Assembly (NCBI RefSeq): GCF_000425385.1
Contig: NZ_KE384359.1
Coordinates: 175,406 to 239,405 of the forward strand
Reading direction: 5' to 3'
DNA from: Pseudoduganella violaceinigra DSM 15887
GTDB lineage: Bacteria > Pseudomonadota > Gammaproteobacteria > Burkholderiales > Burkholderiaceae_D
DNA length: 64,000 nucleotides
Under the pieces are notes generated by a model that did not search any database, was not told the origin of the DNA, and saw nothing but the letters and a program-made list of their open reading frames with translations. Made by a program: the position numbers and the translations under genes. Below, one piece after another: positions 1 through 64,000 of the stretch. Each line of letters starts with the position of its first letter. Within the stretch, counting starts at the first letter, position 1.

Positions 1-493
1 CCAGTTCGTCCGCCACCACCTTGTTCATCTTGCCGGCCAGGATCAGGTCCAGCACTTCCCGTTCGCGGGTCGACAGGGTGGCCAGGCGCGCCTGCACGGC
101 GGCCTTGCCGCTGGCCTGGCGCGAGGCGGCCAGGCCTTCCTGCACGCGGTCCATCAGCTGGTTGTCGTTGAAGGGCTTCTCGAAGAAGTCGAAGGCGCCG
201 CGCTTGAGCGTGTCGACCGCCATCGGCACGTCGCCGTGGCCGGTCAGGAAGATGACGGGCAGGCGCGCGGTCAGCCCGCGCGCGGCCAGCTGGTCGAACA
301 CCGCCACGCCGTTAATGTCGGGCATGCGCACGTCGAGCAGCACGCAATCGCCGTCCGGGTCGAAGGCCTCGCCTTGGGTGAAGGCGAGGAAGGCCGCCGC
401 GCTGGCGTAGGCGGTAGCGGCGATGCCGCGCGAGGCGGCGAGCCAGGACAGGGCATCGCGCACCACGGCTTCATCGTCGACGATATGTAGCAT
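1..493 (-). CDS. FixJ/NarL-type response regulator (DctR-like), 3' end off the window
   Basis: Cut by the left edge; 164 codons are visible. The N-terminal receiver domain shows the acidic pair D6-D7, phospho-acceptor D54 (LLDVRMPD), T84 (FLTGHGD) and K106 (FEKPF). A LuxR-type helix-turn-helix begins near residue 141 (STREREVLDLILAGK). The start is the ATG at 493 with GGAGAA about 10 nt upstream. It lies 24 nt after the histidine kinase, so the two are co-transcribed. Receiver plus LuxR-type output is the arrangement of Rhodobacter DctR, the partner of DctS, and the divergent gene encodes a DctP-type binding protein. A role in controlling C4-dicarboxylate or similar organic-acid uptake is inferred. 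It is not a sigma-54 activator of the rhizobial DctD type. Confidence 0.9.
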   Translation of the reverse strand, partial: MLHIVDDEAVVRDALSWLAASRGIAATAYASAAAFLAFTQGEAFDPDGDCVLLDVRMPDINGVAVFDQLAARGLTARLPVIFLTGHGDVPMAVDTLKRGAFDFFEKPFNDNQLMDRVQEGLAASRQASGKAAVQARLATLSTREREVLDLILAGKMNKVVADEL

Positions 494-517
494 TTCTGTA
501 ATTCTCCGGGTACTTGC

Positions 518-2482
518 TCAACTATGGCCGCCGGCCACCGGCAGCGTAAAGGTGAATATGGTACCTCCTGGCGGGTGCGGATGGTGGGTCAATGTGCCGC
601 CGTGGAATTCGATGGCCGTGCGGCAGATGTTCAGTCCCATGCCCATGCCTTCGGCCTTGGTCGAGAAAAACGGCGAAAACAGGCGCTCGGCGACGTCCTG
701 CGAGATGCCGTGGCCGCAGTCGATCACCTGCACCACCACCATCGCCGCCAGCGGGTCCCGGTGCGCCACCACGCGCAGCACGCGCCGGGCCTGCGGCGTG
801 TCGGCCATGGCTTCGATGCCGTTGCGCGTCAGGTTCAGCAGCACCTGCTCGACCAGCATGCGGTCGGCGCGCACCAGCGGCAGCGCGGCCGGGATCTCGA
901 CCTGCAGCGAGACATGGTAGGCGCGCGCCTGCAGCTCGATCAGGGCCAGAATACTGTCCAGCATGGCCTGCAGCGCCACATCCTGGCGCTCCGATTCGCG
1001 CTTCTTCACGAATTCGTGCACGCTGCGGATGATCTGGCCGGCGCGCTGGGCCTGGGCGCTGGCCTGTTCCAGCGCCGGCTTCAGCGTCGCCGTGTCACCG
1101 CCGCGCGCCAGGATGTTCAGCGCCCCGGTCGTATAGCTGGAGATGGCGGCCAGCGGCTGGTTCAGTTCATGCGCCAGCATGGAGGCGATTTCGCCCATGG
1201 TGGCCAGGCGCGCGCTGGCCTGCAGCTTTTCCTGGTGCTGGCGGTTCATCTCCTCCATGCGCTTGCGGTCGGAAATATCGAGGATGGAGCCCATATAGCC
1301 GGTATGGCGGCCTTCCTTGTCGACCAGGGGCGCCTCGAACACCAGCACCGGGATGCGGGTGCCGTCAGGGCGCTGGAACGAGGTTTCGTACTCGGGGGTG
1401 ATGGAGCCGGCCAGCACACTGGCCAGGCGGTGCTGGTATTCCTGCATGGCGTCCGGCGCCCAGTAGGGCATGGGCGGCAGCCGCCCCACCAGTTCCTCCG
1501 CCGGATAGCCGACCATCTGGCAGAACGCCGGATTGACGTACGTGATGCGGCCTTCCAGGTCGCGCGCGCGCAAGCCGGTCACCAGCGAGTTTTCCATCGC
1601 CGTGCGGAAGGACATCTGCTGGCGCAGCTCGCCCTCGGTGGCCAGGCGGCGCGAAATATGGCCCCACAGTGCGAACAGGCTCCATAACAGGGCCAGCGAG
1701 AGCGCAATCACCGAGCCGACCAGCAGGTTGGGCAGCAGCTTCGGTTCGCTCTTCACGCTGTCGGTCATCAGGATGATGCTGGCGCCCGGCAGGTCGAGCG
1801 CGCGCTTATGCGTGTAGACGCCGTGGCCCGGGCCGGCGGCGCTGCGGCGCGCCAGCACCTTGTCGTCGCGGTCGAGCAGGCTGACCTGGTTATCCTGGGC
1901 AAACCACCAGGGCACCATCTCATCGAGCAGGCTGCCGAGCTGGAACGTCGCCACCAGGCTGCCCAGCCACTGGTTGCCGTGGTAGACGGGCACCAGCAAG
2001 TCCATCTTCAGCGCGCCGGCGGCAAAATCGCCGGCCGCCGGTTCGGGCTCGGCATACACCGGCGCGTGGCTGCGGCGCGCGCGGTCCTGCGCGGCCAGGG
2101 CGGCCTGGCCGAGTACGGTATGCGCCGCCGCCGGATCGCTGGAGGCCAGCGTGCGGCCTTCCGGGTCGACCTGGATCACGCCTTTCAGTTCGGCGCCGTT
2201 CTTCAGCATGCGCGCCATGCGCTGCTGGACGTCGGCCGGCGCCAGGCGGCCGATGGCGATCTCGTTGGCCAGGCCGCGCAGGCTTTCCTCATGGCGGCCA
2301 AGCTGGAAGCGGATCGACTGCTCGACCCACAGGGTGTCGGCGATCAGCTGCTCCTGCCGCTCATTGCTTTCCAGCTGGCGCGCCTGCCAGGGCAGCCAGA
2401 ATACGATGGCAAGAAACAGCAGTACCAGCACCACCGGCAGCAGCCAGCGCATGGAATAGGAGAGGAAAAAGCGTTTTGACAT
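518..2482 (-). CDS. membrane sensor histidine kinase, DctS/DctB-like
   Basis: About 654 residues. TM helix at about 12-32, a periplasmic sensor region of roughly 220 residues, a second TM at about 251-274, a PAS domain at about 292-409, then HisKA with the phospho-accepting His near 438 (MLAHELNQPLAA). The HATPase part shows the N box (NLTRNGIEAM) and glycine boxes (DCGHGIS, GMGMGLNICR). I chose the ATG at 2482 because an upstream in-frame extension would run through the promoter region of the divergent gene. The Shine-Dalgarno is weak. It is the first gene of a two-gene operon with the response regulator. It probably senses the ligand of the adjacent transport system; the ligand itself cannot be read from sequence. 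Confidence 0.92.
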   Translation of the reverse strand: MSKRFFLSYSMRWLLPVVLVLLFLAIVFWLPWQARQLESNERQEQLIADTLWVEQSIRFQLGRHEESLRGLANEIAIGRLAPADVQQRMARMLKNGAELKGVIQVDPEGRTLASSDPAAAHTVLGQAALAAQDRARRSHAPVYAEPEPAAGDFAAGALKMDLLVPVYHGNQWLGSLVATFQLGSLLDEMVPWWFAQDNQVSLLDRDDKVLARRSAAGPGHGVYTHKRALDLPGASIILMTDSVKSEPKLLPNLLVGSVIALSLALLWSLFALWGHISRRLATEGELRQQMSFRTAMENSLVTGLRARDLEGRITYVNPAFCQMVGYPAEELVGRLPPMPYWAPDAMQEYQHRLASVLAGSITPEYETSFQRPDGTRIPVLVFEAPLVDKEGRHTGYMGSILDISDRKRMEEMNRQHQEKLQASARLATMGEIASMLAHELNQPLAAISSYTTGALNILARGGDTATLKPALEQASAQAQRAGQIIRSVHEFVKKRESERQDVALQAMLDSILALIELQARAYHVSLQVEIPAALPLVRADRMLVEQVLLNLTRNGIEAMADTPQARRVLRVVAHRDPLAAMVVVQVIDCGHGISQDVAERLFSPFFSTKAEGMGMGLNICRTAIEFHGGTLTHHPHPPGGTIFTFTLPVAGGHS

Positions 2483-2517
2483 GGGTCGAGGGTAGCGAAT
2501 CCGCTTGCTGCTTGTAT

Positions 2518-2531
2518 TGTGGGTTTCCACA
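2518..2531. promoter_or_regulatory. inverted repeat in the kinase / binding-protein divergent promoter region
   Basis: TGTGG-N4-CCACA lies in the 132-bp gap between two divergent genes. It is a plausible operator for the adjacent response regulator, judged from position and symmetry alone. Confidence 0.3.
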
Positions 2532-2614
2532 GTTGTGTGCCAAGATGCCGGCAAACACAATGCAATGTGAATAACAAGGTGGGTAATAATGCATCAGAAT
2601 CGCCGGGAGACGCC

Positions 2615-3607
2615 ATGCTGTTGAAGTCCCTGCTGACCGCTTTCGGCGCGGCACTCCTCTTCGCGTCCCAGGCCTGGGCGCAGGCGCCCATCGTCATCAA
2701 ATTCAGCCACGTGGTGGCGCCGGACACGCCCAAGGGCCAGGCCGCGGAGCGCTTCAAGCTGCTGGCGGAGAAGGCCACGAGCGGCCGCGTCAAGGTGCAG
2801 ATCTACCCGAACAGCCAGCTGTACAAGGACAAGGAAGAACTGGAAGCGCTGCAACTGGGCGCGGTGCAGATGCTGGCGCCATCGCTGGCGAAATTCGGCC
2901 CGCTCGGCGTGAAGGAATTCGAAGTCTTCGACCTGCCCTACATCTTCCCCAACAAGACCGCGCTGTACAACGTGACCGAAGGCCCGATCGGCAAGGGCCT
3001 GCTGCGCAAGCTCGAGAGCAAGGGCATCACCGGCCTGGCGTACTGGGACAACGGCTTCAAGGTGATGTCGGCCAACCGGCAGCTGCGCCTGCCGTCCGAC
3101 TTCAAGGGGCTGAAGATGCGCATCCAGGCCTCCAAGGTGCTCGATGCGCAGATGCGCGCCCTGGGCGCGATTCCGCAGTCGCTGGCCTTCTCCGAAGCGA
3201 GCATGGCGCTGCAGACGGGCGTGGTGGACGGCACCGAGAATCCGCCGTCGAATATGTACACGCAGAAGATGCACGAAGTGCAGAAGCATATGACGGTGTC
3301 CAACCACGGCTACCTGGGCTATGCGGTCATCGTCAACAAGAAGTTCTGGGATGGGCTGCCGGACGACATCCGCAGCAAGCTCGAAGCGGCGATGAAAGAA
3401 GCCACCACCTACGAAAAAGCCATCGCCCAGCGCGACAACGATATGGCACTGGAAGCGATCCGCAAATCGGGCAAGACCCAGATCTACAACCTCAGCGCGC
3501 AGGAGCAGGCAATGTGGCGCAATGTCCTGCTGCCGGTGCAAAAACAGATGGAAGACCGGATCGGCAAGGACCTGATCCAGGCCATCAACCGCGAAACTGC
3601 AAAGTAG
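2615..3607 (+). CDS. dctP: TRAP transporter solute-binding protein, DctP family
   Basis: 330 residues with a Sec signal peptide (about 1-22, ending AWAQA) followed by a DctP fold: KFSHVVAPDTPKG at the mature N-terminus and the ligand-carboxylate arginine in the LKMRIQAS segment. Start is the ATG at 2615 with GGGAGA 5 nt upstream; a longer upstream frame has no ribosome site. Proteins of this family deliver organic acids such as C4-dicarboxylates to a DctQM membrane complex. No DctQ or DctM gene follows: the next 320 bp is non-coding and then comes ogt. It is therefore an orphan binding protein in this window, either serving permeases encoded elsewhere or acting as a ligand sensor for the divergent kinase. 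Confidence 0.93.
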   Translation: MLLKSLLTAFGAALLFASQAWAQAPIVIKFSHVVAPDTPKGQAAERFKLLAEKATSGRVKVQIYPNSQLYKDKEELEALQLGAVQMLAPSLAKFGPLGVKEFEVFDLPYIFPNKTALYNVTEGPIGKGLLRKLESKGITGLAYWDNGFKVMSANRQLRLPSDFKGLKMRIQASKVLDAQMRALGAIPQSLAFSEASMALQTGVVDGTENPPSNMYTQKMHEVQKHMTVSNHGYLGYAVIVNKKFWDGLPDDIRSKLEAAMKEATTYEKAIAQRDNDMALEAIRKSGKTQIYNLSAQEQAMWRNVLLPVQKQMEDRIGKDLIQAINRETAK

Positions 3608-3930
3608 CCCCACGGTCAAGTTGCCAAAAATAAATAACGATATCTGGAAAAAGATCGGTTACTATGGCGTCGCCCCCGAACGGTGCAGCTTGCACCATGA
3701 TGGTTATGGGCCCGGAATTTAGTGGGGAGTGCAGAAGAACAATAGCGGCCTGGCCGCGGATATAGAGGAGACACGGCGCCTGACAGTATGCTGTTGGCCA
3801 CCGCCACAAGCGGGGTTAAATAGCCGGGGCGGCGAAAAAATGGCTCAAGACGCACCTACGGGTGCGTTTTTTTTTGCCCTATCCTAGCGCAGTGGTGTAG
3901 CATCAATGCCACAGTTTTAATGGAGCAAGC
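3608..3930 (+). ncRNA. gene-free structured region, possible small RNA
   Basis: No convincing protein. It contains a 6-bp hairpin (GGTGCA / TGCACC, about 3690-3705), a GC-rich hairpin around 3745-3760 (GCGGC / GCCGC), and ends in a strong intrinsic terminator at 3851-3875. About 200 nt of structured sequence upstream of that terminator fits a small RNA or a long dctP 3' UTR. I could not match it to 6S, tmRNA, SRP RNA or a riboswitch class I know. Family unknown. Confidence 0.3.
3851..3875 (+). terminator. Rho-independent terminator
   Basis: CGCACC / GGTGCG stem with a 4-nt loop followed by nine T residues. It terminates transcription arriving from dctP or from a small RNA in this gap. Confidence 0.85.
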
Positions 3931-4455
3931 GTGACCGAATTACAACATGCTGGCAAAGACTTCGCCGCCATCGTCCACCTCCCGTTCGGCGCCATGGGCG
4001 TCGGCACGGCCGGCGGGTGCGTGACGGAAATGTTCTACCTGCCCGGTGACACGCCGGAGCTGGCGCCCAGCAACGCCCTGGCGGAAAAAGCCGTGCAGCA
4101 GTTGCTGGCCTATTGCGCCGATGCCGATCACCGCTTCGACCTGCCGCTGGCCATGCGCGGCAGCGCATTCCAGCGCCGCGTCTGGCAAGCCCTGCGCGAA
4201 ATCCCGCGCGGCCAGGTGCGCACCTATGGCGAGCTGGCCAGGCATCTCGATTCCGTGGCGCGCGCCGTGGGCCAAGCTTGCCGCAGCAACCCCTTCCCGC
4301 CCCTGGTGCCCTGCCACCGCGTGATGGGCGCCAACAGCCTGGGCGGCTTTGCCGGCAGCGACGACCAGAACGGCTACACCCTCGGCGTGAAACGCTGGCT
4401 GCTGGCCCACGAAGGCCATCAAGAGTATCAATGGCAGCAGGCAACCTTGCTCTGA
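3931..4455 (+). CDS. ogt: methylated-DNA--protein-cysteine methyltransferase
   Basis: 174 residues, the usual length for Ogt/MGMT-type suicide repair proteins that move alkyl groups from O6-alkylguanine to an internal cysteine. The active-site motif PCHRV is present, preceded by the helix-turn-helix region (PRGQVRTYGELA) that flips the base. GTG start at 3931 with TGGAG 5 nt upstream. The downstream xerD start lies inside this gene (25-nt overlap), implying translational coupling. The family assignment is firm; the Ogt versus Ada-C sublabel rests on the stand-alone architecture. Confidence 0.92.
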   Translation: MTELQHAGKDFAAIVHLPFGAMGVGTAGGCVTEMFYLPGDTPELAPSNALAEKAVQQLLAYCADADHRFDLPLAMRGSAFQRRVWQALREIPRGQVRTYGELARHLDSVARAVGQACRSNPFPPLVPCHRVMGANSLGGFAGSDDQNGYTLGVKRWLLAHEGHQEYQWQQATLL

Positions 4456-5333
4456 TCGACGAATTCTGCGACAGCCTGTGGCTGGAAGACGGCCTGTCGA
4501 AGAATTCCCTGGACGCCTACCGGCGCGACCTGGCTGCCTTCGCCAAATGGCTGGAAACGGCGCGGCCGTCGGTGGCCAGCCTGCACGCGGCCGGCACGGC
4601 CGACCTGCAAGCGTATTTCGCGGCGCGCCATACAGACACCAAGGCCAGCTCGGCCAACCGGCGCCTGTCGGCCCTGAAGCGCTTCTATCAGCTGGCGCTG
4701 CGCCAGCGCCACATCGCGGAAGACCCCTGCCTGCGCATGGCCTCGGCCAAGCAGCCGCTGCGCTTTGTCCACACCCTGAGCGAAGGGCAGGTGGAGGCGC
4801 TGCTGGCGGCGCCCGACCTGCGCACCCCGCTCGGCATCCGCGACCGCACCATGCTGGAGCTGATGTATGCCAGCGGCCTGCGGGTGTCGGAACTGGTGGC
4901 GCTGAAAACGCTGGAACTGAGCATGAACGATGGGGTGCTGCGCGTCACCGGCAAGGGCGCCAAGACGCGCCTGGTGCCCTTTGGCGAGCAGGCGCGCCTG
5001 TGGCTCGAGCGCTACCTGCGCGAGGCGCGCGGCGTCATCCTCGACGGCCAGCAGGACGACGCCCTGTTCATCACCGGCCGCGGCGGCCCGATGACGCGGC
5101 AAATGTTCTGGGTGGTGGTCAAGAAGCATGCCTTGAAAGCCGGCATCACCACGCCCTTGTCGCCGCACACCCTGCGGCATGCATTTGCCACCCACTTGCT
5201 GAACCATGGAGCGGACTTGCGGGTGGTGCAGTTGCTTTTAGGCCACTCCGATATTTCGACGACGCAGATCTATACCCACGTCGCCCGGGAGCGTTTGAAG
5301 CAAATTCATGCGCTACATCATCCGCGCGGATAA
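4431..5333 (+). CDS. xerD: site-specific tyrosine recombinase XerD
   Basis: 300 residues, the normal XerD length. N-terminal SAM-like core-binding domain (about 1-90) and C-terminal catalytic domain with the tyrosine-recombinase signature: Arg in YASGLRVSE, His/Arg in SPHTLRHAFATHLL, His in LLGHSDISTT, and the nucleophile Tyr in QIYTHVARERL. The ending HALHHPRG is characteristic of XerD rather than XerC. With XerC it resolves chromosome dimers at dif. ATG at 4431, overlapping the ogt 3' end by 25 nt. No Shine-Dalgarno at the usual distance, in keeping with coupling to ogt. Confidence 0.95.
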   Translation: MAAGNLALIDEFCDSLWLEDGLSKNSLDAYRRDLAAFAKWLETARPSVASLHAAGTADLQAYFAARHTDTKASSANRRLSALKRFYQLALRQRHIAEDPCLRMASAKQPLRFVHTLSEGQVEALLAAPDLRTPLGIRDRTMLELMYASGLRVSELVALKTLELSMNDGVLRVTGKGAKTRLVPFGEQARLWLERYLREARGVILDGQQDDALFITGRGGPMTRQMFWVVVKKHALKAGITTPLSPHTLRHAFATHLLNHGADLRVVQLLLGHSDISTTQIYTHVARERLKQIHALHHPRG

Positions 5334-5389
5334 TTTCGTTTGCGCGGCAGCGCCAATCGGCTTACCTTGAGCCCAGGAGGATGAACACC

Positions 5390-5563
5390 ATGGCAAAAAC
5401 CAATTTCCAGTACGAAAAACGGCAGCGCGAGTTGGAGAAGAAGCGCAAGGCGGAAGAAAAGGCCCAGCGCAAGCTGGAAACCAAGACCCGGCCGCCGTCT
5501 GAGCAGTCAGCCGATGAGGCTGGCTTTGAATCCACCGAGACGGACTTGACCACACCGGAATAA
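5390..5563 (+). CDS. small charged hypothetical protein, 57 aa
   Basis: Short lysine/glutamate-rich protein. The first 35 residues (QRELEKKRKAEEKAQRKLE) should form one continuous amphipathic helix or coiled coil, followed by a polar acidic tail. A perfect AGGAGG at 5375-5380 sets the start at the ATG at 5390 (9-nt spacing) rather than the ATG directly abutting it. Its stop overlaps the next start (TAATG), so the two are coupled. No signal or membrane segment. Function not recognised; small proteins of this kind are common next to xerD-type genes in Oxalobacteraceae, from memory only. Confidence 0.75.
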   Translation: MAKTNFQYEKRQRELEKKRKAEEKAQRKLETKTRPPSEQSADEAGFESTETDLTTPE

Positions 5564-6894
5564 TGAGACGACACGCACTCGCCCCCCTCGTATTGACCAC
5601 CGCATTCCTCAGTTTCCCGACAGCGTACGCCGCCGAGGGCACGTCGAGCGCAGCGCAATGCTCCGCGCCCGGCGAACAGAGTTCCGTCACACACTACATC
5701 ATCGCCAGCGCGGCCGCCGTGCGCGCCGCGCCGTCGGCCTCGGCCGAACTGATGGGCTATGCGCCGATTGCCACCCAGCTTGAAGTTGCCTGTCAGCAGG
5801 ACGGCTGGCTCAAGGTGCGGGCCGACGGCATGGCGTATCTGGCCGGCTGGGTGCGCGCCGACCTGGCGGGGCCGGAGCAGCCAACCCGCGCGGCAACGCT
5901 GGACGCCTTGCGCGGCGTGCCTGTAGGAAATGCCGCTGCCTTGCGCACGCAGGCCGAACGCGTGCTGGCCTTCGATCCGCTGGATGAAACAAATGTCGAA
6001 ACGGTGCTGCAGGTGGTGCGCAGCGTCGGCGATGCCGACTTGACGCAAAAGCTGGAGCGCCGCCTGGCGGGGCTGCATGCGCCCACGGTCGCGCGGGCGC
6101 AGAACGAAGACAAGATGCTGTTCGCCGTCAGCGACAATTCGTTGACGCCGATTGCCACCTTCGCCGATGGCAAATGGTCTGGCTACTCCTGGAGCGATGG
6201 CGATGAGGAGACGCGCAAGGCAGGCGTCCGTTTTGCCACCCGCTACCTGGCGAGCGGCCATGCCTACCATTTCTATACCCGCGGCGGGCTGGATGGGGCG
6301 GTGCTGGCGGCCGGCAGGCAGGAGGTGGGATGCTCGTCGATGTCGGCCAAATACAAGCGGGCCGGCGGCAAGCCGGACACCGCCGGCGTGGCGGCGAACT
6401 TCCCGCTGACGGAACGTTTGGCTGATCCCGATACCGCGCTGAGCGATGCCCAGAAACGCACCGCACTGGAGGTGGCCGGGGCGCAACTGAAGTCGTACGG
6501 CGTGCCTGCCGCCAGCATGGCGCGCCTGCTGCGCGCGCCGAAAGAAGGGGAGGCGGGCCTTGCCATGTCGGCCATTCCATCTGCCGGGCAGACCGGGCTG
6601 GTCATATCGTCGCTGAATTTTTCCGAGGACGCAAAGGGCGGCTATTCTTTCCTGTTCGTGATGGAACCGGACAAGAGCGGAAAATATGCGATTACCCACC
6701 GCTTCTTCAAAAAGATGAAGAGCGACGAGGATTACAACGCCTACCGCCTGCTGGCCTACGCCGACGTGGACGGCGACGGGGAGCCGGAGCTGGTGCTGCT
6801 ATACAACGGCTACGAGTTATGGCGCTACGAGATATTCAAGCGCGACGGCAAGGGCTGGAAGAAACTGGTGGAAGGCGGCGACGGCGGTTGCTGA
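5563..6894 (+). CDS. secreted SH3-like domain protein
   Basis: 443 residues. Signal peptide about 1-23 (ending AYAAE), then a bacterial SH3-like module at about 45-105 (IIASAAAVRAAPSASAELM, then WLKVRADGMAYLAGWV), typical of periplasmic wall-associated or sensor proteins. The remainder is not recognised. Near the C-terminus DVDGDGEPELV resembles the calcium-binding loop of EF-hand / FG-GAP-like proteins, followed by a YELWRYEIFK segment. Start ATG at 5563 overlaps the stop of the small upstream protein by one base. Several cysteines occur in the mature protein, suggesting disulfides. Function unknown. Confidence 0.75.
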   Translation: MRRHALAPLVLTTAFLSFPTAYAAEGTSSAAQCSAPGEQSSVTHYIIASAAAVRAAPSASAELMGYAPIATQLEVACQQDGWLKVRADGMAYLAGWVRADLAGPEQPTRAATLDALRGVPVGNAAALRTQAERVLAFDPLDETNVETVLQVVRSVGDADLTQKLERRLAGLHAPTVARAQNEDKMLFAVSDNSLTPIATFADGKWSGYSWSDGDEETRKAGVRFATRYLASGHAYHFYTRGGLDGAVLAAGRQEVGCSSMSAKYKRAGGKPDTAGVAANFPLTERLADPDTALSDAQKRTALEVAGAQLKSYGVPAASMARLLRAPKEGEAGLAMSAIPSAGQTGLVISSLNFSEDAKGGYSFLFVMEPDKSGKYAITHRFFKKMKSDEDYNAYRLLAYADVDGDGEPELVLLYNGYELWRYEIFKRDGKGWKKLVEGGDGGC

Positions 6895-6945
6895 CACGCC
6901 GCCGTATCGTCCCCGCCAGCGCGGGGACGGGTAAGGCGATCTTTG

Positions 6946-9900
6946 CTAGGCGGCTTCGGCAACCCCGGGCTCCGCGGTGGCGGGAGCCTCGTCGTGCTGG
7001 CCGCGGCGCAGCCAGCGCTTGGCGCGTTGGCCGAAGTTATCGAGATAGGTGTAGGCGACCGGGACCACGACCAAGGTCAGCAGGGTGGAGGTGATCACCC
7101 CGCCGATCACCGCGCGCCCCATCGGCGCCTGCGTCTCGCCGCCTTCGCCCAGGCCGATCGCCATCGGCAGCATGCCGAAGATCATGGCCAGGGTCGTCAT
7201 CAGGATAGGGCGCAGGCGCACCTGGCCGGCGTCCATGATGGCCTGGTATTGCGGCTTGCCTTCGCGCTGGCCATGGTTGGTGAAGTCGACCAGCAGGATG
7301 GCGTTCTTGGTCACAAGGCCCATCAGCATGATCACGCCGATCACCGAGAAGACGTTGAGGGTGGAACCGGTCGCCAGAAGCGCCACCAGCACGCCGATCA
7401 GCGACATCGGCAGCGACACCATGATCGCGATCGGCTGCAGGAAGCTGCTGAACTGCGAGGCCAGCACGATATAGATAAACACCACCGCGATGCCGAGCGC
7501 GGTCATGGCGCCGTTCATGGTTTCCTGCATTTGCTGCGCGTTGCCGGCGACGTCGAAGCGCACGCCGTCCGGCAGCGTCATGGAATCCATGGCTTTCTTG
7601 ACGTCGGCGTCGACGTCGCCGGCAGGCCTGCCTTCGGTGCCCGCGTAGATCGCCACGCGGCGCTGCAATGCCTGGCGTTTCAGTACTTGCGGGCTGAAGC
7701 CTGGCACGAACTCCACCACCTGGCGCAGCGGCACCATCAGCGGGTTGCCATCCGCGCCCACCTTGCTCGACGTGAGCGACAGGTCGGCCAGGTCGGCAAT
7801 GCGCTGGCGGCCCGATTTCGGCAGCTGCACATTCACCTCATAGTTCTGGCCATCGGCCGCCAGCCAGTAGCTGGCCGTGTCGCCCGCGACGAATGGGCGC
7901 ATGGCGCTGCCGATCTGCTGCACGCTGAGACCCAGGTCGCTGGCCAGTTCGTTGTTGATCTTGATCAGGGTCGAAGGGTTGGCGCCTTCCTGGCTGTATT
8001 CCAGGTCGGCCACGCCCTTGATCTTGCGCATCTTGGCCATCAGCGTTTGCGCCGTCTGCTCCAGCTTCGCTTCATCGGTGCCCAGGATGGCGATGAAGAT
8101 CGGCTTCTGGCCCACCGACAGCGTGATGCCGGCAATGCGTTCGATGCGCTTGCGGATGGCGCCTTCCAGTTTTTGCTGCGACTGGCGGTGGGTCTTCTTG
8201 ATATCGGTCAGCTTGATGCGGATGAACGAGATGTGGCGGCCGGCGGGATCGCCCACGTTGGCCGTGATGGCGTCGACTTCGGGAAATTCCTTGAGCGCCG
8301 CTTCCACCTGCTTGACCTTGGCGTCGTTGTATTCCAGGCTGGAGCCGACCGGCACTTTAAGCTGCAGGACGATCTGGCCCTGGTCGGTTTCCGGGAACAT
8401 CTCGCCACCGATCATCGGCACCAGCAGCAGGCTGCCGGCGAACAGCGCAAAGGCGCATGACAATGTCAGTTTGCGCCACTTCAGCGCGAACGCCAGTATG
8501 CCGGCATACAGCTGGTGCACTTTCTCCACGCCGTGCTCGACCTTCTCCATGGTGCTGCCCAGCCACGGCAGGTACTTGAAGCGATCCTTGACCGGATCGT
8601 GCCAGACTGACGACAGCATGGGGTCGAGGGTGAACGAGACGAACAGCGACACCAGCACGGCCATGGTCACGGTGACGCCGAACTGCAGGAAGAAGCGGCC
8701 GATAATGCCGTTCATGAAGGCTACCGGCACGAACACGGCGACAATGGCGAAGGTGGTCGCCATCACGGCGATGCCGATTTCATTGGTGCCGTCTTCCGCC
8801 GCTTTGCGGTGGTGCTTGCCGAAGCCGAGGTGGCGCACGATGTTCTCGCGCACCACGATGGCGTCGTCGATCAGCAGGCCGATGCACAGCGACAGCGCCA
8901 TCAGCGTCAGGAAGTTCAGCGTAAAGCCGAAGGCTTTCATGGCGATGAAGGAGGCCAGCACGGAGATCGGCAGCGTCAGGCCGGTGATGATGGTCGAGCG
9001 CCAGGAATGCAGGAAGAAGAAGACGATCACCATGGTCAGCAGCGCGCCTTCGACGATCGTGCGCTTGACGTTGTCGAGCTGTGCCTGCACGCGCTCGGAC
9101 TGCGAATTGAGCACCTTGATCTTGATATCTTCCGGCAGCGTCTTGCGCAGGTTCTCCACCACTTTCAGGATGCCGTTGCCGACTTCGACCACATTCGCGT
9201 CCTGCACCTTGGTGATGTCCAGCGAAACGGCGCGCTTGCCGTCGACGCGCGAGATCGATTGTTCGTCCGCTTCGCCGTCGACCACGTCCGCCACCTGGTC
9301 CAGATAGACCGGGCCGCTGGCGCGGCGCGCCACGATGATCCGGTTGAATTCATGCGCTGCCTTCAGCTTGCCCTCCACGCGCACCAGGGTTTCCGTGACA
9401 TCGGCGCTCAGGCGGCCCGCCGGCAGGTTGGTGTTGGTGCTCTGGATGGCGCGCATCACTTCGTCCACGCCGACGCCTTGCGCTCGCATGTCGGAGGGGC
9501 GCAGGCTGACCAGCATCTGGCGCTTGGTGGTGCCGAATACGCGCACCTGGCCCACGCCGGGAACGCCCTGGAAGCGTTTGGCCAGGATCTGGTCGGTCAT
9601 GGTGGACAGCTCGCGCAGGCTGCGCTTGTCCGATGCCAGCGACAGGCTGACGATCGCCTGGTCATTTTCCCCTTCCGCGCGGGCGATGAAGGGTTCCTTT
9701 GCCTCGCGCGGGAATTTCGGCCGCACCAGCGCAATCTTGTCGCGCATGTCCTGCATCGCCTTGTCCATATTGGTGGACAGTTCGAATTCGACGTACACCC
9801 CGGCCTTGCCTTCCCACGAATTGGCGCGGATGGTCTTGACGCCCGAGACGGTGTTGACGATGTCCTCGATCGGGCGCGTGATGTCGTTTTCCACCGCTTC

Positions 9901-10068
9901 CGGCGAAGCGCCCGGATACGCCACTTCAATGGCGGCGAAGGGGAAGGAAACGTTGGGCATGGATTCCACGCCCAGGCCCTTGTACGAGAAGATGCCAAGC
10001 ACCATCAGGGCCACCATCACCATGGTGGCGAAGACAGGCTGGCGGATCGAAATTTTGGTGATCCACAT
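6946..10068 (-). CDS. RND efflux transporter, inner-membrane permease
   Basis: 1040 residues, standard for the AcrB/MexB superfamily. N-terminal TM1 (about 12-30), a large periplasmic porter loop, and a TM cluster from about 340 containing the proton-relay pair D401-D402 (CIGLLIDDAIVV); the second half repeats the fold and ends in an Ala/Glu-rich cytoplasmic tail. ATG at 10068 with GGAGGACC upstream. It lies 12 nt after the adaptor gene. The pair exports hydrophobic compounds using the proton gradient; substrate cannot be told from sequence. No TolC-type gene is adjacent, so the outer-membrane partner is presumably elsewhere. Confidence 0.95.
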   Translation of the reverse strand: MWITKISIRQPVFATMVMVALMVLGIFSYKGLGVESMPNVSFPFAAIEVAYPGASPEAVENDITRPIEDIVNTVSGVKTIRANSWEGKAGVYVEFELSTNMDKAMQDMRDKIALVRPKFPREAKEPFIARAEGENDQAIVSLSLASDKRSLRELSTMTDQILAKRFQGVPGVGQVRVFGTTKRQMLVSLRPSDMRAQGVGVDEVMRAIQSTNTNLPAGRLSADVTETLVRVEGKLKAAHEFNRIIVARRASGPVYLDQVADVVDGEADEQSISRVDGKRAVSLDITKVQDANVVEVGNGILKVVENLRKTLPEDIKIKVLNSQSERVQAQLDNVKRTIVEGALLTMVIVFFFLHSWRSTIITGLTLPISVLASFIAMKAFGFTLNFLTLMALSLCIGLLIDDAIVVRENIVRHLGFGKHHRKAAEDGTNEIGIAVMATTFAIVAVFVPVAFMNGIIGRFFLQFGVTVTMAVLVSLFVSFTLDPMLSSVWHDPVKDRFKYLPWLGSTMEKVEHGVEKVHQLYAGILAFALKWRKLTLSCAFALFAGSLLLVPMIGGEMFPETDQGQIVLQLKVPVGSSLEYNDAKVKQVEAALKEFPEVDAITANVGDPAGRHISFIRIKLTDIKKTHRQSQQKLEGAIRKRIERIAGITLSVGQKPIFIAILGTDEAKLEQTAQTLMAKMRKIKGVADLEYSQEGANPSTLIKINNELASDLGLSVQQIGSAMRPFVAGDTASYWLAADGQNYEVNVQLPKSGRQRIADLADLSLTSSKVGADGNPLMVPLRQVVEFVPGFSPQVLKRQALQRRVAIYAGTEGRPAGDVDADVKKAMDSMTLPDGVRFDVAGNAQQMQETMNGAMTALGIAVVFIYIVLASQFSSFLQPIAIMVSLPMSLIGVLVALLATGSTLNVFSVIGVIMLMGLVTKNAILLVDFTNHGQREGKPQYQAIMDAGQVRLRPILMTTLAMIFGMLPMAIGLGEGGETQAPMGRAVIGGVITSTLLTLVVVPVAYTYLDNFGQRAKRWLRRGQHDEAPATAEPGVAEAA

Positions 10069-10080
10069 GGCCGGTCCTCC

Positions 10081-11280
10081 TCAGCCCTTGGCCAGCATGG
10101 CCGGTTTCGCCGCCGGCAGCGCCGCGCCCGGCGGAAGCTTGACCTTGGCGCCCGGCTTCACGCCGTCCAGCTTGGCGACCAGCACCAGCGCGCCCGCATC
10201 CAGGCCTTCGGAAACTTCCACCACGCCTTCATCCTCGTTGCGCAGGCCCAGCTTGACCGGCTGCGCCACCACGACGCCGTTGGCGACCGCGTACACCACT
10301 TGCCTGCCCGTTTCCTCGCGCAAGGCCGCCAGCGGCACGACCGGCGCTTCCTTGCCTTTCTCGGTGGTGATGCTGCCCTTGGCGAACATGCCGCCGCGCA
10401 GCGCGCCGTCACTGTTGGCCACGCTCACATAGACCAGCATGGCGCGCGCGCCGGCCTCGGTGGTAGGGTTGATGCGCGCCACCTTGCCGCTGAATGCGCG
10501 CTTGGCGAAACCGTCGACCTGGAAACTGACTTCCTGGCCGACCTTCACGCGCGGGATGTCGGTGGCGGGCACTTGCGCCTCCAGCGTCAGCTCCTGCAGG
10601 CCGACGATGGTGTAGACGGGCATGTCAGGCGCGACTTTATCGCCCGCCTGCACATGACGTTTGGAGATGATCCCGCCGATCGGGGCCCGGATCATGCTGT
10701 CGTTCAGCGCGATGCGGGCCAGGTCGACCTGGGCGGAAGCGGATTTGACGTTGGCAAGCGCCAGCTCGACGGCATTGGCCGTGGTATCGAAGCTGGTTTG
10801 CGAAATGAATTTCTGCGACAGCAGGGCTTTCGCGTTGTATTCGTTCTTCTGGGCCATGGACAGCCGGGCCTGGGCTTCCTCCAGCATGGCTTGTTGCTGC
10901 TGCAGGCGGGCTTTCAGGTCGGCCTGGTCGAGGCGGGCCAGCAACTGGCCTGCCTGTACCGAGACGCCTTCGCGCAGCGCCGCCTCCTGCACCTGGCCCG
11001 ACACCTTGGACTTGATGGTGGCCTGGCTGACCGGGATCAGGGAGCCCGACAAAGGCAGGCCGACCGCCAGCCGGCGCGCGGCGATCGGCGCCACGTCGGC
11101 GCTGGCCAGTTCCAGTACCGGCGCCTTGGCCGGGCCAGCGGCCGCCTTGCCCGCTTCCGTCGGCCTGGCCTGCGATGTCATGACGGCCCAGCCGCCCCCG
11201 GCCAGACCCGCCAGCAGCAGGCCGATCAGGGGAAGACGCCAGCGCTTGGGAGATGCCAGGTGCACGGGTTGTGGGCTCAT
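10081..11280 (-). CDS. RND efflux periplasmic adaptor subunit
   Basis: 399 residues, HlyD/AcrA type. N-terminal membrane anchor (about 15-35), a lipoyl/barrel-sandwich half (SKVSGQVQEAALREGVSVQAGQLL), an alpha-hairpin rich in Gln/Ala/Leu (LQQQQAMLEEAQARLSMAQ), then beta-barrel and membrane-proximal domains. I chose the ATG at 11280, with AAGAGAT upstream, because further extension would enter the promoter of the divergent gene. First gene of the efflux operon. It links the permease to an outer-membrane channel. The C-terminus is Pro/Ala/Lys rich. Confidence 0.93.
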   Translation of the reverse strand: MSPQPVHLASPKRWRLPLIGLLLAGLAGGGWAVMTSQARPTEAGKAAAGPAKAPVLELASADVAPIAARRLAVGLPLSGSLIPVSQATIKSKVSGQVQEAALREGVSVQAGQLLARLDQADLKARLQQQQAMLEEAQARLSMAQKNEYNAKALLSQKFISQTSFDTTANAVELALANVKSASAQVDLARIALNDSMIRAPIGGIISKRHVQAGDKVAPDMPVYTIVGLQELTLEAQVPATDIPRVKVGQEVSFQVDGFAKRAFSGKVARINPTTEAGARAMLVYVSVANSDGALRGGMFAKGSITTEKGKEAPVVPLAALREETGRQVVYAVANGVVVAQPVKLGLRNEDEGVVEVSEGLDAGALVLVAKLDGVKPGAKVKLPPGAALPAAKPAMLAKG

Positions 11281-11470
11281 TGTTATCTCTTTGAAAATAT
11301 TGTCCGCTGGCGCGGGAGGCGATGGTCTCACTCTAGGATGAAGCCCGTCGAGCGGCCACGGAAATGCGATAAAGCGTCCAAACGGCGCGCTGAAATGCAA
11401 AAAGCGGGGAAGGAGCCGCACCTTTGATGCAGCGCAACCGGCGCGCCGCGCGGCATGGCAAAAATGCGGT

Positions 11471-13918
11471 ATGCCTACCTCCACGCCAATGGCGCCCAGC
11501 GCCCTGACGCCTGCCCTTGCCGCCCTCGACCTGATCGCGCGCATGGTGGCCGCGCTCGAGCTGACGCCGCTCGTTGCGGTGTGCAGTTTCGACCGAGACG
11601 GCGTGGTGCAATTCTGCAACCAGGCCTGCGCCGAGATGCTCGGTGTCAAGGTCGGCGAGGTCATCGGCCAGCGCATCGGGACGCTGCGTTCGCACGGCGA
11701 GCGGCAGGCGGAACACGATGCGCTGGTGGCCGATATCTGGCGCAATGGCCATGCGAGCCAGGCCGGCGACTGGCGGGTGCGCACCGGCGACGGCCGCGAT
11801 TTATGGCTGTATTCGACCCACATCCCGGTGTGGCACGGTGGCGAACTGGCGCAGATCTTTTGCATGGAAGTCGATATCACGCAGCGCCAGCGCGAATTCG
11901 ACGCCCTGCAGGCGGCGGGCGAGAACTTCGACCACCTGTTCGAGCGTTCCAGCGACGCGATTTTCCTGCTGCGCGACGGCGTGGTGGAGGACGCCAACCC
12001 GGCCGCGGTCCGCCTGTTCAAATGCGCGGGGCCGGAACGCCTGGTCGGGCGCAGCCTGCACGATTTCTCGCCGATGACCCAGCCGTCAGGCGTGCTCTCG
12101 GAAGACGCGCAAGAACGCATGGCCGGGGAGGCGCGCCGCAGCGGCAACGCCCGCGGCGAGTGGCATTATGTCGATTGCGAGGGCGGATTGTTCTGGGCGG
12201 AAGTGCTGCTGACGGCGGTCTCCCTCGATGGCAGCAACCTGTATTACGCCGTGGTGCGCGATATTTCGGAACGCAAGAACGCTGAGCGCATGCTGCACCT
12301 GGCGGCGCAGGTGTTCGAAAACAGCCGGGACGCGATTGTGCTGACCGACCGCGGGCGGCGCGTCATTGCGCTCAACCGTTCATTTACCGTGATCACCGGC
12401 TTTGGCCCGCAGGAGATGCTGGGCAAGCCGGTCAGCCTGTTCCGCTCGGGCGTGCACGAGGCATCGTTCTACCGCGAAGTCTGGTCGCAAGTGGACGCCG
12501 GCGATCACTGGGAAGGCGAATCCTGGGGCCGGCGCCGCGACGGCGGCCTGTTTCCCTGCTGGACCAGCATCAGCGCCATCCGCGACACGGCGGGCCGGGT
12601 CAGCAACTATATGGGCATCGTTACCGATATCACGGAGCGCAAGAAGACCGAGGAACATACGCGCCACCTGGCCGAGCACGACTTCCTGACCGACTTGCCG
12701 AACCGGGTGCTGCTGCTGGACCGGCTGCGCCTGGCGCTGGCGGCGGCGCGGCGCAACCAGGCCATGCTGGCGGTGCTGTTCGTCGACCTGGACCGCTTCA
12801 AGCTTGTCAACGACACGCTGGGGCACGCCATGGGCGACCGCCTGCTGAAGGAAGTCGCCAGCCGCCTGGTGCATTGCGTGCGCGAGGCGGACACGGTGAG
12901 CCGGCAGGGCGGGGACGAGTTCGTCATCCTGCTGTCGGATGTGGCCGGACCGGCCGGCGCGGCGCACGCGGCGGAAACCGTGCTGCGTGCACTGGAGCAG
13001 GAATTTGTGCTGGGCGAGCATCTGGCGCATATTTCGGGATCGGTCGGCATTGTCATGTTTCCCGCCGACGGGGACGACATCGAGGCGCTGCTGAAACACG
13101 CCGATATCGCGATGTACCACGCCAAGCAGGAGGGGCGCAACGGCTACCAGTTCTTCAGCGGCGAGATGAACGCGCGCATCGTTGAGCGTTCGGGGCTGGA
13201 GCAGGGCTTGCGGCGCGCCCTGTCCGAGCGGCAGTTCGAACTGGCCTTCGAGCCGGAGGTGGACATCGCCAGCGGCGCCGTGGTGGGCATGGAAGCGCTG
13301 CTGCGCTGGCGCCATCCCGAGCTGGGGCTGCTGCTGCCGGAGCGCTTTATCGATGTCGCGACCGAGGCGGGCATGATGGTGGCCATCGGCAGCTGGGTGC
13401 TGCAGGAAGCGTGCGGCCACGCACGCGGCTGGCAGGACGCGGGGCGGGAGCGGGTGGTGTCGGTCAATCTGGCCCCGGCCCAGTTCGTGCACAAGGACCT
13501 GGCCGACTGCGTCGGCGCCGCGTTGCGCACGGCCGGGCTGCCGGCGCGGCTGCTTGAATTGCAATTGACGGAGGCCATGCTGATGCAGGCCAATACCCAC
13601 GCGCAAGCAATACTGGGCAAGCTGCGCGCGCTGGGGGTTCGGCTGTCGATTGACGACTTCGGCACCGGCTACTCGCGGCTGGCGCAGTTGAAGGATAGCC
13701 CGATCGACAAGCTGAAGATTGCGCAATCGTTCTTTGGCAATGGTACGGATGCCACCGCCATTCGCACCATCATTGCCATGGCGCGCAGCCTGGCCATGAC
13801 CGTCGTCGCGGAAGGGGTGGAAACGGAAGCCCAGCTCCAGCTGCTGCGCGAGCTTGGCTGCGACCAGTACCAGGGACAGCTGGCCGGCAGCAGCCTGGAC
13901 GGTGACGCCGCGCGGTGA
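11471..13918 (+). CDS. PAS-PAS-PAS-GGDEF-EAL cyclic-di-GMP signalling protein
   Basis: 815 residues, no membrane segment. Three PAS modules (about 25-130, 150-275, 280-395), then a GGDEF domain with an intact SRQGGDEFVILL motif near 478 (cyclase site) and an EAL domain with GMEALLRW near 607, DDFGTGYSRL and VVAEGVETE. The segment normally reading LKID reads LKIAQSF, keeping the lysine but losing the aspartate. The tail after QYQG lacks the usual YxFxxP ending and reads QLAGSSLDG. Phosphodiesterase activity may therefore be weak or lost while cyclase activity looks intact. Divergent from the efflux operon; ATG at 11471. Confidence 0.93.
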   Translation: MPTSTPMAPSALTPALAALDLIARMVAALELTPLVAVCSFDRDGVVQFCNQACAEMLGVKVGEVIGQRIGTLRSHGERQAEHDALVADIWRNGHASQAGDWRVRTGDGRDLWLYSTHIPVWHGGELAQIFCMEVDITQRQREFDALQAAGENFDHLFERSSDAIFLLRDGVVEDANPAAVRLFKCAGPERLVGRSLHDFSPMTQPSGVLSEDAQERMAGEARRSGNARGEWHYVDCEGGLFWAEVLLTAVSLDGSNLYYAVVRDISERKNAERMLHLAAQVFENSRDAIVLTDRGRRVIALNRSFTVITGFGPQEMLGKPVSLFRSGVHEASFYREVWSQVDAGDHWEGESWGRRRDGGLFPCWTSISAIRDTAGRVSNYMGIVTDITERKKTEEHTRHLAEHDFLTDLPNRVLLLDRLRLALAAARRNQAMLAVLFVDLDRFKLVNDTLGHAMGDRLLKEVASRLVHCVREADTVSRQGGDEFVILLSDVAGPAGAAHAAETVLRALEQEFVLGEHLAHISGSVGIVMFPADGDDIEALLKHADIAMYHAKQEGRNGYQFFSGEMNARIVERSGLEQGLRRALSERQFELAFEPEVDIASGAVVGMEALLRWRHPELGLLLPERFIDVATEAGMMVAIGSWVLQEACGHARGWQDAGRERVVSVNLAPAQFVHKDLADCVGAALRTAGLPARLLELQLTEAMLMQANTHAQAILGKLRALGVRLSIDDFGTGYSRLAQLKDSPIDKLKIAQSFFGNGTDATAIRTIIAMARSLAMTVVAEGVETEAQLQLLRELGCDQYQGQLAGSSLDGDAAR

Positions 13919-13943
13919 CGCCTTGCCGCCCGCTGCGCGGCGG

Positions 13944-14903
13944 TCAACGCAGGCGCAAACGGACCAGGACCTGGCCGTGGTCGGACACTTCCGGCCGTTC
14001 CTGGCGCAGGTGGTCGTTGAAGTAGCTGACATCGAGCACTTCGCCGATGGCGCGCGGCGAGGCCGGGTTGAACTCTTCCGACACCAGCACATGGTCGATG
14101 GTGGAATAGTGGCCTTCGTGGATGCTGGTGTAGGCGACGTGGCGCAGGTGGTCCTGCCGCAGCTGGATCTGGTTGGCGTCGTACATGCGGCCGCGCCGTT
14201 CGTCGCCGGGCAGCATGCCGCCGCCATTGCCCAGCACAATGGTGGTGGTGACGGCATCGGCCGTGTCGTTGAAATCCCCCAGCACGATGCAGGGACGGCG
14301 CGTTTCGCGCATCATCTTGCTTAGCAGAACCCGCAGCGCCACCGCCTCGGTGCCGCGCCAGACCAGCGAGCGCAGGCTGGCCATGGCCAGGTGCAGGGGA
14401 TCTTCCGACGTGTCGCCGCTGCGGTAATCGGGGCGGCGCGACTTCAGGTGCACCACAATGACGTCGACGATCGCCTCGTTCGGCAGCACGATCTGCGCAT
14501 GCAGGGGCGCCCGGGCAAAGCGGTCCGATTCGGCCAGGCCGGAATCGGCCGGCACGCCTTCCGGGAAATTGGCATAGACTTCCGGCGCCGCCGCCAGCGG
14601 CAGGCGCGACACCAGCGCCACATTGGGCGTCAGGCGCGCCGCATGGGGATCGGGGTCGAAGCCGACATGCACCGCCTCGCGGTATTTGCGGGTACGCGAC
14701 AGCACGTCGCGCAAGGCTTCCTGGGAGAAGATTTCCTGGAAGCCGATGACGTCGGCATCCAGCTGGTCCAGCTGCTGCGCAGTCCACTCCGCCTTGGCCT
14801 CGTACTCCACCGCCGTGAGCGGCGGCAGGTTGTCGTACAGTCTTGCCCCCGGCGGGGCAAGGTTGCAGACATTGAAGGTGGCAAAGCGGATTTCTTGCTG
14901 CAT
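13944..14903 (-). CDS. endonuclease/exonuclease/phosphatase family protein
   Basis: 319 residues with the EEP fold: RFATFNVCNL at the N-terminus, metal-binding Glu in DVIGFQEIF, catalytic HLKSRRPDY, GDFND near the middle and the terminal DHVLVSEEF and SDHGQVLV with the catalytic Asp-His pair. No signal peptide, so cytoplasmic. Substrates in this superfamily range from DNA to phospholipid head groups and cannot be assigned. ATG at 14903 with GAGGAG 8 nt upstream. Divergent from ybaK with only 37 bp between starts, so the two promoters overlap. Confidence 0.9.
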   Translation of the reverse strand: MQQEIRFATFNVCNLAPPGARLYDNLPPLTAVEYEAKAEWTAQQLDQLDADVIGFQEIFSQEALRDVLSRTRKYREAVHVGFDPDPHAARLTPNVALVSRLPLAAAPEVYANFPEGVPADSGLAESDRFARAPLHAQIVLPNEAIVDVIVVHLKSRRPDYRSGDTSEDPLHLAMASLRSLVWRGTEAVALRVLLSKMMRETRRPCIVLGDFNDTADAVTTTIVLGNGGGMLPGDERRGRMYDANQIQLRQDHLRHVAYTSIHEGHYSTIDHVLVSEEFNPASPRAIGEVLDVSYFNDHLRQERPEVSDHGQVLVRLRLR

Positions 14904-14940
14904 AATGAGGAACTCCTCTCTGGCATTAGCGTATCACGGC

Positions 14941-15432
14941 ATGGCAAAAAAAGAGCACATTTCCGAAACACCCGCGACAGCATTGCTGCGCAAGCACAAA
15001 GTCGCATTTTCCGAACATCCATATGAGTACGAAGAGCATGGCGGCACCGCGGTCTCGTCGCGCGCGCTGGGCGTCGAAGAACACCATGTGGTGAAGACCC
15101 TGGTGATGCAGGACGAAGCGGCCAAGCCGCTGATCGTGCTGATGCACGGCGACTGCAAAGTGTCGACCAAGAACCTGGCCCGCAATATCGGCTGCAAATC
15201 CGTCGAACCGTGCAAACCGGAGGTGGCGCAGCGCCATTCCGGCTATATGGTGGGCGGCACCTCGCCGTTCGGCACCAAGAAGGCGATGCCGATTTATGTG
15301 GAAGAAAGCATCCTCGGCCTCGAAACGATTTATATCAATGGCGGCCGGCGCGGCTTCCTGATTGGAATCAAGCCGGAAGTCCTGACGCAAGTGCTGTGCG
15401 CCAAAGCGGTGCAGTGCGCATTGGCTGATTGA
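14941..15432 (+). CDS. ybaK: Cys-tRNA(Pro)/Cys-tRNA(Cys) deacylase YbaK
   Basis: 163 residues, the full length of the YbaK/EbsC editing family, which hydrolyses Cys mis-attached to tRNA(Pro). Family features: the conserved lysine in VVKTLVMQD, the GGTSPFGTKK glycine-rich loop and the IYINGGRRGFLIGI strand near the C-terminus. ATG at 14941, chosen because the sequence upstream belongs to the promoter of the divergent nuclease gene. Ribosome site weak. Confidence 0.9.
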   Translation: MAKKEHISETPATALLRKHKVAFSEHPYEYEEHGGTAVSSRALGVEEHHVVKTLVMQDEAAKPLIVLMHGDCKVSTKNLARNIGCKSVEPCKPEVAQRHSGYMVGGTSPFGTKKAMPIYVEESILGLETIYINGGRRGFLIGIKPEVLTQVLCAKAVQCALAD

Positions 15433-15520
15433 CAAGATTGTGGCCGGCCGGCCCGCCATGGCCGGGCGTGATGGTGTATAGTCGCTGCCGCATATAAAAA
15501 CAACGATTTTCCGGGGAAAC

Positions 15521-16144
15521 ATGATTACTTTGCTTCTGATGCTTGCCGCCTACCTGATGGGCTCGATTTCCTTCGCCGTGGTGGTGAGCAAGTTTTACGG
15601 CCTGGACGACCCGCGCACCTATGGTTCCGGCAATCCCGGCGCCACCAATGTGCTGCGCAGCGGTAACAAGGGCGCCGCCATCTGGACCCTGATCGGCGAC
15701 GCCTTCAAGGGCTGGCTGGCGGTGTTCCTGGTGGACCATTTCCAGCAGCAGCTGGGCCTGGGCGAACACGCCGACCAGATCATTGCCCTGGTGGCGGTGG
15801 CAGTCTTCGTTGGCCACCTGTGGCCGGTGTTCTTCAAGTTTGTCGGCGGCAAGGGCGTGGCCACGGCGCTGGGCGTGCTGCTGGCGCTGAATGTATGGCT
15901 GGGCCTGGCGACGCTGGCAACCTGGCTGATCGTGGCATACGCTTTCCGCTATTCCTCGCTGGCAGCCTTGATCGCTTCCGTCTTCGCGCCGTTCTACTAT
16001 GGCCTGCTGTTCGGCGCCGAGCCGCAGCTGGCGGCCGTCCTGGCGATGAGCGGCCTGCTGATTTGGCGCCATGCCCCAAATATTGCTAATCTGATTGCTG
16101 GCAAGGAAAGCCGCATCGGCAGCAAAGCCAAGAAAAAGGCCTAG
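15521..16144 (+). CDS. plsY: glycerol-3-phosphate acyltransferase PlsY
   Basis: 207 residues, a polytopic inner-membrane enzyme that acylates glycerol-3-phosphate from acyl-phosphate in the first step of phospholipid synthesis. The three PlsY motifs are present: [11 protein letters not shown] at the N-terminus, [13 protein letters not shown] in the first cytoplasmic loop and [14 protein letters not shown]. About five TM helices; a basic tail (GSKAKKKA). ATG at 15521 with GGGGAA upstream. It lies 6 nt before the FrnE-like gene, so they probably share a transcript. Confidence 0.96.
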
Positions 16145-16150
16145 ACCACC

Positions 16151-16801
16151 ATGACGACCACCCCGCTCCGCATCGACTTCGTTTCCGACGTCTCCTGTCC
16201 CTGGTGTGCGATCGGGCTGAGCAGCCTGGAAGTGGCGCTGTCCCGCCTTGGCGAGAGCGTCCAGGCGCAAATTCATTTCCAGCCCTTCGAGCTGAACCCG
16301 CACATGGTTCCGGAAGGGCAGGACATCACCGAGCACCTGCGCCAGAAATACGGCGCCAGTCCCGCTCAGCAGGAACAGACCCGGGCCATGATACGCCAGC
16401 GCGGCGCCGACGTCGGCTTCGACTTCGCGATGGGGATGCGTAGCCGGATCTACAACACGTTCGACGCCCACCGCCTGCTGCATTGGGCCGGCGAGCAGGG
16501 CAAGCAAAAAGAGCTGAAAAAGGCGCTGTTTGACGCCTACTTCACCCGTGGCCAGGATCCCAGCTCGCGAAGTGTGCTGGTGCAAGTGGCGGGCAAAGTC
16601 GGGCTGGACGAGGCGGAGGCGGTGCAAGTGCTGTCGTCCGGCCGCTACGCCCAGGAAGTGCGCGATATGGAGCACTTCTATCAGCGCAATGGCATCCAGT
16701 CGGTGCCGGCTGTCATCATCAACGAAACCCACCTGATTTCGGGGGGACAACCGCCGGAAGCATTTGAAAAGGCCCTGCGGCAAATAGTGGCCCAGAAATA
16801 A
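16151..16801 (+). CDS. DsbA-family (FrnE-like) thiol oxidoreductase
   Basis: 216 residues, no signal peptide, so cytoplasmic. Thioredoxin-fold active site CPWC near residue 17 (DVSCPWCAIG), a helical insertion in the middle and the cis-Pro segment QSVPAVIIN near the C-terminus. This matches the FrnE / 2-hydroxychromene-isomerase-like branch of DsbA proteins, linked in other bacteria to oxidative-stress handling. Six nt downstream of plsY. Specific substrate not predictable. Confidence 0.92.
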   Translation: MTTTPLRIDFVSDVSCPWCAIGLSSLEVALSRLGESVQAQIHFQPFELNPHMVPEGQDITEHLRQKYGASPAQQEQTRAMIRQRGADVGFDFAMGMRSRIYNTFDAHRLLHWAGEQGKQKELKKALFDAYFTRGQDPSSRSVLVQVAGKVGLDEAEAVQVLSSGRYAQEVRDMEHFYQRNGIQSVPAVIINETHLISGGQPPEAFEKALRQIVAQK

Positions 16802-16829
16802 GACTGTTAGCTTGCCCATCGCACGAGGT

Positions 16830-17010
16830 ACGGGCCGCGATGGGCCGGCGGGTGCGCGAACATGTACGCGTCATCGATGTGGCTGGACGCTATGGCGGCG
16901 AAGAATTGTGTATCCTGTTGCCGGACACGCCGCTCGCTGGAGCGCGCCAGTTCGCAGAGACGTTGCGGTCGCGGATCGAAGCCCAGGTGCATAGCGCCGG
17001 GGCGCGCATG
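16830..17010 (+). pseudogene. remnant of a GGDEF (diguanylate cyclase) domain
   Basis: A short stretch encodes VAGRYGGEELCILLPDTPL followed by AGARQFAETLRSRIEAQV, unmistakably the active-site loop and following helix of a GGDEF domain. There is no N-terminal half, no closing strand, and the frame drifts into unrelated sequence before the DUF427 start at 17092. Too short for a working cyclase. I read it as a decayed gene fragment left upstream of DUF427. Confidence 0.8.
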
Positions 17011-17091
17011 GGATCGGTTCCTTCAATCCCATGGAGATCGATGACGCCGGGGCCGCAACCGTGTGGAAGGTTGAACAGGACAGGAGTTTGC

Positions 17092-17382
17092 ATGCCGAAG
17101 GCAATGTGGAACGGCGCCGTGATTGCGGAAGCCGATAGCAGCGAAGTCGAGATCGTCGAGCACAACATCTATTTCCCGCCCGGGCGGGTCCGGCAGGACT
17201 ATCTCCAGCCAAGCCAGCACACCACGCTGTGCCCCTGGAAGGGCGTGGCCAGCTACTACCACGTGGTGGTGGACGGCAAGGTGAACACCAACGCCGCCTG
17301 GTACTACGCTACGCCCAAGGAAGCGGCCGCCAATATCCAGGGCCGCATCGCATTCTGGCACGGCGTCGAAGTCGAACATTAA
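17092..17382 (+). CDS. DUF427 domain protein
   Basis: 96 residues, a single DUF427 domain: MWNGAVIAEAD at the N-terminus, then CPWKGVASYYHVVVDGK and AAWYYATPKEAA, the typical conserved blocks. ATG at 17092 with AGGAG 5 nt upstream; an upstream in-frame extension belongs to the GGDEF remnant and has no ribosome site. DUF427 proteins are small cytoplasmic beta-rich proteins of unknown function. A large hairpin follows the stop. Confidence 0.88.
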   Translation: MPKAMWNGAVIAEADSSEVEIVEHNIYFPPGRVRQDYLQPSQHTTLCPWKGVASYYHVVVDGKVNTNAAWYYATPKEAAANIQGRIAFWHGVEVEH

Positions 17383-17391
17383 TTAGGAGTT

Positions 17392-17463
17392 GAAAGTCGG
17401 GGTCAGCTCAGGCAATCGGACAAAACGCGCAGCGTATTGTCCGATTGCCTGAGCTCGACTTTC
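17392..17463. repeat. large perfect inverted repeat (REP-like or terminator)
   Basis: Arms of 18 bp (17406-17423 and 17437-17454, GCTCAGGCAATCGGACAA and its complement) enclose a 13-nt loop. An outer GAAAGTC / GACTTTC pair extends the stem past a small mismatch. No clear T-run follows. It sits between DUF427 and the next gene. It may be a REP-type dispersed element; copy number cannot be judged from one window. Confidence 0.75.
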
Positions 17464-17470
17464 ATAAAGC

Positions 17471-18706
17471 ATGGATAACATCACGCATTCCGTGGTCGGC
17501 TTGGGTGTCGGCGAGCTGATTCAGCGCTCGCTGCCGCCGGAGGCCGAACCGGCGCGGCAGACGACGCGCCACCGCCTGCTGCTGACGGCCTGCGCCCTGG
17601 CCAGCAATTTCCCCGACCTGGATCTACTCTTCACCGGACTGGCGCCAGCCCCGCTGGGCTATCTGCTGCACCACCGCGGGCATACGCATACCTTGCTGTT
17701 CCTGCTGCCGCAGGCGCTGCTGCTGCTTGCGCTATTGTGGGCGCTGTGGCCGAATGCCCGTGCCCTGCTGCGCGCGAGCCGCCACGCGCGGCGCGGCCTG
17801 GGTGTCGCGCTGGCGGCGGGCTTCCTGCTGCACCTGGGCATGGACTTCATGAACAACTACGGCGTCCATCCCTTCCATCCCTTCAGCGGAACCTGGTATT
17901 TCGGCGATATGGTCTACATCATCGAGCCGGTGTTTTGGGTGGCGTTCGGGGTGCCGCTGGCGATGGCCGTGCCTTCGCGGCGCGGCAGGATCGTGCTGTT
18001 GGCGGTACTGCCGGTGGTGCTGCTGTATGTCACGCTGCATGGCTATCTGGGCTGGACTTCGTTCGAGGCCCTGGTGACGCTGGGGGCGGCTGTCGCGCTG
18101 CTGCGCTTCATGCATATGCAAAGCCGCCGTGCCTTGCTGCTGGCCGTGGGCGTGGCGCTGGCGTATGTCGGTGTACAGGCTTCCGCTTCGTTCAAGGCGC
18201 GCGAGGCCGTGACGGCGGCGCTGGTGTTGCAGGATCCGCAGGCGCGCGTGCTGGATGTGGCGCTGACGGCCTTTCCTTCGCAGCCTTTGTGCTGGAGCTT
18301 CACGTCGATCGAGTCGGATGGCAAGATCTATCAGCTGCGGCGCGGCCATCTGAGCCTGGCGCCGGCGCTGCTGGCGCCGCGCGAATGCCCACCGGCCTTG
18401 TCGGAAGACGCGGCCGGGGAGATGCCGGTGGTGGTGCCGGGCGTGCTGCTGTCCGGCTCCTGGCAGGGCAGCGTGGCGGACTTGCGGGAACGGGCGGCGT
18501 CCGATTGCCGGCTGGCGGCCTGGCTGCGCTTTGCGCGCATGCCGGCCATGGAGCTGGAGCAGGCCAGCGACTTGCGCTTCGCCACCACGCCGCGCGGGAA
18601 TTTCACCACGCTGAAGCTGGCGGCGAGGCCGCAATGCCCATTCAGCGTGCCGCAATGGGGCATGCCCCGCGCCGACCTGCTGGGCGAAGGGCCCGGCCGG
18701 GACTAG
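17471..18706 (+). CDS. YbcI/YdjM-like membrane metal-dependent hydrolase (DUF457)
   Basis: 411 residues. N-terminal DUF457/YdjM block MDNITHSVVGLGVGEL with the metal-ligand histidine in THS, followed by NFPDLDLL and HHRGHTHTLL, the His/Asp cluster of this family, then six or so TM helices up to about 245. The C-terminal 150 residues form a soluble domain with four cysteines. Homologues are predicted inner-membrane hydrolases, some linked to the LexA regulon; substrate unknown. ATG at 17471 directly after the large hairpin. Its stop overlaps that of the convergent SDR gene by 3 nt. Confidence 0.88.
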   Translation: MDNITHSVVGLGVGELIQRSLPPEAEPARQTTRHRLLLTACALASNFPDLDLLFTGLAPAPLGYLLHHRGHTHTLLFLLPQALLLLALLWALWPNARALLRASRHARRGLGVALAAGFLLHLGMDFMNNYGVHPFHPFSGTWYFGDMVYIIEPVFWVAFGVPLAMAVPSRRGRIVLLAVLPVVLLYVTLHGYLGWTSFEALVTLGAAVALLRFMHMQSRRALLLAVGVALAYVGVQASASFKAREAVTAALVLQDPQARVLDVALTAFPSQPLCWSFTSIESDGKIYQLRRGHLSLAPALLAPRECPPALSEDAAGEMPVVVPGVLLSGSWQGSVADLRERAASDCRLAAWLRFARMPAMELEQASDLRFATTPRGNFTTLKLAARPQCPFSVPQWGMPRADLLGEGPGRD

Positions 18707-19560
18707 GCGGCCTGCCTGGCCGCCGGCTCAAAGTCGGTCGACAGCGCCAGTTCCTTCCACTGCGCCAGCTCCTGCTCCACCTGCTGGTGCTTGGCGTAGG
18801 CGCGCGCCACGGCATCGCTGCCCAGTTGCAGGCGCAGCGGCGGGCGCCCCGCATCGGCCAATACCAGCAGGGCCTGCGCCAGCTTTTCCGGGTCGCCGGG
18901 CTGGGCGTGGTTGTTGTCGGCGGCGAATTGGCGCATGGGGCCTACCGTGCCGTCGTAATCCTCGATATGCGCGGCGGCCTTCACCAGCGAGGCGGCGTCG
19001 AAGAAGTCGGTCCGGAAGGCGCCCGGTTCCACCACGGTCACGTGTACGCCCAGCGGAGCGAGCTCCTGCGCCATCGCTTCGCTCAGGCCTTCCACCGCGA
19101 ACTTGGTGGAGCAGTAGATGCCGAAGCCGCAGAAGCCCTGGTAGCCGCCTTGCGAGGAGATATTCATCACATGCCCGCTGCGCTGCCGGCGCATGACGGG
19201 CAGCACGGCGCGGCTTACGTTCAGCAGGCCGAACACATTCACTTCGTAGTTCTTGCGCAGCTCCTGCGCCGATGTCTCCTCGACGGCGCCGACGAGGCCA
19301 TAGCCGGCGTTATTCACCAGCACGTCGACGCGGCCGAAGCGTTCTACCGCAGCCTGCACGGCGACGCTGGCCGCGGCGTCATCCGCGACATCCAGCTGCA
19401 CCGGCAGCAGCCGCGGATGGTTGCCCAGCGCCTCGGCCACGGCCTGCGGCTTGCGGGCGGCGGCGACCACGTAGTCGCCGCGCGCCAGGGCGTCGCGTGC
19501 AATCAGCAGGCCGAAGCCGCGCGATGCGCCGGTGATGAACCAGACTTTGTTTGCCATCAT
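18703..19560 (-). CDS. SDR-family oxidoreductase
   Basis: 285 residues, classical short-chain dehydrogenase. Nucleotide-binding TGASRGFG near residue 10, NNAG near 88, catalytic Ser in NISSQGG and YxxxK as YCSTKFAVEG. The GFG variant and the C-terminal helical extension (VEQELAQWKELALSTDF) resemble SDRs often found beside LysR regulators. Two adjacent ATG codons (19560 and 19557) with AAGGAA upstream. Divergent from a LysR gene that probably controls it. Substrate unknown. Confidence 0.92.
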   Translation of the reverse strand: MMANKVWFITGASRGFGLLIARDALARGDYVVAAARKPQAVAEALGNHPRLLPVQLDVADDAAASVAVQAAVERFGRVDVLVNNAGYGLVGAVEETSAQELRKNYEVNVFGLLNVSRAVLPVMRRQRSGHVMNISSQGGYQGFCGFGIYCSTKFAVEGLSEAMAQELAPLGVHVTVVEPGAFRTDFFDAASLVKAAAHIEDYDGTVGPMRQFAADNNHAQPGDPEKLAQALLVLADAGRPPLRLQLGSDAVARAYAKHQQVEQELAQWKELALSTDFEPAARQAA

Positions 19561-19666
19561 GATGTTCCTTCATTATTCATTGGTCGAGCAGGGCATGTTA
19601 GGCTTCGGAACCCCGCTACACTAGCCAGCGTAAAGGTGATTGATCTTCAACTTGTGGTTGTAAATA

Positions 19667-20566
19667 ATGGATAAGGCCCGCGTCATCTCCCTCTTCATCG
19701 GCGTCGTGCATGCCGGCAGCTTCAGCCAGGCCGCCGTGGATGCCGGCCTGTCCGCGCAGGCGGTCAGCAAGGCCATCCGCCAGCTGGAGGAACACCTCGG
19801 CGTACGCCTGTTCCATCGCACCACGCGCAGCCTGAACCTGACCGACGAAGGCCAGCGCCTGTTCGACTTGGCCAACCCCGGCCTGCGCCTGCTGGACGAG
19901 GCGCTGGACCATGTGCGCAACAGCCGCGAAGCCGTGGACGGCATGATCCGGGTGGCCGCGCCGACCGCGTTCGGGACCGTCCTGCTGGCGCCGTTGCTGC
20001 GCGAATTCCAGCAGCTGTACCCGAGCGCGCATTTCGACATGCTGTTCGACGACCACTTCACCGACTTGACCGAATCGAAAATCGACGTCGGTTTCCGTTC
20101 CGGCAATCCGCCCGAGCGCAACCTGGTGGCGCGCCAGCTGGGCAAGGTTCCGCTCTACATCTGCGCCGCGCCGGCCTATGTCGAACGCCACGGTGCACCG
20201 CGCACCGTGGACGAACTGCTGCAGCACCGCTGCACCGGTTTCCGCCAGCCGAACAGCGGCCGCATCGTCCCGTGGGAATTGAAAGGCGAGGGCGGCACCG
20301 TCTACCGGGACATCCCCTGCGTGGCCAGTTTCAACACGGCGGAAGGGGAAGTGGCGGCGGTGCGCGCCGGCGTCGGTATCGGCCAGCTGGCGCTGTTTAC
20401 GGTGGAACGCGACCTGGCCGAAGGACGGCTGCTGCAGCTGCTGCCCACCCACGTCACGGCGAATGCCGCCGTTTACATGTACTATCCGCAGCGTAGCCGC
20501 ATGCCGATGCGCGTGCGGCACTTTATCGACTTCATGCTGAAACGCAAATGGACCGGCTTTACCTGA
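19667..20566 (+). CDS. LysR-family transcriptional regulator
   Basis: 299 residues. Winged-helix DNA-binding domain at about 1-60 (GSFSQAAVDAGLSAQAVSKAIRQLEEHLG, RLFHRTTRSLNLTDEG) and a LysR effector domain for the rest. It is divergent from the SDR gene across 106 bp, the standard layout for LysR control of its neighbour. Its last 19 nt overlap the start of a second LysR gene on the same strand. Effector unknown. Confidence 0.94.
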   Translation: MDKARVISLFIGVVHAGSFSQAAVDAGLSAQAVSKAIRQLEEHLGVRLFHRTTRSLNLTDEGQRLFDLANPGLRLLDEALDHVRNSREAVDGMIRVAAPTAFGTVLLAPLLREFQQLYPSAHFDMLFDDHFTDLTESKIDVGFRSGNPPERNLVARQLGKVPLYICAAPAYVERHGAPRTVDELLQHRCTGFRQPNSGRIVPWELKGEGGTVYRDIPCVASFNTAEGEVAAVRAGVGIGQLALFTVERDLAEGRLLQLLPTHVTANAAVYMYYPQRSRMPMRVRHFIDFMLKRKWTGFT

Positions 20567-21453
20567 TGACCGTGTATGTGGCCGTGGCCGAGGAGCAGGG
20601 CTTCGCGGCCGGCGCGCGCAGGCTCGGCATGTCGCCGCCGGCCGTGACGCGCGCCGTCGCCGCGCTGGAGGAACGCCTGGGCGTCAAGCTGCTGGACCGC
20701 ACCACGCGCCATGTGCGCGTGACCGAAGCGGGGCAGCGCTACCTGGACGACGCGCGCCGCATCATCGCGGAAGTCGACGAGGCCGACGACGCGGTGGCCG
20801 GCATCAACGCCGCGCCGCGCGGCCACCTCACCGTCACGGCGCCGGTGCTGTTCGGGCGCCTGTATGTCATGCCGGGCATTGTCGACTACCTGCGGCGCTA
20901 TCCGGCCATGGACGTTTCAACGGTCTTTGTCGACCGCGTCACCAATCTGCTGGAGGAGGGGATCGATGTCGGCATCCGCATCGGCGAGCTGCCCGATTCG
21001 AGCATGCGCGCGGTTCCGGTCGGCCGGGTGCGGCGCATGATCGTCGCCGCGCCGTCGTATCTGGCCCAGCATGGCGCGCCGCGCACGCCGCAGGATCTGG
21101 AGCGGCACACCATCGTCGCTGCATCCGGTTCCAGCGTGCCGCCGGATTGGCGTTTTCACAATGACGGCGGCACCCAATCGCTGCGGGTCAAACCGCGTCT
21201 TGGCGTGAACAACAACGATTCGGCGATCGAGGCCGTGCGCGGCGGATTTGGCATTGCGCGCCTGTTGTCCTACCAGGCGGCAGCCTTGCTGGAATCGGGC
21301 GAGCTGGTCGAAGTACTGCGGGAGTACGCCACGCCGTGCGTACCGATCCATATCATCCACCGCGACAGCAGGCAAGGCTCGACCCGCATCCGCAGCTTCG
21401 TCGACCTGATGGCGGAGCGTCTACGCAACGATCCGAGATTAAATGCTGCGTAG
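20548..21453 (+). CDS. LysR-family transcriptional regulator
   Basis: 301 residues with the LysR HTH (QGFAAGARRLGMSPPAVTRAVAALEERLG, LLDRTTRHVRVTEAG) and effector domain (GHLTVTAPVLFGRLYVMPGIVDYL). Its start lies inside the upstream LysR gene, so the two are translated as a coupled pair. The two proteins are only moderately similar, so this is not a recent duplication. Such LysRs commonly regulate SDR, GST or quinone reductase genes; its own target is not obvious here. Confidence 0.93.
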   Translation: MDRLYLMTVYVAVAEEQGFAAGARRLGMSPPAVTRAVAALEERLGVKLLDRTTRHVRVTEAGQRYLDDARRIIAEVDEADDAVAGINAAPRGHLTVTAPVLFGRLYVMPGIVDYLRRYPAMDVSTVFVDRVTNLLEEGIDVGIRIGELPDSSMRAVPVGRVRRMIVAAPSYLAQHGAPRTPQDLERHTIVAASGSSVPPDWRFHNDGGTQSLRVKPRLGVNNNDSAIEAVRGGFGIARLLSYQAAALLESGELVEVLREYATPCVPIHIIHRDSRQGSTRIRSFVDLMAERLRNDPRLNAA

Positions 21454-21524
21454 CAATGTGCAAATGTGTGGCGACAGAACGGTTGTGCTGTTACATTGGT
21501 GGTCTATACAGATGGAGGCATTAG

Positions 21525-21698
21525 ATGGACACCGAAGTACAGCAGCACAACGTTGCCAAAGAAGCACGACGGGAAGACAAGCCTAACCGCCACGACCGCG
21601 TCCGGCAGCAAATCAGTCTGAATCACAAGGGCGTACGTACCGGCATCGCAGCCGGCTTGCTGGCGCTGGTCGGCCTGAGCGCCTGGCTCCTGGCTTAA
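21525..21698 (+). CDS. small single-TM protein, 57 aa
   Basis: Begins at the ATG at 21525 with GGAGG 6 nt upstream. Residues 1-37 are polar and basic ([17 protein letters not shown]); residues 39-57 form one hydrophobic helix ([18 protein letters not shown]) at the C-terminus, giving a tail-anchored inner-membrane topology. Its TAA overlaps the convergent tsaD stop by two bases. Function unknown. Credible because of the strong ribosome site and clean architecture. Confidence 0.7.
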
Positions 21699-22729
21699 AT
21701 GACCCGCAGTTCGTCCAGCGGCCAACGCGGACGGACATTGAAGGAATAATCCCGCTGCGCCGCCAGCGGATTGATCTGCAGGCGCATGGCGCCGGCGAAG
21801 GCGATCATTGCCCCGTTATCGGTGCAGAATTCCAGCTCCGGGTAGTAGACCTTGAAGTGCTTCTTCCCGGCTGCCGCGTTCAGTGACGCGCGCAGCTGCG
21901 CGTTCGCGCCCACCCCCCCCGCAATCACCAGGCGTTTCAAGCCGGTCTGCTTGAGCGCGGACAGGCATTTGGCCGTCAGCACATCCACGATCGCATCCAC
22001 AAAGCCGCGCGCGATATTCGCCTTGTCCTGCTCGCAGACGTTGGCGGCGCCGCCGTTGTTGTTCACCACGGTCAGCACCGCTGTTTTCAGGCCGGAGAAG
22101 GAGAACATCAAATCCTTCGAGTGCAGCATGGGACGCGGCAGCTTATAGGCTTCCGGATCGCCGAATTCGGCCATGCGCGAGATGGCGGGGCCGCCGGGGT
22201 AGCCCAGGCCGAGCAGCTTGGCCGATTTGTCGAAAGCTTCGCCGGCCGCGTCGTCCAGCGTTTCGCCCAGCAGCGCGTACTGGCCGACGCCGTCCACCCG
22301 CATCAGCTGCGTGTGGCCGCCGGACACCAGCAGCGCCACGAAGGGGAATTCCGGCGGATCGCTGGCCAGCAGCGGCGACAGCAGGTGGCCCTCCAGGTGG
22401 TGCACGCCCAGCACCGGCTTGTCCAGCGCCATGCCCAGGCTGCAGGCGATGGCCGACCCCACCAGCAGCGCGCCGGCCAGGCCGGGACCTTGGGTGTAGG
22501 CGATGGCGTCGATCTCCGCGGCTTGCTTGCCGGCTGTGGACAGCGCCTGCTCCAGCAGCGGGATGGCGCGGCGGATGTGGTCGCGCGACGCCAGCTCCGG
22601 CACCACGCCGCCGTACTCCTCGTGCATCGCCACCTGCGAGTGCAGGGCGTGCGACAGCAGGCCGTGCTGCGTGTCATACAGGGCCAGGCCGGTTTCGTCA
22701 CAGGAGGATTCAACGCCAAGAACGATCAT
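21695..22729 (-). CDS. tsaD: tRNA N6-adenosine threonylcarbamoyltransferase TsaD
   Basis: 344 residues, standard for TsaD/Gcp, the catalytic subunit that makes t6A37 in ANN-decoding tRNAs together with TsaB and TsaE. ASKHA fold with [14 protein letters not shown] at the start, metal-binding histidines in [13 protein letters not shown], the GGHTQLM loop and [16 protein letters not shown] at 22729; earlier in-frame starts are implausible because they would add about 160 non-conserved residues. Confidence 0.97.
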
Positions 22730-22819
22730 TGTGTGGAACAAAGGTGAGAGGGCAATCCGCCATTGTAATGGAAAGCGGGCAGGGGTATCGTGCTTGTATT
22801 CTTGATAAGGAGGCTTCCA

Positions 22820-23275
22820 ATGCCGATGCATAGCGCCGAGGTGGCGTGGTTCCGCCATGATGCCAAATTCACCGATAACCGTTATAGCCGGCTGCACAGG
22901 TGGACGTTCGACGGCGGCACGGTGGTGCCGGGATCGTCTTCGCCGCATGTGGTGCGGGTGCCCTGGTCGGATCCTTCCGCCGTCGATCCGGAGGAGGCGT
23001 ATGTGGCTGCGCTGGCGAGCTGTCATATGCTGTGGTTCCTGAGCCTGGCGGCGCGCGACGGCTATGTGGTCGACAGTTATGTCGATGCGGCGGAAGGGAT
23101 GATGGAGGATGGCTGGATCAGCGTGGTGACGCTGAAGCCGCTGCTTGTTTTTTCTGGCGCGAAGGCGCCGACGGATGCGGAGGTGGAGCGGCTGCACTAT
23201 GAGGCGCATGGGGAGTGTTTCCTGGCGCGCTCGGTGAAGTCGGAGATTCGGGTCGAGGGGAGCTGGCGTTTTTAA
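22820..23275 (+). CDS. OsmC-family protein
   Basis: 151 residues. OsmC/Ohr peroxiredoxin-like fold: [22 protein letters not shown], then the first catalytic cysteine in [12 protein letters not shown] and the second in [11 protein letters not shown] near the C-terminus. Members reduce organic hydroperoxides with a Cys pair. ATG at 22820 set by AAGGAGG at 22807-22813. Convergent with aroG across a hairpin. Confidence 0.9.
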
Positions 23276-23286
23276 ACCGGTAAAGC

Positions 23287-23313
23287 GGTGTCTGACCCGC
23301 AGGTTCAGACACC
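23287..23313. terminator. hairpin between two convergent genes
   Basis: GGTGTCTGA / TCAGACACC, 9-bp perfect stem with a 9-nt loop, midway between the OsmC-like gene and aroG. Placed to act as a bidirectional terminator, though T-runs are poor. Similar GTCTGACCC-type hairpins are, as I recall, frequent in this family of bacteria. Confidence 0.55.
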
Positions 23314-23325
23314 GGGGTGCCGGTG

Positions 23326-24384
23326 TTAAGGGCGGCCGCGCAGCTCGCGGTCTGCTTCCTTCAGGACGCGGAACGTGGTGTCCCAGTCGATGCAGGCATC
23401 GGTCACCGAGCAGCCGTATTTGAGTTCGGACAGGTCGGCCGGGATCTTCTGGTTGCCGGCGACGATGTTCGATTCGATCATCACACCCACGATCGATTCG
23501 TTGCCGTGCACGATCTGGTTGACCACGTCGGTCATCACCAGCGGCTGCAGCTCCGGTTTCTTGTACGAGTTGGCGTGCGAGCAGTCGATCACGATATTGG
23601 CCGGCAGCTTGGCTTTCTGCAGCGATTGCTCCGCGATCGCCACCGAGACGGAATCATAGTTTGGCCGGCCGTCGCCCCCGCGCAGCACCACGTGGCCATG
23701 CGGATTGCCCCGCGTGCGCACGACAGACACGTTACCCTGGCTGTTAATGCCCAGGAAGGCGTGCGGATTCGCCGCCGACAGGATGGCGTTGATCGCAATG
23801 CTGATATCGCCGTCCGTGCCGTTCTTGAAGCCCACCGGCGTCGACAGGCCCGACGACATCTCGCGGTGGGTCTGGGACTCGGTGGTGCGGGCGCCGATGG
23901 CGGTCCAGGCGATCAGGTCGCCCAGGTACTGCGGCGAGATCGGGTCCAGCGCCTCGGTGGCGGTCGGCAGGCCCAGTTCGCAGACGTCCAGCAGGAACTG
24001 GCGCGCCTTTTCCATGCCGACGTCGACGCGGAAGGAATCGTCCATATACGGATCGTTGATATAGCCCTTCCAGCCGGTGGTGGTGCGCGGCTTTTCGAAA
24101 TACACGCGCATCACCAGCAGCATGGTGTCCTTGACTTCTTCCTGCAGCGCTTTCAGGCGGCGCGCATAATCCAGGCCCGCGACCGGGTCATGGATGGAGC
24201 AAGGACCAACCACCACGAACAGGCGCTTGTCCTGGCGCTCCAGGATGGCGCGCAGGTCGGCGCGGCCCTTGGTGACGGTGTCGGACGCCTTTTCGCTCAG
24301 CGGCAGTTTCGCATGCAGCTCCTCAGGGGTAGGCATGGATGCGAACGAGGTAACGTTAATGTTTTCAAGGTTTTGGGCAATCAT
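23326..24384 (-). CDS. aroG: 3-deoxy-7-phosphoheptulonate (DAHP) synthase, class I
   Basis: 352 residues, typical of class I alpha AroF/G/H enzymes that condense PEP and erythrose-4-phosphate to start the shikimate pathway. Signatures: [29 protein letters not shown], the GFKNGTDG loop, [10 protein letters not shown] and GVMIESNI (metal and PEP ligands). I chose the ATG at 24384; a longer frame overlaps the divergent ybiB gene. Which aromatic amino acid inhibits it cannot be decided here, so the aroG label is conventional. Confidence 0.94.
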
Positions 24385-24457
24385 GATCAGTCTGCTTTTC
24401 ACTGTGTTTTTGCTTGGGGGATCTAACAGTGTAGCCGAAATGCCGTAAACTGGCTGG

Positions 24458-25429
24458 ATGACGACTATACAACCATTCCACGCCGCCCCTTTCATCAAAG
24501 AGATCGGCCGGGGCGCGAAGGGCGCCCGCAGCATGGACCGCGGCCAGGCGCGCGCATTGTGGGGCGCGATTATTGAAGGGCGCGTGTCGGACCTCGAGCT
24601 GGGCGGCATCTTGCTGTCGATGCGCATCAAGGGCGAATCGGTGGACGAACTGGACGGCTTCCTGGAAGCCGCCGAAGCCTCGTTCGACAAGCTGCATGCA
24701 CCGGACGGAGACTTCGCGCCCGTCGTGATTCCAAGCTATAACGGCGCCCGCAAAATGCCGAACCTGACGGCCTTGCTGGCCATGCTGCTGGCGCGCGAAG
24801 GCGTGCCGGTGCTGGTGCATGGCGTTGCGCATGACGTGGGGCGGGTGGCCACGGCGGAAGTATTTGAGGCGCTGGGCGTGCATGCTTCGCCCGACCATGC
24901 GGCGGCGGAAGCGGCGCTGGCGGAGGGGCGCGTGGCGTTCATCACGATCGACGCGCTGGCGCCGAGGCTGGCGTGGATGCTGTCGCTCCGGCGCATCCTT
25001 GGCGTGCGCAACTCGATGCATACGCTGGTGAAGATCATGCAGCCGTTTGCGGGGGCGGCGCTGCGGCTGGTGTCGTACACGCATCCGGAATACCTGGAAT
25101 CGCTCGGCGCGTTCTTCACGCAGAACAAAGGCCACGCCTTCCTGATGCGCGGCACGGAAGGCGAGACGGTCGCCAATGCCAACAAGGCGCAGAAAATCGA
25201 CTGGTTCCACGATGGCGAGCGCACCGTACTGGTCGAGAAGCAGACCGTGGTCGACACGCTGCCGGAGCTGCCGGAAGACAAGAGCGCGGAGTCTACTGCC
25301 GCCTGGATCCAGGCGGTGCTGCGCGGTGACGTCCCCGTCCCCGAATCGATTGCCGAGCAAGTCGCCCACTGCAAAGCTGTGGCGCAACAAATGTCCACTT
25401 TTCTGCCTGACCCCAGGGTGGGCATTTAG
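24458..25429 (+). CDS. ybiB: YbiB / TrpD2-like DNA-binding glycosyltransferase-fold protein
   Basis: 323 residues with the anthranilate phosphoribosyltransferase (TrpD) fold: helical N-terminal domain (GRGAKGARSMDRGQARALWGAI) and the central PVLVHGVAHDVGRVAT loop. The normal PRPP loop is altered, as in the TrpD2/YbiB branch, whose characterised members bind nucleic acids rather than anthranilate. Divergent from aroG. ATG at 24458. Its stop lies about 24 bp before the next gene on the same strand. Confidence 0.88.
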   Translation: MTTIQPFHAAPFIKEIGRGAKGARSMDRGQARALWGAIIEGRVSDLELGGILLSMRIKGESVDELDGFLEAAEASFDKLHAPDGDFAPVVIPSYNGARKMPNLTALLAMLLAREGVPVLVHGVAHDVGRVATAEVFEALGVHASPDHAAAEAALAEGRVAFITIDALAPRLAWMLSLRRILGVRNSMHTLVKIMQPFAGAALRLVSYTHPEYLESLGAFFTQNKGHAFLMRGTEGETVANANKAQKIDWFHDGERTVLVEKQTVVDTLPELPEDKSAESTAAWIQAVLRGDVPVPESIAEQVAHCKAVAQQMSTFLPDPRVGI

Positions 25430-25452
25430 TGCCTCCTGTAAAATGGGCGGTT

Positions 25453-26661
25453 ATGGCTAAAGAATTTGATGTGGCGGTGATCGGCGCGGGCGCCGCTGGA
25501 ATGATGTGCGCGGCGACCGCTGGCAAGCGTGGGAAGCGGGTGGTGCTGCTCGACCATGCCGGGAAACTGGCGGAGAAGATCCGCATTTCCGGCGGCGGCC
25601 GTTGTAATTTCACCAATGTTAACGCGGGGCCCGCCAACTTCCTGTCCGAGAATCCGCATTTCGCCAAGAGTGCCCTGTCGCGCTTTACGCCGCAGGACTT
25701 CCTGGCGATGGTGAAGAAGCACCGCATCGGTTTCCACGAAAAGCACAAAGGACAACTGTTCTGCGACGATTCCGCCGAGCAGATCATCGACATGCTGCGC
25801 GACGAGTGCGCCGATGGCGGTGTGCATTGGCGCATGCCGACCAAGGTGCAGGCCGTGGCCCGGAATGGCGCCGGCTTTGTTCTGGAAACCGACACGGGTG
25901 ACATCCATGCCAGCGCCGTGGTGGTGGCCACCGGCGGCCTGTCGATTCCCAAGATCGGCGCCACCGACTTCGGCTACCGCGTGGCCAAGCATTTCGGCCT
26001 GAAGCTGGTGGAGCCGCGTCCGGCCCTGGTGCCGTTGACTTTCGACGCCCAGGAATGGGCGCCTTTTGTGCCGCTGGCCGGCGTTTCGCTGGAAGTGGAC
26101 GTGGAAACCGGTTCCCTGAAAGGCCGCAACCCGAGCGGCGCCCGTTTCCGCGAAGACTTGCTGTTCACGCATCGCGGCCTGAGCGGCCCGGCCATCCTGC
26201 AGATTTCGTCCTTCTGGCAGCCGGGCGACCCCATCATCATCAACCTGCTGCCGGAGATGGATCTGGCGCAGACCCTGGTCGACGGGAAGGGCACGCTCAA
26301 GAAGCAGCTCGGCAATCTGCTGGCGCAATGGTTGCCGACCCGCCTGGCCGAAGGCCTGTTGCAAGCCCATGGCTTCGATCCGGAAGCGCGTATTGCCGAC
26401 ATGAAAGATGAGCAGCTGCGTAAGCTGGGCCGCGCCGTCAACCAGTGGACCCTCACGCCCAACGGTTCGGAAGGCTATCGCAAGGCCGAGGTAACGCGCG
26501 GCGGGGTCGACACCCGCGAGCTGTCCCAGCAATCGATGGAATGCAAGAATGTGCCCGGGCTTTACTTCATTGGTGAAGCAGTGGATGTGACGGGATGGTT
26601 GGGGGGCTACAATTTCCAATGGGCCTGGGCATCGGGAGTGGCTGCTGGGCTCGCAATCTGA
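25453..26661 (+). CDS. HI0933/YhiN-family flavoprotein
   Basis: 402 residues. N-terminal FAD-binding Rossmann motif AVIGAGAAGMMCAA, then KIRISGGGRCNFTN, the family signature, and a C-terminal GEAVDVTGWLGGYNFQWAWASG that completes the FAD site. Length and motifs match the BaiN/YhiN family; the reaction is unknown for most members. ATG at 25453 follows the ybiB stop by 23 bp. Confidence 0.92.
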   Translation: MAKEFDVAVIGAGAAGMMCAATAGKRGKRVVLLDHAGKLAEKIRISGGGRCNFTNVNAGPANFLSENPHFAKSALSRFTPQDFLAMVKKHRIGFHEKHKGQLFCDDSAEQIIDMLRDECADGGVHWRMPTKVQAVARNGAGFVLETDTGDIHASAVVVATGGLSIPKIGATDFGYRVAKHFGLKLVEPRPALVPLTFDAQEWAPFVPLAGVSLEVDVETGSLKGRNPSGARFREDLLFTHRGLSGPAILQISSFWQPGDPIIINLLPEMDLAQTLVDGKGTLKKQLGNLLAQWLPTRLAEGLLQAHGFDPEARIADMKDEQLRKLGRAVNQWTLTPNGSEGYRKAEVTRGGVDTRELSQQSMECKNVPGLYFIGEAVDVTGWLGGYNFQWAWASGVAAGLAI

Positions 26662-26735
26662 TATCATTCGACTCCCGGCAGGGTAATTTTCGCCGGATTC
26701 ATGATGTTAGCTGGGCTGAAAGATTGCCCGCGAAA

Positions 26736-26784
26736 AGACGCCGATATCCACTGGGAACCGCCGTGAATGCGCGGTTTGGCGTCT
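26736..26784 (+). promoter_or_regulatory. nested stem-loop leader upstream of rpsU
   Basis: Outer stem AGACGCC / GGCGTCT (26736-26742, 26778-26784) and inner stem AACCGC / GCGGTT (26756-26761, 26771-26776). It ends 75 nt before the rpsU start. It may be the rpsU leader or a terminator for the flavoprotein gene; a T-rich stretch follows. Confidence 0.45.
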
Positions 26785-26859
26785 GTTGTCTCTTCCATTT
26801 TTGAGCAAAAGCTGCTAATATCGCTGTCTTTCCTGAACCCTAACGGTTTGAATTTTTAC

Positions 26860-27072
26860 ATGACTACTATCCGCCTTAAAGAAAACGAGCCGTTCGAAGT
26901 CGCAATGCGTCGCTTCAAGCGCACCATCGAAAAGACTGGTCTGCTGACCGAACTGCGCGCACGCGAGTTCTACGAAAAGCCAACCGCAGAGCGTAAGCGC
27001 AAGCTGGCAGCTGCCGTGAAGCGTCACTACAAGCGCATCCGCAGCCAGCAACTGCCTAAGAAGCTGTACTAA
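26860..27072 (+). CDS. rpsU: 30S ribosomal protein bS21
   Basis: 70 residues, the usual betaproteobacterial bS21: [21 protein letters not shown], then [21 protein letters not shown]. Very basic. It sits on the 30S platform near the anti-Shine-Dalgarno and helps initiation. The ATG at 26860 has no recognisable Shine-Dalgarno: the preceding 20 nt are T-rich. First gene of the classical rpsU - (yqeY) - dnaG - rpoD macromolecular synthesis cluster. Lys/Arg codons favour AAG and CGC, as in a highly expressed gene. Confidence 0.97.
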
Positions 27073-27198
27073 TTCAGCTCTCGTTGGTCATCCTTGCAGG
27101 CGCATTGATCGCCACGGATGCCCACGCCAGAGTTTCAACCCGCTCCGGTCTGATCCGCAGCGGGTTTTCCTTTTTCCCCGCACACTTTTGAGGTAGCT

Positions 27199-27648
27199 AT
27201 GAGCCTGAAAGCAAAGATCACTGATGACATGAAAGCCGCCATGCGTGCCAAGGAAGCCGGCAAGCTGGCCACCATCCGCCTGCTGCTGGCCGAGATCAAG
27301 CGCAAGGAAGTGGACGAACAGATTGAAGTCAACGATGTCCAGACCGTGGCCATTGTGGAAAAAATGATCAAGCAGCGCAAGGATTCGATCACCCAGTTCG
27401 AAGCCGGCGGCCGTTCCGACCTGGCTGACATTGAGAAAGCCGAGCTGGCCTTCCTGGTCGATTACATGCCAGCCGGTCTGTCCGACGAAGAAATCGCCGC
27501 CGAGGTGAAGGCCGCTGTTGCCGAATCCGGCGCCGCCGGTCCGCAGGACATGGGCAAAGTGATGGCCATCGTCAAGCCAAAGCTGGCAGGCCGCGCCGAC
27601 ATGACCGTGGTATCCGCACTGGTCAAGAAAGCCCTGGCCCCGGCATAA
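27199..27648 (+). CDS. yqeY: GatB/YqeY domain protein
   Basis: 149 residues: SLKAKITDDMKAAMRAKEA, then IRLLLAEIKRKEVDEQ and FLVDYMPAGLSDEEI. This stand-alone YqeY domain is homologous to the tRNA-binding tail of GatB, and its gene commonly lies between rpsU and dnaG. A tRNA-linked role is inferred from homology. ATG at 27199 with GAGGT upstream; 126 bp after rpsU. Confidence 0.93.
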   Translation: MSLKAKITDDMKAAMRAKEAGKLATIRLLLAEIKRKEVDEQIEVNDVQTVAIVEKMIKQRKDSITQFEAGGRSDLADIEKAELAFLVDYMPAGLSDEEIAAEVKAAVAESGAAGPQDMGKVMAIVKPKLAGRADMTVVSALVKKALAPA

Positions 27649-27662
27649 TCTACTGCCCAGTT

Positions 27663-27684
27663 CGTGGCAACCAAGGTTGCCACG
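27663..27684 (+). terminator. perfect 10-bp hairpin after yqeY
   Basis: CGTGGCAACC, AA, GGTTGCCACG. Very stable stem, but no T-run follows, so it may be a transcript-stabilising hairpin or attenuator rather than a full terminator. Confidence 0.5.
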
Positions 27685-27713
27685 ATCTCTGCCGTGTTCT
27701 GGGGCCGCGTGTG

Positions 27714-27753
27714 TTGATCTGGATCAAATGCTCATCGCGCGCGGCGGTATAGT
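27714..27753 (+). promoter_or_regulatory. perfect FNR/ANR box and -10 element upstream of dnaG
   Basis: TTGATCTGGATCAA (27714-27727) matches the FNR/ANR consensus TTGAT-N4-ATCAA exactly. TATAGT at 27748-27753 puts transcription initiation near 27761, so the box is centred near -41, the class II activator position. The dnaG GTG start follows about 22 nt later. Confidence 0.6.
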
Positions 27754-27782
27754 CTGATTTATAACAAATACCGTTCAGCCTC

Positions 27783-29588
27783 GTGATTCCACCGTCATTC
27801 ATTTCCGACTTGCTGAACCGCGTCGATATCGTCGACGTGGTGGGGCGCTACGTCCAGCTGAAAAAAGGCGGCGCCAACTTCCAGGGCTTGTGCCCGTTTC
27901 ATAGCGAAAAATCGCCCAGCTTTACTGTCAGCCCCGCCAAGCAGTTCTATCATTGCTTTGGTTGCGGCGCCCATGGGACTGCGATCGGCTTCCTGATCGA
28001 ATACTCGGGCATGGGCTTTGTCGATGCGGTGAAGGACCTGGCCCAGAACGTCGGCATGGTGGTGCCTGAGCAGGACGACAAGATTCCGCCCGCCCAGCGC
28101 GCTGCCTTGCAACAGCAATCCATGGCCCTGTCGGATGCCATGACCAAGGCCAGTGACTTTTACCGTGCCCAGTTGCGCCAGGCGCCGCAGGCCATCGGCT
28201 ATCTGAAGGGGCGCGGCTTGACCGGCGAAATCGCGGCCCGGTTTGCCCTCGGCTATTCGCCAAACGGCTGGGATAGCTTGAAGGCGGTATTCCCCGACTA
28301 TGAAAACCCGGTCCTGGTGGAAGCGGGCCTGATCATCCAGAACGTGGATGAGGATGGCAAGCGCACCAAGCGCTATGACCGCTTCCGCGAGCGCGTGATG
28401 TTCCCTATCCGCAATGTCAAGGGCCAGGTGATCGCCTTTGGCGGCCGCATCATGGACCAGGGGGAACCGAAGTACTTGAATTCCCCGGAAACGCCTTTAT
28501 TTTCAAAGGGCACGGAGCTGTATGGCTTGTTCGAAGCGCGTCAGGCGATCCGCGATGCGGGTTATGTGCTGGTGACGGAAGGCTATATGGACGTGGTGGC
28601 GCTGGCCCAGATGGGATTTCCCCAGGCGGTTGCGACGCTGGGAACCGCCTGCACCACCACCCATGTCCAGAAACTGTTGCGCCAAACCGACAACGTGATC
28701 TTCAGTTTCGATGGCGACAAGGCGGGTCGCCGCGCCGCGCGGCGGGCGCTGGAAGCCTGTCTGCCGCAGGTGTCGGATGACAAGACGATCAAGTTCCTGT
28801 TCTTGCCGGCCGAGCACGACCCGGACAGCTATATCCGCGAATACGGCGCCCAGGCCTTCGAGCAGCAAGTGCAGGAAGCCATGCCGCTGTCGCAGTTCCT
28901 GCTGCGCGAAGCAGCGGGGGAGCATGATTTGACCTCGCCGGAGGGCCGCGCCCGCGTCCAGTTCGACGCCAAGCCGATGCTGCAGGCGATGCCGCCGACC
29001 GCGCTGCGCTTGCAAATCGTGCGCGGCCTGGCGACGATGACGCAAAGCGCGCCGGGCGAGGTGGAGCAACTGTTCGAGCTGGCAAAGCCGGTGGCGGCCA
29101 ATAAGGTGGCGCCGCCAAGAAGCCGCCGCGAGCAGCCCGTGGGGCTGGAATTGAAACTGATCCGTGTCGTGCTCACGCATCCGCCCCTGGCGCTGTTGCT
29201 GGACGATGAAGCGCTGCTGGCCTTCAGCCACTTTGGCCAGGAAGCGGCCGAGCGGCTGGTCTGGCTGATCGTGCAGGCGCAGTCGCTGGGAGAGCAGGGC
29301 AGTTTTGCCGCATTTTGTCAGTTGGTAAAGGAGACGGGCAGCGATTACGATCGGCTGATCAGTGAAATCGCCGCCGCGCCGGAACCGGATATTGAAGGCG
29401 AGCGCCAATGGCTGTTGGCTACCGTGCGCCACCTTCGGATCGAAGCTGTGAATCTTGAAATTTCCCAGCTTATGCAGCAATTTAGTGCCGGCATGCCGTC
29501 CGAGGAATTTGGGGTGCGTTACCGCGAGCTTACCGCCAAGCAAGATCAACTGAGGAGGGAAGCTGAAGCTGATTTAAGTCCGCGGTAA
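27783..29588 (+). CDS. dnaG: DNA primase DnaG
   Basis: 601 residues. N-terminal CHC2 zinc-binding domain with C37, H40, C58 and C61 (CPFH, CFGC), an RNA-polymerase domain, the TOPRIM catalytic segment (VTEGYMDVVAL near 265 and SFDGDKAGRRAA near 310) and a C-terminal DnaB-interacting domain after about 430. GTG start at 27783; no ATG gives the conserved N-terminus IPPSFISDLL. It synthesises primers for replication with DnaB. Preceded by a hairpin and an FNR-like box; rpoD follows after 169 bp. Confidence 0.97.
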   Translation: MIPPSFISDLLNRVDIVDVVGRYVQLKKGGANFQGLCPFHSEKSPSFTVSPAKQFYHCFGCGAHGTAIGFLIEYSGMGFVDAVKDLAQNVGMVVPEQDDKIPPAQRAALQQQSMALSDAMTKASDFYRAQLRQAPQAIGYLKGRGLTGEIAARFALGYSPNGWDSLKAVFPDYENPVLVEAGLIIQNVDEDGKRTKRYDRFRERVMFPIRNVKGQVIAFGGRIMDQGEPKYLNSPETPLFSKGTELYGLFEARQAIRDAGYVLVTEGYMDVVALAQMGFPQAVATLGTACTTTHVQKLLRQTDNVIFSFDGDKAGRRAARRALEACLPQVSDDKTIKFLFLPAEHDPDSYIREYGAQAFEQQVQEAMPLSQFLLREAAGEHDLTSPEGRARVQFDAKPMLQAMPPTALRLQIVRGLATMTQSAPGEVEQLFELAKPVAANKVAPPRSRREQPVGLELKLIRVVLTHPPLALLLDDEALLAFSHFGQEAAERLVWLIVQAQSLGEQGSFAAFCQLVKETGSDYDRLISEIAAAPEPDIEGERQWLLATVRHLRIEAVNLEISQLMQQFSAGMPSEEFGVRYRELTAKQDQLRREAEADLSPR

Positions 29589-29639
29589 TTGCCAAGGCGC
29601 ACGCAATCCTGCCCGTCTGGTAATTGTAAAGGGGCGTGC

Positions 29640-29672
29640 TATAATAAAATGCTAAATATTGCAATATTTAGC
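29640..29672 (+). promoter_or_regulatory. TATAAT element and AT-rich palindrome upstream of rpoD
   Basis: A TATAAT hexamer at 29640-29645 is followed by a perfect palindrome (arms 29651-29660 GCTAAATATT and 29663-29672 AATATTTAGC, 2-nt centre). Initiation would fall at about the palindrome's first base, so it could be an operator over the rpoD start site or a 5' UTR hairpin. No convincing -35 is visible. Confidence 0.5.
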
Positions 29673-29757
29673 GGGGCAGTATTTTCGTTTGTTTTCAGTA
29701 AGTTACAGTAGTAGTTGTTGCGGTTTGTAGTGGACTTAACTATTCCCGAAAGCGCCT

Positions 29758-32004
29758 GTGCCAGCAAAGAAACCTGAAACCAAAGCGGCTGAAAAGCCTC
29801 GCAAAGTGACCGCCAAGCCCGCGACGAAGTCGGCTGAAAAACCGGCTACTCGCGTTACCAAGGCTCCGCCGGCGGTTAGTCAGACTACGGACGCGGCCAC
29901 ACTTGCCGCCATCGATACTTCCGGATACGTGCTGCCAACCGTCAAGGTGCCGGGCCGCCGTGGCCGCAAGCCGAAGGAATTTACGCCCGAAAATGACGAG
30001 GTTGCAGCGCTGAACGCGGTTGAGCGTGCCGAGTTGAAGGCTGCGGACAAGGCGAAAGCCAAGGACCGCAAGGCCAAGGAAAAGGCACTGCTGAAAGACG
30101 CGTTCTCGTCCGATACCGAGGCCACCGAAGAGGAACTCGAACGCCGCCGCCAGAAGCTCAAGACGCTGATCAAGTTCGGCAAGGAGCGCGGCTTCCTCAC
30201 GTACGCTGAAATCAACGACCACCTGCCAGAAAATATCGTCGATCCGGAAGCGATCGAGGGCATTATCGGCACCTTCAACGACATGGGCATCGCCGTGTAT
30301 GAGCACGCGCCCGATGCCGAGACCCTGCTGCTGTCGGATAACGTCGCCACTGTCACCAGCGACGACGAAGCCGAAGCCGCCGCGGAAGCCGCGCTGTCCA
30401 CCGTCGATTCCGATTTCGGCCGCACCACCGACCCGGTGCGCATGTATATGCGCGAAATGGGTTCGGTCGAGCTGTTGACCCGCGAAGGCGAGATCGAAAT
30501 CGCCAAACGTATCGAAGACGGCCTGCGCGACATGATTCAGGCGATTTCCGCCTGCCCGGTGACGATCGCCGAGATCCTCGCCACCTCGGAACGCATCCGC
30601 ATCGACGAGATCAAGATCGACGAAATCGTCGACGGGCTGGTCGATGAGGACGGTGAAAACGTCGCCAGCGCGTCCGCCGCTTCCGAAGAGGAAGACGAGG
30701 AAGACGACGAGGGGGAAGAGGACGAGGAAGAAGAGGAAGAAGCCGCCAGTCCGGGCGGCGCGGCAGCCGGCTACACCGCCGAGCAGCTGGAAGCGATGAA
30801 AGTCGCTGCCCTGGAAAAATTCGACAATATCGGCAACCAGTTCGAACGCATGCGCAAGGCGTTCGAAAAGGATGGCTACAACTCGAAGGCCTACCTGAAG
30901 GCGCAGGAATCCATTTCCGGCGAGCTGCTGGGCATCCGTTTCACCGCCAAAGTGGTGGAGAAACTGTGCGACACGCTGCGCGGCCAGGTCGATGAGGTGC
31001 GCCATATCGAGAAGCAGATCCTGGACGTGGCCGTGAACAAGTGCGGCATGCCGCGCGCTCACTTCATCAAGGTCTTCCCGGGGAATGAAACCAACCTGGA
31101 ATGGGTGGATGGCGAAGTCGCCGCTGGTCACGCGTACAGCGCGATCCTGGGCCGTAATATCCCGACCATCAAGGAACTGCAGCAGCGCCTGATCGACCTG
31201 CAAGCGCGCGTCGTGCTGCCGCTGCCGGACCTGCGCAACATCAACCGCCAGATGGCGGCCGGTGAAATGAAAGCGCGCAAAGCCAAGCGTGAAATGACCG
31301 AGGCCAACCTGCGCCTGGTGATTTCGATCGCCAAGAAGTACACCAATCGCGGCCTGCAATTCCTCGACCTGATCCAGGAAGGCAATATCGGCCTGATGAA
31401 GGCGGTCGACAAGTTCGAATACCGCCGCGGCTATAAGTTCTCGACCTATGCAACGTGGTGGATCCGCCAGGCGATCACCCGCTCCATCGCCGACCAGGCG
31501 CGTACCATCCGTATTCCGGTGCACATGATCGAAACGATCAACAAGATGAACCGGATCTCGCGCCAGATCCTGCAGGAGACCGGCGCCGAGCCGGATCCGG
31601 CAACCCTGGCGATCAAGATGGAAATGCCAGAGGATAAGATCCGCAAGATCATGAAGATCGCGAAGGAGCCGATCTCGATGGAAACGCCGATCGGTGACGA
31701 CGACGATTCCCATCTGGGCGACTTCATCGAGGACAACAACACGCTGGCGCCTTCGGACGCGGCGCTGCATGCCTCGATGCGCGGCGTGGTCAAGGATGTG
31801 CTGGACTCGCTGACGCCGCGCGAAGCCAAGGTGCTGCGCATGCGTTTCGGGATCGAAATGTCGACCGACCATACGCTGGAAGAGGTTGGCAAACAGTTCG
31901 ATGTGACGCGCGAACGTATCCGCCAGATCGAAGCCAAGGCATTGCGCAAACTGCGCCACCCATCGCGTTCCGACAAGCTGAAGAGCTTCCTGGAAGGTAA
32001 CTAA
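29758..32004 (+). CDS. rpoD: RNA polymerase primary sigma factor RpoD (sigma-70)
   Basis: 748 residues, longer than E. coli RpoD (613) because of a Lys/Ala/Pro-rich N-terminal extension (about 1-60) and a very acidic insert ([20 protein letters not shown], about 308-330) within the non-conserved region. Region 1.1 at about 115-190; region 1.2 from [15 protein letters not shown]; regions 2.1-2.4 at about 514-590 ([32 protein letters not shown]); region 4.2 HTH at the C-terminus ([20 protein letters not shown]). GTG start at 29758 with a poor ribosome site. It directs most transcription. Followed by a perfect hairpin and the disrupted tRNA gene. Confidence 0.98.
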
Positions 32005-32012
32005 AACTTGAC

Positions 32013-32035
32013 GGATAGGGCCAGCGGCCCTATCC
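32013..32035 (+). terminator. perfect 10-bp hairpin after rpoD
   Basis: GGATAGGGCC, AGC, GGCCCTATCC, nine bases past the rpoD stop. No T-run. It lies between rpoD and the tRNA 5' fragment, and could protect the rpoD 3' end or act as a processing site. Confidence 0.55.
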
Positions 32036-32048
32036 TGCCGGGTTCCCA

Positions 32049-32095
32049 GGGCCTCTAGCTCACGCTTGGTTAGAGCAGCGGACTCATAATCCGTT
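32049..32095 (+). pseudogene. 5' fragment of a disrupted tRNA gene (CAU anticodon, tRNA-Ile2 type)
   Basis: Acceptor strand GGGCCTC (32049-32055), D arm GCTC...GAGC, and anticodon stem-loop GCGGA-CTCATAA-TCCGT with anticodon CAT. After 32095 the sequence departs from any tRNA: there is no TTCGA T-loop and no GAGGCCT acceptor strand. The missing 3' half is at 35824-35869. Together the two would make a 79-nt tRNA with encoded CCA. Broken at the 14-bp core by island insertion, so it cannot yield a tRNA. Confidence 0.88.
32082..32095 (+). repeat. left attachment core (attL)
   Basis: ACTCATAATCCGTT, part of the anticodon stem-loop, identical to 35824-35837. Flanking bases differ on the island side, which defines the 14-bp crossover core. 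Confidence 0.85.
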
Positions 32096-32145
32096 AGTGC
32101 CGAGCTTAGTGCTGCTGCGGATTGGGAAGTAAAATCAGTGAAAAC

Positions 32146-32178
32146 AAGGACTTAGGTGAAAACCCAAGTCCTTTTTTT
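32146..32178 (+). terminator. Rho-independent terminator inside the left island end
   Basis: AAGGACTT (32146-32153) pairs with AAGTCCTT (32166-32173), followed by seven T residues. It stops rpoD/tRNA read-through into the island. Confidence 0.8.
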
Positions 32179-32191
32179 ATTGCCGTTGGGT

Positions 32192-32213
32192 ATTTCGGTA
32201 CAATTTCGGTACA
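32192..32213 (+). repeat. tandem 11-bp direct repeats near the left island end
   Basis: ATTTCGGTACA occurs twice back to back (32192-32202, 32203-32213), between the attachment core and the integrase start. Such short repeats are typical of integrase or excisionase arm-binding sites. Confidence 0.55.
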
Positions 32214-32244
32214 GTAAGCAAAATTTGAAAGTACTGGAGCGCTA

Positions 32245-32562
32245 GTGGCGACGATCGTTAAGACCCCATCGGGAACCTGGAAGGCAGTTATACGGAAGAC
32301 GGGATGGCCCACCACCGTCAAGACATTCCGCCTGAAGAAAGACGCTGAGGATTGGGCGCGTGGTACTGAAGATGAGATGGTGCGCGGCATGTTCATCAAA
32401 CGCGCTCCATCTGAACGTATGACTTTCGAGGCGGCCATGAAGCGATACCTGGCCGAAGTCATCACTATTTGTGGTGGCTCAAACTTGACCGGACAGGCGA
32501 CGTCGCAGGGACTGTCAGACGGCGGGACGGCTCATGCGTCAGTCCGGAAATTGCGGGGATAA
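32245..32562 (+). pseudogene. truncated tyrosine-type integrase (N-terminal part only)
   Basis: GTG start at 32245. The first roughly 72 residues (TPSGTWKAVIRKTGWPTTVK, FRLKKDAEDWARGTEDEM, TFEAAMKRYLAEV) are the arm-binding and first core-binding portion of a phage/ICE tyrosine integrase. From about 32461 the sequence diverges into an unrelated tail that stops at 32562, and the next island gene begins 51 bp on. The catalytic domain with the R-H-R-H-Y residues is absent. It lies 150 bp inside the left attachment core, the standard position for an island integrase. Confidence 0.85.
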
Positions 32563-32612
32563 GCCCACATTCAACATAATATTTAAGGGCGTGCGTATCG
32601 AGGAGCGGCCGA

Positions 32613-33284
32613 TTAGTTCCTTAGGGACGAGATTTCAGCGAAGGCGCTTCGCCCCTTGTCAGTTAGGCTCCAATAGTGGCGAGGTCCGCCCGTAGTGGTG
32701 GCAAGACCATTTTGTTGGAGCCAACGCAATGTCTCGATAACTGTGCCCTCTGCGATATTTGCATCCTTTGAGATTCCCTGCACCGTGCGCCTCGAGTATT
32801 TGCTGTCGCCAAGCGCCTTAATTACCTTGGACGCGTCGTCCCCCGTAAGACCATACGCCTCGACTCTGAATGCACTTTCGTTGCTTTTATGTTGGTCAGG
32901 CTCGGTCTCTTTGTCGATGATTGGCTTGACTTCATCCTTTAGGTTCTTAACATCACGCTTTGTTTCCTCCGCAAGTCTAAGTACCTTTTGCGAAAGTGAC
33001 TGAATCATTGATTTCGAACTAATGGCGCCGAGCAAGCAGAAACCGAAAAAGACGAACGGATCTGCGCTGCCTGCCGTGCCATTCAACAGCCCAGCCAAAA
33101 GCGAGCTGGAAATTGTGTTTAGGAACAGCGGTATGAGAAACGCAGCTCCAAGACCAATAACCACAGACCAGCAGCCATCACGCCACGTCGATTCTTTGGT
33201 TCTCGCCTGCGCAAAATTTACGAGGCCACCAAATGTACCTGCGCAAACTATTAGACTAATTACATTGCAATTTGTCAGTGTCAT
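32613..33284 (-). CDS. membrane protein with C-terminal winged helix, island cargo
   Basis: 223 residues. Three hydrophobic helices at about 5-24, 36-68 and 75-95, then a polar coiled-coil linker (LSQKVLRLAEETKRDVKNLK), then a C-terminal winged helix (about 150-223: RRTVQGISKDANIAEGTVIE, LRWLQQNGLA, YWSLTDKG). It resembles proteins annotated as YEATS-associated helix proteins, an identification I hold loosely. A membrane anchor joined to a DNA-binding-like domain suggests signal transduction or a defence function. ATG at 33284. Same strand as the RHH-HTH gene, 27 bp downstream of it, so probably one operon. Confidence 0.65.
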   Translation of the reverse strand: MTLTNCNVISLIVCAGTFGGLVNFAQARTKESTWRDGCWSVVIGLGAAFLIPLFLNTISSSLLAGLLNGTAGSADPFVFFGFCLLGAISSKSMIQSLSQKVLRLAEETKRDVKNLKDEVKPIIDKETEPDQHKSNESAFRVEAYGLTGDDASKVIKALGDSKYSRRTVQGISKDANIAEGTVIETLRWLQQNGLATTTGGPRHYWSLTDKGRSAFAEISSLRN

Positions 33285-33311
33285 GTTCGGCGCCTCACAG
33301 CGAATATCGTT

Positions 33312-34265
33312 TTAGGCTGCATCCATTGACGTTACGCCCTCGCGGATCTTTGTGCGAAGTTCGTTTAGATGATTTCTGGCCGAGATTACCCGTTCAATGC
33401 GCTCGTACAGAGACTTCCAGCCCGTCCAATACGTATGTTTGGGGGCCATCTTATGATCCCAAATGTCTTCCCACCACATGGAGCGGCTGCGATCGTTCAG
33501 TAGCGAGCCAGGATGTGTGTTTCCGCCGGTTAGTTGAGTCACGTCATCCGCAGGAAGAAGATAACCAAGCACCATTAGACCTCCAAGTGATGTATAGCGT
33601 TTATACAGTAACTCGAGAGTAACGAAGAGAGCGGCGAGAGCCGCTTCGCCACCAGCGCCGATTTCTTCGGATACGTGAATTGTCGTGTAGTAAGTGCGGA
33701 AGTGCCCCTTGTCAGACTCTTTTACGATATACAAGCTACCAGTTGAATTATCGGCACGAATGAGGTGGAGGACGGAAAGTTTTTCCTCGGGGTTAGCGAC
33801 AGTCGTTGGCCAAGCCAGCAGCCACTCCACGGCTTCGAACGGATTTTCAGACAAGCGCATAAATTCAGGTGGGAACAGCGCTTTATCACCATGCTTTAGC
33901 CAATCGGCGTCAACACCTAACAGATTTGCGATCGCGGATAGTTGGGAGAAGCTAGGTTCTTTGTTACCCAGGAACCAGTCCTCTACGTCTTCGGCCCGCT
34001 CCTCCTTTATCGCTTCGGCGATATGTGAAGCGGCTAATTTAGATCCCCTGCGACCAGAATTCACTTGCGTCAACATTCGATTGAGGCGCTCTGCAACCTC
34101 TTTGCGACGTGTGTTCCTGCTTTCCTGCACCAATGCAGGCTCAACCCACGCCTTCAGTGCTTGGCGAGCTTCTGCTTCTGTAGATCGATCATGAAGTTCG
34201 GCGAATGATTCCAAGGCGCGAAAGATCGAACTGGGAATGTTTCTGATGGCGATTTTATTGAACAT
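33312..34265 (-). CDS. ribbon-helix-helix plus XRE-type HTH fusion protein, island cargo
   Basis: 317 residues. N-terminus (about 1-45) is a FitA/Arc-like ribbon-helix-helix: KIAIRNIPSSIFRALESFAE, HDRSTEAEARQAL. Residues about 55-110 form a Cro/C1-type HTH (KLAASHIAEAIKEERAEDVE, PSFSQLSAIANLLGVDADWL). The last 200 residues are an unassigned alpha/beta domain (GSLYIVKESDKGHFRTYYTT) ending in a helical segment. Antitoxins usually carry one of these DNA-binding folds, not both. ATG at 34265. Probably the first gene of an operon with the membrane protein; TGATATCA lies just upstream. Confidence 0.75.
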   Translation of the reverse strand: MFNKIAIRNIPSSIFRALESFAELHDRSTEAEARQALKAWVEPALVQESRNTRRKEVAERLNRMLTQVNSGRRGSKLAASHIAEAIKEERAEDVEDWFLGNKEPSFSQLSAIANLLGVDADWLKHGDKALFPPEFMRLSENPFEAVEWLLAWPTTVANPEEKLSVLHLIRADNSTGSLYIVKESDKGHFRTYYTTIHVSEEIGAGGEAALAALFVTLELLYKRYTSLGGLMVLGYLLPADDVTQLTGGNTHPGSLLNDRSRSMWWEDIWDHKMAPKHTYWTGWKSLYERIERVISARNHLNELRTKIREGVTSMDAA

Positions 34266-34521
34266 GATCTCTTTCCGTTCCGATGATTCAAAATGATATC
34301 AAATTGTCTTTGTTGTGCGTAATGAGTATATTCCGATCATTTTGTTGGAATGTCAAGGCCAAATTGACGGGGAATCTTGCTGAACGGTGATTGAGTTGTT
34401 GAGCCGGACCTCGACTTCCAGAGAGAGTTAGTAACGCGTCTCGAGGAAGCCCGAAGCTGTAGTCCGCATTATTGTTGAATGGTAATATAATTGCCATTTG
34501 CGCAATCGCTAGGAACCCCAA
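34266..34521. promoter_or_regulatory. AT-rich divergent promoter region inside the island
   Basis: 256 bp separating the minus-strand RHH-HTH gene from the plus-strand SEC-C gene. It includes the palindrome TGATATCA about 30 bp upstream of the RHH-HTH start, a likely autoregulatory operator. No convincing protein. Confidence 0.4.
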
Positions 34522-35154
34522 GTGTTAAAAGCTCCAGTCACTCCTGCTTTCCTGAGTCGTTCCATCGAAACGTTGTGTGAAGAACTTTCGCCAGGCCAAA
34601 CTCCGCAATATGTTGAAGTCGTAGCCGACCCATGTGCTCGGGTGCATGAGTGTTTCCCGAACGTGTTGACAAAAGTGGACTGCGACGGAGGGGCGGTGGT
34701 AATCGGCTGGTCGATATGGGAGTCACCCGGACTCTTTGTTGAGGCAGAGTTTCACGCAGTATGGCGGTCGCCAGAGGGCATCTTGATCGACATTACGCCA
34801 AAGGCAACGCACGACAGAAGCATTCTGTTTTTGCTTCAGCCTGAAGCGATATATGCCGGCCGGCAGGTAAATAACGTTCGTCGCTCGATTAGTGCCGATC
34901 CGGATGTTGAGACCTACCTACGAGCGCATGACGCAATGTTTGAGTTCATGAATCGTGGTGACCGAGCTGGGCAGCATGGGGAAGTGTCCATAGCTGGCCA
35001 GGATGTGCTTGAATACGAGGCTATAGCTGGCAACATCCTTATGCTTAGCGCTCGGATTGCGAACCGTTCAAAGCGCTACGATCCATACGTCCCCTGTTGG
35101 TGTGGGAGTGGGAAGAAGTCGAAGTGGTGTCATAAGGGCCCCATCCCAGCGTAA
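34522..35154 (+). CDS. SEC-C motif protein, island cargo
   Basis: 210 residues. A globular domain of about 185 residues (VVADPCARVHECFPNVLTKV, AVWRSPEGILIDITPK) ends in a SEC-C zinc motif, CWCGSGKKSKWCHKG, the CxC...C(H) fold shared with SecA tails. The main domain has no family I can name. SEC-C tails are common on accessory and defence-island proteins. GTG start at 34522 with AGGA upstream. Its transcript would end at the hairpin at 35222-35251. Confidence 0.75.
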   Translation: MLKAPVTPAFLSRSIETLCEELSPGQTPQYVEVVADPCARVHECFPNVLTKVDCDGGAVVIGWSIWESPGLFVEAEFHAVWRSPEGILIDITPKATHDRSILFLLQPEAIYAGRQVNNVRRSISADPDVETYLRAHDAMFEFMNRGDRAGQHGEVSIAGQDVLEYEAIAGNILMLSARIANRSKRYDPYVPCWCGSGKKSKWCHKGPIPA

Positions 35155-35221
35155 TGGAGTGGCGCTAGGCGATGTGCTGCCATTGGCATGGGGGAGCTCG
35201 CTAAAGTATGGTGGCAAACAA

Positions 35222-35251
35222 AAAGGGTTGCGAAGTTTTTCGCAACCCTTT
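35222..35251. terminator. bidirectional terminator between the SEC-C gene and the intron-containing tRNA
   Basis: Perfect 12-bp stem (AAAGGGTTGCGA / TCGCAACCCTTT) with a 6-nt loop. On the minus strand it is followed by a T-rich run, so it ends the tRNA transcript; on the plus strand it ends the SEC-C transcript. Confidence 0.85.
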
Positions 35252-35268
35252 GATCTTACTGCTGAATT

Positions 35269-35552
35269 TGGTAGGCCTCCCGTGAGTCGAACACGGCACC
35301 AACGGATTCCGGTTTGCGTGACTTTCGCCACTCCCTGGACTATGCCTTCACCATAGCTCGCGCCTTAGGTGGGTGCCGTCTAGTCTCTACACCTTCAACA
35401 GCGCTTTCGCACTGAGGCTTGGCTCGGCATTGCCATACGCATCGCTGCGCTTAGGTTTCACCGAATTTGACACCATCCCTTACGTGGTTTCCCCTCGTAA
35501 GGCACATTTGCATATGAGTCCGCTGCTCTAACCAAGCATGAGCTAGAGGCCC
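35269..35552 (-). tRNA. complete tRNA gene, CAU anticodon (tRNA-Ile2 type), interrupted by a group I intron
   Basis: 5' exon 35552-35514 (39 nt) and 3' exon 35308-35269 (40 nt) join to a 79-nt tRNA with encoded CCA. Acceptor GGGCCTC/GAGGCCT, D arm GCTC/GAGC, anticodon stem GCGGA/TCCGT with loop CTCATAA (anticodon CAT), T arm CCGTG-TTCGACT-CACGG, discriminator A. All stems pair. The 205-bp intron sits between positions 36 and 37. The body closely matches the split host tRNA except in the D loop, variable loop and T stem. Isoleucine identity (after TilS modification of C34) is inferred from the Azoarcus parallel; elongator Met is the alternative. Own promoter and terminator are visible. Confidence 0.9.
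35309..35513 (-). ncRNA. group I self-splicing intron (Azoarcus tRNA-Ile type)
   Basis: 205 nt, no reading frame. Hallmarks on the minus strand: internal guide GTG near the 5' end that pairs with the exon triplet CAT; GAAA tetraloops in P2 and P9 (GTGGCGAAAGTCAC); the catalytic core segments AGAGACTAGACGGCACCC and CACCTAAGG; a terminal G at 35309 (omega-G). The core is nearly the same as the well-studied Azoarcus intron, recalled from memory, including total length and insertion point. It should self-splice with guanosine. Confidence 0.93.
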
Positions 35553-35561
35553 AAAACCGAT

Positions 35562-35590
35562 ACTTTACCTCAGCGACGGCAAGTCGCCAA
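35562..35590 (-). promoter_or_regulatory. predicted sigma-70 promoter of the intron-containing tRNA gene
   Basis: Minus strand: -35 TTGGCG (35590-35585), 17-bp spacer, -10 TAAAGT (35567-35562), nine bases before the mature 5' end, which gives a leader of only a few nucleotides. The rest of 35591-35823 shows no gene. Confidence 0.6.
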
Positions 35591-35823
35591 GTGAGCCACT
35601 TTACAGATGCGATGCAAATAGGTGCTGATCAGCTAAGTTCCGTTGGTATTGCCATGTGGACGGTAGGCGCCAAGGACGCAGTTCGGTACATCAGCGGTAC
35701 ACTCGTTATGATCCGCAAATTTATCTGGATTTCGCTAACCCATTGATTTGTTGTATACTATTGCCTTCATTAACCTGTGCTTACTTTACCTCGATTTCCC
35801 TACGGACACGGTTTCGCTGGCAA
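35591..35823. other. non-coding right end of the island
   Basis: AT-rich, no credible gene. It lacks a D arm or acceptor strand upstream of the right attachment core, which is why the right-hand tRNA half is not reconstituted. Confidence 0.5.
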
Positions 35824-35869
35824 ACTCATAATCCGTTGGTACCCGGTTCGACTCCGGGGAGGCCTACCA
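35824..35869 (+). pseudogene. 3' fragment of the disrupted tRNA gene, with right attachment core (attR)
   Basis: Starts with the core ACTCATAATCCGTT (35824-35837), then a variable loop, T arm CCCGG-TTCGACT-CCGGG, acceptor GAGGCCT, discriminator A and CCA. The bases upstream (TTTCGCTGGCAA) are not a tRNA 5' half. It completes the 5' piece at 32049-32095 exactly, giving the pre-insertion host tRNA. Confidence 0.88.
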
Positions 35870-36077
35870 CTTTTCAATAGCTGCTATCTGGCTGCTATTG
35901 TTTTCAGCACATCGCTTGCTGGAACTGCAGAATCCTCAGTCATCTTCAAGACCGTGCCGGCGACCGCTGCATGCGCCATGCGCGCGCGTGCGCATGGGAA
36001 GGCGGCGGGAAATCCGGCATCTGCGCGGCACTGAATCGTGCACGGAAGCTAGTTGCTCATATGGTAATATTTCCTTC

Positions 36078-37460
36078 ATGTATGCAATTCGATCTCCCAA
36101 GGTATTCTTTGTCGCCGCTTGTCTGTTACTTGGCGCTTGCAGTTCGGGCCGTCCGCCAAGCGGACCATACGCCGCCTGGTTGAATCAGGACGAGTCCGTA
36201 AAATCGGTCAAGCAAAATGGGCCGTTCACTATTCTGCATGTCGAGTGGCGCAATTATCGCTGGGGCTCGTTCAGCCCCCTGCCACAGGATTACGACAGGG
36301 TGCTCCACGGTGACAAGGTCGTCATTGAAAGGGCTGAGCCGGCTGAGCCCTGGCAGGGCGCGGGGCAGGCAGCGATTCTTGCGTACCGTTATGCAGGCGA
36401 TCAATCCCCGCTTCAGCTCGTGTATGAGCGCAAGGGAAAAGCCGTTGTTGAGCGCTTGGACGTGGGCAGCGCGGCGACCACCGTTGGCGAGGATATCGGC
36501 CCCGGCTTGCGCTATTTTTCCAGCGGCGGAAAATATAACGCCGGCTTTTTGTTGAAGGGCTTTCCCGTCGAGATAAAGCCGTTGCCGTTGGGCCTTTCGA
36601 ATCCGTCGATCACTTATCTTGCCGGTATCGCTCCTGACTTGAGCGCATTCGCCTACGCGGATTCGCCGAATGCTCCTACGGTAGTGGCGCTGGTCGACTT
36701 GCAAGGCCAAACCGGCGATCCTCTTCCTATTCCGGCGACGACGGGAGTTTCTGACAAAGTGCGGGTGGATGGACCACCGGGCCAAATTCACCCTTGGTTC
36801 GACGCGCGTTTCAAGTGGCAACAGAACGCCGCCGGCCGATGGGATATAGCCAAGGCCGCTGGCGAAAGTACCAGCCACAGGACGACCAACGCGGTCGAGG
36901 AGATCTTCCTCGATGCCAGCACGGGATATGACAATTGCTTTGCCAGCAGCAGCCCTGCATGCCTGCCAGGCTGGCGCCGGCAGATGGACGGCGGCGCAGC
37001 AGCTTACGCGACATGTTCCTGCGAAGCGCCGTATGTTTATCAGCCAGAGCAGGCAACCCTGGCGTTTGGCGCCCATGTGCGCAGCATGCACTATGCGCGA
37101 GCGAAAAGTGGCTCTGCATACCACCTGGTCCTTGACGCACCGCCGGAGAAAGTGGCCAGCGAATTTCGCAAGCGCTTGGCGGGCCGGGGGATCAAGCACT
37201 TGGCTCCAGAGGGAATTTCGACGGAGAGCGTAGAAACTTTTCTTGGTGAGGAAAGCTGGCGCGACGCCTGGATCCGATTGGTTGCCGACAAACCGCAGTC
37301 CCTCCAGTTTGTCATGCCCACGGTAGCAGTGCGTATCGAAGCATTTGGCCAAGGAACGATTATCAGCACCATTGCACGCTATCCAGACAAGCAACACCGA
37401 CCTGACGCATCTGGACGACGTAATCCGTCAGAGCCGGCCGCTTTGAATTATCAACCATGA
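36078..37460 (+). CDS. predicted lipoprotein of unknown function
   Basis: 460 residues. Signal peptide with lipobox LLLGACSSG, so acylated at about Cys18. The mature part is beta-rich with several cysteines near 285-320 (CFASSSPACLPGW, YATCSCEAPYVY). The ATG at 36078 is the only start giving a clean signal peptide; ribosome site weak. Its stop overlaps the next ATG (ATGA), so the downstream gene is coupled. The last about 25 residues after IARYPDKQ look non-conserved, because a second copy of this tail, found at 38581-38679, ends right there. No family recognised. Confidence 0.75.
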   Translation: MYAIRSPKVFFVAACLLLGACSSGRPPSGPYAAWLNQDESVKSVKQNGPFTILHVEWRNYRWGSFSPLPQDYDRVLHGDKVVIERAEPAEPWQGAGQAAILAYRYAGDQSPLQLVYERKGKAVVERLDVGSAATTVGEDIGPGLRYFSSGGKYNAGFLLKGFPVEIKPLPLGLSNPSITYLAGIAPDLSAFAYADSPNAPTVVALVDLQGQTGDPLPIPATTGVSDKVRVDGPPGQIHPWFDARFKWQQNAAGRWDIAKAAGESTSHRTTNAVEEIFLDASTGYDNCFASSSPACLPGWRRQMDGGAAAYATCSCEAPYVYQPEQATLAFGAHVRSMHYARAKSGSAYHLVLDAPPEKVASEFRKRLAGRGIKHLAPEGISTESVETFLGEESWRDAWIRLVADKPQSLQFVMPTVAVRIEAFGQGTIISTIARYPDKQHRPDASGRRNPSEPAALNYQP

Positions 37461-38578
37461 ATATTTACCGATCTTTTGCCGCCGTCGTCATGGCGCTGTT
37501 GTTCCCATGTGCACAAGCGCTGGAACTGCAGCTGAAGGATAGCGATTTTGGCCCGAACCATATGGGGTTTGCCGCAGACGGTGCGCGCGCATGCCTCGCC
37601 AGCGACCATTTTGATCCGGATGCGGCACAAAACGGCGCCGAGCTGACGGTGGTCGATTACCAGCGTAACGCCGTGCTTTGGACAAAGCGCATCGCCGCAC
37701 CGAACGGTTTCGCTTCCTTGAGAGCGAAGCAATGTGTCTTCGATGGCGATAACGTGTACCTTCTTGCGAATGCCAACACGCGGAGCCAGAGTACATTGAA
37801 CCAGACCTTGGTGTATGTTTATCGGTTCGACGTCCAGGGAAAGGAGCTTGGCCACAAAGAGCTTTCGCTTCCGGGACGGAATCGCTACGGCTACGCCATT
37901 GGGGCATCGCCTTTTGGCGTAGTCGTTGCAGGCTATTCCAAAGACGAAGACGGGGATGCCGAATACAATTCGACGTTTACAGTATCGCTCGACAAGAAGC
38001 TGGGCGTGGGAACAGTCAGTCTGCGGAAAACGGGAGCATTTGCCAGCTCCGCCGCTGCGCGTTTCGTTGGCGATCAACTGTATATCGCAGGAGAATTCGT
38101 TCCTGCGAAATTGAACAAGCAGGACTATGCAATTGATTACGCTCAGTCGCGCATCCTGTCGAACGGCGGCTATGCCTGGAGTGTTCGTCCATTCAAACAG
38201 GAGTACAGGTCGGTTGAAGCGGTAGTGTCTCCGCGCGGACTCATTTACTCCTTGTCCAGCAAGGGTAGTACTTCGACCTTGGCCGTAACGAGCGCAGAGG
38301 GCAAACAACTCTCATTGACTAGCTTTGATGGGAAATTCTGTAGGACGCAATCGATCTCCGAGTATGGCAATGGCGTGATCGCGGTGCGTGAGCCGTGCAG
38401 TGGGCAAGGCAAAACTGCGGCATTGCTTTCCATAGCGCCGGCTGACGGCAAAGAAGTAGTCCAGCATCTGGTCTCGGGTGAACCCGTTTTTGTGGCGACC
38501 CATAACGAGCAATGGTTCATCGTTGCGAAGGATGGCACGAATCGCTTTTTCCTTCACTCCGGCGCAATCAAGGAATAA
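37457..38578 (+). CDS. secreted repeat-rich protein, paralogue of the gene at 38688
   Basis: 373 residues. Signal peptide about 1-22 (PCAQALELQL). The body alternates strands with blocks shared with the protein at 38688: MGFAAD, ARACL, NQTLVYVYRF, KTGAFASSAAARFVGDQLYI, NGGYAWSVRPF, LAVTSAEGKQLSL, SISEYGNGVIAVREPCSG. This looks like a beta-propeller-type extracytoplasmic protein. It is 122 residues shorter than its paralogue because it lacks the C-terminal domain. ATG at 37457 overlaps the lipoprotein stop. Confidence 0.75.
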   Translation: MNIYRSFAAVVMALLFPCAQALELQLKDSDFGPNHMGFAADGARACLASDHFDPDAAQNGAELTVVDYQRNAVLWTKRIAAPNGFASLRAKQCVFDGDNVYLLANANTRSQSTLNQTLVYVYRFDVQGKELGHKELSLPGRNRYGYAIGASPFGVVVAGYSKDEDGDAEYNSTFTVSLDKKLGVGTVSLRKTGAFASSAAARFVGDQLYIAGEFVPAKLNKQDYAIDYAQSRILSNGGYAWSVRPFKQEYRSVEAVVSPRGLIYSLSSKGSTSTLAVTSAEGKQLSLTSFDGKFCRTQSISEYGNGVIAVREPCSGQGKTAALLSIAPADGKEVVQHLVSGEPVFVATHNEQWFIVAKDGTNRFFLHSGAIKE

Positions 38579-38580
38579 GG

Positions 38581-38679
38581 AAAGCACAAAAGGTCGACGT
38601 TAAAGACGGCTACTTATGGGGTTCGACGTCAAAAGGCGTAGACCTAGCGGTCATCGCGCGCTATCCGTTTAAACAATAA
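38581..38679 (+). pseudogene. remnant C-terminal tail of a second lipoprotein copy
   Basis: Reads VDVKDGYLWGSTSKG then VDLAVIARYPFKQ and a stop, in a different frame from the gene before it. The IARYPxKQ ending matches the tail of the lipoprotein at 36078 (GTIISTIARYPDKQ). It ends 8 nt before the next paralogue start. It is therefore the leftover of a duplicated lipoprotein gene whose body was deleted. Confidence 0.65.
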
Positions 38680-38687
38680 TTTTGATT

Positions 38688-40175
38688 ATGCACATCTCTA
38701 AAATTTCAGGAACAATTTTGGCTTGTCTGGCAGTCTCCAATGCCACGGCGGCTTCCATTCCGCTGCCGGACAAGCATTTCTCAGCGCGCTATATGGGCTT
38801 TGCCGCCGACAACGCGCGTGCCTGCCTTCTCGGCAGCCGCTTCGATCCTGACACGGGCCAGGGCAGCGGCGAGTTGGTTCTGCTCGATTTGAAACGCGAT
38901 GCGGTGCGTTGGCATGTGCGCATTTCGCCGCCGGAAGATTTCGTCTCGCTGCAGCCGGAGCAGTGCGCGATTGATGGCGAAAACGTTTACCTGCTGGCAA
39001 ACGTGAATACGCAAAGCCAGCAATCGATGAACCAGACGCTGGTCTACCTCTATCAATTCAGTGCGGACGGCAAGCAGCTGGGCTTCAAAAACCTGATCGA
39101 ACAAGGCAGGGACCAGTACGGATATGCGCTGGGGCTTTCGGCGAACGGCGTGCAGGTTGCCGGCTATATCAAGGACGTGGAGAAGGATGTCGATCAGTAC
39201 TCGCTGTTTACTGTCGCAGTCGACCGGCAACTGAAGGCAGGCAAGCCAAACGTTCGCAAGACCGGGGCATTTGCCAGCGGCGCCAAAGCGCGTCTTGTGG
39301 GCGACAACCTGTATATCGCGGGCCAGTTCCTTCCCGCAAAGCTGGCCCAGAACGACTGGGTCGACGACTTCGCCAATTCGCGCTTGCTGGTGAATGGCGG
39401 CTATGCATGGAGCATGCGCCCATTCAAAAAAGCGCCGCGCGATGTGGCGATGGGAGTCTCCCAGCAGGGCGCATTGTATTCGCTTGCATACGGCGACGCC
39501 GGCTCGACGCTGGCCGTGACCAGCGCCGAAGGCAAGCAGCTTTCCCTGGCCAGCTACCCGAGCAAATACTGCGAATCGAGTTCGATTTCCGAATACGGGA
39601 ATGCTGTATTAGCGCTGCGCAAGCCTTGCAGCGGCAAGAGCAAGGCTGCCGAGCTGCTGGCGATCTCGCCAGCGTCAGGCAAGGAGACTCCGTTGCAACT
39701 GGCACCCGGCGAGCCGGTGTTTGCGGCGACCAATATGGGACAGTGGTTTGTCGTATCCAAGGACAGCGGCAAGCTTGCCCTGAGCAAGGGCAGTATTGAA
39801 GGCGACACCGTCTTCAGCTTGGCTTTGGCGGGTGTTGAACATTCCTTGAACGTTGGCCCGATCAAGGTTAACCAGAAAGGCGAACACTCCTTCGACTACG
39901 TGTACGAACAGCGAGCAGGTGACTGCCGCTTCAGCCTGAATGGACGTGCGACCGAATTGGATGTCTTTAATCCTGAGGGGCCGGATGGCAAGGAAGCGCC
40001 ACAGATCGTCGTGTACGACAGCGCTGCCGGAGGATTTATCATCCCGCTCAAAGGGCCGCTACGTACCGTCACTTTTGAGGGCAGCCTGTCGCCCGAGCAG
40101 CTCAAGAACAGTTGCGGAAGCAAGAAGGCCGCTAAGTTCTCTTTGGAGTTTAACGCGGCAGGCGCTCGCCGTTGA
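38688..40175 (+). CDS. secreted repeat-rich protein with extra C-terminal domain
   Basis: 495 residues from the ATG at 38688. Signal peptide about 1-20 (AVSNATAAS). Residues about 25-365 align block for block with the upstream paralogue (MGFAADNARACL, NQTLVYLYQF, KTGAFASGAKARLVGDNLYI, NGGYAWSMRPF, LAVTSAEGKQLSL). The last about 130 residues form an extra domain with two cysteines (AGDCRFSLNGRATELDVF, LKNSCGSKK). No known family. Convergent with the M28 peptidase, with a 26-bp overlap of coding ends. Confidence 0.78.
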   Translation: MHISKISGTILACLAVSNATAASIPLPDKHFSARYMGFAADNARACLLGSRFDPDTGQGSGELVLLDLKRDAVRWHVRISPPEDFVSLQPEQCAIDGENVYLLANVNTQSQQSMNQTLVYLYQFSADGKQLGFKNLIEQGRDQYGYALGLSANGVQVAGYIKDVEKDVDQYSLFTVAVDRQLKAGKPNVRKTGAFASGAKARLVGDNLYIAGQFLPAKLAQNDWVDDFANSRLLVNGGYAWSMRPFKKAPRDVAMGVSQQGALYSLAYGDAGSTLAVTSAEGKQLSLASYPSKYCESSSISEYGNAVLALRKPCSGKSKAAELLAISPASGKETPLQLAPGEPVFAATNMGQWFVVSKDSGKLALSKGSIEGDTVFSLALAGVEHSLNVGPIKVNQKGEHSFDYVYEQRAGDCRFSLNGRATELDVFNPEGPDGKEAPQIVVYDSAAGGFIIPLKGPLRTVTFEGSLSPEQLKNSCGSKKAAKFSLEFNAAGARR

Positions 40176-41463
40176 GCAGGCCCCAGGCCAATATCGCAGT
40201 GACTTGTGCCGCCTGCTGCAAGCCGGCATGGTCGATATGGTCGAGTGTGTCGATTTCGCTGTGCTGCGTGTGCGTGCGGTAGTTGCGGGAGTCTTGCAGC
40301 GGGGAGAAGGCGGGGATGCCCTGCTTGAAAAAGGACTCCTGGTCGGAGCCCAGACCTTTCGCGTAATGCACGTCGATATCGCCCAGCACCTTGGCCGGCG
40401 CCAGCGCGCTGTTCAAGGGGCCATACCAGCCTTCGACTTCCATATCGGGAAAAGCGAGGATGCGGCCGCTGCCCGCATCCTGCACAAGCACCGCCTGGAT
40501 GCGGGAAAGTTCACCGGCATGCGCGGCTACATAGGCTTTACTTCCCAGCAGGCCCTGTTCTTCGCCGGAGAACAGGACGATGCGCAAGCTCCGTCTTGGC
40601 TTTAACCCGGCGGCGCGCATGGCGCGCAGCACTTCGAGCATGGTGACCACGCCGGCGCCGTTGTCGTTGGCGCCGCTCGATAAATCCCACGAATCGAGGT
40701 GAGCGCCGAGGATTACCATGTCGCCATCGGCCTCGCTGCCGGGGAAGTCGGCGATGACGTTATGCGCCTTGACTGGCCGCACCGCGAAGCCGCCGCGAAG
40801 CGTCAATTCCATCCGGGGTGTAATGCCCCGCGCCAGCAGGCGCCTGAGCAAGGCGGCATGTTCTCCGGTGATGATTCCGGCATTGCTGTCGTAGCGCTGG
40901 CCCGGGCCGCCCCACATATCTTGCAGGCCGTCGGACTTTCCGCTTACCTGCAGCACCGCGGCGACACCGGCTTCGCGCAGCGCCTGCCTAGGCGCCTCGC
41001 GCGGGGTTTGTTCGGCCAGCACGATTTTTTCCTTGAGGCGGGGCAGGGCGGCGTTGAAGTCGTCCATGGTTCGTGCGCTGAGCAGCGCGACATCCGCACG
41101 GATCGTACCGCGTGTTCCCTCCGTCCAGGCTTTCTGCAGTACGTTCAAATGCATGCCGTTGGCATTCAGCAGCCGCGCGTGCGCGGCGCCCCGTTGCCAC
41201 GGGCGGCCAAGGTCATAGGCTTCCAGGTGGACGTTGCTCGCGCCATAAGCGGCCAGTTTGCGCATGGCCCACTCCTGCGCGTTCTGCAATCCTCGCGTAC
41301 CGGTCATGCGCGGGCCGATGTCGTCGCATAGTTCTTCCAGGTTGCGTTGCATTTCCGAGCGGGCGGCAATTTCGTCGATCAGCGCCTGGGCGGGCGGCGG
41401 CGCGTCGGCGGCGTATGCCCCGCTGGCGAGCAAGGCCAGAAGGATGGTCAGGAAGCGGGCCAT
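40150..41463 (-). CDS. secreted M28-family metallopeptidase
   Basis: 437 residues. Signal peptide about 1-18 (LALLASGAYAAD). Zinc-site residues: His and Asp in LGAHLDSWDLSSGANDNGAG, Glu-Glu in LFSGEEQGLLGSKAY, Asp in VLVQDAGSGRILAFPDME, and a terminal His in YRTHTQHSEIDTLDHIDHAG. A PA-like insert lies at about 110-220. M28 enzymes are aminopeptidases or carboxypeptidases. ATG at 41463 with GGTGA 9 nt upstream; a GTG at 41472 overlapping the preceding stop is an alternative. Confidence 0.92.
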   Translation of the reverse strand: MARFLTILLALLASGAYAADAPPPAQALIDEIAARSEMQRNLEELCDDIGPRMTGTRGLQNAQEWAMRKLAAYGASNVHLEAYDLGRPWQRGAAHARLLNANGMHLNVLQKAWTEGTRGTIRADVALLSARTMDDFNAALPRLKEKIVLAEQTPREAPRQALREAGVAAVLQVSGKSDGLQDMWGGPGQRYDSNAGIITGEHAALLRRLLARGITPRMELTLRGGFAVRPVKAHNVIADFPGSEADGDMVILGAHLDSWDLSSGANDNGAGVVTMLEVLRAMRAAGLKPRRSLRIVLFSGEEQGLLGSKAYVAAHAGELSRIQAVLVQDAGSGRILAFPDMEVEGWYGPLNSALAPAKVLGDIDVHYAKGLGSDQESFFKQGIPAFSPLQDSRNYRTHTQHSEIDTLDHIDHAGLQQAAQVTAILAWGLLNGERLPR

Positions 41464-41468
41464 GCCGG

Positions 41469-42005
41469 TCACCGTTTAGGCGCAGGTGGCAGGGATTGGA
41501 CGAAGGCCGCCAGTTTGCCCTGGTCGCGCATGGCGATTGCCTGGTCCAATGCTTCGGAACGGTTTTCCGCACGTTTGTCTTTCAGGCTTTCATAGGCGTG
41601 TAGCAAGCCGTCCACGCCGGCGATGGTCTTGGCTTCCAGCGTGGCTGCATCCTTTTCCGGATCGAGGATCTGGTGCTGGACCTGGTAGGCGGCGGTACTG
41701 AGCATGTGATGGAAGCGCAGCACGCGGCGCAGGTCACCCTTGGCGGCGCCGCCATCCATCCAGAACGCGCCTTTGTCGGGACCGAACATATAGTCGGGGA
41801 CTTCGTCCGACCATTTCATGAACCAGCGGCCATCGGCGGAAGTCATGACCCCGACCGGGTCCTGGTTGGCGGCTGCGGCCAGCTGCACGACGCGAGCGCG
41901 CTCTTCGGGGGTGGCGGGACCTCGCTCGGCGGCGGCAGATCCGGCCAAGCCGATGGCAAGGGCGATGATGGCGCAGGTGCGCTGGACAAACTGTGAGCAG
42001 TGCAT
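41469..42005 (-). CDS. secreted hypothetical protein
   Basis: 178 residues. Signal peptide about 1-26 (GLAGSAAAERG). The mature part is mostly helical with WFMKWSDEVPDYMFGPDKGA and LRRVLRFHHMLSTAAYQVQH. ATG at 42005 with AAGGAG 8 nt upstream. Its stop adjoins the M28 peptidase start, so the two form an operon, and a periplasmic function linked to peptide turnover is a guess only. No family recognised. Confidence 0.75.
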   Translation of the reverse strand: MHCSQFVQRTCAIIALAIGLAGSAAAERGPATPEERARVVQLAAAANQDPVGVMTSADGRWFMKWSDEVPDYMFGPDKGAFWMDGGAAKGDLRRVLRFHHMLSTAAYQVQHQILDPEKDAATLEAKTIAGVDGLLHAYESLKDKRAENRSEALDQAIAMRDQGKLAAFVQSLPPAPKR

Positions 42006-42315
42006 GGTAGTGCTCCTTTCGCTGTGGGGAAGTTGTCGGAGCAACGTGTTGCAAATCGCGTGCCACAGAAGAAAAGCCCGCCGCGATAGGCTAGCAGGGG
42101 CTTTTGTTACTGTCATCAGTGTTCACGTCGGGACACCATTGTGCGAAGGCGGACAGTGGGCAGCCGTGTCGCCAGGCCTTTGTCGAGTACTTGAGGCGGC
42201 GGTTTTTTGCAGCCCATGGCCGAGATACTGCAGCCTGTCGTAAGGCGGCGCGTTGCCTGCGCCGCCGTGCTTAGAATCGGCATTCCGATTCACTGGCACA
42301 GGAGGGGGTATGGGA

Positions 42316-43362
42316 ATGTGGAGCAAGGCAGCGTGGACCATGGTGGCAGCGGCGCCGTTGATGGCGCAGGCGCAAGTGGATTTGACCAAGCTTGACCGCG
42401 ATATGGTCGGGCCCCGGTCTCAGGTCATGGTCCTCGGTACCGTGCACCTGAGCGGAATGCCGGCGAGCTTCAACGCGTCGTCGCTGGGCGGCGTGATCGA
42501 CAAGCTGGCTGCCTTCAAGCCGGACATCATCACAATCGAACGCGAACCCGGGGAAGATTGCGATCTCGCGCAGCGCCATCCGGCAAAGTATGGACCTGAC
42601 TGGTGTCCCAAGACCGATGCCGCCAAGGCGGCGACCGGCCTCGATATACCTGCCGCGTTGGCGGAAGTGGACAAAACGTTGAAAGCCTGGCCGGCAAAGC
42701 CCGCGCATGCACAGCGGCGCCGCCTGGCTGCGGCCTTCCTGGCGGCGAACGAGCCGGCGTCGGCTTTAGTCCAATGGTTGCAGTTGCCGGCGGCCGAGCG
42801 CCGCAGCGGTGACAGCCTGGATGCCGCGCTGGTAGCAATGCTGGAAAAACTGGAGAAACGCAAGAACGAAGATAACCTGATCGCGGCGCCGCTGGCTGCG
42901 CGGCTCGGCCTCCAGCGCGTCTATGCTGTCGACAACCATACCGGTGACCGGATCGACGTACCGGACATAAAGGCCTTCGTGAAAACCATCGAAGCGGCTT
43001 GGGCTTCGGGCAGCCAAGAGGCAAAGGAGCATCAAAAGAGGGAGGATGACTTGTCCCTTGCCGAAGACATGTTGCCGCTTTACCGCTATGTCAATTCTCC
43101 TGAGAGCGCCCGCATCCACGCTGAAAGCAATGTACTTCCCATGATGCGCACCAAGTCGCCGGAAGGCTATCCGCAAATCTGGGTTGGGGGCTGGGAAATC
43201 CGCAACCTGCGCATGGTGGCCAATATCCGCGAGACGTTCCGCGAACGTCCAGGCGCGCGCGTACTAACCATTGTGGGGGCATCGCACAAGCCGTGGTTTG
43301 ACCAGTGGCTTGGCCAGTTGCAGGGCGTGGAGATCGTCGATGCGGTCCAGGTGCTGAAGTGA
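42316..43362 (+). CDS. DUF5694-type secreted protein
   Basis: 348 residues. Signal peptide about 1-20 (AAPLMAQAQ). The mature protein shows VMVLGTVHLSGMP, DIITIEREPGEDCD, RVYAVDNHTGDR and VLTIVGASHKPWF, the His/Glu-bearing blocks of the DUF5694 / TraB-related fold. These resemble TIKI-type putative metalloproteases, an analogy and not proof of activity. ATG at 42316, with GGAGGGGG 8 nt upstream, is preferred over the ATG two codons earlier. Confidence 0.78.
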   Translation: MWSKAAWTMVAAAPLMAQAQVDLTKLDRDMVGPRSQVMVLGTVHLSGMPASFNASSLGGVIDKLAAFKPDIITIEREPGEDCDLAQRHPAKYGPDWCPKTDAAKAATGLDIPAALAEVDKTLKAWPAKPAHAQRRRLAAAFLAANEPASALVQWLQLPAAERRSGDSLDAALVAMLEKLEKRKNEDNLIAAPLAARLGLQRVYAVDNHTGDRIDVPDIKAFVKTIEAAWASGSQEAKEHQKREDDLSLAEDMLPLYRYVNSPESARIHAESNVLPMMRTKSPEGYPQIWVGGWEIRNLRMVANIRETFRERPGARVLTIVGASHKPWFDQWLGQLQGVEIVDAVQVLK

Positions 43363-43467
43363 TGCCATGGCTTTCGCGCCGGCGCCGCCGGCATGGTGCT
43401 ATTCTGATGGGCTGCGCCACACGCCGTGCGCGCATTTCGTCATGCAAGTTTAAACAAGGAGATTGGA

Positions 43468-44049
43468 ATGGCAATCAAGAAGATCCTGTTTTTGACGGGC
43501 GATTTTGCGGAAGATTATGAAACCATGGTGCCGTTCCAGGCGCTGCAAATGGTTGGGCATACGGTGCACGCGGTGTGCCCCGGCAAAAAGGCGGGCGAGA
43601 AGATCAAGACCGCGATCCATGATTTTGAAGGCGACCAGACATATACCGAAAAGCCGGGCCACCAGTTCACCCTGAACGCGAGTTTCGACGAGGCGCGTGC
43701 GGCTGCCTACGATGCGCTGGTGATTGCGGGCGGGCGTGCGCCGGAATACCTGCGCCTTAATCCACGCGTGCTGGAAACCGTGCAGGAGTTCGCGAAAGCC
43801 GGCAAGCCGATTGCCGCGATCTGCCACGGCGCGCAAATCCTGACTGCGGCGGATGTCATCAGGGGCAAGCGCATTTCCGCCTATCCCGCATGCGCGCCGG
43901 AAGTGCGTTCGGCCGGCGGCGAATATGTGTCGGTGGAAATGGACCAGGCGGTCACGGACGGCAACTTCGTGACGGCGCCGGCATGGCCTGCGCATCCGCA
44001 ATGGATGGCGCAATTCCTCAAAGTGCTTGGGACCGAAATCAAGCCCTGA
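43468..44049 (+). CDS. DJ-1/PfpI-family protein
   Basis: 193 residues, one class I glutamine-amidotransferase-like domain. [20 protein letters not shown] at the start, [14 protein letters not shown] in the middle and the nucleophilic Cys in [11 protein letters not shown]. PfpI proteins include proteases, chaperones and deglycases; which applies here is not decidable. ATG at 43468 with AAGGAGA upstream. Convergent with the TetR gene. Confidence 0.92.
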
Positions 44050-44062
44050 TGTCGCGCCGAGC

Positions 44063-44644
44063 TTAATTGGTGCCCAGCAGCGCCAATGCCTGTTCGCGTG
44101 CGGCATCGCGCAGGCTTGCGCGTAAAGCGTCATCGTCCGTCGTTCTGGCCAGCAGCATGCCGCCCACGCATAGCGCCACGATAGCCTGGGCGCGCTTGCG
44201 GCCGTCGCTGACGTCTTTCAGCGCATTCTCGTACACGCAGGTCAGGTTGCGGATCAGATCCGTATAGGCGCGTTGCGGCGAAAGGCCGGCGCGCGCCACG
44301 TCGCCCGGCAGAGCGTAGAGCGGGCAGTGGTTGTCCACATCTTCCAGCACGCGGTCGCTCAGGTAAATGTTGAGCAGGCGGTACGCCAGCTCGCGCGAGT
44401 CGGCCGGCGGCGCGTCCGAAAGATCCTTACGGAAGGGATTGCAATGGGTGAAGCTGGCCACCGCGGCGGCATATAGCTCGCTCTTGCTATCAAAGTGGTT
44501 ATAGAAGCCGCCGCGCGTCAGGCCCGCTTCCGACATGATGGCTTCAATCGACACCTGCTCGAAGCCGTGCCGGTTGAAAAGCTTGCGTGCCGATTCGACG
44601 ATTTTTGCGCGGGTGCGCTCCTTATGCTCTGCGGTATAGGGCAT
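44063..44644 (-). CDS. TetR-family transcriptional repressor
   Basis: 193 residues. HTH at about 10-55 (RAKIVESARKLFNRHGFEQV, IMSEAGLTRGGFYNHF), ligand domain after. ATG at 44644 with AGGAGG upstream. It is divergent from a GST-like gene with a palindrome between them, so it probably represses that gene and itself, as NemR/AcrR-type regulators do for electrophile-handling neighbours. Confidence 0.93.
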   Translation of the reverse strand: MPYTAEHKERTRAKIVESARKLFNRHGFEQVSIEAIMSEAGLTRGGFYNHFDSKSELYAAAVASFTHCNPFRKDLSDAPPADSRELAYRLLNIYLSDRVLEDVDNHCPLYALPGDVARAGLSPQRAYTDLIRNLTCVYENALKDVSDGRKRAQAIVALCVGGMLLARTTDDDALRASLRDAAREQALALLGTN

Positions 44645-44685
44645 TACTGGTCCTCCTCGGTTCGCATTATGCGTCCGATTCAAAA

Positions 44686-44701
44686 TATGTTCTTGAACAT
44701 A
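44686..44701. promoter_or_regulatory. palindromic operator between tetR-like and GST genes
   Basis: TATGTTC-TT-GAACATA, perfect 7-bp arms, in the 116-bp divergent gap. TetR proteins bind this kind of symmetric site; the pairing with the adjacent regulator is inferred from position. Confidence 0.65.
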
Positions 44702-44760
44702 ATATGTAAGCCCGTAATCTGGCCGCATGTTTAACCCCACCACCCCTTAGGAGAGCAAAC

Positions 44761-45408
44761 ATGTACACCCTGATTACCCTGAGCGCCGTTCCCGATTTCG
44801 CTGTCGGCTATGTGCGCGACCTGCGCGTGCGTTGGACGCTGGAGGAAGCCGGCCAAGCGTATTCGGTGCGCACGGTCGGACCCGATGAGCAGAAGTCCGC
44901 CGCCTACCGCCGGCAGCAGCCCTTCGGCCAAGTGCCGGTACTGCTGGATGACGGGCTGTCCATCTTTGAATCGGGGGCGATCCTGCGCCACCTGGGCGAC
45001 AAGCTGGGATTGATGCCGAAAGACGCGCAGCAGCGCCAGTTGGCTGAAATGTGGCTGTACGCCGCCCTGAATTCAGTCGAACCGCATTTCGCCGCGCTCG
45101 CGGAGCTGGGCGTGTTCCATGCCGGCGAAGCGTGGGTCGAGGGGCGCAAGCCGGGACTGGAGGCGATGGCCCGGCGCCGCCTGGGCGACCTGGAAGCGTG
45201 GTTATCCGGCGCCGACTACCTGGCGGGCAGCTTCAGCGTAGCCGACATCATGATGACGAGCGTGCTGCGCCTGCTCGACTCCAGCGGCCTGAAAGACGAA
45301 TTCCCCGCTGTCAGCGCTTACCAGGCGCGCTGCACCGCCCGGCCGGCTTATCAAAGGGGGATGGCGGCCCAGGTGGCCCAGTATGCGAAAGAACCGGCTG
45401 CGGCCTGA
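44761..45408 (+). CDS. glutathione S-transferase family protein
   Basis: 215 residues. Thioredoxin-like N-terminal domain (LRVRWTLEEAG, PFGQVPVLLDDGLSIFESGAIL, with the SNAIL/TRAIL-like Glu-Ser pair) and an all-helical C-terminal domain (FSVADIMMTSVLRL). Conjugates glutathione to electrophiles or acts as a peroxidase. ATG at 44761 with AGGAG upstream. Divergent from the TetR gene. Stop is 2 bp from that of the convergent GNAT gene. Confidence 0.92.
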   Translation: MYTLITLSAVPDFAVGYVRDLRVRWTLEEAGQAYSVRTVGPDEQKSAAYRRQQPFGQVPVLLDDGLSIFESGAILRHLGDKLGLMPKDAQQRQLAEMWLYAALNSVEPHFAALAELGVFHAGEAWVEGRKPGLEAMARRRLGDLEAWLSGADYLAGSFSVADIMMTSVLRLLDSSGLKDEFPAVSAYQARCTARPAYQRGMAAQVAQYAKEPAAA

Positions 45409-45410
45409 CG

Positions 45411-45893
45411 CTATCCGCGCGCCAGCAGCGCGATGTCGTCGTCCTGCAGGCGGTGGACGATGAGTTCATTTAGCTGCCGGGCGCCGATGCTTTCGTAAAA
45501 ACGCAGCGCGGCGGCATTGCCGCGCTGCGCCCACCATTCGAAACGGGCGCATCCCCTCTCAACGGCAATGCCGGCGATATGCACCATCAGGGCCTTGCCG
45601 TGGCCGGCGCCCTGGAATTGCGGCCGCACGAACAGATCGTCCAGGTGCAGGCCGCGCCGCCCGGTCGTGGTGGCGAACGATTCATAGAATACCGCGAAGG
45701 CGGCTGGGTGGCCGTCCACCTCGCCGACCAGCGCTTCGGCGGCGGGATGCGGGTCGAACAGGCTGGCGCGCAGCGCCTCCCAGCTGACGGTGACACCATA
45801 AGGAAAGTCTTCGGCCTCGGCCAGTTCATGGATCAGGCTTAGCAGCAGGGGCACGTCAGCAATATTTGCAGGGCGAATAGATAAAGTGTTCAT
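45411..45893 (-). CDS. GNAT-family N-acetyltransferase
   Basis: 160 residues. Single GNAT domain with acetyl-CoA loop LFVRPQFQGAGHGKALM and the C-terminal RFEWWAQRGNAAALRFYESIGA. ATG at 45893; the start is fixed by the family N-terminus (TLSIRPANIADVPLLLSL). Resembles diamine acetyltransferase-like enzymes; substrate unknown. TTGAC-N4-GTCAA lies immediately upstream. Confidence 0.9.
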   Translation of the reverse strand: MNTLSIRPANIADVPLLLSLIHELAEAEDFPYGVTVSWEALRASLFDPHPAAEALVGEVDGHPAAFAVFYESFATTTGRRGLHLDDLFVRPQFQGAGHGKALMVHIAGIAVERGCARFEWWAQRGNAAALRFYESIGARQLNELIVHRLQDDDIALLARG

Positions 45894-46197
45894 GCACTTG
45901 ACCTGAGTCAATTCTTTTTTGATCGTTAGTCCGTAGAGTCCTGCTCTGGAATAGCACAGAGTAGAAGTATTGAAACATGGGTAGCGGTCATGATGTAAAA
46001 GACGCGGCAAACAGCCGGCGTCGATTCATGGGTAAGAGCGCGGCGCCGGGCTCGGGCGCACCACGCCTGAAATATACCACCGGCGACACGCACCACGTCC
46101 ACGGCAGCTGCAAGGACGGCACCCCAGGCCTGCGCACCATGCGCATAACGATTCCATGCGCTGAACCATTTACCCACCAACCAAGAGGAAGACAACC
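45894..46197. promoter_or_regulatory. intergenic region with CRP/FNR-type palindrome
   Basis: 304 bp without a gene. TTGACCTGAGTCAA (45898-45911) is a CRP/FNR-type inverted repeat next to the GNAT start. The rest serves as upstream region of the cytochrome gene; one 74-codon reading frame here has no family features and overlaps nothing conserved. Confidence 0.45.
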
Positions 46198-46503
46198 ATG
46201 AAAGCATCTCTGATGATTGCCATCGCCGCCGCCATCCTGGCGCCGGCAGCCATGGCGGGCGCGCCCGCCGCCAACGGCGAAAAGATCTACACGGCCAACT
46301 GCGCATCCTGCCACAGTGCTGGCGTGCTGGGCGCGCCGAAGTTCGGCGACAAGGTGGCGTGGGCCCCGCGCGTCAAGCAAGGCAAGGAAGTGCTCTACAC
46401 CCACGGCTTGAACGGCTTCAAGATGATGCCTCCGAAAGGCGGCAATCCGGGCCTGAAGGACGATGAGGTGAAGGCCGCCATCGACTACATGGCCAAGAGC
46501 TGA
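46198..46503 (+). CDS. c5-type periplasmic cytochrome c
   Basis: 101 residues. Signal peptide about 1-21 (APAAMAGAPA), then the haem motif CASCH near 37 and an axial methionine in FKMMPPKGG. Single-haem class I electron carrier of the c5 subtype, usually serving terminal oxidases or nitrogen-oxide reductases. ATG at 46198 with GAGGAAG upstream. Confidence 0.92.
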   Translation: MKASLMIAIAAAILAPAAMAGAPAANGEKIYTANCASCHSAGVLGAPKFGDKVAWAPRVKQGKEVLYTHGLNGFKMMPPKGGNPGLKDDEVKAAIDYMAKS

Positions 46504-46790
46504 GCATGAGCCGCCGGCAGTTGTTGGCGTGCGCCGTGCCGCCGCCGCTGCTGGCGGCATGCACGGGCAGACGCTGGACCTGGTGGCATCGGTCAGCATC
46601 ATCACCTCCGGCGGTGCCGACGCGGGCTTGCGCTCGGACGGCAATGCCAAGCCGCTCGTTGTGGTCGGCCCGCAGGGCTGATGCGAGATGGCACGGCGCC
46701 TGGACCTGAAACAGGCTATGCTGATCGACGCGCAGTGCGTCGTGTATGCGATGCCGGCCATGATGGCGCGCACTGACCAGGGACGTAATT
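46504..46790 (+). other. no intact gene; possible decayed coding sequence
   Basis: 287 bp with two short frames of coding-like composition: about 40 codons at 46559-46681 (LVASVSIITSGGADAGLRSD) and a following segment reading EMARRLDLKQAMLIDAQCVV then YAMPAMMART. They are in different frames and neither has a ribosome site. Probably a degraded gene; I cannot name the family. Confidence 0.35.
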
Positions 46791-47102
46791 ATGGGGAATC
46801 TGTACGAGGATGCACTGCCGCCCACAACGGGTGAGCGTTTCGATACGCTGCTGTCGCACCAGGGGCTGGTGATCGAGCGCATCGTCAGCACGTCGAAGAT
46901 CGCGTCGCAGGAGTACGTCCAGGAGCAGGACGAATGGGTCGTTCTGCTGACCGGCGAGGCGCAGCTGGATGTGGCCGGGCGACGGGTGGCGCTGCGGGCC
47001 GGCGATTACCTGTTCCTGCCGGCGCGCACGCCGCATACCGTGCTCAAGGTTTCCGACAAGGCGATGTGGCTGGCGGTCCACTTGCACGGCCGCGCGGCGT
47101 GA
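46791..47102 (+). CDS. cupin-domain protein
   Basis: 103 residues, one cupin barrel: EWVVLLTGEAQLDVAGRRVA (motif 1) and LRAGDYLFLPARTPHTVLKV (motif 2, metal-ligand His). Motif 1 lacks the usual HxH. Small stand-alone cupins bind metals or small ligands; function unknown. ATG at 46791, weak ribosome site. Confidence 0.85.
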   Translation: MGNLYEDALPPTTGERFDTLLSHQGLVIERIVSTSKIASQEYVQEQDEWVVLLTGEAQLDVAGRRVALRAGDYLFLPARTPHTVLKVSDKAMWLAVHLHGRAA

Positions 47103-47169
47103 CAAAGTGTGCATCTTTTGCCGCTGATGTCCTGCTACCCTTGCGTATCTTTTTTTCGGAGCCGGGGCA

Positions 47170-47745
47170 ATGCAGCCAGCACAGCGGGAAGCGATCGAGG
47201 AATTTTGGCAGAACACGGCGCATTGCGACCATTGCGTGCAGGTGTACGAGAACGACAGCGCCTTTCTTGATGCGCTGGAAGGCTTTGTCATGGCGGGCTT
47301 TCGCCAGGGCGATGCGGTAATCGTCATCGCCACGCCGGAGCACCGGGAAGCGCTGGACCGGCGCATCGAACGTAACGGCATCGACTCGGCGGCAGCCGCG
47401 GAGCGCGGCCAGTATATCGTGCGCGATGCCCGCGCCAGCCTGGCCAGGTTCATGTTCGACGGCTGGCCGGCCGAGGCGCGTTTCCATGCGATGGTGGAGG
47501 AACTGCTCGCCAAGGCACGCGAGCGGCATCCGACGGTGCGCGCGTTCGGCGAGATGGTGGCCCTGCTGTGGGAGGAAAAGCTGTACCGCGCGACCATGCG
47601 CCTGGAACATATGTGGACCGGGCTGTGCCAGCGCGAATCCTTCCCCCTGTTCTGCGCCTATCCCAAAGCCGGTTTCGAAACCGGCGACGCGCCCCCCTTC
47701 CGCGAGGTTTGCGACGCCCATACGAGGATCCTGCCCCCGCTATAA
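47170..47745 (+). CDS. MEDS-domain (DcmR-type sensory) protein
   Basis: 191 residues. The MEDS fold (methanogen/methylotroph DcmR sensory domain) is suggested by CVQVYENDSAFLDALEGFVM, FRQGDAVIVIATPEHREALD and LYRATMRLEHMW. Such domains accompany histidine kinases or anti-sigma networks and sense small carbon compounds or redox state; no kinase is adjacent here. The MEDS label is from the pattern of conserved blocks and is reasonably, not fully, secure. ATG at 47170 after CGGAG. Confidence 0.78.
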   Translation: MQPAQREAIEEFWQNTAHCDHCVQVYENDSAFLDALEGFVMAGFRQGDAVIVIATPEHREALDRRIERNGIDSAAAAERGQYIVRDARASLARFMFDGWPAEARFHAMVEELLAKARERHPTVRAFGEMVALLWEEKLYRATMRLEHMWTGLCQRESFPLFCAYPKAGFETGDAPPFREVCDAHTRILPPL

Positions 47746-47752
47746 TGGGACG

Positions 47753-48121
47753 ATGAAAATCGTCCTGGTCACTCTCGGCTTCCTGTTCCTGGTCCTCGCG
47801 GTCCTGGGCGTGTTTCTGCCGCTGCTGCCCACCACACCCTTCCTGCTGCTGGCGTCGGCCTGCTTCGCCCGCAGTTCGGACAAAATGCATAACTGGTTGC
47901 GCAATCACGGCCGCTTTGGCCGCTACCTGCGCGACTATGAAGATGGCCGCGGCATCCCCTTGCGTGGCAAGGTGCTGGCCATGGCCATGATGTGGCCTTC
48001 GATGATCTATTCGATGTACCGCGTGCCCTTCCTTGCGTTGAAGGCCATGCTGTTCCTGATTGCCTGCGGCGTGACGGTCTACCTGCTGCGCCTGCCCACT
48101 TCCCGCCCGCTGGATGAATAA
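47753..48121 (+). CDS. YbaN-family (DUF454) inner-membrane protein
   Basis: 122 residues. Two or three TM helices (about 3-40 and 80-115). The family block GVFLPLLPTTPFLLLASACFARSS is intact, followed by NWLRNHGRFGRYLRDYEDG. ATG at 47753, 8 nt after the previous stop. Its end overlaps the next gene's start by 8 nt. YbaN function is unknown. Confidence 0.9.
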   Translation: MKIVLVTLGFLFLVLAVLGVFLPLLPTTPFLLLASACFARSSDKMHNWLRNHGRFGRYLRDYEDGRGIPLRGKVLAMAMMWPSMIYSMYRVPFLALKAMLFLIACGVTVYLLRLPTSRPLDE

Positions 48122-50009
48122 GAAACCCCTGCTTGCCGTTGCCGCCGCCGCGCTGCTGCTGTCCACTACCGCCTATGCGGCCACCTGGGAGGTGCTGGCC
48201 GGCGCGCCGCTCGCCCTGCATCCCGGGCGTCTGGAGACGCCGCGCGGTATCGCCGTGGGCAGCGACGACGCGGTCTATTTCACGGACGGCGCCAAGGTAA
48301 GGGTGCTGCGGCCGGACGGCGCGCTGGCAACGCTGCCGGGACGCTTCATTGCCCCTGCCGGTCTGGCCGTGGGCGGCGACGGTACCGTGTATGTCGCCGA
48401 TGCCGGCAACCACGCGGTGAAATCGATTTCCCCGGCGGGCGAGGTGCGCACTGTGGCCGGGCAGGCCGGTACGGCGGGGCGCAACGACGGCAAGGGCATC
48501 GCGGCGCGCTTCGACCATCCGGCCGGGCTGGCGCTCGACGCTGGCGGCAGCCTGCTGGTGGCCGACGCCGGCAACAGCGCGCTGCGCCGGATCGCGGCCG
48601 ACGGCGTAGTCAGTACGGTGGCCCAGCGCCTGCCCCTGCAGCCGCAAGGCGTGGCTATCGACGCCCGTGGCGGCGTGCTGGTGCACGACGCGGCAGGTGC
48701 GCTGCGCATCGAGGCGGATGGGACCTGGCAGGCACTCGATGCGCAGGGCGGTGGCGCCTCCGGTGCGGCTGAATCGCCCGCCGGGGCGGCCGAGGGATGC
48801 CCGCGCGGCAAATGCCTGCGCCGCTACCTCGCGCCCAGCATGCCGACGCTGACAGCCGCGCGCCCGGCGCCGGCCGGCCAGATGGCGGCCGACTCCCAGG
48901 GGCGCTTGCTGGCGACAGTTCCCGCCGCCGGCAGCATTTACCGGATCGAAGCCAATGGCATGATCGCGCCCCTGCTGGGGCCCGGCGACGTGACGGGCGA
49001 GCTGTCCGGCGCGGCGCGCGACAAGCAAGGCAAGCTGTATCTCATGCTGGCCGAGCGCCAGCTCGCGGCCAGTTGGGATGCCGCCGGCAGGCTGCAGCCG
49101 TTTCCCCTGCAGTACGCCGCCTCGCTGAACCGCGACGGCCCGGCGCTGCAGGCGCGCTTCGGCGATATCACCCAGTTGGCGGTCGGCCGCGACGGGGGGC
49201 TGTATGTGCTGGACGGCGACCAGCTGCGCCGCATCGACAAGGACGGCACGGTGCGCACCCTGCTGGAGGAAGGGGGCTTCCGCAAGCTGCGCGAATCGCG
49301 TACGGCGGCCCAGGTGGACCTGCACGGCTCGATGGCGGCCCGGCCCAGCACCGGTGTCTTCGTGACGGCCAACGGCGCACTGGCCGGCGTCAGCGCGGAA
49401 GGCATGATTTCCCTGGTCAGCGGACCGCCCGGCATGGCGCCCGACCAGGGCGGCTTGGTCCCTGCCTTGAAGCGGGTCTGGTCTTATGTCACCCAGGACA
49501 CCGAGCCCTTCATGCTGCCCGGCCTGGGGCAGCACCGCATGGCCGCCGACGCCACCGGCCAGGCCTGGTACTGCGCCGACAATGTGCTGTGGCGTATCCG
49601 CCCGCGCGGGCTGGCGCGCAAGATCGAGCTGCAGGGCGGCGACGGTTGCGGCGATGTGGTGGTGGCGCCGAGCGACGAAGTCTTCATGCTGCATGGCCAC
49701 TACCTGACCCGGGTCGGCTCCGACGGCTCGCAATGGCTGGCGGCCGGCAGCCGTGAACGCAAAGGCAGCAGCGACGGCACGGGTTTGCTGGCGCGCTTTC
49801 GGACGATCACGCATGCCGCAGCGGATGCCGGCAACAATATCTACCTGCTCGACGATGGGCAATTGCGTAAGATGTCTGCGACCGGCGAAGTGAGCAGCGA
49901 CGGCCTGGACCTGCCGGCATCAGCCGGCAGGCTGCGCGCCCTTGCCGTGGACAAGAAGGGGACACTCTACGTCGCCACGCAACGCTCGATTCTGCAACGG
50001 AAACAGTGA
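48114..50009 (+). CDS. secreted NHL-repeat protein
   Basis: 631 residues. Signal peptide about 1-22 (LLLSTTAYAATW). Repeated NHL units: LETPRGIAVGSDDAVYFTDG, FIAPAGLAVGGDGTVYVADA, FDHPAGLALDAGGSLLVADA, and degenerate repeats to the C-terminus, giving one or two beta-propellers. Four cysteines lie in the second half. NHL propellers bind carbohydrate, protein or nucleic acid partners, or are lyases; no active-site residues stand out. Overlaps ybaN by 8 nt, so translationally coupled. Confidence 0.85.
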   Translation: MNKKPLLAVAAAALLLSTTAYAATWEVLAGAPLALHPGRLETPRGIAVGSDDAVYFTDGAKVRVLRPDGALATLPGRFIAPAGLAVGGDGTVYVADAGNHAVKSISPAGEVRTVAGQAGTAGRNDGKGIAARFDHPAGLALDAGGSLLVADAGNSALRRIAADGVVSTVAQRLPLQPQGVAIDARGGVLVHDAAGALRIEADGTWQALDAQGGGASGAAESPAGAAEGCPRGKCLRRYLAPSMPTLTAARPAPAGQMAADSQGRLLATVPAAGSIYRIEANGMIAPLLGPGDVTGELSGAARDKQGKLYLMLAERQLAASWDAAGRLQPFPLQYAASLNRDGPALQARFGDITQLAVGRDGGLYVLDGDQLRRIDKDGTVRTLLEEGGFRKLRESRTAAQVDLHGSMAARPSTGVFVTANGALAGVSAEGMISLVSGPPGMAPDQGGLVPALKRVWSYVTQDTEPFMLPGLGQHRMAADATGQAWYCADNVLWRIRPRGLARKIELQGGDGCGDVVVAPSDEVFMLHGHYLTRVGSDGSQWLAAGSRERKGSSDGTGLLARFRTITHAAADAGNNIYLLDDGQLRKMSATGEVSSDGLDLPASAGRLRALAVDKKGTLYVATQRSILQRKQ

Positions 50010-50153
50010 GGGCTGCGCAACGGTGGCAAGGTTTGCGGAAAATCAATGATTTACGGCAAGTACCTTAAGGAATATACTTAACTAAAATGCAAAATAAGCA
50101 GCTGCTGTAAAACTCGCGTGTCAACGACAACCACAGTTTTGGAGGAGTGTATT

Positions 50154-50945
50154 TTGGAAAAGTATCAAACAGAAATGTATTTGCCCTCGCCGTCGTGCTT
50201 GGGGGTGAAAACAGGTTTCAGGAATGGCCGGAATGTCGCGGAAGGCTACCAGCGTGGCTGGGGGCTTCAGTTTGGCGATGTGCGGGAAAAGATACTGGGC
50301 GACGCCCTGTATCAGGATGCGATTGCGATCGCCGGCGATCGGACGATCATGTCCGAGGCCAACCGCATGAACATTTACTTGATCATGCGGTTTTTCATGG
50401 GAAGTCTGCCGCATGGCCATATCATCGAATACGGTTCCTATCGCGGCGGCAACGCAATCTTCATGGCCTACGTGGCGAAGCACCTCTTCCCGGATGTCAG
50501 GATTTACGCCCTCGACACCTATGCCGGCATGCCTGCGACCGATAAGGATATCGACGCTCATAGCCGCGGCGATTTTTCCGACAATGATTTCGATAGCCTT
50601 CGGGCAAGGGTTGAAGAACTCGGGCTGGACAATCTTGTATTGGTACGCGGGCTGTTCGAAGAAACCAGCGCAAAAGTCATGGGCGAGGCACGGCAGGTCG
50701 CCTTGGCGCATATCGATTGCGATATTGCGTCCGCAGTCAGATTCTCCTACGACGCAGTCAAGCCGAATATGGTCGACGGCGGGTATGTGGTGTTCGACGA
50801 TGCCGCTGTCTCTTCCTGCATCGGTGCGACCGAGGCGGTGGAAGACCTGCTGATTCGGCGCGACGGCTTGAATTCGGAGCAGATCTGGCCGCATTTCGTC
50901 TTCCGCCTGTTTAAGGGCGATGCTGCATCTGCAGTAAGCCGATAA
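50154..50945 (+). CDS. TylF/MycF-family O-methyltransferase-like protein
   Basis: 263 residues from a TTG at 50154, chosen because GGAGGAG (50141-50147) sits 6 nt before it; a GTG at 50118 lacks such a site. SAM-binding loop IIEYGSYRGGNAIFMAYVAK, metal/SAM aspartates in YALDTYAGMP, and IDCDIASAVRFSYDAVKPNM with GGYVVFDDAA, the TylF-type metal site. TylF/MycF enzymes methylate sugar hydroxyls of secondary metabolites. Composition is visibly less GC-rich than flanking genes, suggesting transfer. Its 3' end overlaps the convergent GMC gene by 199 bp. Confidence 0.85.
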   Translation: MEKYQTEMYLPSPSCLGVKTGFRNGRNVAEGYQRGWGLQFGDVREKILGDALYQDAIAIAGDRTIMSEANRMNIYLIMRFFMGSLPHGHIIEYGSYRGGNAIFMAYVAKHLFPDVRIYALDTYAGMPATDKDIDAHSRGDFSDNDFDSLRARVEELGLDNLVLVRGLFEETSAKVMGEARQVALAHIDCDIASAVRFSYDAVKPNMVDGGYVVFDDAAVSSCIGATEAVEDLLIRRDGLNSEQIWPHFVFRLFKGDAASAVSR

Positions 50946-52264
50946 CGGGCGTCGCCCAGCAGGTATCCCAGGCGCTTGCCAAGCGCCAGCAGGGTGAGCG
51001 TGGGCGGCATGCCCCAGGGCGCCGGCAGTACCGACGCGTCGCAGACATACAGGCCTGGCGTGGCGCTGCGCAAATCGCTGTCCACGGCGGCCGGCCCACC
51101 GCCGCCCACCGCCAGTGCGCCGCCCGGGTGGGCGGCGAAATGCCAGCTCTTGAAAACATGGCGTGCGCCGGCTTGCGACAGAATGTTCCGCGCCAGGCCG
51201 ACGCCGCGCTGGAACCGCTCGCGGTCGTCCGGCTGCAGCGTCTTGTCGGCCCAGCGCGGGCCGATGCCGCCGCCGGCCTGGTCGCGTATCTTGACCATGA
51301 TACTGAGCGTGCGGCGATGCGCGAACAGACGGTCGACGCGGCCCACCTGCAGGGCAAAGGCCTGGTACATGGGCTTGGGCAAGGTGAGGTCGGAAAACCA
51401 CAGGCCGTCCCCGGGCAGGGCCATACCGGCGGCCATCGGCACTTCGGCGCCGCCCGCGATATCGTCCACCGTTCCCATCACCGCCACCACCGGATCGCTG
51501 AAAAAGGGCAGGCTGCGCGGCGCCAGTCCCGACGCATGCAGCAGGCGCGGGCTGCCGATGCCGCCGCCGGCCAGCACCACCGTGGGCGCGCGTGCGCTGC
51601 GCAGTGCGCCGCCGTGCAGGTACTCGACGCCGGCCGCGCGGCCTTGCTCCAGCAGCACGCGGGTGGCGCGCGCGCAGTCGAGCAGATGGGCGCCGTGCAG
51701 GCGGGCCTCGTCCAGCAGGTCGCGCGCGCTCCATTTGGCGCCGAAGGGACAGCCGTAGACGCAGCGCCAGCAGCCGGTGCGGCAGACGGCGGGGCGGATC
51801 ATCTTGTCCAGTTTGTGCCATGGAAGCCCGGCAGCCAGCGCGGCCTGCATGATGCGCCGCGCCATGGGGCCGAGCAAGCTGTCGGGCAAGGGGCCGATCG
51901 GCAGCTCGGCGCGGCATGCCGCCAGGGCCGGGGCCAGGTCGATGCCCAGGGCCGTAAAGCGCTCCAGCGGCGGCGTCGCAGCGGTGGCGAAATTGATGGC
52001 CGAGCTGCCGCCGGCCGTCAGCCCGCGCACCAGCAGCGAGGCATCGCGATGGAAAAAAGCGCCTTTGCCGGGAATCGCGCCGATGCTGGCCATGTGCGCC
52101 AGCGTGCCCCTGAGCGGGGCTGCGCTGCCCTGTTCCAGCACCAGCACGCGCTGCCCTTGCCGGGCCAGGGACTGGGCGACGCTGGCGCCGCCGGGACCGC
52201 TGCCGACGACGATCACGTCATAGCGCTGCAAGGCGGGGGAGGGCAGGGAATCCTGGTTCGGCAT
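50747..52264 (-). CDS. GMC-family FAD-dependent oxidoreductase
   Basis: 505 residues as read to the first stop. FAD fold VIVVGSGPGGASVAQSLARQ, the substrate-domain block GGSSAINFATAATPP, a cysteine-rich CRTGCWRCVYGCPFGAKW typical of glucose-methanol-choline oxidases of the long-chain-alcohol / cholesterol-oxidase branch, and the C-terminal SWHFAAHPGGALAVGGGGPA and YVCDASVLPAPWGMPP signatures. Family homologues would be expected to end near LALGKRLGYLLGD; the last about 70 residues are antisense to the methyltransferase gene and look like read-through after a lost stop. ATG at 52264. Confidence 0.87.
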   Translation of the reverse strand: MPNQDSLPSPALQRYDVIVVGSGPGGASVAQSLARQGQRVLVLEQGSAAPLRGTLAHMASIGAIPGKGAFFHRDASLLVRGLTAGGSSAINFATAATPPLERFTALGIDLAPALAACRAELPIGPLPDSLLGPMARRIMQAALAAGLPWHKLDKMIRPAVCRTGCWRCVYGCPFGAKWSARDLLDEARLHGAHLLDCARATRVLLEQGRAAGVEYLHGGALRSARAPTVVLAGGGIGSPRLLHASGLAPRSLPFFSDPVVAVMGTVDDIAGGAEVPMAAGMALPGDGLWFSDLTLPKPMYQAFALQVGRVDRLFAHRRTLSIMVKIRDQAGGGIGPRWADKTLQPDDRERFQRGVGLARNILSQAGARHVFKSWHFAAHPGGALAVGGGGPAAVDSDLRSATPGLYVCDASVLPAPWGMPPTLTLLALGKRLGYLLGDARYRLTADAASPLNRRKTKCGQICSEFKPSRRISRSSTASVAPMQEETAASSNTTYPPSTIFGLTAS

Positions 52265-52379
52265 GCGTCAACAATGGTCGACGATGTCTGGCCTGTCAAT
52301 CGAAATGTGAACATGCCGCGCAGTGAGATGCGCGGCACGAAAAGGCACGAAAAGGCACAAAAAGGTGGGGAAAGGCGGA

Positions 52380-52694
52380 TCAGCGGGTTTGCTTGTCGTG
52401 CTTCTGGCGGTGGATCGCGGCGCTGTCGCGATTGGCTTCGCGCTGCAGCTTGCGACGCTCCTTGCGCGTCACCTTGCCATCGGCCTTGGCGGCGGCTTCG
52501 TCGTTGGCCAATTTGGCTTCGCGCGCTTCCAGGTGCGAGGCTTCTTTCGCCGTCAGCTGGCCCGATTCGATACCCTGGGCGATGCGTCCCTGCTGGCGGT
52601 CCTCACGCTTGTCCAGGTTCGGTGTCGATTGCGCAAAGGCAGGCAAGACAAAGGCCGATACCAGCACGGCAGCGAGCAGCTTGGTGGTTTTCAT
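52380..52694 (-). CDS. small periplasmic helical protein
   Basis: 104 residues. Signal peptide about 1-22 (VLPAFAQST). The mature part is a charged helical bundle with repeated Lys/Glu/Ala-rich stretches (QGIESGQLTAKEASHLEARE, KVTRKERRKLQREANRDS). Similar small Q-G-I-E-S-G-Q-L-T proteins are widespread in proteobacteria with unknown role, possibly metal or stress related. ATG at 52694 with AAGGGAA upstream. Confidence 0.8.
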   Translation of the reverse strand: MKTTKLLAAVLVSAFVLPAFAQSTPNLDKREDRQQGRIAQGIESGQLTAKEASHLEAREAKLANDEAAAKADGKVTRKERRKLQREANRDSAAIHRQKHDKQTR

Positions 52695-52810
52695 GGCGTT
52701 CCCTTTCATTTGGTGGTAATCCGCAAGTCGCGTGGCTGCAGTATAGGGCTGGATTGGCCGCGCCAGCATGTGGGCCCATGTAATCGGTGTAAGCAATTGA
52801 AACCGTTTCG

Positions 52811-54100
52811 TTAATGTACTTCCGCGCGCAATTGCTGCATCAGGCCCTTCATGGCGCCGGCCGACAGGCCATCGAGCGCCGGCGAGCGGCGGTCGATTTC
52901 ATTGGCCAGGTCGGCCAGCAGCCAATCCATTTCATCGAGCATGGCGCGTAGTTCCGCCAGCACCGCGGCATCGTCCTGCACCATGGCCAGCATGCTGGTG
53001 ATATTGTCCGGGTTGAAGCCTGCCTGCAGCACCAGCGAGCGGATCGACGCCATGCGGTCGAACAGGAAGGCCATCGGCGAAGCGGGGGCATCGGCTTGCG
53101 GGCGCTGCTCCAGCAGGGCCTTCAGCGCGAACCAGGCATGCAGCAACTCGGACAAATGGGTCAGGCGTACGGCGGGATCCAAGGCCGGAGCGCTGTCGTC
53201 GGGCTGCGTCGATTGCAGCTGCAGCAGGTCGCGCAGGGTGGCCGCCACCTCGCTGTCGAAGCGCTGCTTGTTGATCCGGTACAGCATTTCAAGGCGCTGC
53301 ATGTCGAGGCGGCGCATCACCGTCTCGGCGACATCAGCCGCGGCCACGATGCGCGCCATGCGATCGACCTGCGCACCGCGCAGCCCATACGGGTAGCCGC
53401 TGCCGTCCAGCCGTTCGTGGTGCTGCAGCACGGCCCTGGCCGCGGCGAGGGGGAAATCCTTCAAGTCCTTCAGCAGCACGTAGCCGGTCACCGGATGCAC
53501 ATGCACGAAGCGGCGTTCCTCCGCGGTGACCTGGTGCGACTGGTCGAGGATGCGCGGATCGGTATGCATTTCGCCGAAGTCATGGCACAGGGCGGCCAGC
53601 AGTACCGCCGGCAACTCGCCGGCCGGCACGCCCATGCGCTGGGCGCAGGCGAAAGCGATGATGGCGGTGCGCAGGGTGTGGCCGAACACTTCTGGGTGCT
53701 TGTCCGACATCACGGTCAGGCGCAGCTCGATGGTCGCATGCAGGCGCAGGTTGGCCGTGCAGTGTTTGAGCTGGCGCGGATCGCCGGCGCGCGCCAGCAG
53801 CTGCCGGTAGACCGCCTCCTGTTCGAGAATGCGGTCCAGTTCGATCGCCAGCGTGGCGGCGTCGACCGCCTTGTCGGACGACAGCACCTGGTCGAGCGGG
53901 GCGGACAGTTTATAGCGCGTCAGCTTCTCGAACTGCTTGCTGTCGATGCGCGCGCCCTTGGCCAGCAGCTTGGTGCCGTTGCTGGCGTAGATATCCTCGC
54001 TGGCGATGACCTCGCGCGTATCGCCCATCTCCGTCACCGCGCGCACGAAGTGCGGGCTCTCTCCCGGGATATTCATTGCTTGCGTTTCGCTAGCCACCAT
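52811..54100 (-). CDS. HD-GYP domain protein (probable cyclic-di-GMP phosphodiesterase)
   Basis: 429 residues from the ATG at 54100 (AAGGTGG 5 nt upstream; other in-frame ATGs lack a ribosome site). An N-terminal regulatory part with SEDIYASNGTKLLAKGARID, then the HD domain: FGHTLRTAIIAFACAQRMG, ALCHDFGEMHTDPRIL, and the GYP-type HHERLDGSGYPYGLRG. The HD pair and GYP motif are intact, so cyclic-di-GMP hydrolysis is likely. Divergent from the MFS gene. Confidence 0.9.
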   Translation of the reverse strand: MVASETQAMNIPGESPHFVRAVTEMGDTREVIASEDIYASNGTKLLAKGARIDSKQFEKLTRYKLSAPLDQVLSSDKAVDAATLAIELDRILEQEAVYRQLLARAGDPRQLKHCTANLRLHATIELRLTVMSDKHPEVFGHTLRTAIIAFACAQRMGVPAGELPAVLLAALCHDFGEMHTDPRILDQSHQVTAEERRFVHVHPVTGYVLLKDLKDFPLAAARAVLQHHERLDGSGYPYGLRGAQVDRMARIVAAADVAETVMRRLDMQRLEMLYRINKQRFDSEVAATLRDLLQLQSTQPDDSAPALDPAVRLTHLSELLHAWFALKALLEQRPQADAPASPMAFLFDRMASIRSLVLQAGFNPDNITSMLAMVQDDAAVLAELRAMLDEMDWLLADLANEIDRRSPALDGLSAGAMKGLMQQLRAEVH

Positions 54101-54187
54101 GTCCACCTTGGGGTCAGGAAAGAATATGGACATTTTGCCAGAAAATGGCCATATTCCTGTCTCCCCCAGGCTGGAGACGAAGAAACG

Positions 54188-55570
54188 ATGAATCAGCATC
54201 ACCTGCAAGCCGCCGCCCCCGCTGCCGCGATCGGCCGCTACCGCTGGATCATTTGCAGCCTGCTGCTCTTCGCCACCACCATCAATTATCTGGACCGCCA
54301 GGTGCTGTCGCTGCTGGCCCCCGCGCTGTCGAAGGAATTGGGCTGGTCACATTCCGACTACGCCAATATCGCCGCCGTATTCCAATTCGTGTACGCCGTT
54401 GCGATGCTGTTTGCCGGCCGTGTGATCGACAGGATCGGCACGCGCCGCGCCTTCGCGCTGGCCATCGCGGTGTGGTCGCTCGCTGCGGTCTTGCATGCCT
54501 ATGCCGATGCTGCCGGCAGCGTGTTCGCCGCACTTCTTGCTGCAGTGGGCGTCGCCGCCGTACCAGCGTCAGTGGCCGGTTTCATGCTTTGCCGTGCCGT
54601 TCTGGCGTTGGGCGAGGCGGGCAACTTCCCTGCCGCCATCAAGGCCACCACCGAATATTTTCCGCGCAAGGAACGCTCTCTCGCCACTGGAATCTTTAAC
54701 GCCGGCGCCAATCTCGGCGCGATCCTGGCTCCGGCTGCGGTACCGTTGATCGCCGAGTCCTGGGGTTGGAAAGCGGCCTTCGCCGTCACCGGCGCTACTG
54801 GCTTTGTGTGGCTCGGCTTCTGGCTGTATTTTTACGACGCGCCCGAGCAACAGAAGCGACTGTCGCGCACCGAGCTGGAATACATCAACGGCGATGCCGC
54901 CCCAACGCCGGCCGCCGCGGCGCATACGCCATCCTGGTTCAAGCTGCTGGCCTGCCGCCAGACCTGGGCTTTCGCCGCCGGTAAATTCCTGACTGACGGC
55001 GTGTGGTGGTTCTTCCTGTTCTGGCTGCCGCTATACATGGCCGCGCACTACGGCCTGTCCGCTACCGGCATGGCGGCCCCGCTTGCGCTCCTGTATGCCA
55101 TGACCATCATCGGCTCGATCGGCGGCGGCTGGCTGCCGTCCTTGTTCATCAGGCGCGGCGCCAGCGCCTACCAGGCCCGCATGCGTGCCATGCTGGCCAT
55201 CGCCATTTTCCCGCTGGTGGTGCTGCTGGCGCAGCCGCTTGGCTATCTGGGCATCTGGCTGCCGGTGCTCCTGATCGGCATCGGCGCCTCCGCGCACCAG
55301 GCCTGGTCGGCCAATCTGTTCACGACAGTATCCGACCAGTTTCCCAAGCACTGCGTCGGCTCGGTGGTCGGCATCGGCGGCATGGCCGGCGGCCTGGGCG
55401 GCGTGCTGATCACCAAGGTGGCAGGCAGGCTGTTCGACCATTACCACGCCCTGGAGCAAATCCAGACCGGCTATATGATCATGTTCACCTTTTGCGCGCT
55501 GGCCTACCTCGCCGCGTGGTGCGTCATGAAGGCGCTGGTCCCGGCGTACAAGGAAATCGCGCAGTTGTAA
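54188..55570 (+). CDS. MFS transporter, hexuronate/anion symporter type
   Basis: 460 residues with about 12 TM helices. MFS motif A-like AGRVIDRIGTRRAFA after TM2, and the ACS-family (ExuT/glucarate-like) blocks NYLDRQVLSLLAPALSKELG, VLALGEAGNFPAAIKATTEYFP and WWFFLFWLPLYM. Family members take up sugar acids or other organic anions with protons. ATG at 54188 with GGAGA upstream. Divergent from HD-GYP. Confidence 0.9.
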   Translation: MNQHHLQAAAPAAAIGRYRWIICSLLLFATTINYLDRQVLSLLAPALSKELGWSHSDYANIAAVFQFVYAVAMLFAGRVIDRIGTRRAFALAIAVWSLAAVLHAYADAAGSVFAALLAAVGVAAVPASVAGFMLCRAVLALGEAGNFPAAIKATTEYFPRKERSLATGIFNAGANLGAILAPAAVPLIAESWGWKAAFAVTGATGFVWLGFWLYFYDAPEQQKRLSRTELEYINGDAAPTPAAAAHTPSWFKLLACRQTWAFAAGKFLTDGVWWFFLFWLPLYMAAHYGLSATGMAAPLALLYAMTIIGSIGGGWLPSLFIRRGASAYQARMRAMLAIAIFPLVVLLAQPLGYLGIWLPVLLIGIGASAHQAWSANLFTTVSDQFPKHCVGSVVGIGGMAGGLGGVLITKVAGRLFDHYHALEQIQTGYMIMFTFCALAYLAAWCVMKALVPAYKEIAQL

Positions 55571-55688
55571 TGGAAGGGCCGCCGGCTTCAATTCAAACGC
55601 GCCAATAAAGGTGAGTATCTGCGCCGCAGAAGAGCTTCTTATCTGGCGTAACGACTTGCAGTGGCTGGCTCCGGGAGTATCCTGTCGC

Positions 55689-56507
55689 TCATTCCTGACC
55701 ATGTCCGGCCAGCGCGAGGCAAAAGGCAGCACTGGCTTCATCGGCCGGGAAGCACGATTCGATATGCAGCTCTTCCAGTGTGACGTCGCGCGGAGTGCCG
55801 AAGGTGGTAATGGTGGAGAAGAAGGCGACGCGCCGGCCATCCCGTTCGAACACGGATTCCAGCAACGGCGCAGGCGCGGCGCGCAAGTCGCGCTGGCGCC
55901 ATGTTTCCGGCACGCCGGGATAGGCCAGCACTTCATCGAGCAGCGCACGCGCCCTGGCATCGGCGGGCGCGGTGGCGACCAGCTTGTGCAAATGGGCCAG
56001 CAGATGGCCGGCAATTTCTTCCCAGTTCACCAGCACCGCACGCAAGTCTTGCGGATCGAAGACATGGCGCAGCATATTGCGGTGCGGGCTGTCGCCGCCT
56101 CCCAGCAGCCAGCGGTTCATGCGGATGGCTGCGTCGTTGGCCATCACGATATCCCAGTGGCGGTTCATCAGGAAGGCCGGGTAGGGCTCCTGCTGTTTGA
56201 GCATGGCCTCGATGGCGCGCCGCATGGGCGCCAGCTCGGGATTGGCCAGGGCCGACTCCGTATAGCGCGGCGCGTAGCCCGCTGCCACCAGCAAGGCATT
56301 GCGCTCGCGCAGGGTCATCTCCAGCGTGTCGGCCAGGCGCGCCAGGATGTCGCGGCTCGGCTGGGCCTTGCCCGTTTCGATGCAGCTCAAATGGCGTGTG
56401 GACAGGCCGGCGTCCAGGGCCAGGTCCATCTGACTCAGGCGGCGTGCCGCGCGCCATTCGCGCAGCAGGGCGCCGACGTGGGCGATGGGGACATTGTTTG
56501 CGTTCAT
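55689..56507 (-). CDS. MmyB-type XRE-family transcriptional regulator
   Basis: 272 residues. Cro/C1-type HTH at about 12-68 (LREWRAARRLSQMDLALDAG, STRHLSCIETGKAQPS), then an MmyB-like ligand domain (FLMNRHWDIVMANDAAIRMN, FEPHD-type region). Regulators of this family usually control an adjacent oxidoreductase or hydrolase; the alpha/beta hydrolase divergent from it is the obvious candidate. ATG at 56507. Confidence 0.9.
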   Translation of the reverse strand: MNANNVPIAHVGALLREWRAARRLSQMDLALDAGLSTRHLSCIETGKAQPSRDILARLADTLEMTLRERNALLVAAGYAPRYTESALANPELAPMRRAIEAMLKQQEPYPAFLMNRHWDIVMANDAAIRMNRWLLGGGDSPHRNMLRHVFDPQDLRAVLVNWEEIAGHLLAHLHKLVATAPADARARALLDEVLAYPGVPETWRQRDLRAAPAPLLESVFERDGRRVAFFSTITTFGTPRDVTLEELHIESCFPADEASAAFCLALAGHGQE

Positions 56508-56623
56508 GTGGCCATATTAGCAAGGATTGGCGAGGCGCTTCCATGACCTCGGAGGTCATTGTTTCTGCTCCGTCCTGGCCCGATCATGCAATCCATCGAA
56601 AACCAGTCTTTGAGGAGATACGC

Positions 56624-57646
56624 ATGATTCGCCGGAACTTTTTGAAAGTGGGTTTTGCCGCTGTCGCCGTCGCTGCGGCGAGCGGCGCAGCGCGCATCGC
56701 AGGCGCCGCGCATGTCACAGCACAGGGAACGCGCCTGTCGCCGTACGATGCCGCGCTGCGGTCCGCAGCGGCGCGCGATGCACGCGCCTGGCGCGCCGCG
56801 CGCCGCTTCGTGTCGACCAGTGTTGGCAGAGTCGCGGTGGTCGAACGCGGCCGCGGACCGCAAGCGGCGCTCTTCTTGCATGGCCTGCCGCTGAACAGCT
56901 TCCAATGGCGCGGCGCGGTGGCGCGCCTGGCGCCGCATCGCCGCTGCATCGCGCCCGACTTCCTGGGCCTGGGACACAGCGAACCCGCGCCGGGCGCCAG
57001 TCTCGATCCGGAAGGCCAGGTCGCCATGCTGGCCGAACTGCTCGACAAGCTGGGCGCCGGCCCGGTGGATGTGGTGGCCAGCGACAGCGGCGGCGCCGTG
57101 GCGCAATTGCTGCTGGTGTTGCATCCTGAGCGTGTACGCAGCCTGTTGCTGACCAACTGCGATACCGAAATCGATAGTCCGCCGCCGGCCATGCTGCCGG
57201 TGATCGAGCTCGCCAAACAAGGTAAATTCGCGCAGGAGTGGCTGGCGCCCTGGCTGGCAGACAAGGACAAGGCCCGTTCCGCCGATGCGCTGGGCGGCTT
57301 GTGCTACGCGCATCCCGCCGCCTTGGCGGACGAGGTGTTCGAGACTTATCTACGCCCCCTGGTCGATAACCCGCAGCGCCTGCACGGCTACATCGCCGCG
57401 CTGGAACGCAACGCTCTTTACGGCATCCTGCCCGCGCTGAAAGCCAGCCAGGCGCCGGTACGCGTACTTTGGGGCATGGCGGACGGCATCTTCCTGCCGC
57501 GCGGCGCGGATTATCTCGAGCAGGCTTTTGGCAACAGCAAAGGCGTGCGCCGTATTGAAGGTGCCAAGCTGTTCTGGCCGGAGGAGCGTCCGGAGCTGGT
57601 GGCGCAGGAAGCGCTGGCGCTGTGGCGCGCCATGCAGCCGGTTTAA
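56624..57646 (+). CDS. Tat-exported alpha/beta hydrolase
   Basis: 340 residues. Twin-arginine signal RRNFLKVGFAAVAVA, cleaved around residue 27-30. Alpha/beta-hydrolase body: oxyanion loop ALFLHGLPLNSF, a nucleophile elbow reading VASDSGGAVAQ (Asp before Ser is unusual; the family norm is GHSxG or GHDWG), and cap/late residues VLWGMADGIFLPRG and AKLFWPEERPELVAQ. Resembles haloalkane dehalogenase / epoxide hydrolase relatives. ATG at 56624 with GAGGAG upstream. Probably regulated by the divergent XRE gene. Confidence 0.85.
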   Translation: MIRRNFLKVGFAAVAVAAASGAARIAGAAHVTAQGTRLSPYDAALRSAAARDARAWRAARRFVSTSVGRVAVVERGRGPQAALFLHGLPLNSFQWRGAVARLAPHRRCIAPDFLGLGHSEPAPGASLDPEGQVAMLAELLDKLGAGPVDVVASDSGGAVAQLLLVLHPERVRSLLLTNCDTEIDSPPPAMLPVIELAKQGKFAQEWLAPWLADKDKARSADALGGLCYAHPAALADEVFETYLRPLVDNPQRLHGYIAALERNALYGILPALKASQAPVRVLWGMADGIFLPRGADYLEQAFGNSKGVRRIEGAKLFWPEERPELVAQEALALWRAMQPV

Positions 57647-58497
57647 CGCTTGCGGTAGATGCAGACGATGATATCGCTTGGGAACAGCCCCGTCAGGGGA
57701 CGCAGTCCCCAGCGGATGCACACGTACTGCAGTGCCGCTTTCACGCGATGCACGTTGCCGAACATGGTCAGCCGCTGCCACAGCCCCTCTACCTTGACCG
57801 CCTCCATTTCGGTGTTGTGGCGCAGTTCGAAGCCTTCGCTTTCGACCAGCTTGGTCAGGTTGACGGGATTGAAGTAGTGCACATGTGGCGACGGCATGCC
57901 CTTTTGCCACAGGCGGTCGAATGGCCCGCGCAGACCTACCCGCGCGAATAGCTTGGACAGGCGGTAAAATAGCCCGCGGCTGCTCGGGAGATTGAGCACC
58001 AGGGTACCGTTCGGCGACAGCCGTTCATGGCAGTTGCGCAACGCCGAGCGGATGTCGGGAATATGCTCGATCACGTCGTTGAAGACGATGACGTCGAATC
58101 GTTCGCCATCGGCCAGCGCCTGGGGGAAATAGCCGATCCGTACCGGCACCCCGCGCGCGATGCACTTGGCGGCGACCGCCTCGTCCGGTTCGACACCTAC
58201 CGCTTCGAATGCGCCGGTCGCCGTTTCCAGGAACCAGCCGTGGGCGCTGCCGACATCGAGCAAGGTGTGGGCGTGGGGCGCGGCAAACTGCCGTGTAAGG
58301 GCGACGATGGTGCGAAAGCTTTCCTGCCGCAGCGCTTTGAGTGAAGTCTCGCGCGCATCCTCGTCGATCTTGGCATGCTCGGCTGCATGGTTGATGGCGA
58401 CCGCCAACTGCGCACTTTCATACGCGCAGTTGCGGCATGTGTGGTGCCAACTCGAAAGGCCGGCACTCAGGGGTGATTGGCATACGATACAGGTCAT
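57643..58497 (-). CDS. class I SAM-dependent methyltransferase with N-terminal zinc ribbon
   Basis: 284 residues. N-terminal Cys motif CIVCQSPLSAGL...HHTCRNC (a zinc ribbon), then a class I methyltransferase: TLLDVGSAHGWFLETA (motif I), VGVEPDEAVAAKC, FDVIVFNDVIEHIPD (motif IV) and LSPNGTLVLNLPSS. Architecture matches methyltransferases of cell-surface glycan or natural-product loci. ATG at 58497. Convergent with the hydrolase; stops overlap by 4 nt. Confidence 0.9.
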   Translation of the reverse strand: MTCIVCQSPLSAGLSSWHHTCRNCAYESAQLAVAINHAAEHAKIDEDARETSLKALRQESFRTIVALTRQFAAPHAHTLLDVGSAHGWFLETATGAFEAVGVEPDEAVAAKCIARGVPVRIGYFPQALADGERFDVIVFNDVIEHIPDIRSALRNCHERLSPNGTLVLNLPSSRGLFYRLSKLFARVGLRGPFDRLWQKGMPSPHVHYFNPVNLTKLVESEGFELRHNTEMEAVKVEGLWQRLTMFGNVHRVKAALQYVCIRWGLRPLTGLFPSDIIVCIYRKR

Positions 58498-58597
58498 GCG
58501 AATTAAGATAGCATGTTTGCATGATTGAGGGATACACAAATCTTCACCATCGAAGCTGCGGTAAAATGGCAGGTTTGGATCATTCCGAGGTTTTGCA

Positions 58598-59497
58598 ATG
58601 AAATGGACTGTTATCGGGTTTTACCTCCTGTCCGTGCTGCATATTCACTTCCGTGGCAAGGTGCGCCTGCCGATCGGCCGCCAGCTGTTCGACCACTCGT
58701 CGTTCATGGCCCCGATCAATATTTTCATGCACTGGTTTTCGCGCGTGCCGTCCACGCCCTACCTGCCGGTCGACACCTTCAAGGAGCTCAAACCGCTGGA
58801 AGAAAACTGGGAAGTGATCCGCGCTGAAGCGGAAAACCTGCTGCGCCTGCAAAAGATCAAAGCGTCGGAAAAAAACGACGACGCCGGCTTCAACTCCTTC
58901 TTCAAGAACGGCTGGAAGCGTTTTTACCTGAAGTGGTACAACGCCAGCCATCCTTCGGCGCAGGAACTGTGCCCGCAAACCTTTGCCCTGCTGCAGGGCA
59001 TTCCGTCGGTGAAGGCGGCCATGTTCGCCGAGCTGCCGCCGGGCGGCAAGCTCAATCCGCACCGCGACCCGTTCGCCGGCTCGCTGCGCTACCACCTGGG
59101 CCTGGCCACGCCGAACGACGACCGCTGCTTCATCGACGTGGACGGCGAGCGCCATAGCTGGCGCGACGGCCAGGGCGTGATCTTCGACGAAACCTATATC
59201 CACTGGGCCATTAATGGTTCCGAGAGCGGCCGCATTATCCTGTTCTGCGACGTCGAGCGCCCGATGCGCTTCGGTTGGGCGCAGGCCATCAACCGCTTCC
59301 TCGGCCGCACCATGATGACCGCTGCCGCCTCCCCCAACGAGCAGGGCGACCAGGTCGGCGTGGTGTCCAAGCTGTTCCGCATTTCCTTCTACGCCGGCAA
59401 ATACCGCCGCGCCTTCAAGGCCTGGAACAAGAACGTCTACAAAATCACCAAGGTTGGCCTTATTATCGGCTTGGCGGCAGCAATCTATTACATCTGA
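58598..59497 (+). CDS. lpxO: lipid A hydroxylase LpxO (aspartyl/asparaginyl beta-hydroxylase family)
   Basis: 299 residues. N-terminal membrane helix (about 3-16) and a hydrophobic C-terminal segment (VGLIIGLAAAIYYI). Fe(II)/2-oxoglutarate site: H-x-D in KLNPHRDPFAGSLRYHLGL and the distal His in DETYIHWAINGSESGRIILF. Architecture matches LpxO, which 2-hydroxylates a secondary acyl chain of lipid A at the inner face of the inner membrane. ATG at 58598. It lies upstream of an alpha/beta-hydrolase gene on the same strand. Confidence 0.9.
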   Translation: MKWTVIGFYLLSVLHIHFRGKVRLPIGRQLFDHSSFMAPINIFMHWFSRVPSTPYLPVDTFKELKPLEENWEVIRAEAENLLRLQKIKASEKNDDAGFNSFFKNGWKRFYLKWYNASHPSAQELCPQTFALLQGIPSVKAAMFAELPPGGKLNPHRDPFAGSLRYHLGLATPNDDRCFIDVDGERHSWRDGQGVIFDETYIHWAINGSESGRIILFCDVERPMRFGWAQAINRFLGRTMMTAAASPNEQGDQVGVVSKLFRISFYAGKYRRAFKAWNKNVYKITKVGLIIGLAAAIYYI

Positions 59498-59528
59498 GGC
59501 GGCTCGCTGCCTCTTCACAGGAGGCGGC

Positions 59529-60410
59529 ATGCAGCGATTCCTCGCAGGCGTCCTGGCCATCGCGCTGGGCGCCGTCACCTTCGCCGGCAACGCCGGTCCC
59601 CTGCGCGAGCGGCTGCTGGAGCGCCAGGCGGCGCGCAAGGCCCGCGCTGCCGGTCCGGCCCAAGTCCTGCGCGATATGCCCTACGGCGGCGATCCCCGCC
59701 AGCGATTCGACGTCTACCTGCCGGCGCAGGCGGCGCCCGGTGCGCCCGTGATTTTCATGGTGCACGGCGGCGGCTGGCGCACCGGCGGCAAGGCCGAAAC
59801 GGCCGTGGTGGCAAACAAGGCGCCGTATTTCACGGGGCGCGGCTACGTTTTCATTTCGATCAATTACCGCATGCTGCCCGACGCCGATCCGCTGCGGCAG
59901 GCGCAGGACGTGGCGCAGGCGTTGGCGACCGCCCAGGGCCGGGCGGCCGAATGGGGCGCCGACCGGCGCCGTTTCATCCTGATGGGGCATTCGGCCGGCG
60001 CCCATATGGTGGCGCTGCTGGCGGCCGAGCCATCGCTGGCGGCGGGCAGCAGCTGGCTCGGCACCGTATCGCTCGACAGCGGCGCCCTCGATGTGCCCGA
60101 CATCATGCAACAGCGCCACCTGCCGCTGTATGACGAAGCGTTCGGCAGGAATCCTGCCTATTGGCGCACGGTGTCGCCGCTGCATGTGCTGCAGCCGGGC
60201 GCGCGGCCGATGCTGCTGGTGTGTTCCACCCAGCGCGACAGCTCCTGCCGCCAGGCGCACGATTTCGTGCAGCGCCTGGGGGCCAGTGGCGCCCGCGGCG
60301 AGGTCCTGGAGCAGGCCATGAGCCACCGCGAAATCAACCTGCAACTGGGCGCGGACGGCCCTTACACCGGCGCCGTGCAAGCCTTCATCGACAGCTTGCT
60401 GGCACGCTAA
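59529..60410 (+). CDS. secreted alpha/beta hydrolase (esterase/BD-FAE-like)
   Basis: 293 residues. Signal peptide about 1-22 (GAVTFAGNAG). HGGG oxyanion motif in FMVHGGGWRTGGK and nucleophile elbow GHSAGAHM, the hormone-sensitive-lipase / BD-FAE pattern; late catalytic Asp and His in SSCRQAHDF and MSHREINLQL regions. Probably a periplasmic esterase. ATG at 59529 with AGGAGG upstream, 31 bp after lpxO. Confidence 0.88.
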   Translation: MQRFLAGVLAIALGAVTFAGNAGPLRERLLERQAARKARAAGPAQVLRDMPYGGDPRQRFDVYLPAQAAPGAPVIFMVHGGGWRTGGKAETAVVANKAPYFTGRGYVFISINYRMLPDADPLRQAQDVAQALATAQGRAAEWGADRRRFILMGHSAGAHMVALLAAEPSLAAGSSWLGTVSLDSGALDVPDIMQQRHLPLYDEAFGRNPAYWRTVSPLHVLQPGARPMLLVCSTQRDSSCRQAHDFVQRLGASGARGEVLEQAMSHREINLQLGADGPYTGAVQAFIDSLLAR

Positions 60411-60446
60411 AGCAGGGGCGCTGCGCCTTGCCGCACCGCGGCATGT

Positions 60447-60773
60447 TCAGCGGATGACGGGCGCCCGCAGGCGCGCTTCCTCGGCAGTCAGGATCCAGAC
60501 GCGGTCGATGTCGCCGTTCAAATCTTCGGTATAGTTGACGACGATATTCTTGCCTTCCAGCGCGTTCGGGACCACGGTCAGGTTGTCGTCGTTGAAAATG
60601 CGCGCCGCCGGCGACAGCTGGCGCAGCTTGCCGTCGATGTAGACATCCGGCGCCGCATAGGCGGGGGTCAGCAGGCCGCGCTTGGCCTTGGGCGGGAATG
60701 GGCGTGGCTCAGCAGCCAGGGCAGGCAGGGCGATGGCGGCCGCAAGGGCCAGCAGGAAATGACGTTTGTTCAT
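60447..60773 (-). CDS. small secreted hypothetical protein
   Basis: 108 residues. Signal peptide about 1-20 (AIALPALAAEP). Mature part reads DVYIDGKLRQLSPAARIFND, NLTVVPNALEGKNIVVNYTE, and ends DRVWILTAEEARLRAPVIR. Short beta-rich periplasmic protein, no cysteine. It follows the Nramp-family gene by 5 bp on the same strand, so it is probably co-transcribed. No family recognised. Confidence 0.8.
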   Translation of the reverse strand: MNKRHFLLALAAAIALPALAAEPRPFPPKAKRGLLTPAYAAPDVYIDGKLRQLSPAARIFNDDNLTVVPNALEGKNIVVNYTEDLNGDIDRVWILTAEEARLRAPVIR

Positions 60774-60778
60774 GCGCG

Positions 60779-62041
60779 CTAGCTTACCATGCTGGCGAAC
60801 ATGGCCAAAACCGCCAGCGCCATCACCAGTGTGCAGGACCACCCCAACAACCGCAAACGTCGCGACAGCGTCACATTTCCCATCACCCCGGGCCGGGTCG
60901 ACAGCAGCATGGTCACCACCATGACCGGCACCGCCGCCACGCCGTTGATCACGGCGCTCCAGTACAGCGCGCGCATCGGGTCCAGCGGCAGGAAGCAGAT
61001 GCCGATACCGGCCAGGGTGGCGGCCGCGATAATGGCGTAGAACTTGCGCGCCGCCAGCGGCTCCAGCTCCAGGCTGCTGCGCCAGTTGAAGGCGCCGGCC
61101 ATGGCGTAGGCCGCCGAACCGGCCAGCACGGGAATGGCCAGCAGGCCGGTGCCGACAATGCCCAGCGCGAACAGGGCGAACGCCAGGTCGCCGGCGATCG
61201 GGCGCAGGGCCGCCGCGGCCTGGGCCGAGGAGCCGACCTGGAAAATGCCGTGGGCGTGCAGCGTCACGGCGGTGGTCAGCATGATCGACCAGGCCACGAT
61301 ATTCGAGAATGCCATGCCGATGGCGGTATCGAGCTTGATGCGGCGCAGCTGGGGGCGCACCTGGCGCGGCGCGCGGCGCAGCGGCTGGGCATCGGGATCG
61401 GCCCGCAGCTCCTCGACCTCCTGCGCCGCCTGCCAGAAGAACAGATAAGGGCTGATGGTGGTGCCGAACACCGCCACCAAGGTGGTCAGGTATTCCTTCT
61501 TCCATTCGATATGGGGCACGACGGTATGCGCCGCGACGGCGCGCCAGGGCACATCGATCACCAGCACGGTGGCCGCATAGGCCAGCAATGCCAAGGTCAT
61601 CCACTTGAGCAGGCGGGCATAGCGCCGGTAGGGGACAAACACCTGCAGCAGCACCGACAGCAGGCCGAAGCCCAGCGCATGCCAGTGCGCGCGGCCGCCG
61701 GCCACCAAGTGCAGGGCGTCGCCCATGGCGGCCAGGTCGGCCGCGATATTGATGGTATTGGCCGCCAGCAGCAGGCTGACCAGGGAGTACAGCAGCCAGG
61801 CCGGGAAGCAGCGGCGCATATTGGCCGCCAGCCCGCGCCCGCTGATGCGGCCGATGCGGGCGCTGGTTTCCTGGATGCCGACCATCAGCGGATAGGTGAA
61901 CAGGCCGAACCAGAGCATCCCGAAGCCGAACTGGGCCCCGGCCTGGGAATAGGTGGCGATTCCGCTGGGGTCATCGTCGGCCGCCCCTGCGATCAGCCCC
62001 GGGCCGAGCTTGTCCAGCCATGATTGGCGCTGCTGTTCCAT
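60779..62041 (-). CDS. Nramp-family transporter with non-canonical metal site
   Basis: 420 residues with about 11 TM helices. TM1 carries DDDPSGIATYSQAG where canonical Nramps read DPGN, and the TM6 MPH segment is replaced by GTTISPYLFF. These changes remove the usual Asn and Met ligands for manganese/iron, as in the NRMT (Mg2+/Mn2+) branch and related divergent clades. Other Nramp features (GIQETSARIG) are kept. ATG at 62041. Ligand therefore uncertain; probably a divalent cation. First gene of a two-gene unit with a small secreted protein. Confidence 0.88.
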   Translation of the reverse strand: MEQQRQSWLDKLGPGLIAGAADDDPSGIATYSQAGAQFGFGMLWFGLFTYPLMVGIQETSARIGRISGRGLAANMRRCFPAWLLYSLVSLLLAANTINIAADLAAMGDALHLVAGGRAHWHALGFGLLSVLLQVFVPYRRYARLLKWMTLALLAYAATVLVIDVPWRAVAAHTVVPHIEWKKEYLTTLVAVFGTTISPYLFFWQAAQEVEELRADPDAQPLRRAPRQVRPQLRRIKLDTAIGMAFSNIVAWSIMLTTAVTLHAHGIFQVGSSAQAAAALRPIAGDLAFALFALGIVGTGLLAIPVLAGSAAYAMAGAFNWRSSLELEPLAARKFYAIIAAATLAGIGICFLPLDPMRALYWSAVINGVAAVPVMVVTMLLSTRPGVMGNVTLSRRLRLLGWSCTLVMALAVLAMFASMVS

Positions 62042-62095
62042 GCCCCGATCTTAGCGAAGGCCCAGTTTGCCATCTGTACGGCCACTAACTTCAAA

Positions 62096-62272
62096 TTAGC
62101 AAGCCCCGGCTTGCTTTCTGCGAGCTTCCCAGGCGGCGAGGTCTCTTTGGTAGCGTTCCAGTTCTTCGTCGTAGAGGTCGAGCACGCACCAGGTGCAGCC
62201 GCTGTGGCAGCAGTCGTCCGGTCCTGGCTGGGCCGGCGGCTGGGGCTTGGGGTCCGGGTGCCTTGCCATCAT
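62096..62272 (-). CDS. small OXLD1-like (oxidoreductase-like domain) protein
   Basis: 57-58 residues. Proline-rich start, then DDCCHSGCTWCVLDLYDEEL, matching the CC-x2-GC-x2-C...YxxEL signature of the oxidoreductase-like domain (Oxidored-like, OXLD1), with a helical C-terminus (ERYQRDLAAWEARRKQ). Four cysteines suggest metal or disulfide binding. Start codons ATG-ATG overlap the stop of the upstream GGDEF gene (ATGA), so translation is coupled. Too short for standard gene finders with a 60-codon cut-off. Confidence 0.82.
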   Translation of the reverse strand: MMARHPDPKPQPPAQPGPDDCCHSGCTWCVLDLYDEELERYQRDLAAWEARRKQAGAC

Positions 62273-64000
62273 TCTTCCAGCGCCAGCAGGGCCTGGTTGC
62301 GGCCGCGCTGCTTGGCGCGGTACAGCGCTTCGTCGGCCAGGCGCAGCAATTGCTCCGGACGGCTGTGCTCGGTGGGCACCAGCACTGCCACGCCGATGCT
62401 GATCGTGACGTGGCCGAACGGCGAAGCGTCGTGCGGCAGTTGCAGCAGCGACAGTTCGCTGCAGATGGTGTGCGCCACGCCGATGGCGTCGGCGCCGGGC
62501 GTGGCCACCGACAGCAGCGCAAATTCCTCGCCGCCGTAGCGCGCCACCAGGTCCGAACTGCGCCGGCCGTGCTCGGTGATCACGCGCGCCACCGCGCGCA
62601 GCGTGGCGTCGCCGGCCAGGTGGCCGTAGCGGTCGTTGTATTTCTTGAAGTAGTCCACGTCCAGCATCGACAGCGCCAGCGGCTGGCCGGTGCGCGCGGC
62701 GCGCCGCCATTCCGCTTCCAGGGCGAGGTCGAAACCGCGCCGGTTGCCAACGCCGGTCAGGCCGTCGGTCTGGCTCAGCGCTTCGAGCTTTCGGTTGGAG
62801 TCTTCCAGTTCGGCGGTGCGGGCGGCGACCTGCTGCGCCAGCTCGGCCTGCAGGCGCGTCAGGCGGCGGATGCGCCAGCGGTACAGGCTCCACAGGCTGC
62901 CCAGCAGTAGCACGGCGGCGCCGCTGCGGAACCACAGCGCTTGCCAGAACGGCGGCGTGATGGTGACGTTGAGCGTGGCCGCCGCTTCGCTCCAGCTGCC
63001 GTGGTGGTTGGCGGCGCGCACGCGGAACACATAGCGGCCCGGGTCGAGGTTGGTGTAGGTCGCCACGCGGCGCTCGGCGTCGGTTTCCTGCCAGTCGGGG
63101 TCGAAGCCTTCCAGCTGGTAGGCGTAGCGGTTCTGCGACGGCTCGGTGTAGTGCAGGGCGGCGAATTCGATGGTGAAGGCGCTGGCCTGGGACGACAGCA
63201 CCAGGCCGGTCGGCGCGGTCAGCGGCCCTTCCAGCCGGGCCTGGTCGCGGAAGCGTCCTTCGCGCAGCGAGTGGTTGAACAGCTTGATGTCGGTGATCGC
63301 CACTTGCGGCGGCACCGAGGCGCTGCGCACCTGGTCCGGCGCGATGCCGGTCATGCCGTGCACGCCGCCGAAGTACAGCTGGCCGTCTGTGCCCGGCGCC
63401 GAGGCGTTGGCGGTGAAGCCGTCGGTCATGCCGTCGGCCACGGTGAACAGCTGGGCCGAGCCGTTGCTGGGGTTAAGGCGGAACAGGCCGGCCAGGGTAC
63501 TGACCCAGATCTTGCCCTTGGCGTCGGACTGGATCGCCAGCGCCTTCAGGTGCTGCACGGCGGCGGCGTGCGAGCGCAGGCGCAGGCCGCCGCCCGTCTC
63601 GTCCAGCTGCACCACACCGCGCGCGGTGCCGATCCACAGCCGTCCTTCGGCGTCTTCATGCAGCGAGACCACATTGTCGTCGATCATGCCTTCCGGACCG
63701 CCGCTGCGCAGGTGGCGGAACTTGCCGCTGCCCGGCTCCAGCAGGTCGAGCCCGCCACCATTGAATTCCGAACCCATCCACACCCGCCCCTGGCGGTCTT
63801 CCAGCACCACGCTGGTGCCGCCCACGCTGCGGCTGTGCGGATCATGCGGGTCGTGGTAGAACAGGGTGGAGCGCTCGCGCAGGGGGTCGTAGCGCACCAG
63901 GCTGTTGCCCGTGCCCAGCCAGAGCACGCCGTCGCGGCCGGGGGCGATGGCGTTGACGAAATCGCTGGCCGTGTCGCCGAAGCGGATCAGCTTGAATGTG
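62269..64000 (-). CDS. two-component-like sensor propeller plus GGDEF protein, 5' end off the window
   Basis: About 577 codons visible. A seven-bladed regulator propeller (repeats such as VVSLHEDAEGRLWIGTARGV, LAIQSDAKGKIWVSTLAGLF), then a Y_Y_Y immunoglobulin-like domain (TNLDPGRYVFRVRAANHHGS), a TM helix (about 62880-62920), a coiled coil and a C-terminal GGDEF domain with ARYGGEEFALLS intact. A periplasmic sensor joined to a cytoplasmic diguanylate cyclase, as in many Reg_prop-Y_Y_Y-GGDEF proteins. Reading continues in frame to 64000, so the start is missing. Its stop overlaps the OXLD1-like start. Confidence 0.93.
   Translation of the reverse strand, partial: TFKLIRFGDTASDFVNAIAPGRDGVLWLGTGNSLVRYDPLRERSTLFYHDPHDPHSRSVGGTSVVLEDRQGRVWMGSEFNGGGLDLLEPGSGKFRHLRSGGPEGMIDDNVVSLHEDAEGRLWIGTARGVVQLDETGGGLRLRSHAAAVQHLKALAIQSDAKGKIWVSTLAGLFRLNPSNGSAQLFTVADGMTDGFTANASAPGTDGQLYFGGVHGMTGIAPDQVRSASVPPQVAITDIKLFNHSLREGRFRDQARLEGPLTAPTGLVLSSQASAFTIEFAALHYTEPSQNRYAYQLEGFDPDWQETDAERRVATYTNLDPGRYVFRVRAANHHGSWSEAAATLNVTITPPFWQALWFRSGAAVLLLGSLWSLYRWRIRRLTRLQAELAQQVAARTAELEDSNRKLEALSQTDGLTGVGNRRGFDLALEAEWRRAARTGQPLALSMLDVDYFKKYNDRYGHLAGDATLRAVARVITEHGRRSSDLVARYGGEEFALLSVATPGADAIGVAHTICSELSLLQLPHDASPFGHVTISIGVAVLVPTEHSRPEQLLRLADEALYRAKQRGRNQALLALEE

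Follow-up and report, generated by a model that had tools for sequence, protein, structure and literature searches.

A carried, intron-containing tRNA-Ile(CAU) gene as the likely replacement for one split by an island in Pseudoduganella violaceinigra

The 64,000-nt stretch of Pseudoduganella violaceinigra DSM 15887 analysed here (the window) raises the question of how a bacterium obtains an AUA-reading tRNA when the gene for it has been cut in two, and why the gene that appears to stand in for it should contain an intron. Downstream of rpoD, the two halves of the host tRNA-Ile(CAU) gene lie on either side of an island of 3,742 bp, flanked by the 14-bp direct repeat ACTCATAATCCGTT:

29758..32004, plus strand: rpoD, upstream of the tRNA site (open reading frame; in relatives its C-terminal end adjoins the tRNA-Ile(CAU) locus)
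32049..32087, plus strand: 5' half of the split host tRNA-Ile(CAU) gene (sequence read and relatives)
32082..32095, plus strand: left-hand 14-bp direct repeat, core of attL (sequence read)
35824..35837, plus strand: right-hand 14-bp direct repeat, core of attR (sequence read)
35830..35869, plus strand: 3' half of the split host tRNA-Ile(CAU) gene (sequence read and relatives)

These coordinates and repeats, read directly, agree with an earlier sequence-only reading that placed the halves about 3.7 kb apart with a 14-bp repeat at the joints. Both junctions fall within the tRNA, and joining the two halves gives a tRNA of 79 nt. ARAGORN in its default form reports no tRNA anywhere in the window, which bears out the further claim that neither joint rebuilds one; restoration at a junction was therefore rejected. 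The same empty result is a warning that genome annotation misses such genes. The insertion model stands as well, since relatives have an intact tRNA at this site; the one in G016 is 99% identical over 82 nt and likewise follows rpoD.

Inside the island, on the strand opposite to the host gene, lies a complete gene of the same type (35552-35269), as had been proposed, with both exons directly readable:

35514..35552, minus strand: exon 1 of the carried tRNA-Ile(CAU) (sequence read)
35309..35513, minus strand: group I intron of 205 nt between the anticodon CAU and A37 (RF00028; compensatory changes)
35269..35308, minus strand: exon 2 of the carried tRNA-Ile(CAU) (sequence read)
35222..35251, minus strand: terminator-like hairpin after the carried tRNA (13-bp stem)

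That the replacement contains an intron is confirmed by a full-length match to RF00028 (positions 1-253 of 253, E = 9.7e-13 in a searched stretch of 501 bp), and the covariance model finds the conserved group I catalytic core, scoring 53 bits where the gathering score is 50. In group I introns the U before the 5' splice site pairs with a guide G and the intron ends in G (available text of PMC11915505); by eye, CAT precedes ATGCAAATGTG here, the U can pair with a guide G and the terminal nucleotide is G. When 23 related introns were aligned (22 of 30 listed introns plus that of the window), 29 of 59 predicted pairs showed compensatory change, an indirect sign of function in a putatively self-splicing intron. 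The gene had also been credited with its own promoter and terminator. The 13-bp stem at 35251-35222 supports the terminator, similar sites being no commoner than in shuffles; the promoter is less certain, being missing from the sites that a consensus scan gave, and inspection by eye offers nothing stronger than a weak TTGGCG-17-TAAAGT. The sequence-only reading proposed no role for the intron, and recurrence of the arrangement lay beyond its view.

The carried CAU tRNA is of the Ile2 type. Four other CAU genes were found in the host, two of them identical initiator Met genes and the other two identical to each other and, by elimination, elongator Met. A second Ile2 elsewhere was rejected: a pattern search of the 41-contig draft for an intronless tRNA-Ile(CAU) was empty, and the host tRNA inventory of 61 Rfam matches holds no other Ile2. 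Since tRNA-Ile(GAU) and tRNA-Ala(UGC) are missing from this draft too, presumably because the rRNA operons dropped out of it, a tRNA could lie hidden in an assembly gap; provisionally, for a draft assembly, the carried tRNA-Ile(CAU) is the only copy in the host genome. As no other copy was found, the earlier argument that the island is an essential passenger stands for this draft genome: the passenger is probably essential, and we infer that its tRNA gene is both essential and expressed.

The remainder of the island contains the following features:

32194..32213, plus strand: a pair of TTCGGTACA repeats, 11 bp apart; candidate arm sites for an integrase (repeat search)
32245..32562, plus strand: N-terminal fragment of an integrase, 105 aa (PHROG_1 integrase, E = 1.8e-4; no Pfam match)
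32613..33284, minus strand: membrane protein with a YLATT domain and, C-terminally, a winged-helix-like part (PF20303, E = 8.2e-25)
33312..34265, minus strand: putative regulator with FitA-like ribbon-helix-helix and HTH (PF22513, E = 1e-7; PHROG repressors)
34522..35154, plus strand: protein of 210 aa whose C-terminal part has a SEC-C-like motif (PHROG_37148, E = 7e-49; SEC-C below cut-off)
35682..35701, plus strand: TTCGGTACA paired with GCGGTACA, 11 bp apart; candidate arm sites for an integrase (repeat search)

All three occurrences of TTCGGTACA in the 64 kb are at the island ends, and paired arm-like repeats lie just inside both ends in the window, in G013 and, in part, in G073. The integrase fragment and the paired end repeats were absent from the sequence-only reading. 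A search of the window island for an intact tyrosine integrase found only the 105-aa fragment, so its former mobility is deduced from relatives, and the island is likely to be the remnant of an integrative element. A prophage was rejected: phage structural genes were not found among the window-island proteins or the tested proteins of G073, the G073 integrase had no match in phages at 1e-15, and none of 80 pattern matches to the integrase in viral contigs was confirmed.

Examination of relatives reveals the same arrangement repeatedly. In the window's genus an intact tRNA-Ile(CAU) is present in 64 of 74 genomes; it is missing from all seven that have the Ile2 intron and present in 64 of the other 67. 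A GTDB pattern scan returned at least 118 stretches; among the matches listed, 94 passed a filter, which also dropped a few likely introns (e.g. L125 and L158), and 83 had 500 bp of upstream sequence. Of these 83 intron copies, 36 are preceded by an orphan 5' half and 47, despite sufficient flanking sequence, are not; none of 30 intronless genes (26 from the window's genus and four from other genera) has such a half upstream. With a matched control in genus g38, the orphan half accompanies 16 of 25 intron copies versus one of 30 intronless genes; an intact intronless gene is also present in 11 of 61 genomes of that genus with an RF00028 match. Split gene and intron copy are paired in G013, G073 and G094 as in the window, where the carried copy, unlike in those three, is inverted at the right end. 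The element in G073 is complete at about 16 kb, running from a 5' half through an intron copy and a 462-aa integrase to an intact 3' half about 15.8 kb on. A conserved tyrosine integrase, intact in G073 and others, often lies downstream of intron copies; integrase loci with only a 3' exon (L306, L308-L312, L319, L325 and L326) were left unclassified. An alignment search for this integrase in the class, run without a positive control, matched none of 369 genomes at E 1e-60, and a search of plasmids gave two distant integrases. The sequences that follow CTCATAA at the left junctions form families common to different genomes and even to different bacterial families. In G115 a carried intronless copy has apparently been split in turn by a second element. 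The proposal that the element brought a whole second tRNA gene is thus strongly supported by relatives sharing the arrangement, and we consider it very probable that the element replaces the tRNA-Ile(CAU) it destroys with its carried copy.

We propose that the integrative element would recombine inside the anticodon loop of tRNA-Ile(CAU). The attachment site, by its sequence, holds hardly more than this loop, so that integration cuts the gene without rebuilding it, and in compensation the element carries a complete second tRNA-Ile(CAU) gene. The carried copy being the sole source found of an AUA-reading tRNA, the host would be tied to the island. The replacement may also be hidden from the integrase by its intron or, in four genomes, by changes in the anticodon stem, a suggestion to which we give even weight for and against. 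Among 17 loci chosen by their integrase and showing an orphan half with a carried copy, 12 carried copies have an intron in the loop. Nine of these introns follow CAT and three precede it, both positions falling inside CTCATAA; introns of the before-CAT type score under the Rfam gathering score (G868, 33.2 bits; G094, 34.9 bits), and L331 and L332, not reported at the gathering threshold, were assigned as introns by resemblance. Four of the 17 are intronless with compensated anticodon-stem changes of three kinds; the stem is GGACTCATAATCC in 145 of 145 pattern matches, the patterns demanding AGAGCA and TTGGT, so that some stem variants are missed for other reasons.

A serious competitor, to which we give somewhat less than even credence, accepts the replacement and regards the intron as incidental, a donor tRNA gene with a common anticodon-loop intron having been captured without benefit to the element. 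Two intronless carried copies with an unaltered site (L302/G982 and L369/G943) count for it and against masking, as does the available text of PMC4033280, in which bacterial tRNA group I introns mostly adjoin the anticodon. Two members of the genus (L033 and L038) have such introns in tRNA-Leu, with no island link drawn. Stem changes of three kinds in four intronless copies would be unexpected, however, from the capture of any common gene, and the two intron positions, both within CTCATAA, also speak against it. It is unlikely that the window records two unrelated events, in which a small island split the gene and an intron copy of separate origin, either a different island or a duplication in the host, later became trapped here or was turned round; the inverted copy at the far end and the fragmentary integrase would fit, but paired repeats of the same sequence lie inside both ends, and G013, G073 and G094 likewise combine a split gene with an intron copy. 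Slightly less probable still is a conventional island in which a matching 3' half first rebuilt the tRNA and the restored gene decayed after a redundant intron copy arrived separately. Some left junctions (window, G073) do look by eye like a worn tRNA 3' half, and rebuilding is seen with relatives of the integrase (tRNA-Ile in L231, several tRNA-Lys and tRNA-Phe); against this, the left junctions are conserved in families across genomes rather than decaying individually, and in the largest of these only ACTCATAA matches the tRNA. An assembly or annotation artefact, conceivable for a draft of 41 contigs, is extremely improbable for a locus inside a 332-kb contig, the more so as other, independent assemblies show the arrangement again, some of them within a single contig.

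A replacement element with intron masking is probably the best explanation overall; against it count the intron copies lacking an orphan half, the g38 genomes that keep an intact gene, the inverted copy and fragmentary integrase of the window, and the failure of the scan to give a promoter for the copy. More tentatively, and with slightly under even confidence, we suggest that a family of integrative elements found across Burkholderiales has taken up self-splicing introns as a shield, the ribozyme dividing the integrase site of the replacement tRNA in DNA and mending it in RNA. If true, small group I introns without homing endonucleases would have a route of spread as passengers in whole tRNA genes that hosts cannot lose, a mobile element that destroys a tRNA gene and supplies a substitute would have made itself indispensable, and a DNA recombinase would be held off by a ribozyme. 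This would also provide a testable bacterial version of an idea raised so far for Archaea.

Like genomic islands in tRNA genes with a tyrosine integrase, these elements combine an integrase, direct repeats and a tRNA target; the usual island rebuilds its tRNA gene, whereas these replace it by a separate copy. The Azoarcus-type intron of pre-tRNA-Ile is 205 nt long. This group I intron resembles ours in tRNA, apparently in position after CAU, and in size, and the available text of PMC3984707 describes no link to an integrative element. Tycheposons, too, are elements with a tyrosine recombinase and have a complete tRNA gene at their border, with no intron mentioned in the available text (PMC10872708). 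Randau and Soll (2008), as cited in the available text of PMC4090602 and PMC4033280, proposed that introns protect tRNA genes against integration; as here, the intron interrupts attB, but theirs is host protection in Archaea, whereas here the shielded gene belongs to the element. A search of the literature in its available text found no bacterial case of an intron-bearing tRNA replacement by an element. A precedent comes from Caldiarchaeum, in which an insertion with a recombinase combines an orphan 5' fragment of tRNA-Thr with an intron-bearing tRNA-Thr gene downstream of it, and the intron was suggested to protect the integrated element against further invasion (Sugahara et al. 2012, available text of PMC3293823). 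That case is archaeal, with protein-spliced introns and from one population; ours is bacterial, spans many genomes, has an integrase family identified for it and places a ribozyme intron within the bases of the crossover. The archaeal precedent is published, and the bacterial arrangement with a ribozyme intron is a new variant.

The tRNA-Ile(CAU) gene of the host is present in the window as two pieces, with a direct repeat at the joints:

32049-32087, 5' piece of the host tRNA-Ile(CAU), 3' of rpoD
32082-32095 and 35824-35837, direct repeat ACTCATAATCCGTT
35830-35869, 3' piece of the host tRNA-Ile(CAU)

Joining both pieces results in a 79-nt tRNA, and an intact tRNA-Ile(CAU) found after rpoD in a relative from the genus (G016) matches the joined halves at 99% over 82 nt. 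The intervening island of 3,742 bp codes for an integrase N-terminus, a YLATT-domain membrane protein (32613-33284, weakly similar in PADLOC to CRISPR-associated regulators), a regulator and a SEC-C-like protein. It also carries, on the minus strand, a complete tRNA-Ile(CAU) with a 205-nt group I intron immediately 3' of the anticodon. ARAGORN called no tRNA in the window, and a promoter scan showed no promoter for the carried copy, to which the sequence-only reading had assigned one. Across 23 introns, 29 of the 59 predicted pairs display a pair-keeping two-sided change, as would be expected of a working RNA. One further intron (L125) begins like the type inserted after CAT and ends like that inserted before CAT, and is possibly a hybrid of the two.

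The host genome yielded 61 matches to the Rfam tRNA model RF00005 (E <= 0.01), none with anticodon UAU. Reading these stretches recovered four complete CAU genes, namely two initiator Met genes and two identical others, which must be elongator Met; the pattern for an intact intronless tRNA-Ile(CAU) had zero matches in this genome. The carried copy would be the sole tRNA-Ile(CAU) of the draft genome, a status that is provisional because the draft also lacks tRNA-Ile(GAU) and tRNA-Ala(UGC). AUA codons are in use, for example 4 among the 211 codons of the SEC-C-like gene and 1 among the 374 of the ORF at 37457-38578.

Matches to the group I intron model RF00028 occur in 9 of the 74 genomes of the genus; by sequence, the intron lies in tRNA-Ile(CAU) in seven (the host, G013, G017, G035, G063, G073 and G094) and in tRNA-Leu in two. 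A pattern search found an intact intronless tRNA-Ile(CAU) in 64 of the 74, the remaining ten being the seven carriers, the incomplete G091 and G006, and the complete G065. Thus, the intact gene is missing in 7/7 carriers versus 3/67 others (Fisher p = 7e-8, with shared descent ignored). In G013, G073 and G094 a 5' half separates rpoD from the intron copy, whose orientation is opposite to that in the window; in G017, G035 and G063 it is the intron copy that follows rpoD, and an orphan half was not found. Three other genomes (G021, G016 and G048) have an intact tRNA-Ile(CAU) and, at a distance of 2 to 10 kb, a 3' half, as in the usual rebuilding mode. Searches of the single contig of G065 for the intact pattern, an RF00028 match and a full-length similar tRNA found none; its gene is possibly divergent or interrupted in another way. 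On contig C12 of G084 (282368-283179), the intact intronless tRNA-Ile(CAU) gene is present twice, at a spacing of about 730 bp.

A complete element is seen in G073, in the order 5' half, 160 bp, intron copy, 462-aa integrase and intact 3' half; this 3' half is about 15.8 kb away from the left core, and another one follows 1.6 kb beyond it. Its intron is larger than and different from that of the window (RF00028, 78.2 bits). The integrase matches PHROG_1 (E = 2.3e-29) and had no matches in Pfam. As cargo, the element carries among others Type ISP restriction-modification genes and genes for an AAA ATPase and for a second integrase-family protein, which is short. Each end of the islands in the window and in G013 has, on its inner side, a pair of repeats 11-12 bp apart, and the right pair of G073 comprises one perfect and one imperfect copy; these are candidate integrase arm sites.

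A pattern scan of species genomes returned at least 118 stretches, 94 of which were kept by a filter as intron-bearing tRNA-Ile(CAU). Among the matches listed, an orphan 5' half (score at least 42; best shuffle 25) accompanies 36 of the 83 intron copies with 500 bp upstream, compared with 0 of 30 intronless genes; an integrase homologue lies downstream of 10/38 loci with the orphan half, 1/47 without it and 1/9 with short flanks. In these matches, the distance from rpoD to the intron copy is 203-1012 bp at 20 loci with the orphan half (203-273 bp in 13) and 32-171 bp at nine of ten loci without it, the tenth being 710 bp. This short distance indicates that the latter copies sit in the native tRNA slot, perhaps after deletion between the two 39-nt repeats.

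In a second genus (g38), the orphan half occurs at 16/25 intron copies versus 1/30 intronless genes, the exception (L369) being a carried intronless copy beside a worn 5' half. Counting against the pattern, 11 of the 61 g38 genomes with RF00028 matches possess an intact gene as well, and in 25 of 151 these searches found neither; furthermore, some g38 matches belong to genes other than tRNA-Ile(CAU) (no pairing with Ile exons at 4 of the 30 loci fetched). Three genomes (G923, G926 and G933) have 3-4 RF00028 matches each, some same-strand and tens of kb apart, suggesting arrays of such islands. Intronless tRNA-Ile(CAU) genes on Cupriavidus megaplasmids (L432, L433 and L434) have almost the same exons as the copy carried in the window and could represent its donor type. 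By a simple motif, 7 of 18 pattern matches in viral contigs resemble tRNA(CAU) with a group I intron (L253, L254, L255, L258, L260, L266 and L268); a review (PMC3984707) places known phage introns all in protein genes.

The left junctions comprise 85 rows, or 64 after removal of 21 intron copies themselves, with some genomes present twice. In the largest family the match to the tRNA covers ACTCATAA only, after which the sequence departs, and different genomes share the same junction families, in some cases even genomes from different families of bacteria. These observations place the crossover within the anticodon loop and show that the element's site lacks a tRNA 3' half. The motif CTCATAA contains both intron positions.

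Matches to the integrase family occur in 13/399 genomes of Burkholderiales, 3/26 of family f17 and 62/151 of g38. Among loci chosen by integrase, relatives adjoin rebuilt tRNA-Ile (L231), tRNA-Lys and tRNA-Phe genes, and 17 display a carried copy together with an orphan half of tRNA-Ile: nine with the intron after CAT, three with it before CAT, four that lack an intron and show compensated changes, of three kinds, in the anticodon stem, and one intronless and unaltered (L302, in G982). Such copies might be masked, the intron or changed stem hiding them from the element's integrase. L302 and L369, the unaltered intronless copies (2/18 once the latter is added from the control), count against this, and the discovery of L369 lowers its odds; both are among the 145 intact-gene pattern matches from both genera, all of which have the GGACTCATAATCC stem. 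In G115, two consecutive orphan 5' halves precede an intron copy (L235 and L332), and a second element seems to have split a carried intronless copy. A same-family integrase also lies beside an apparent 5' half of tRNA-Lys(CUU) in G464 (L234), and a Polynucleobacter-1 RNA (RF01718, 96 bits) near another relative (L236, 3634-3767).

In the open-licence literature, a scope outside which most subscription papers lie, no bacterial description of such an arrangement was found, and the words integrase, prophage and genomic island are absent from the main text of PMC3984707. Shielding by introns was proposed by Randau and Soll (2008), as related in passages of PMC4090602 and PMC4033280, and an archaeal counterpart was described by Sugahara et al. 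(2012; PMC3293823), who suggest that the element itself is protected.
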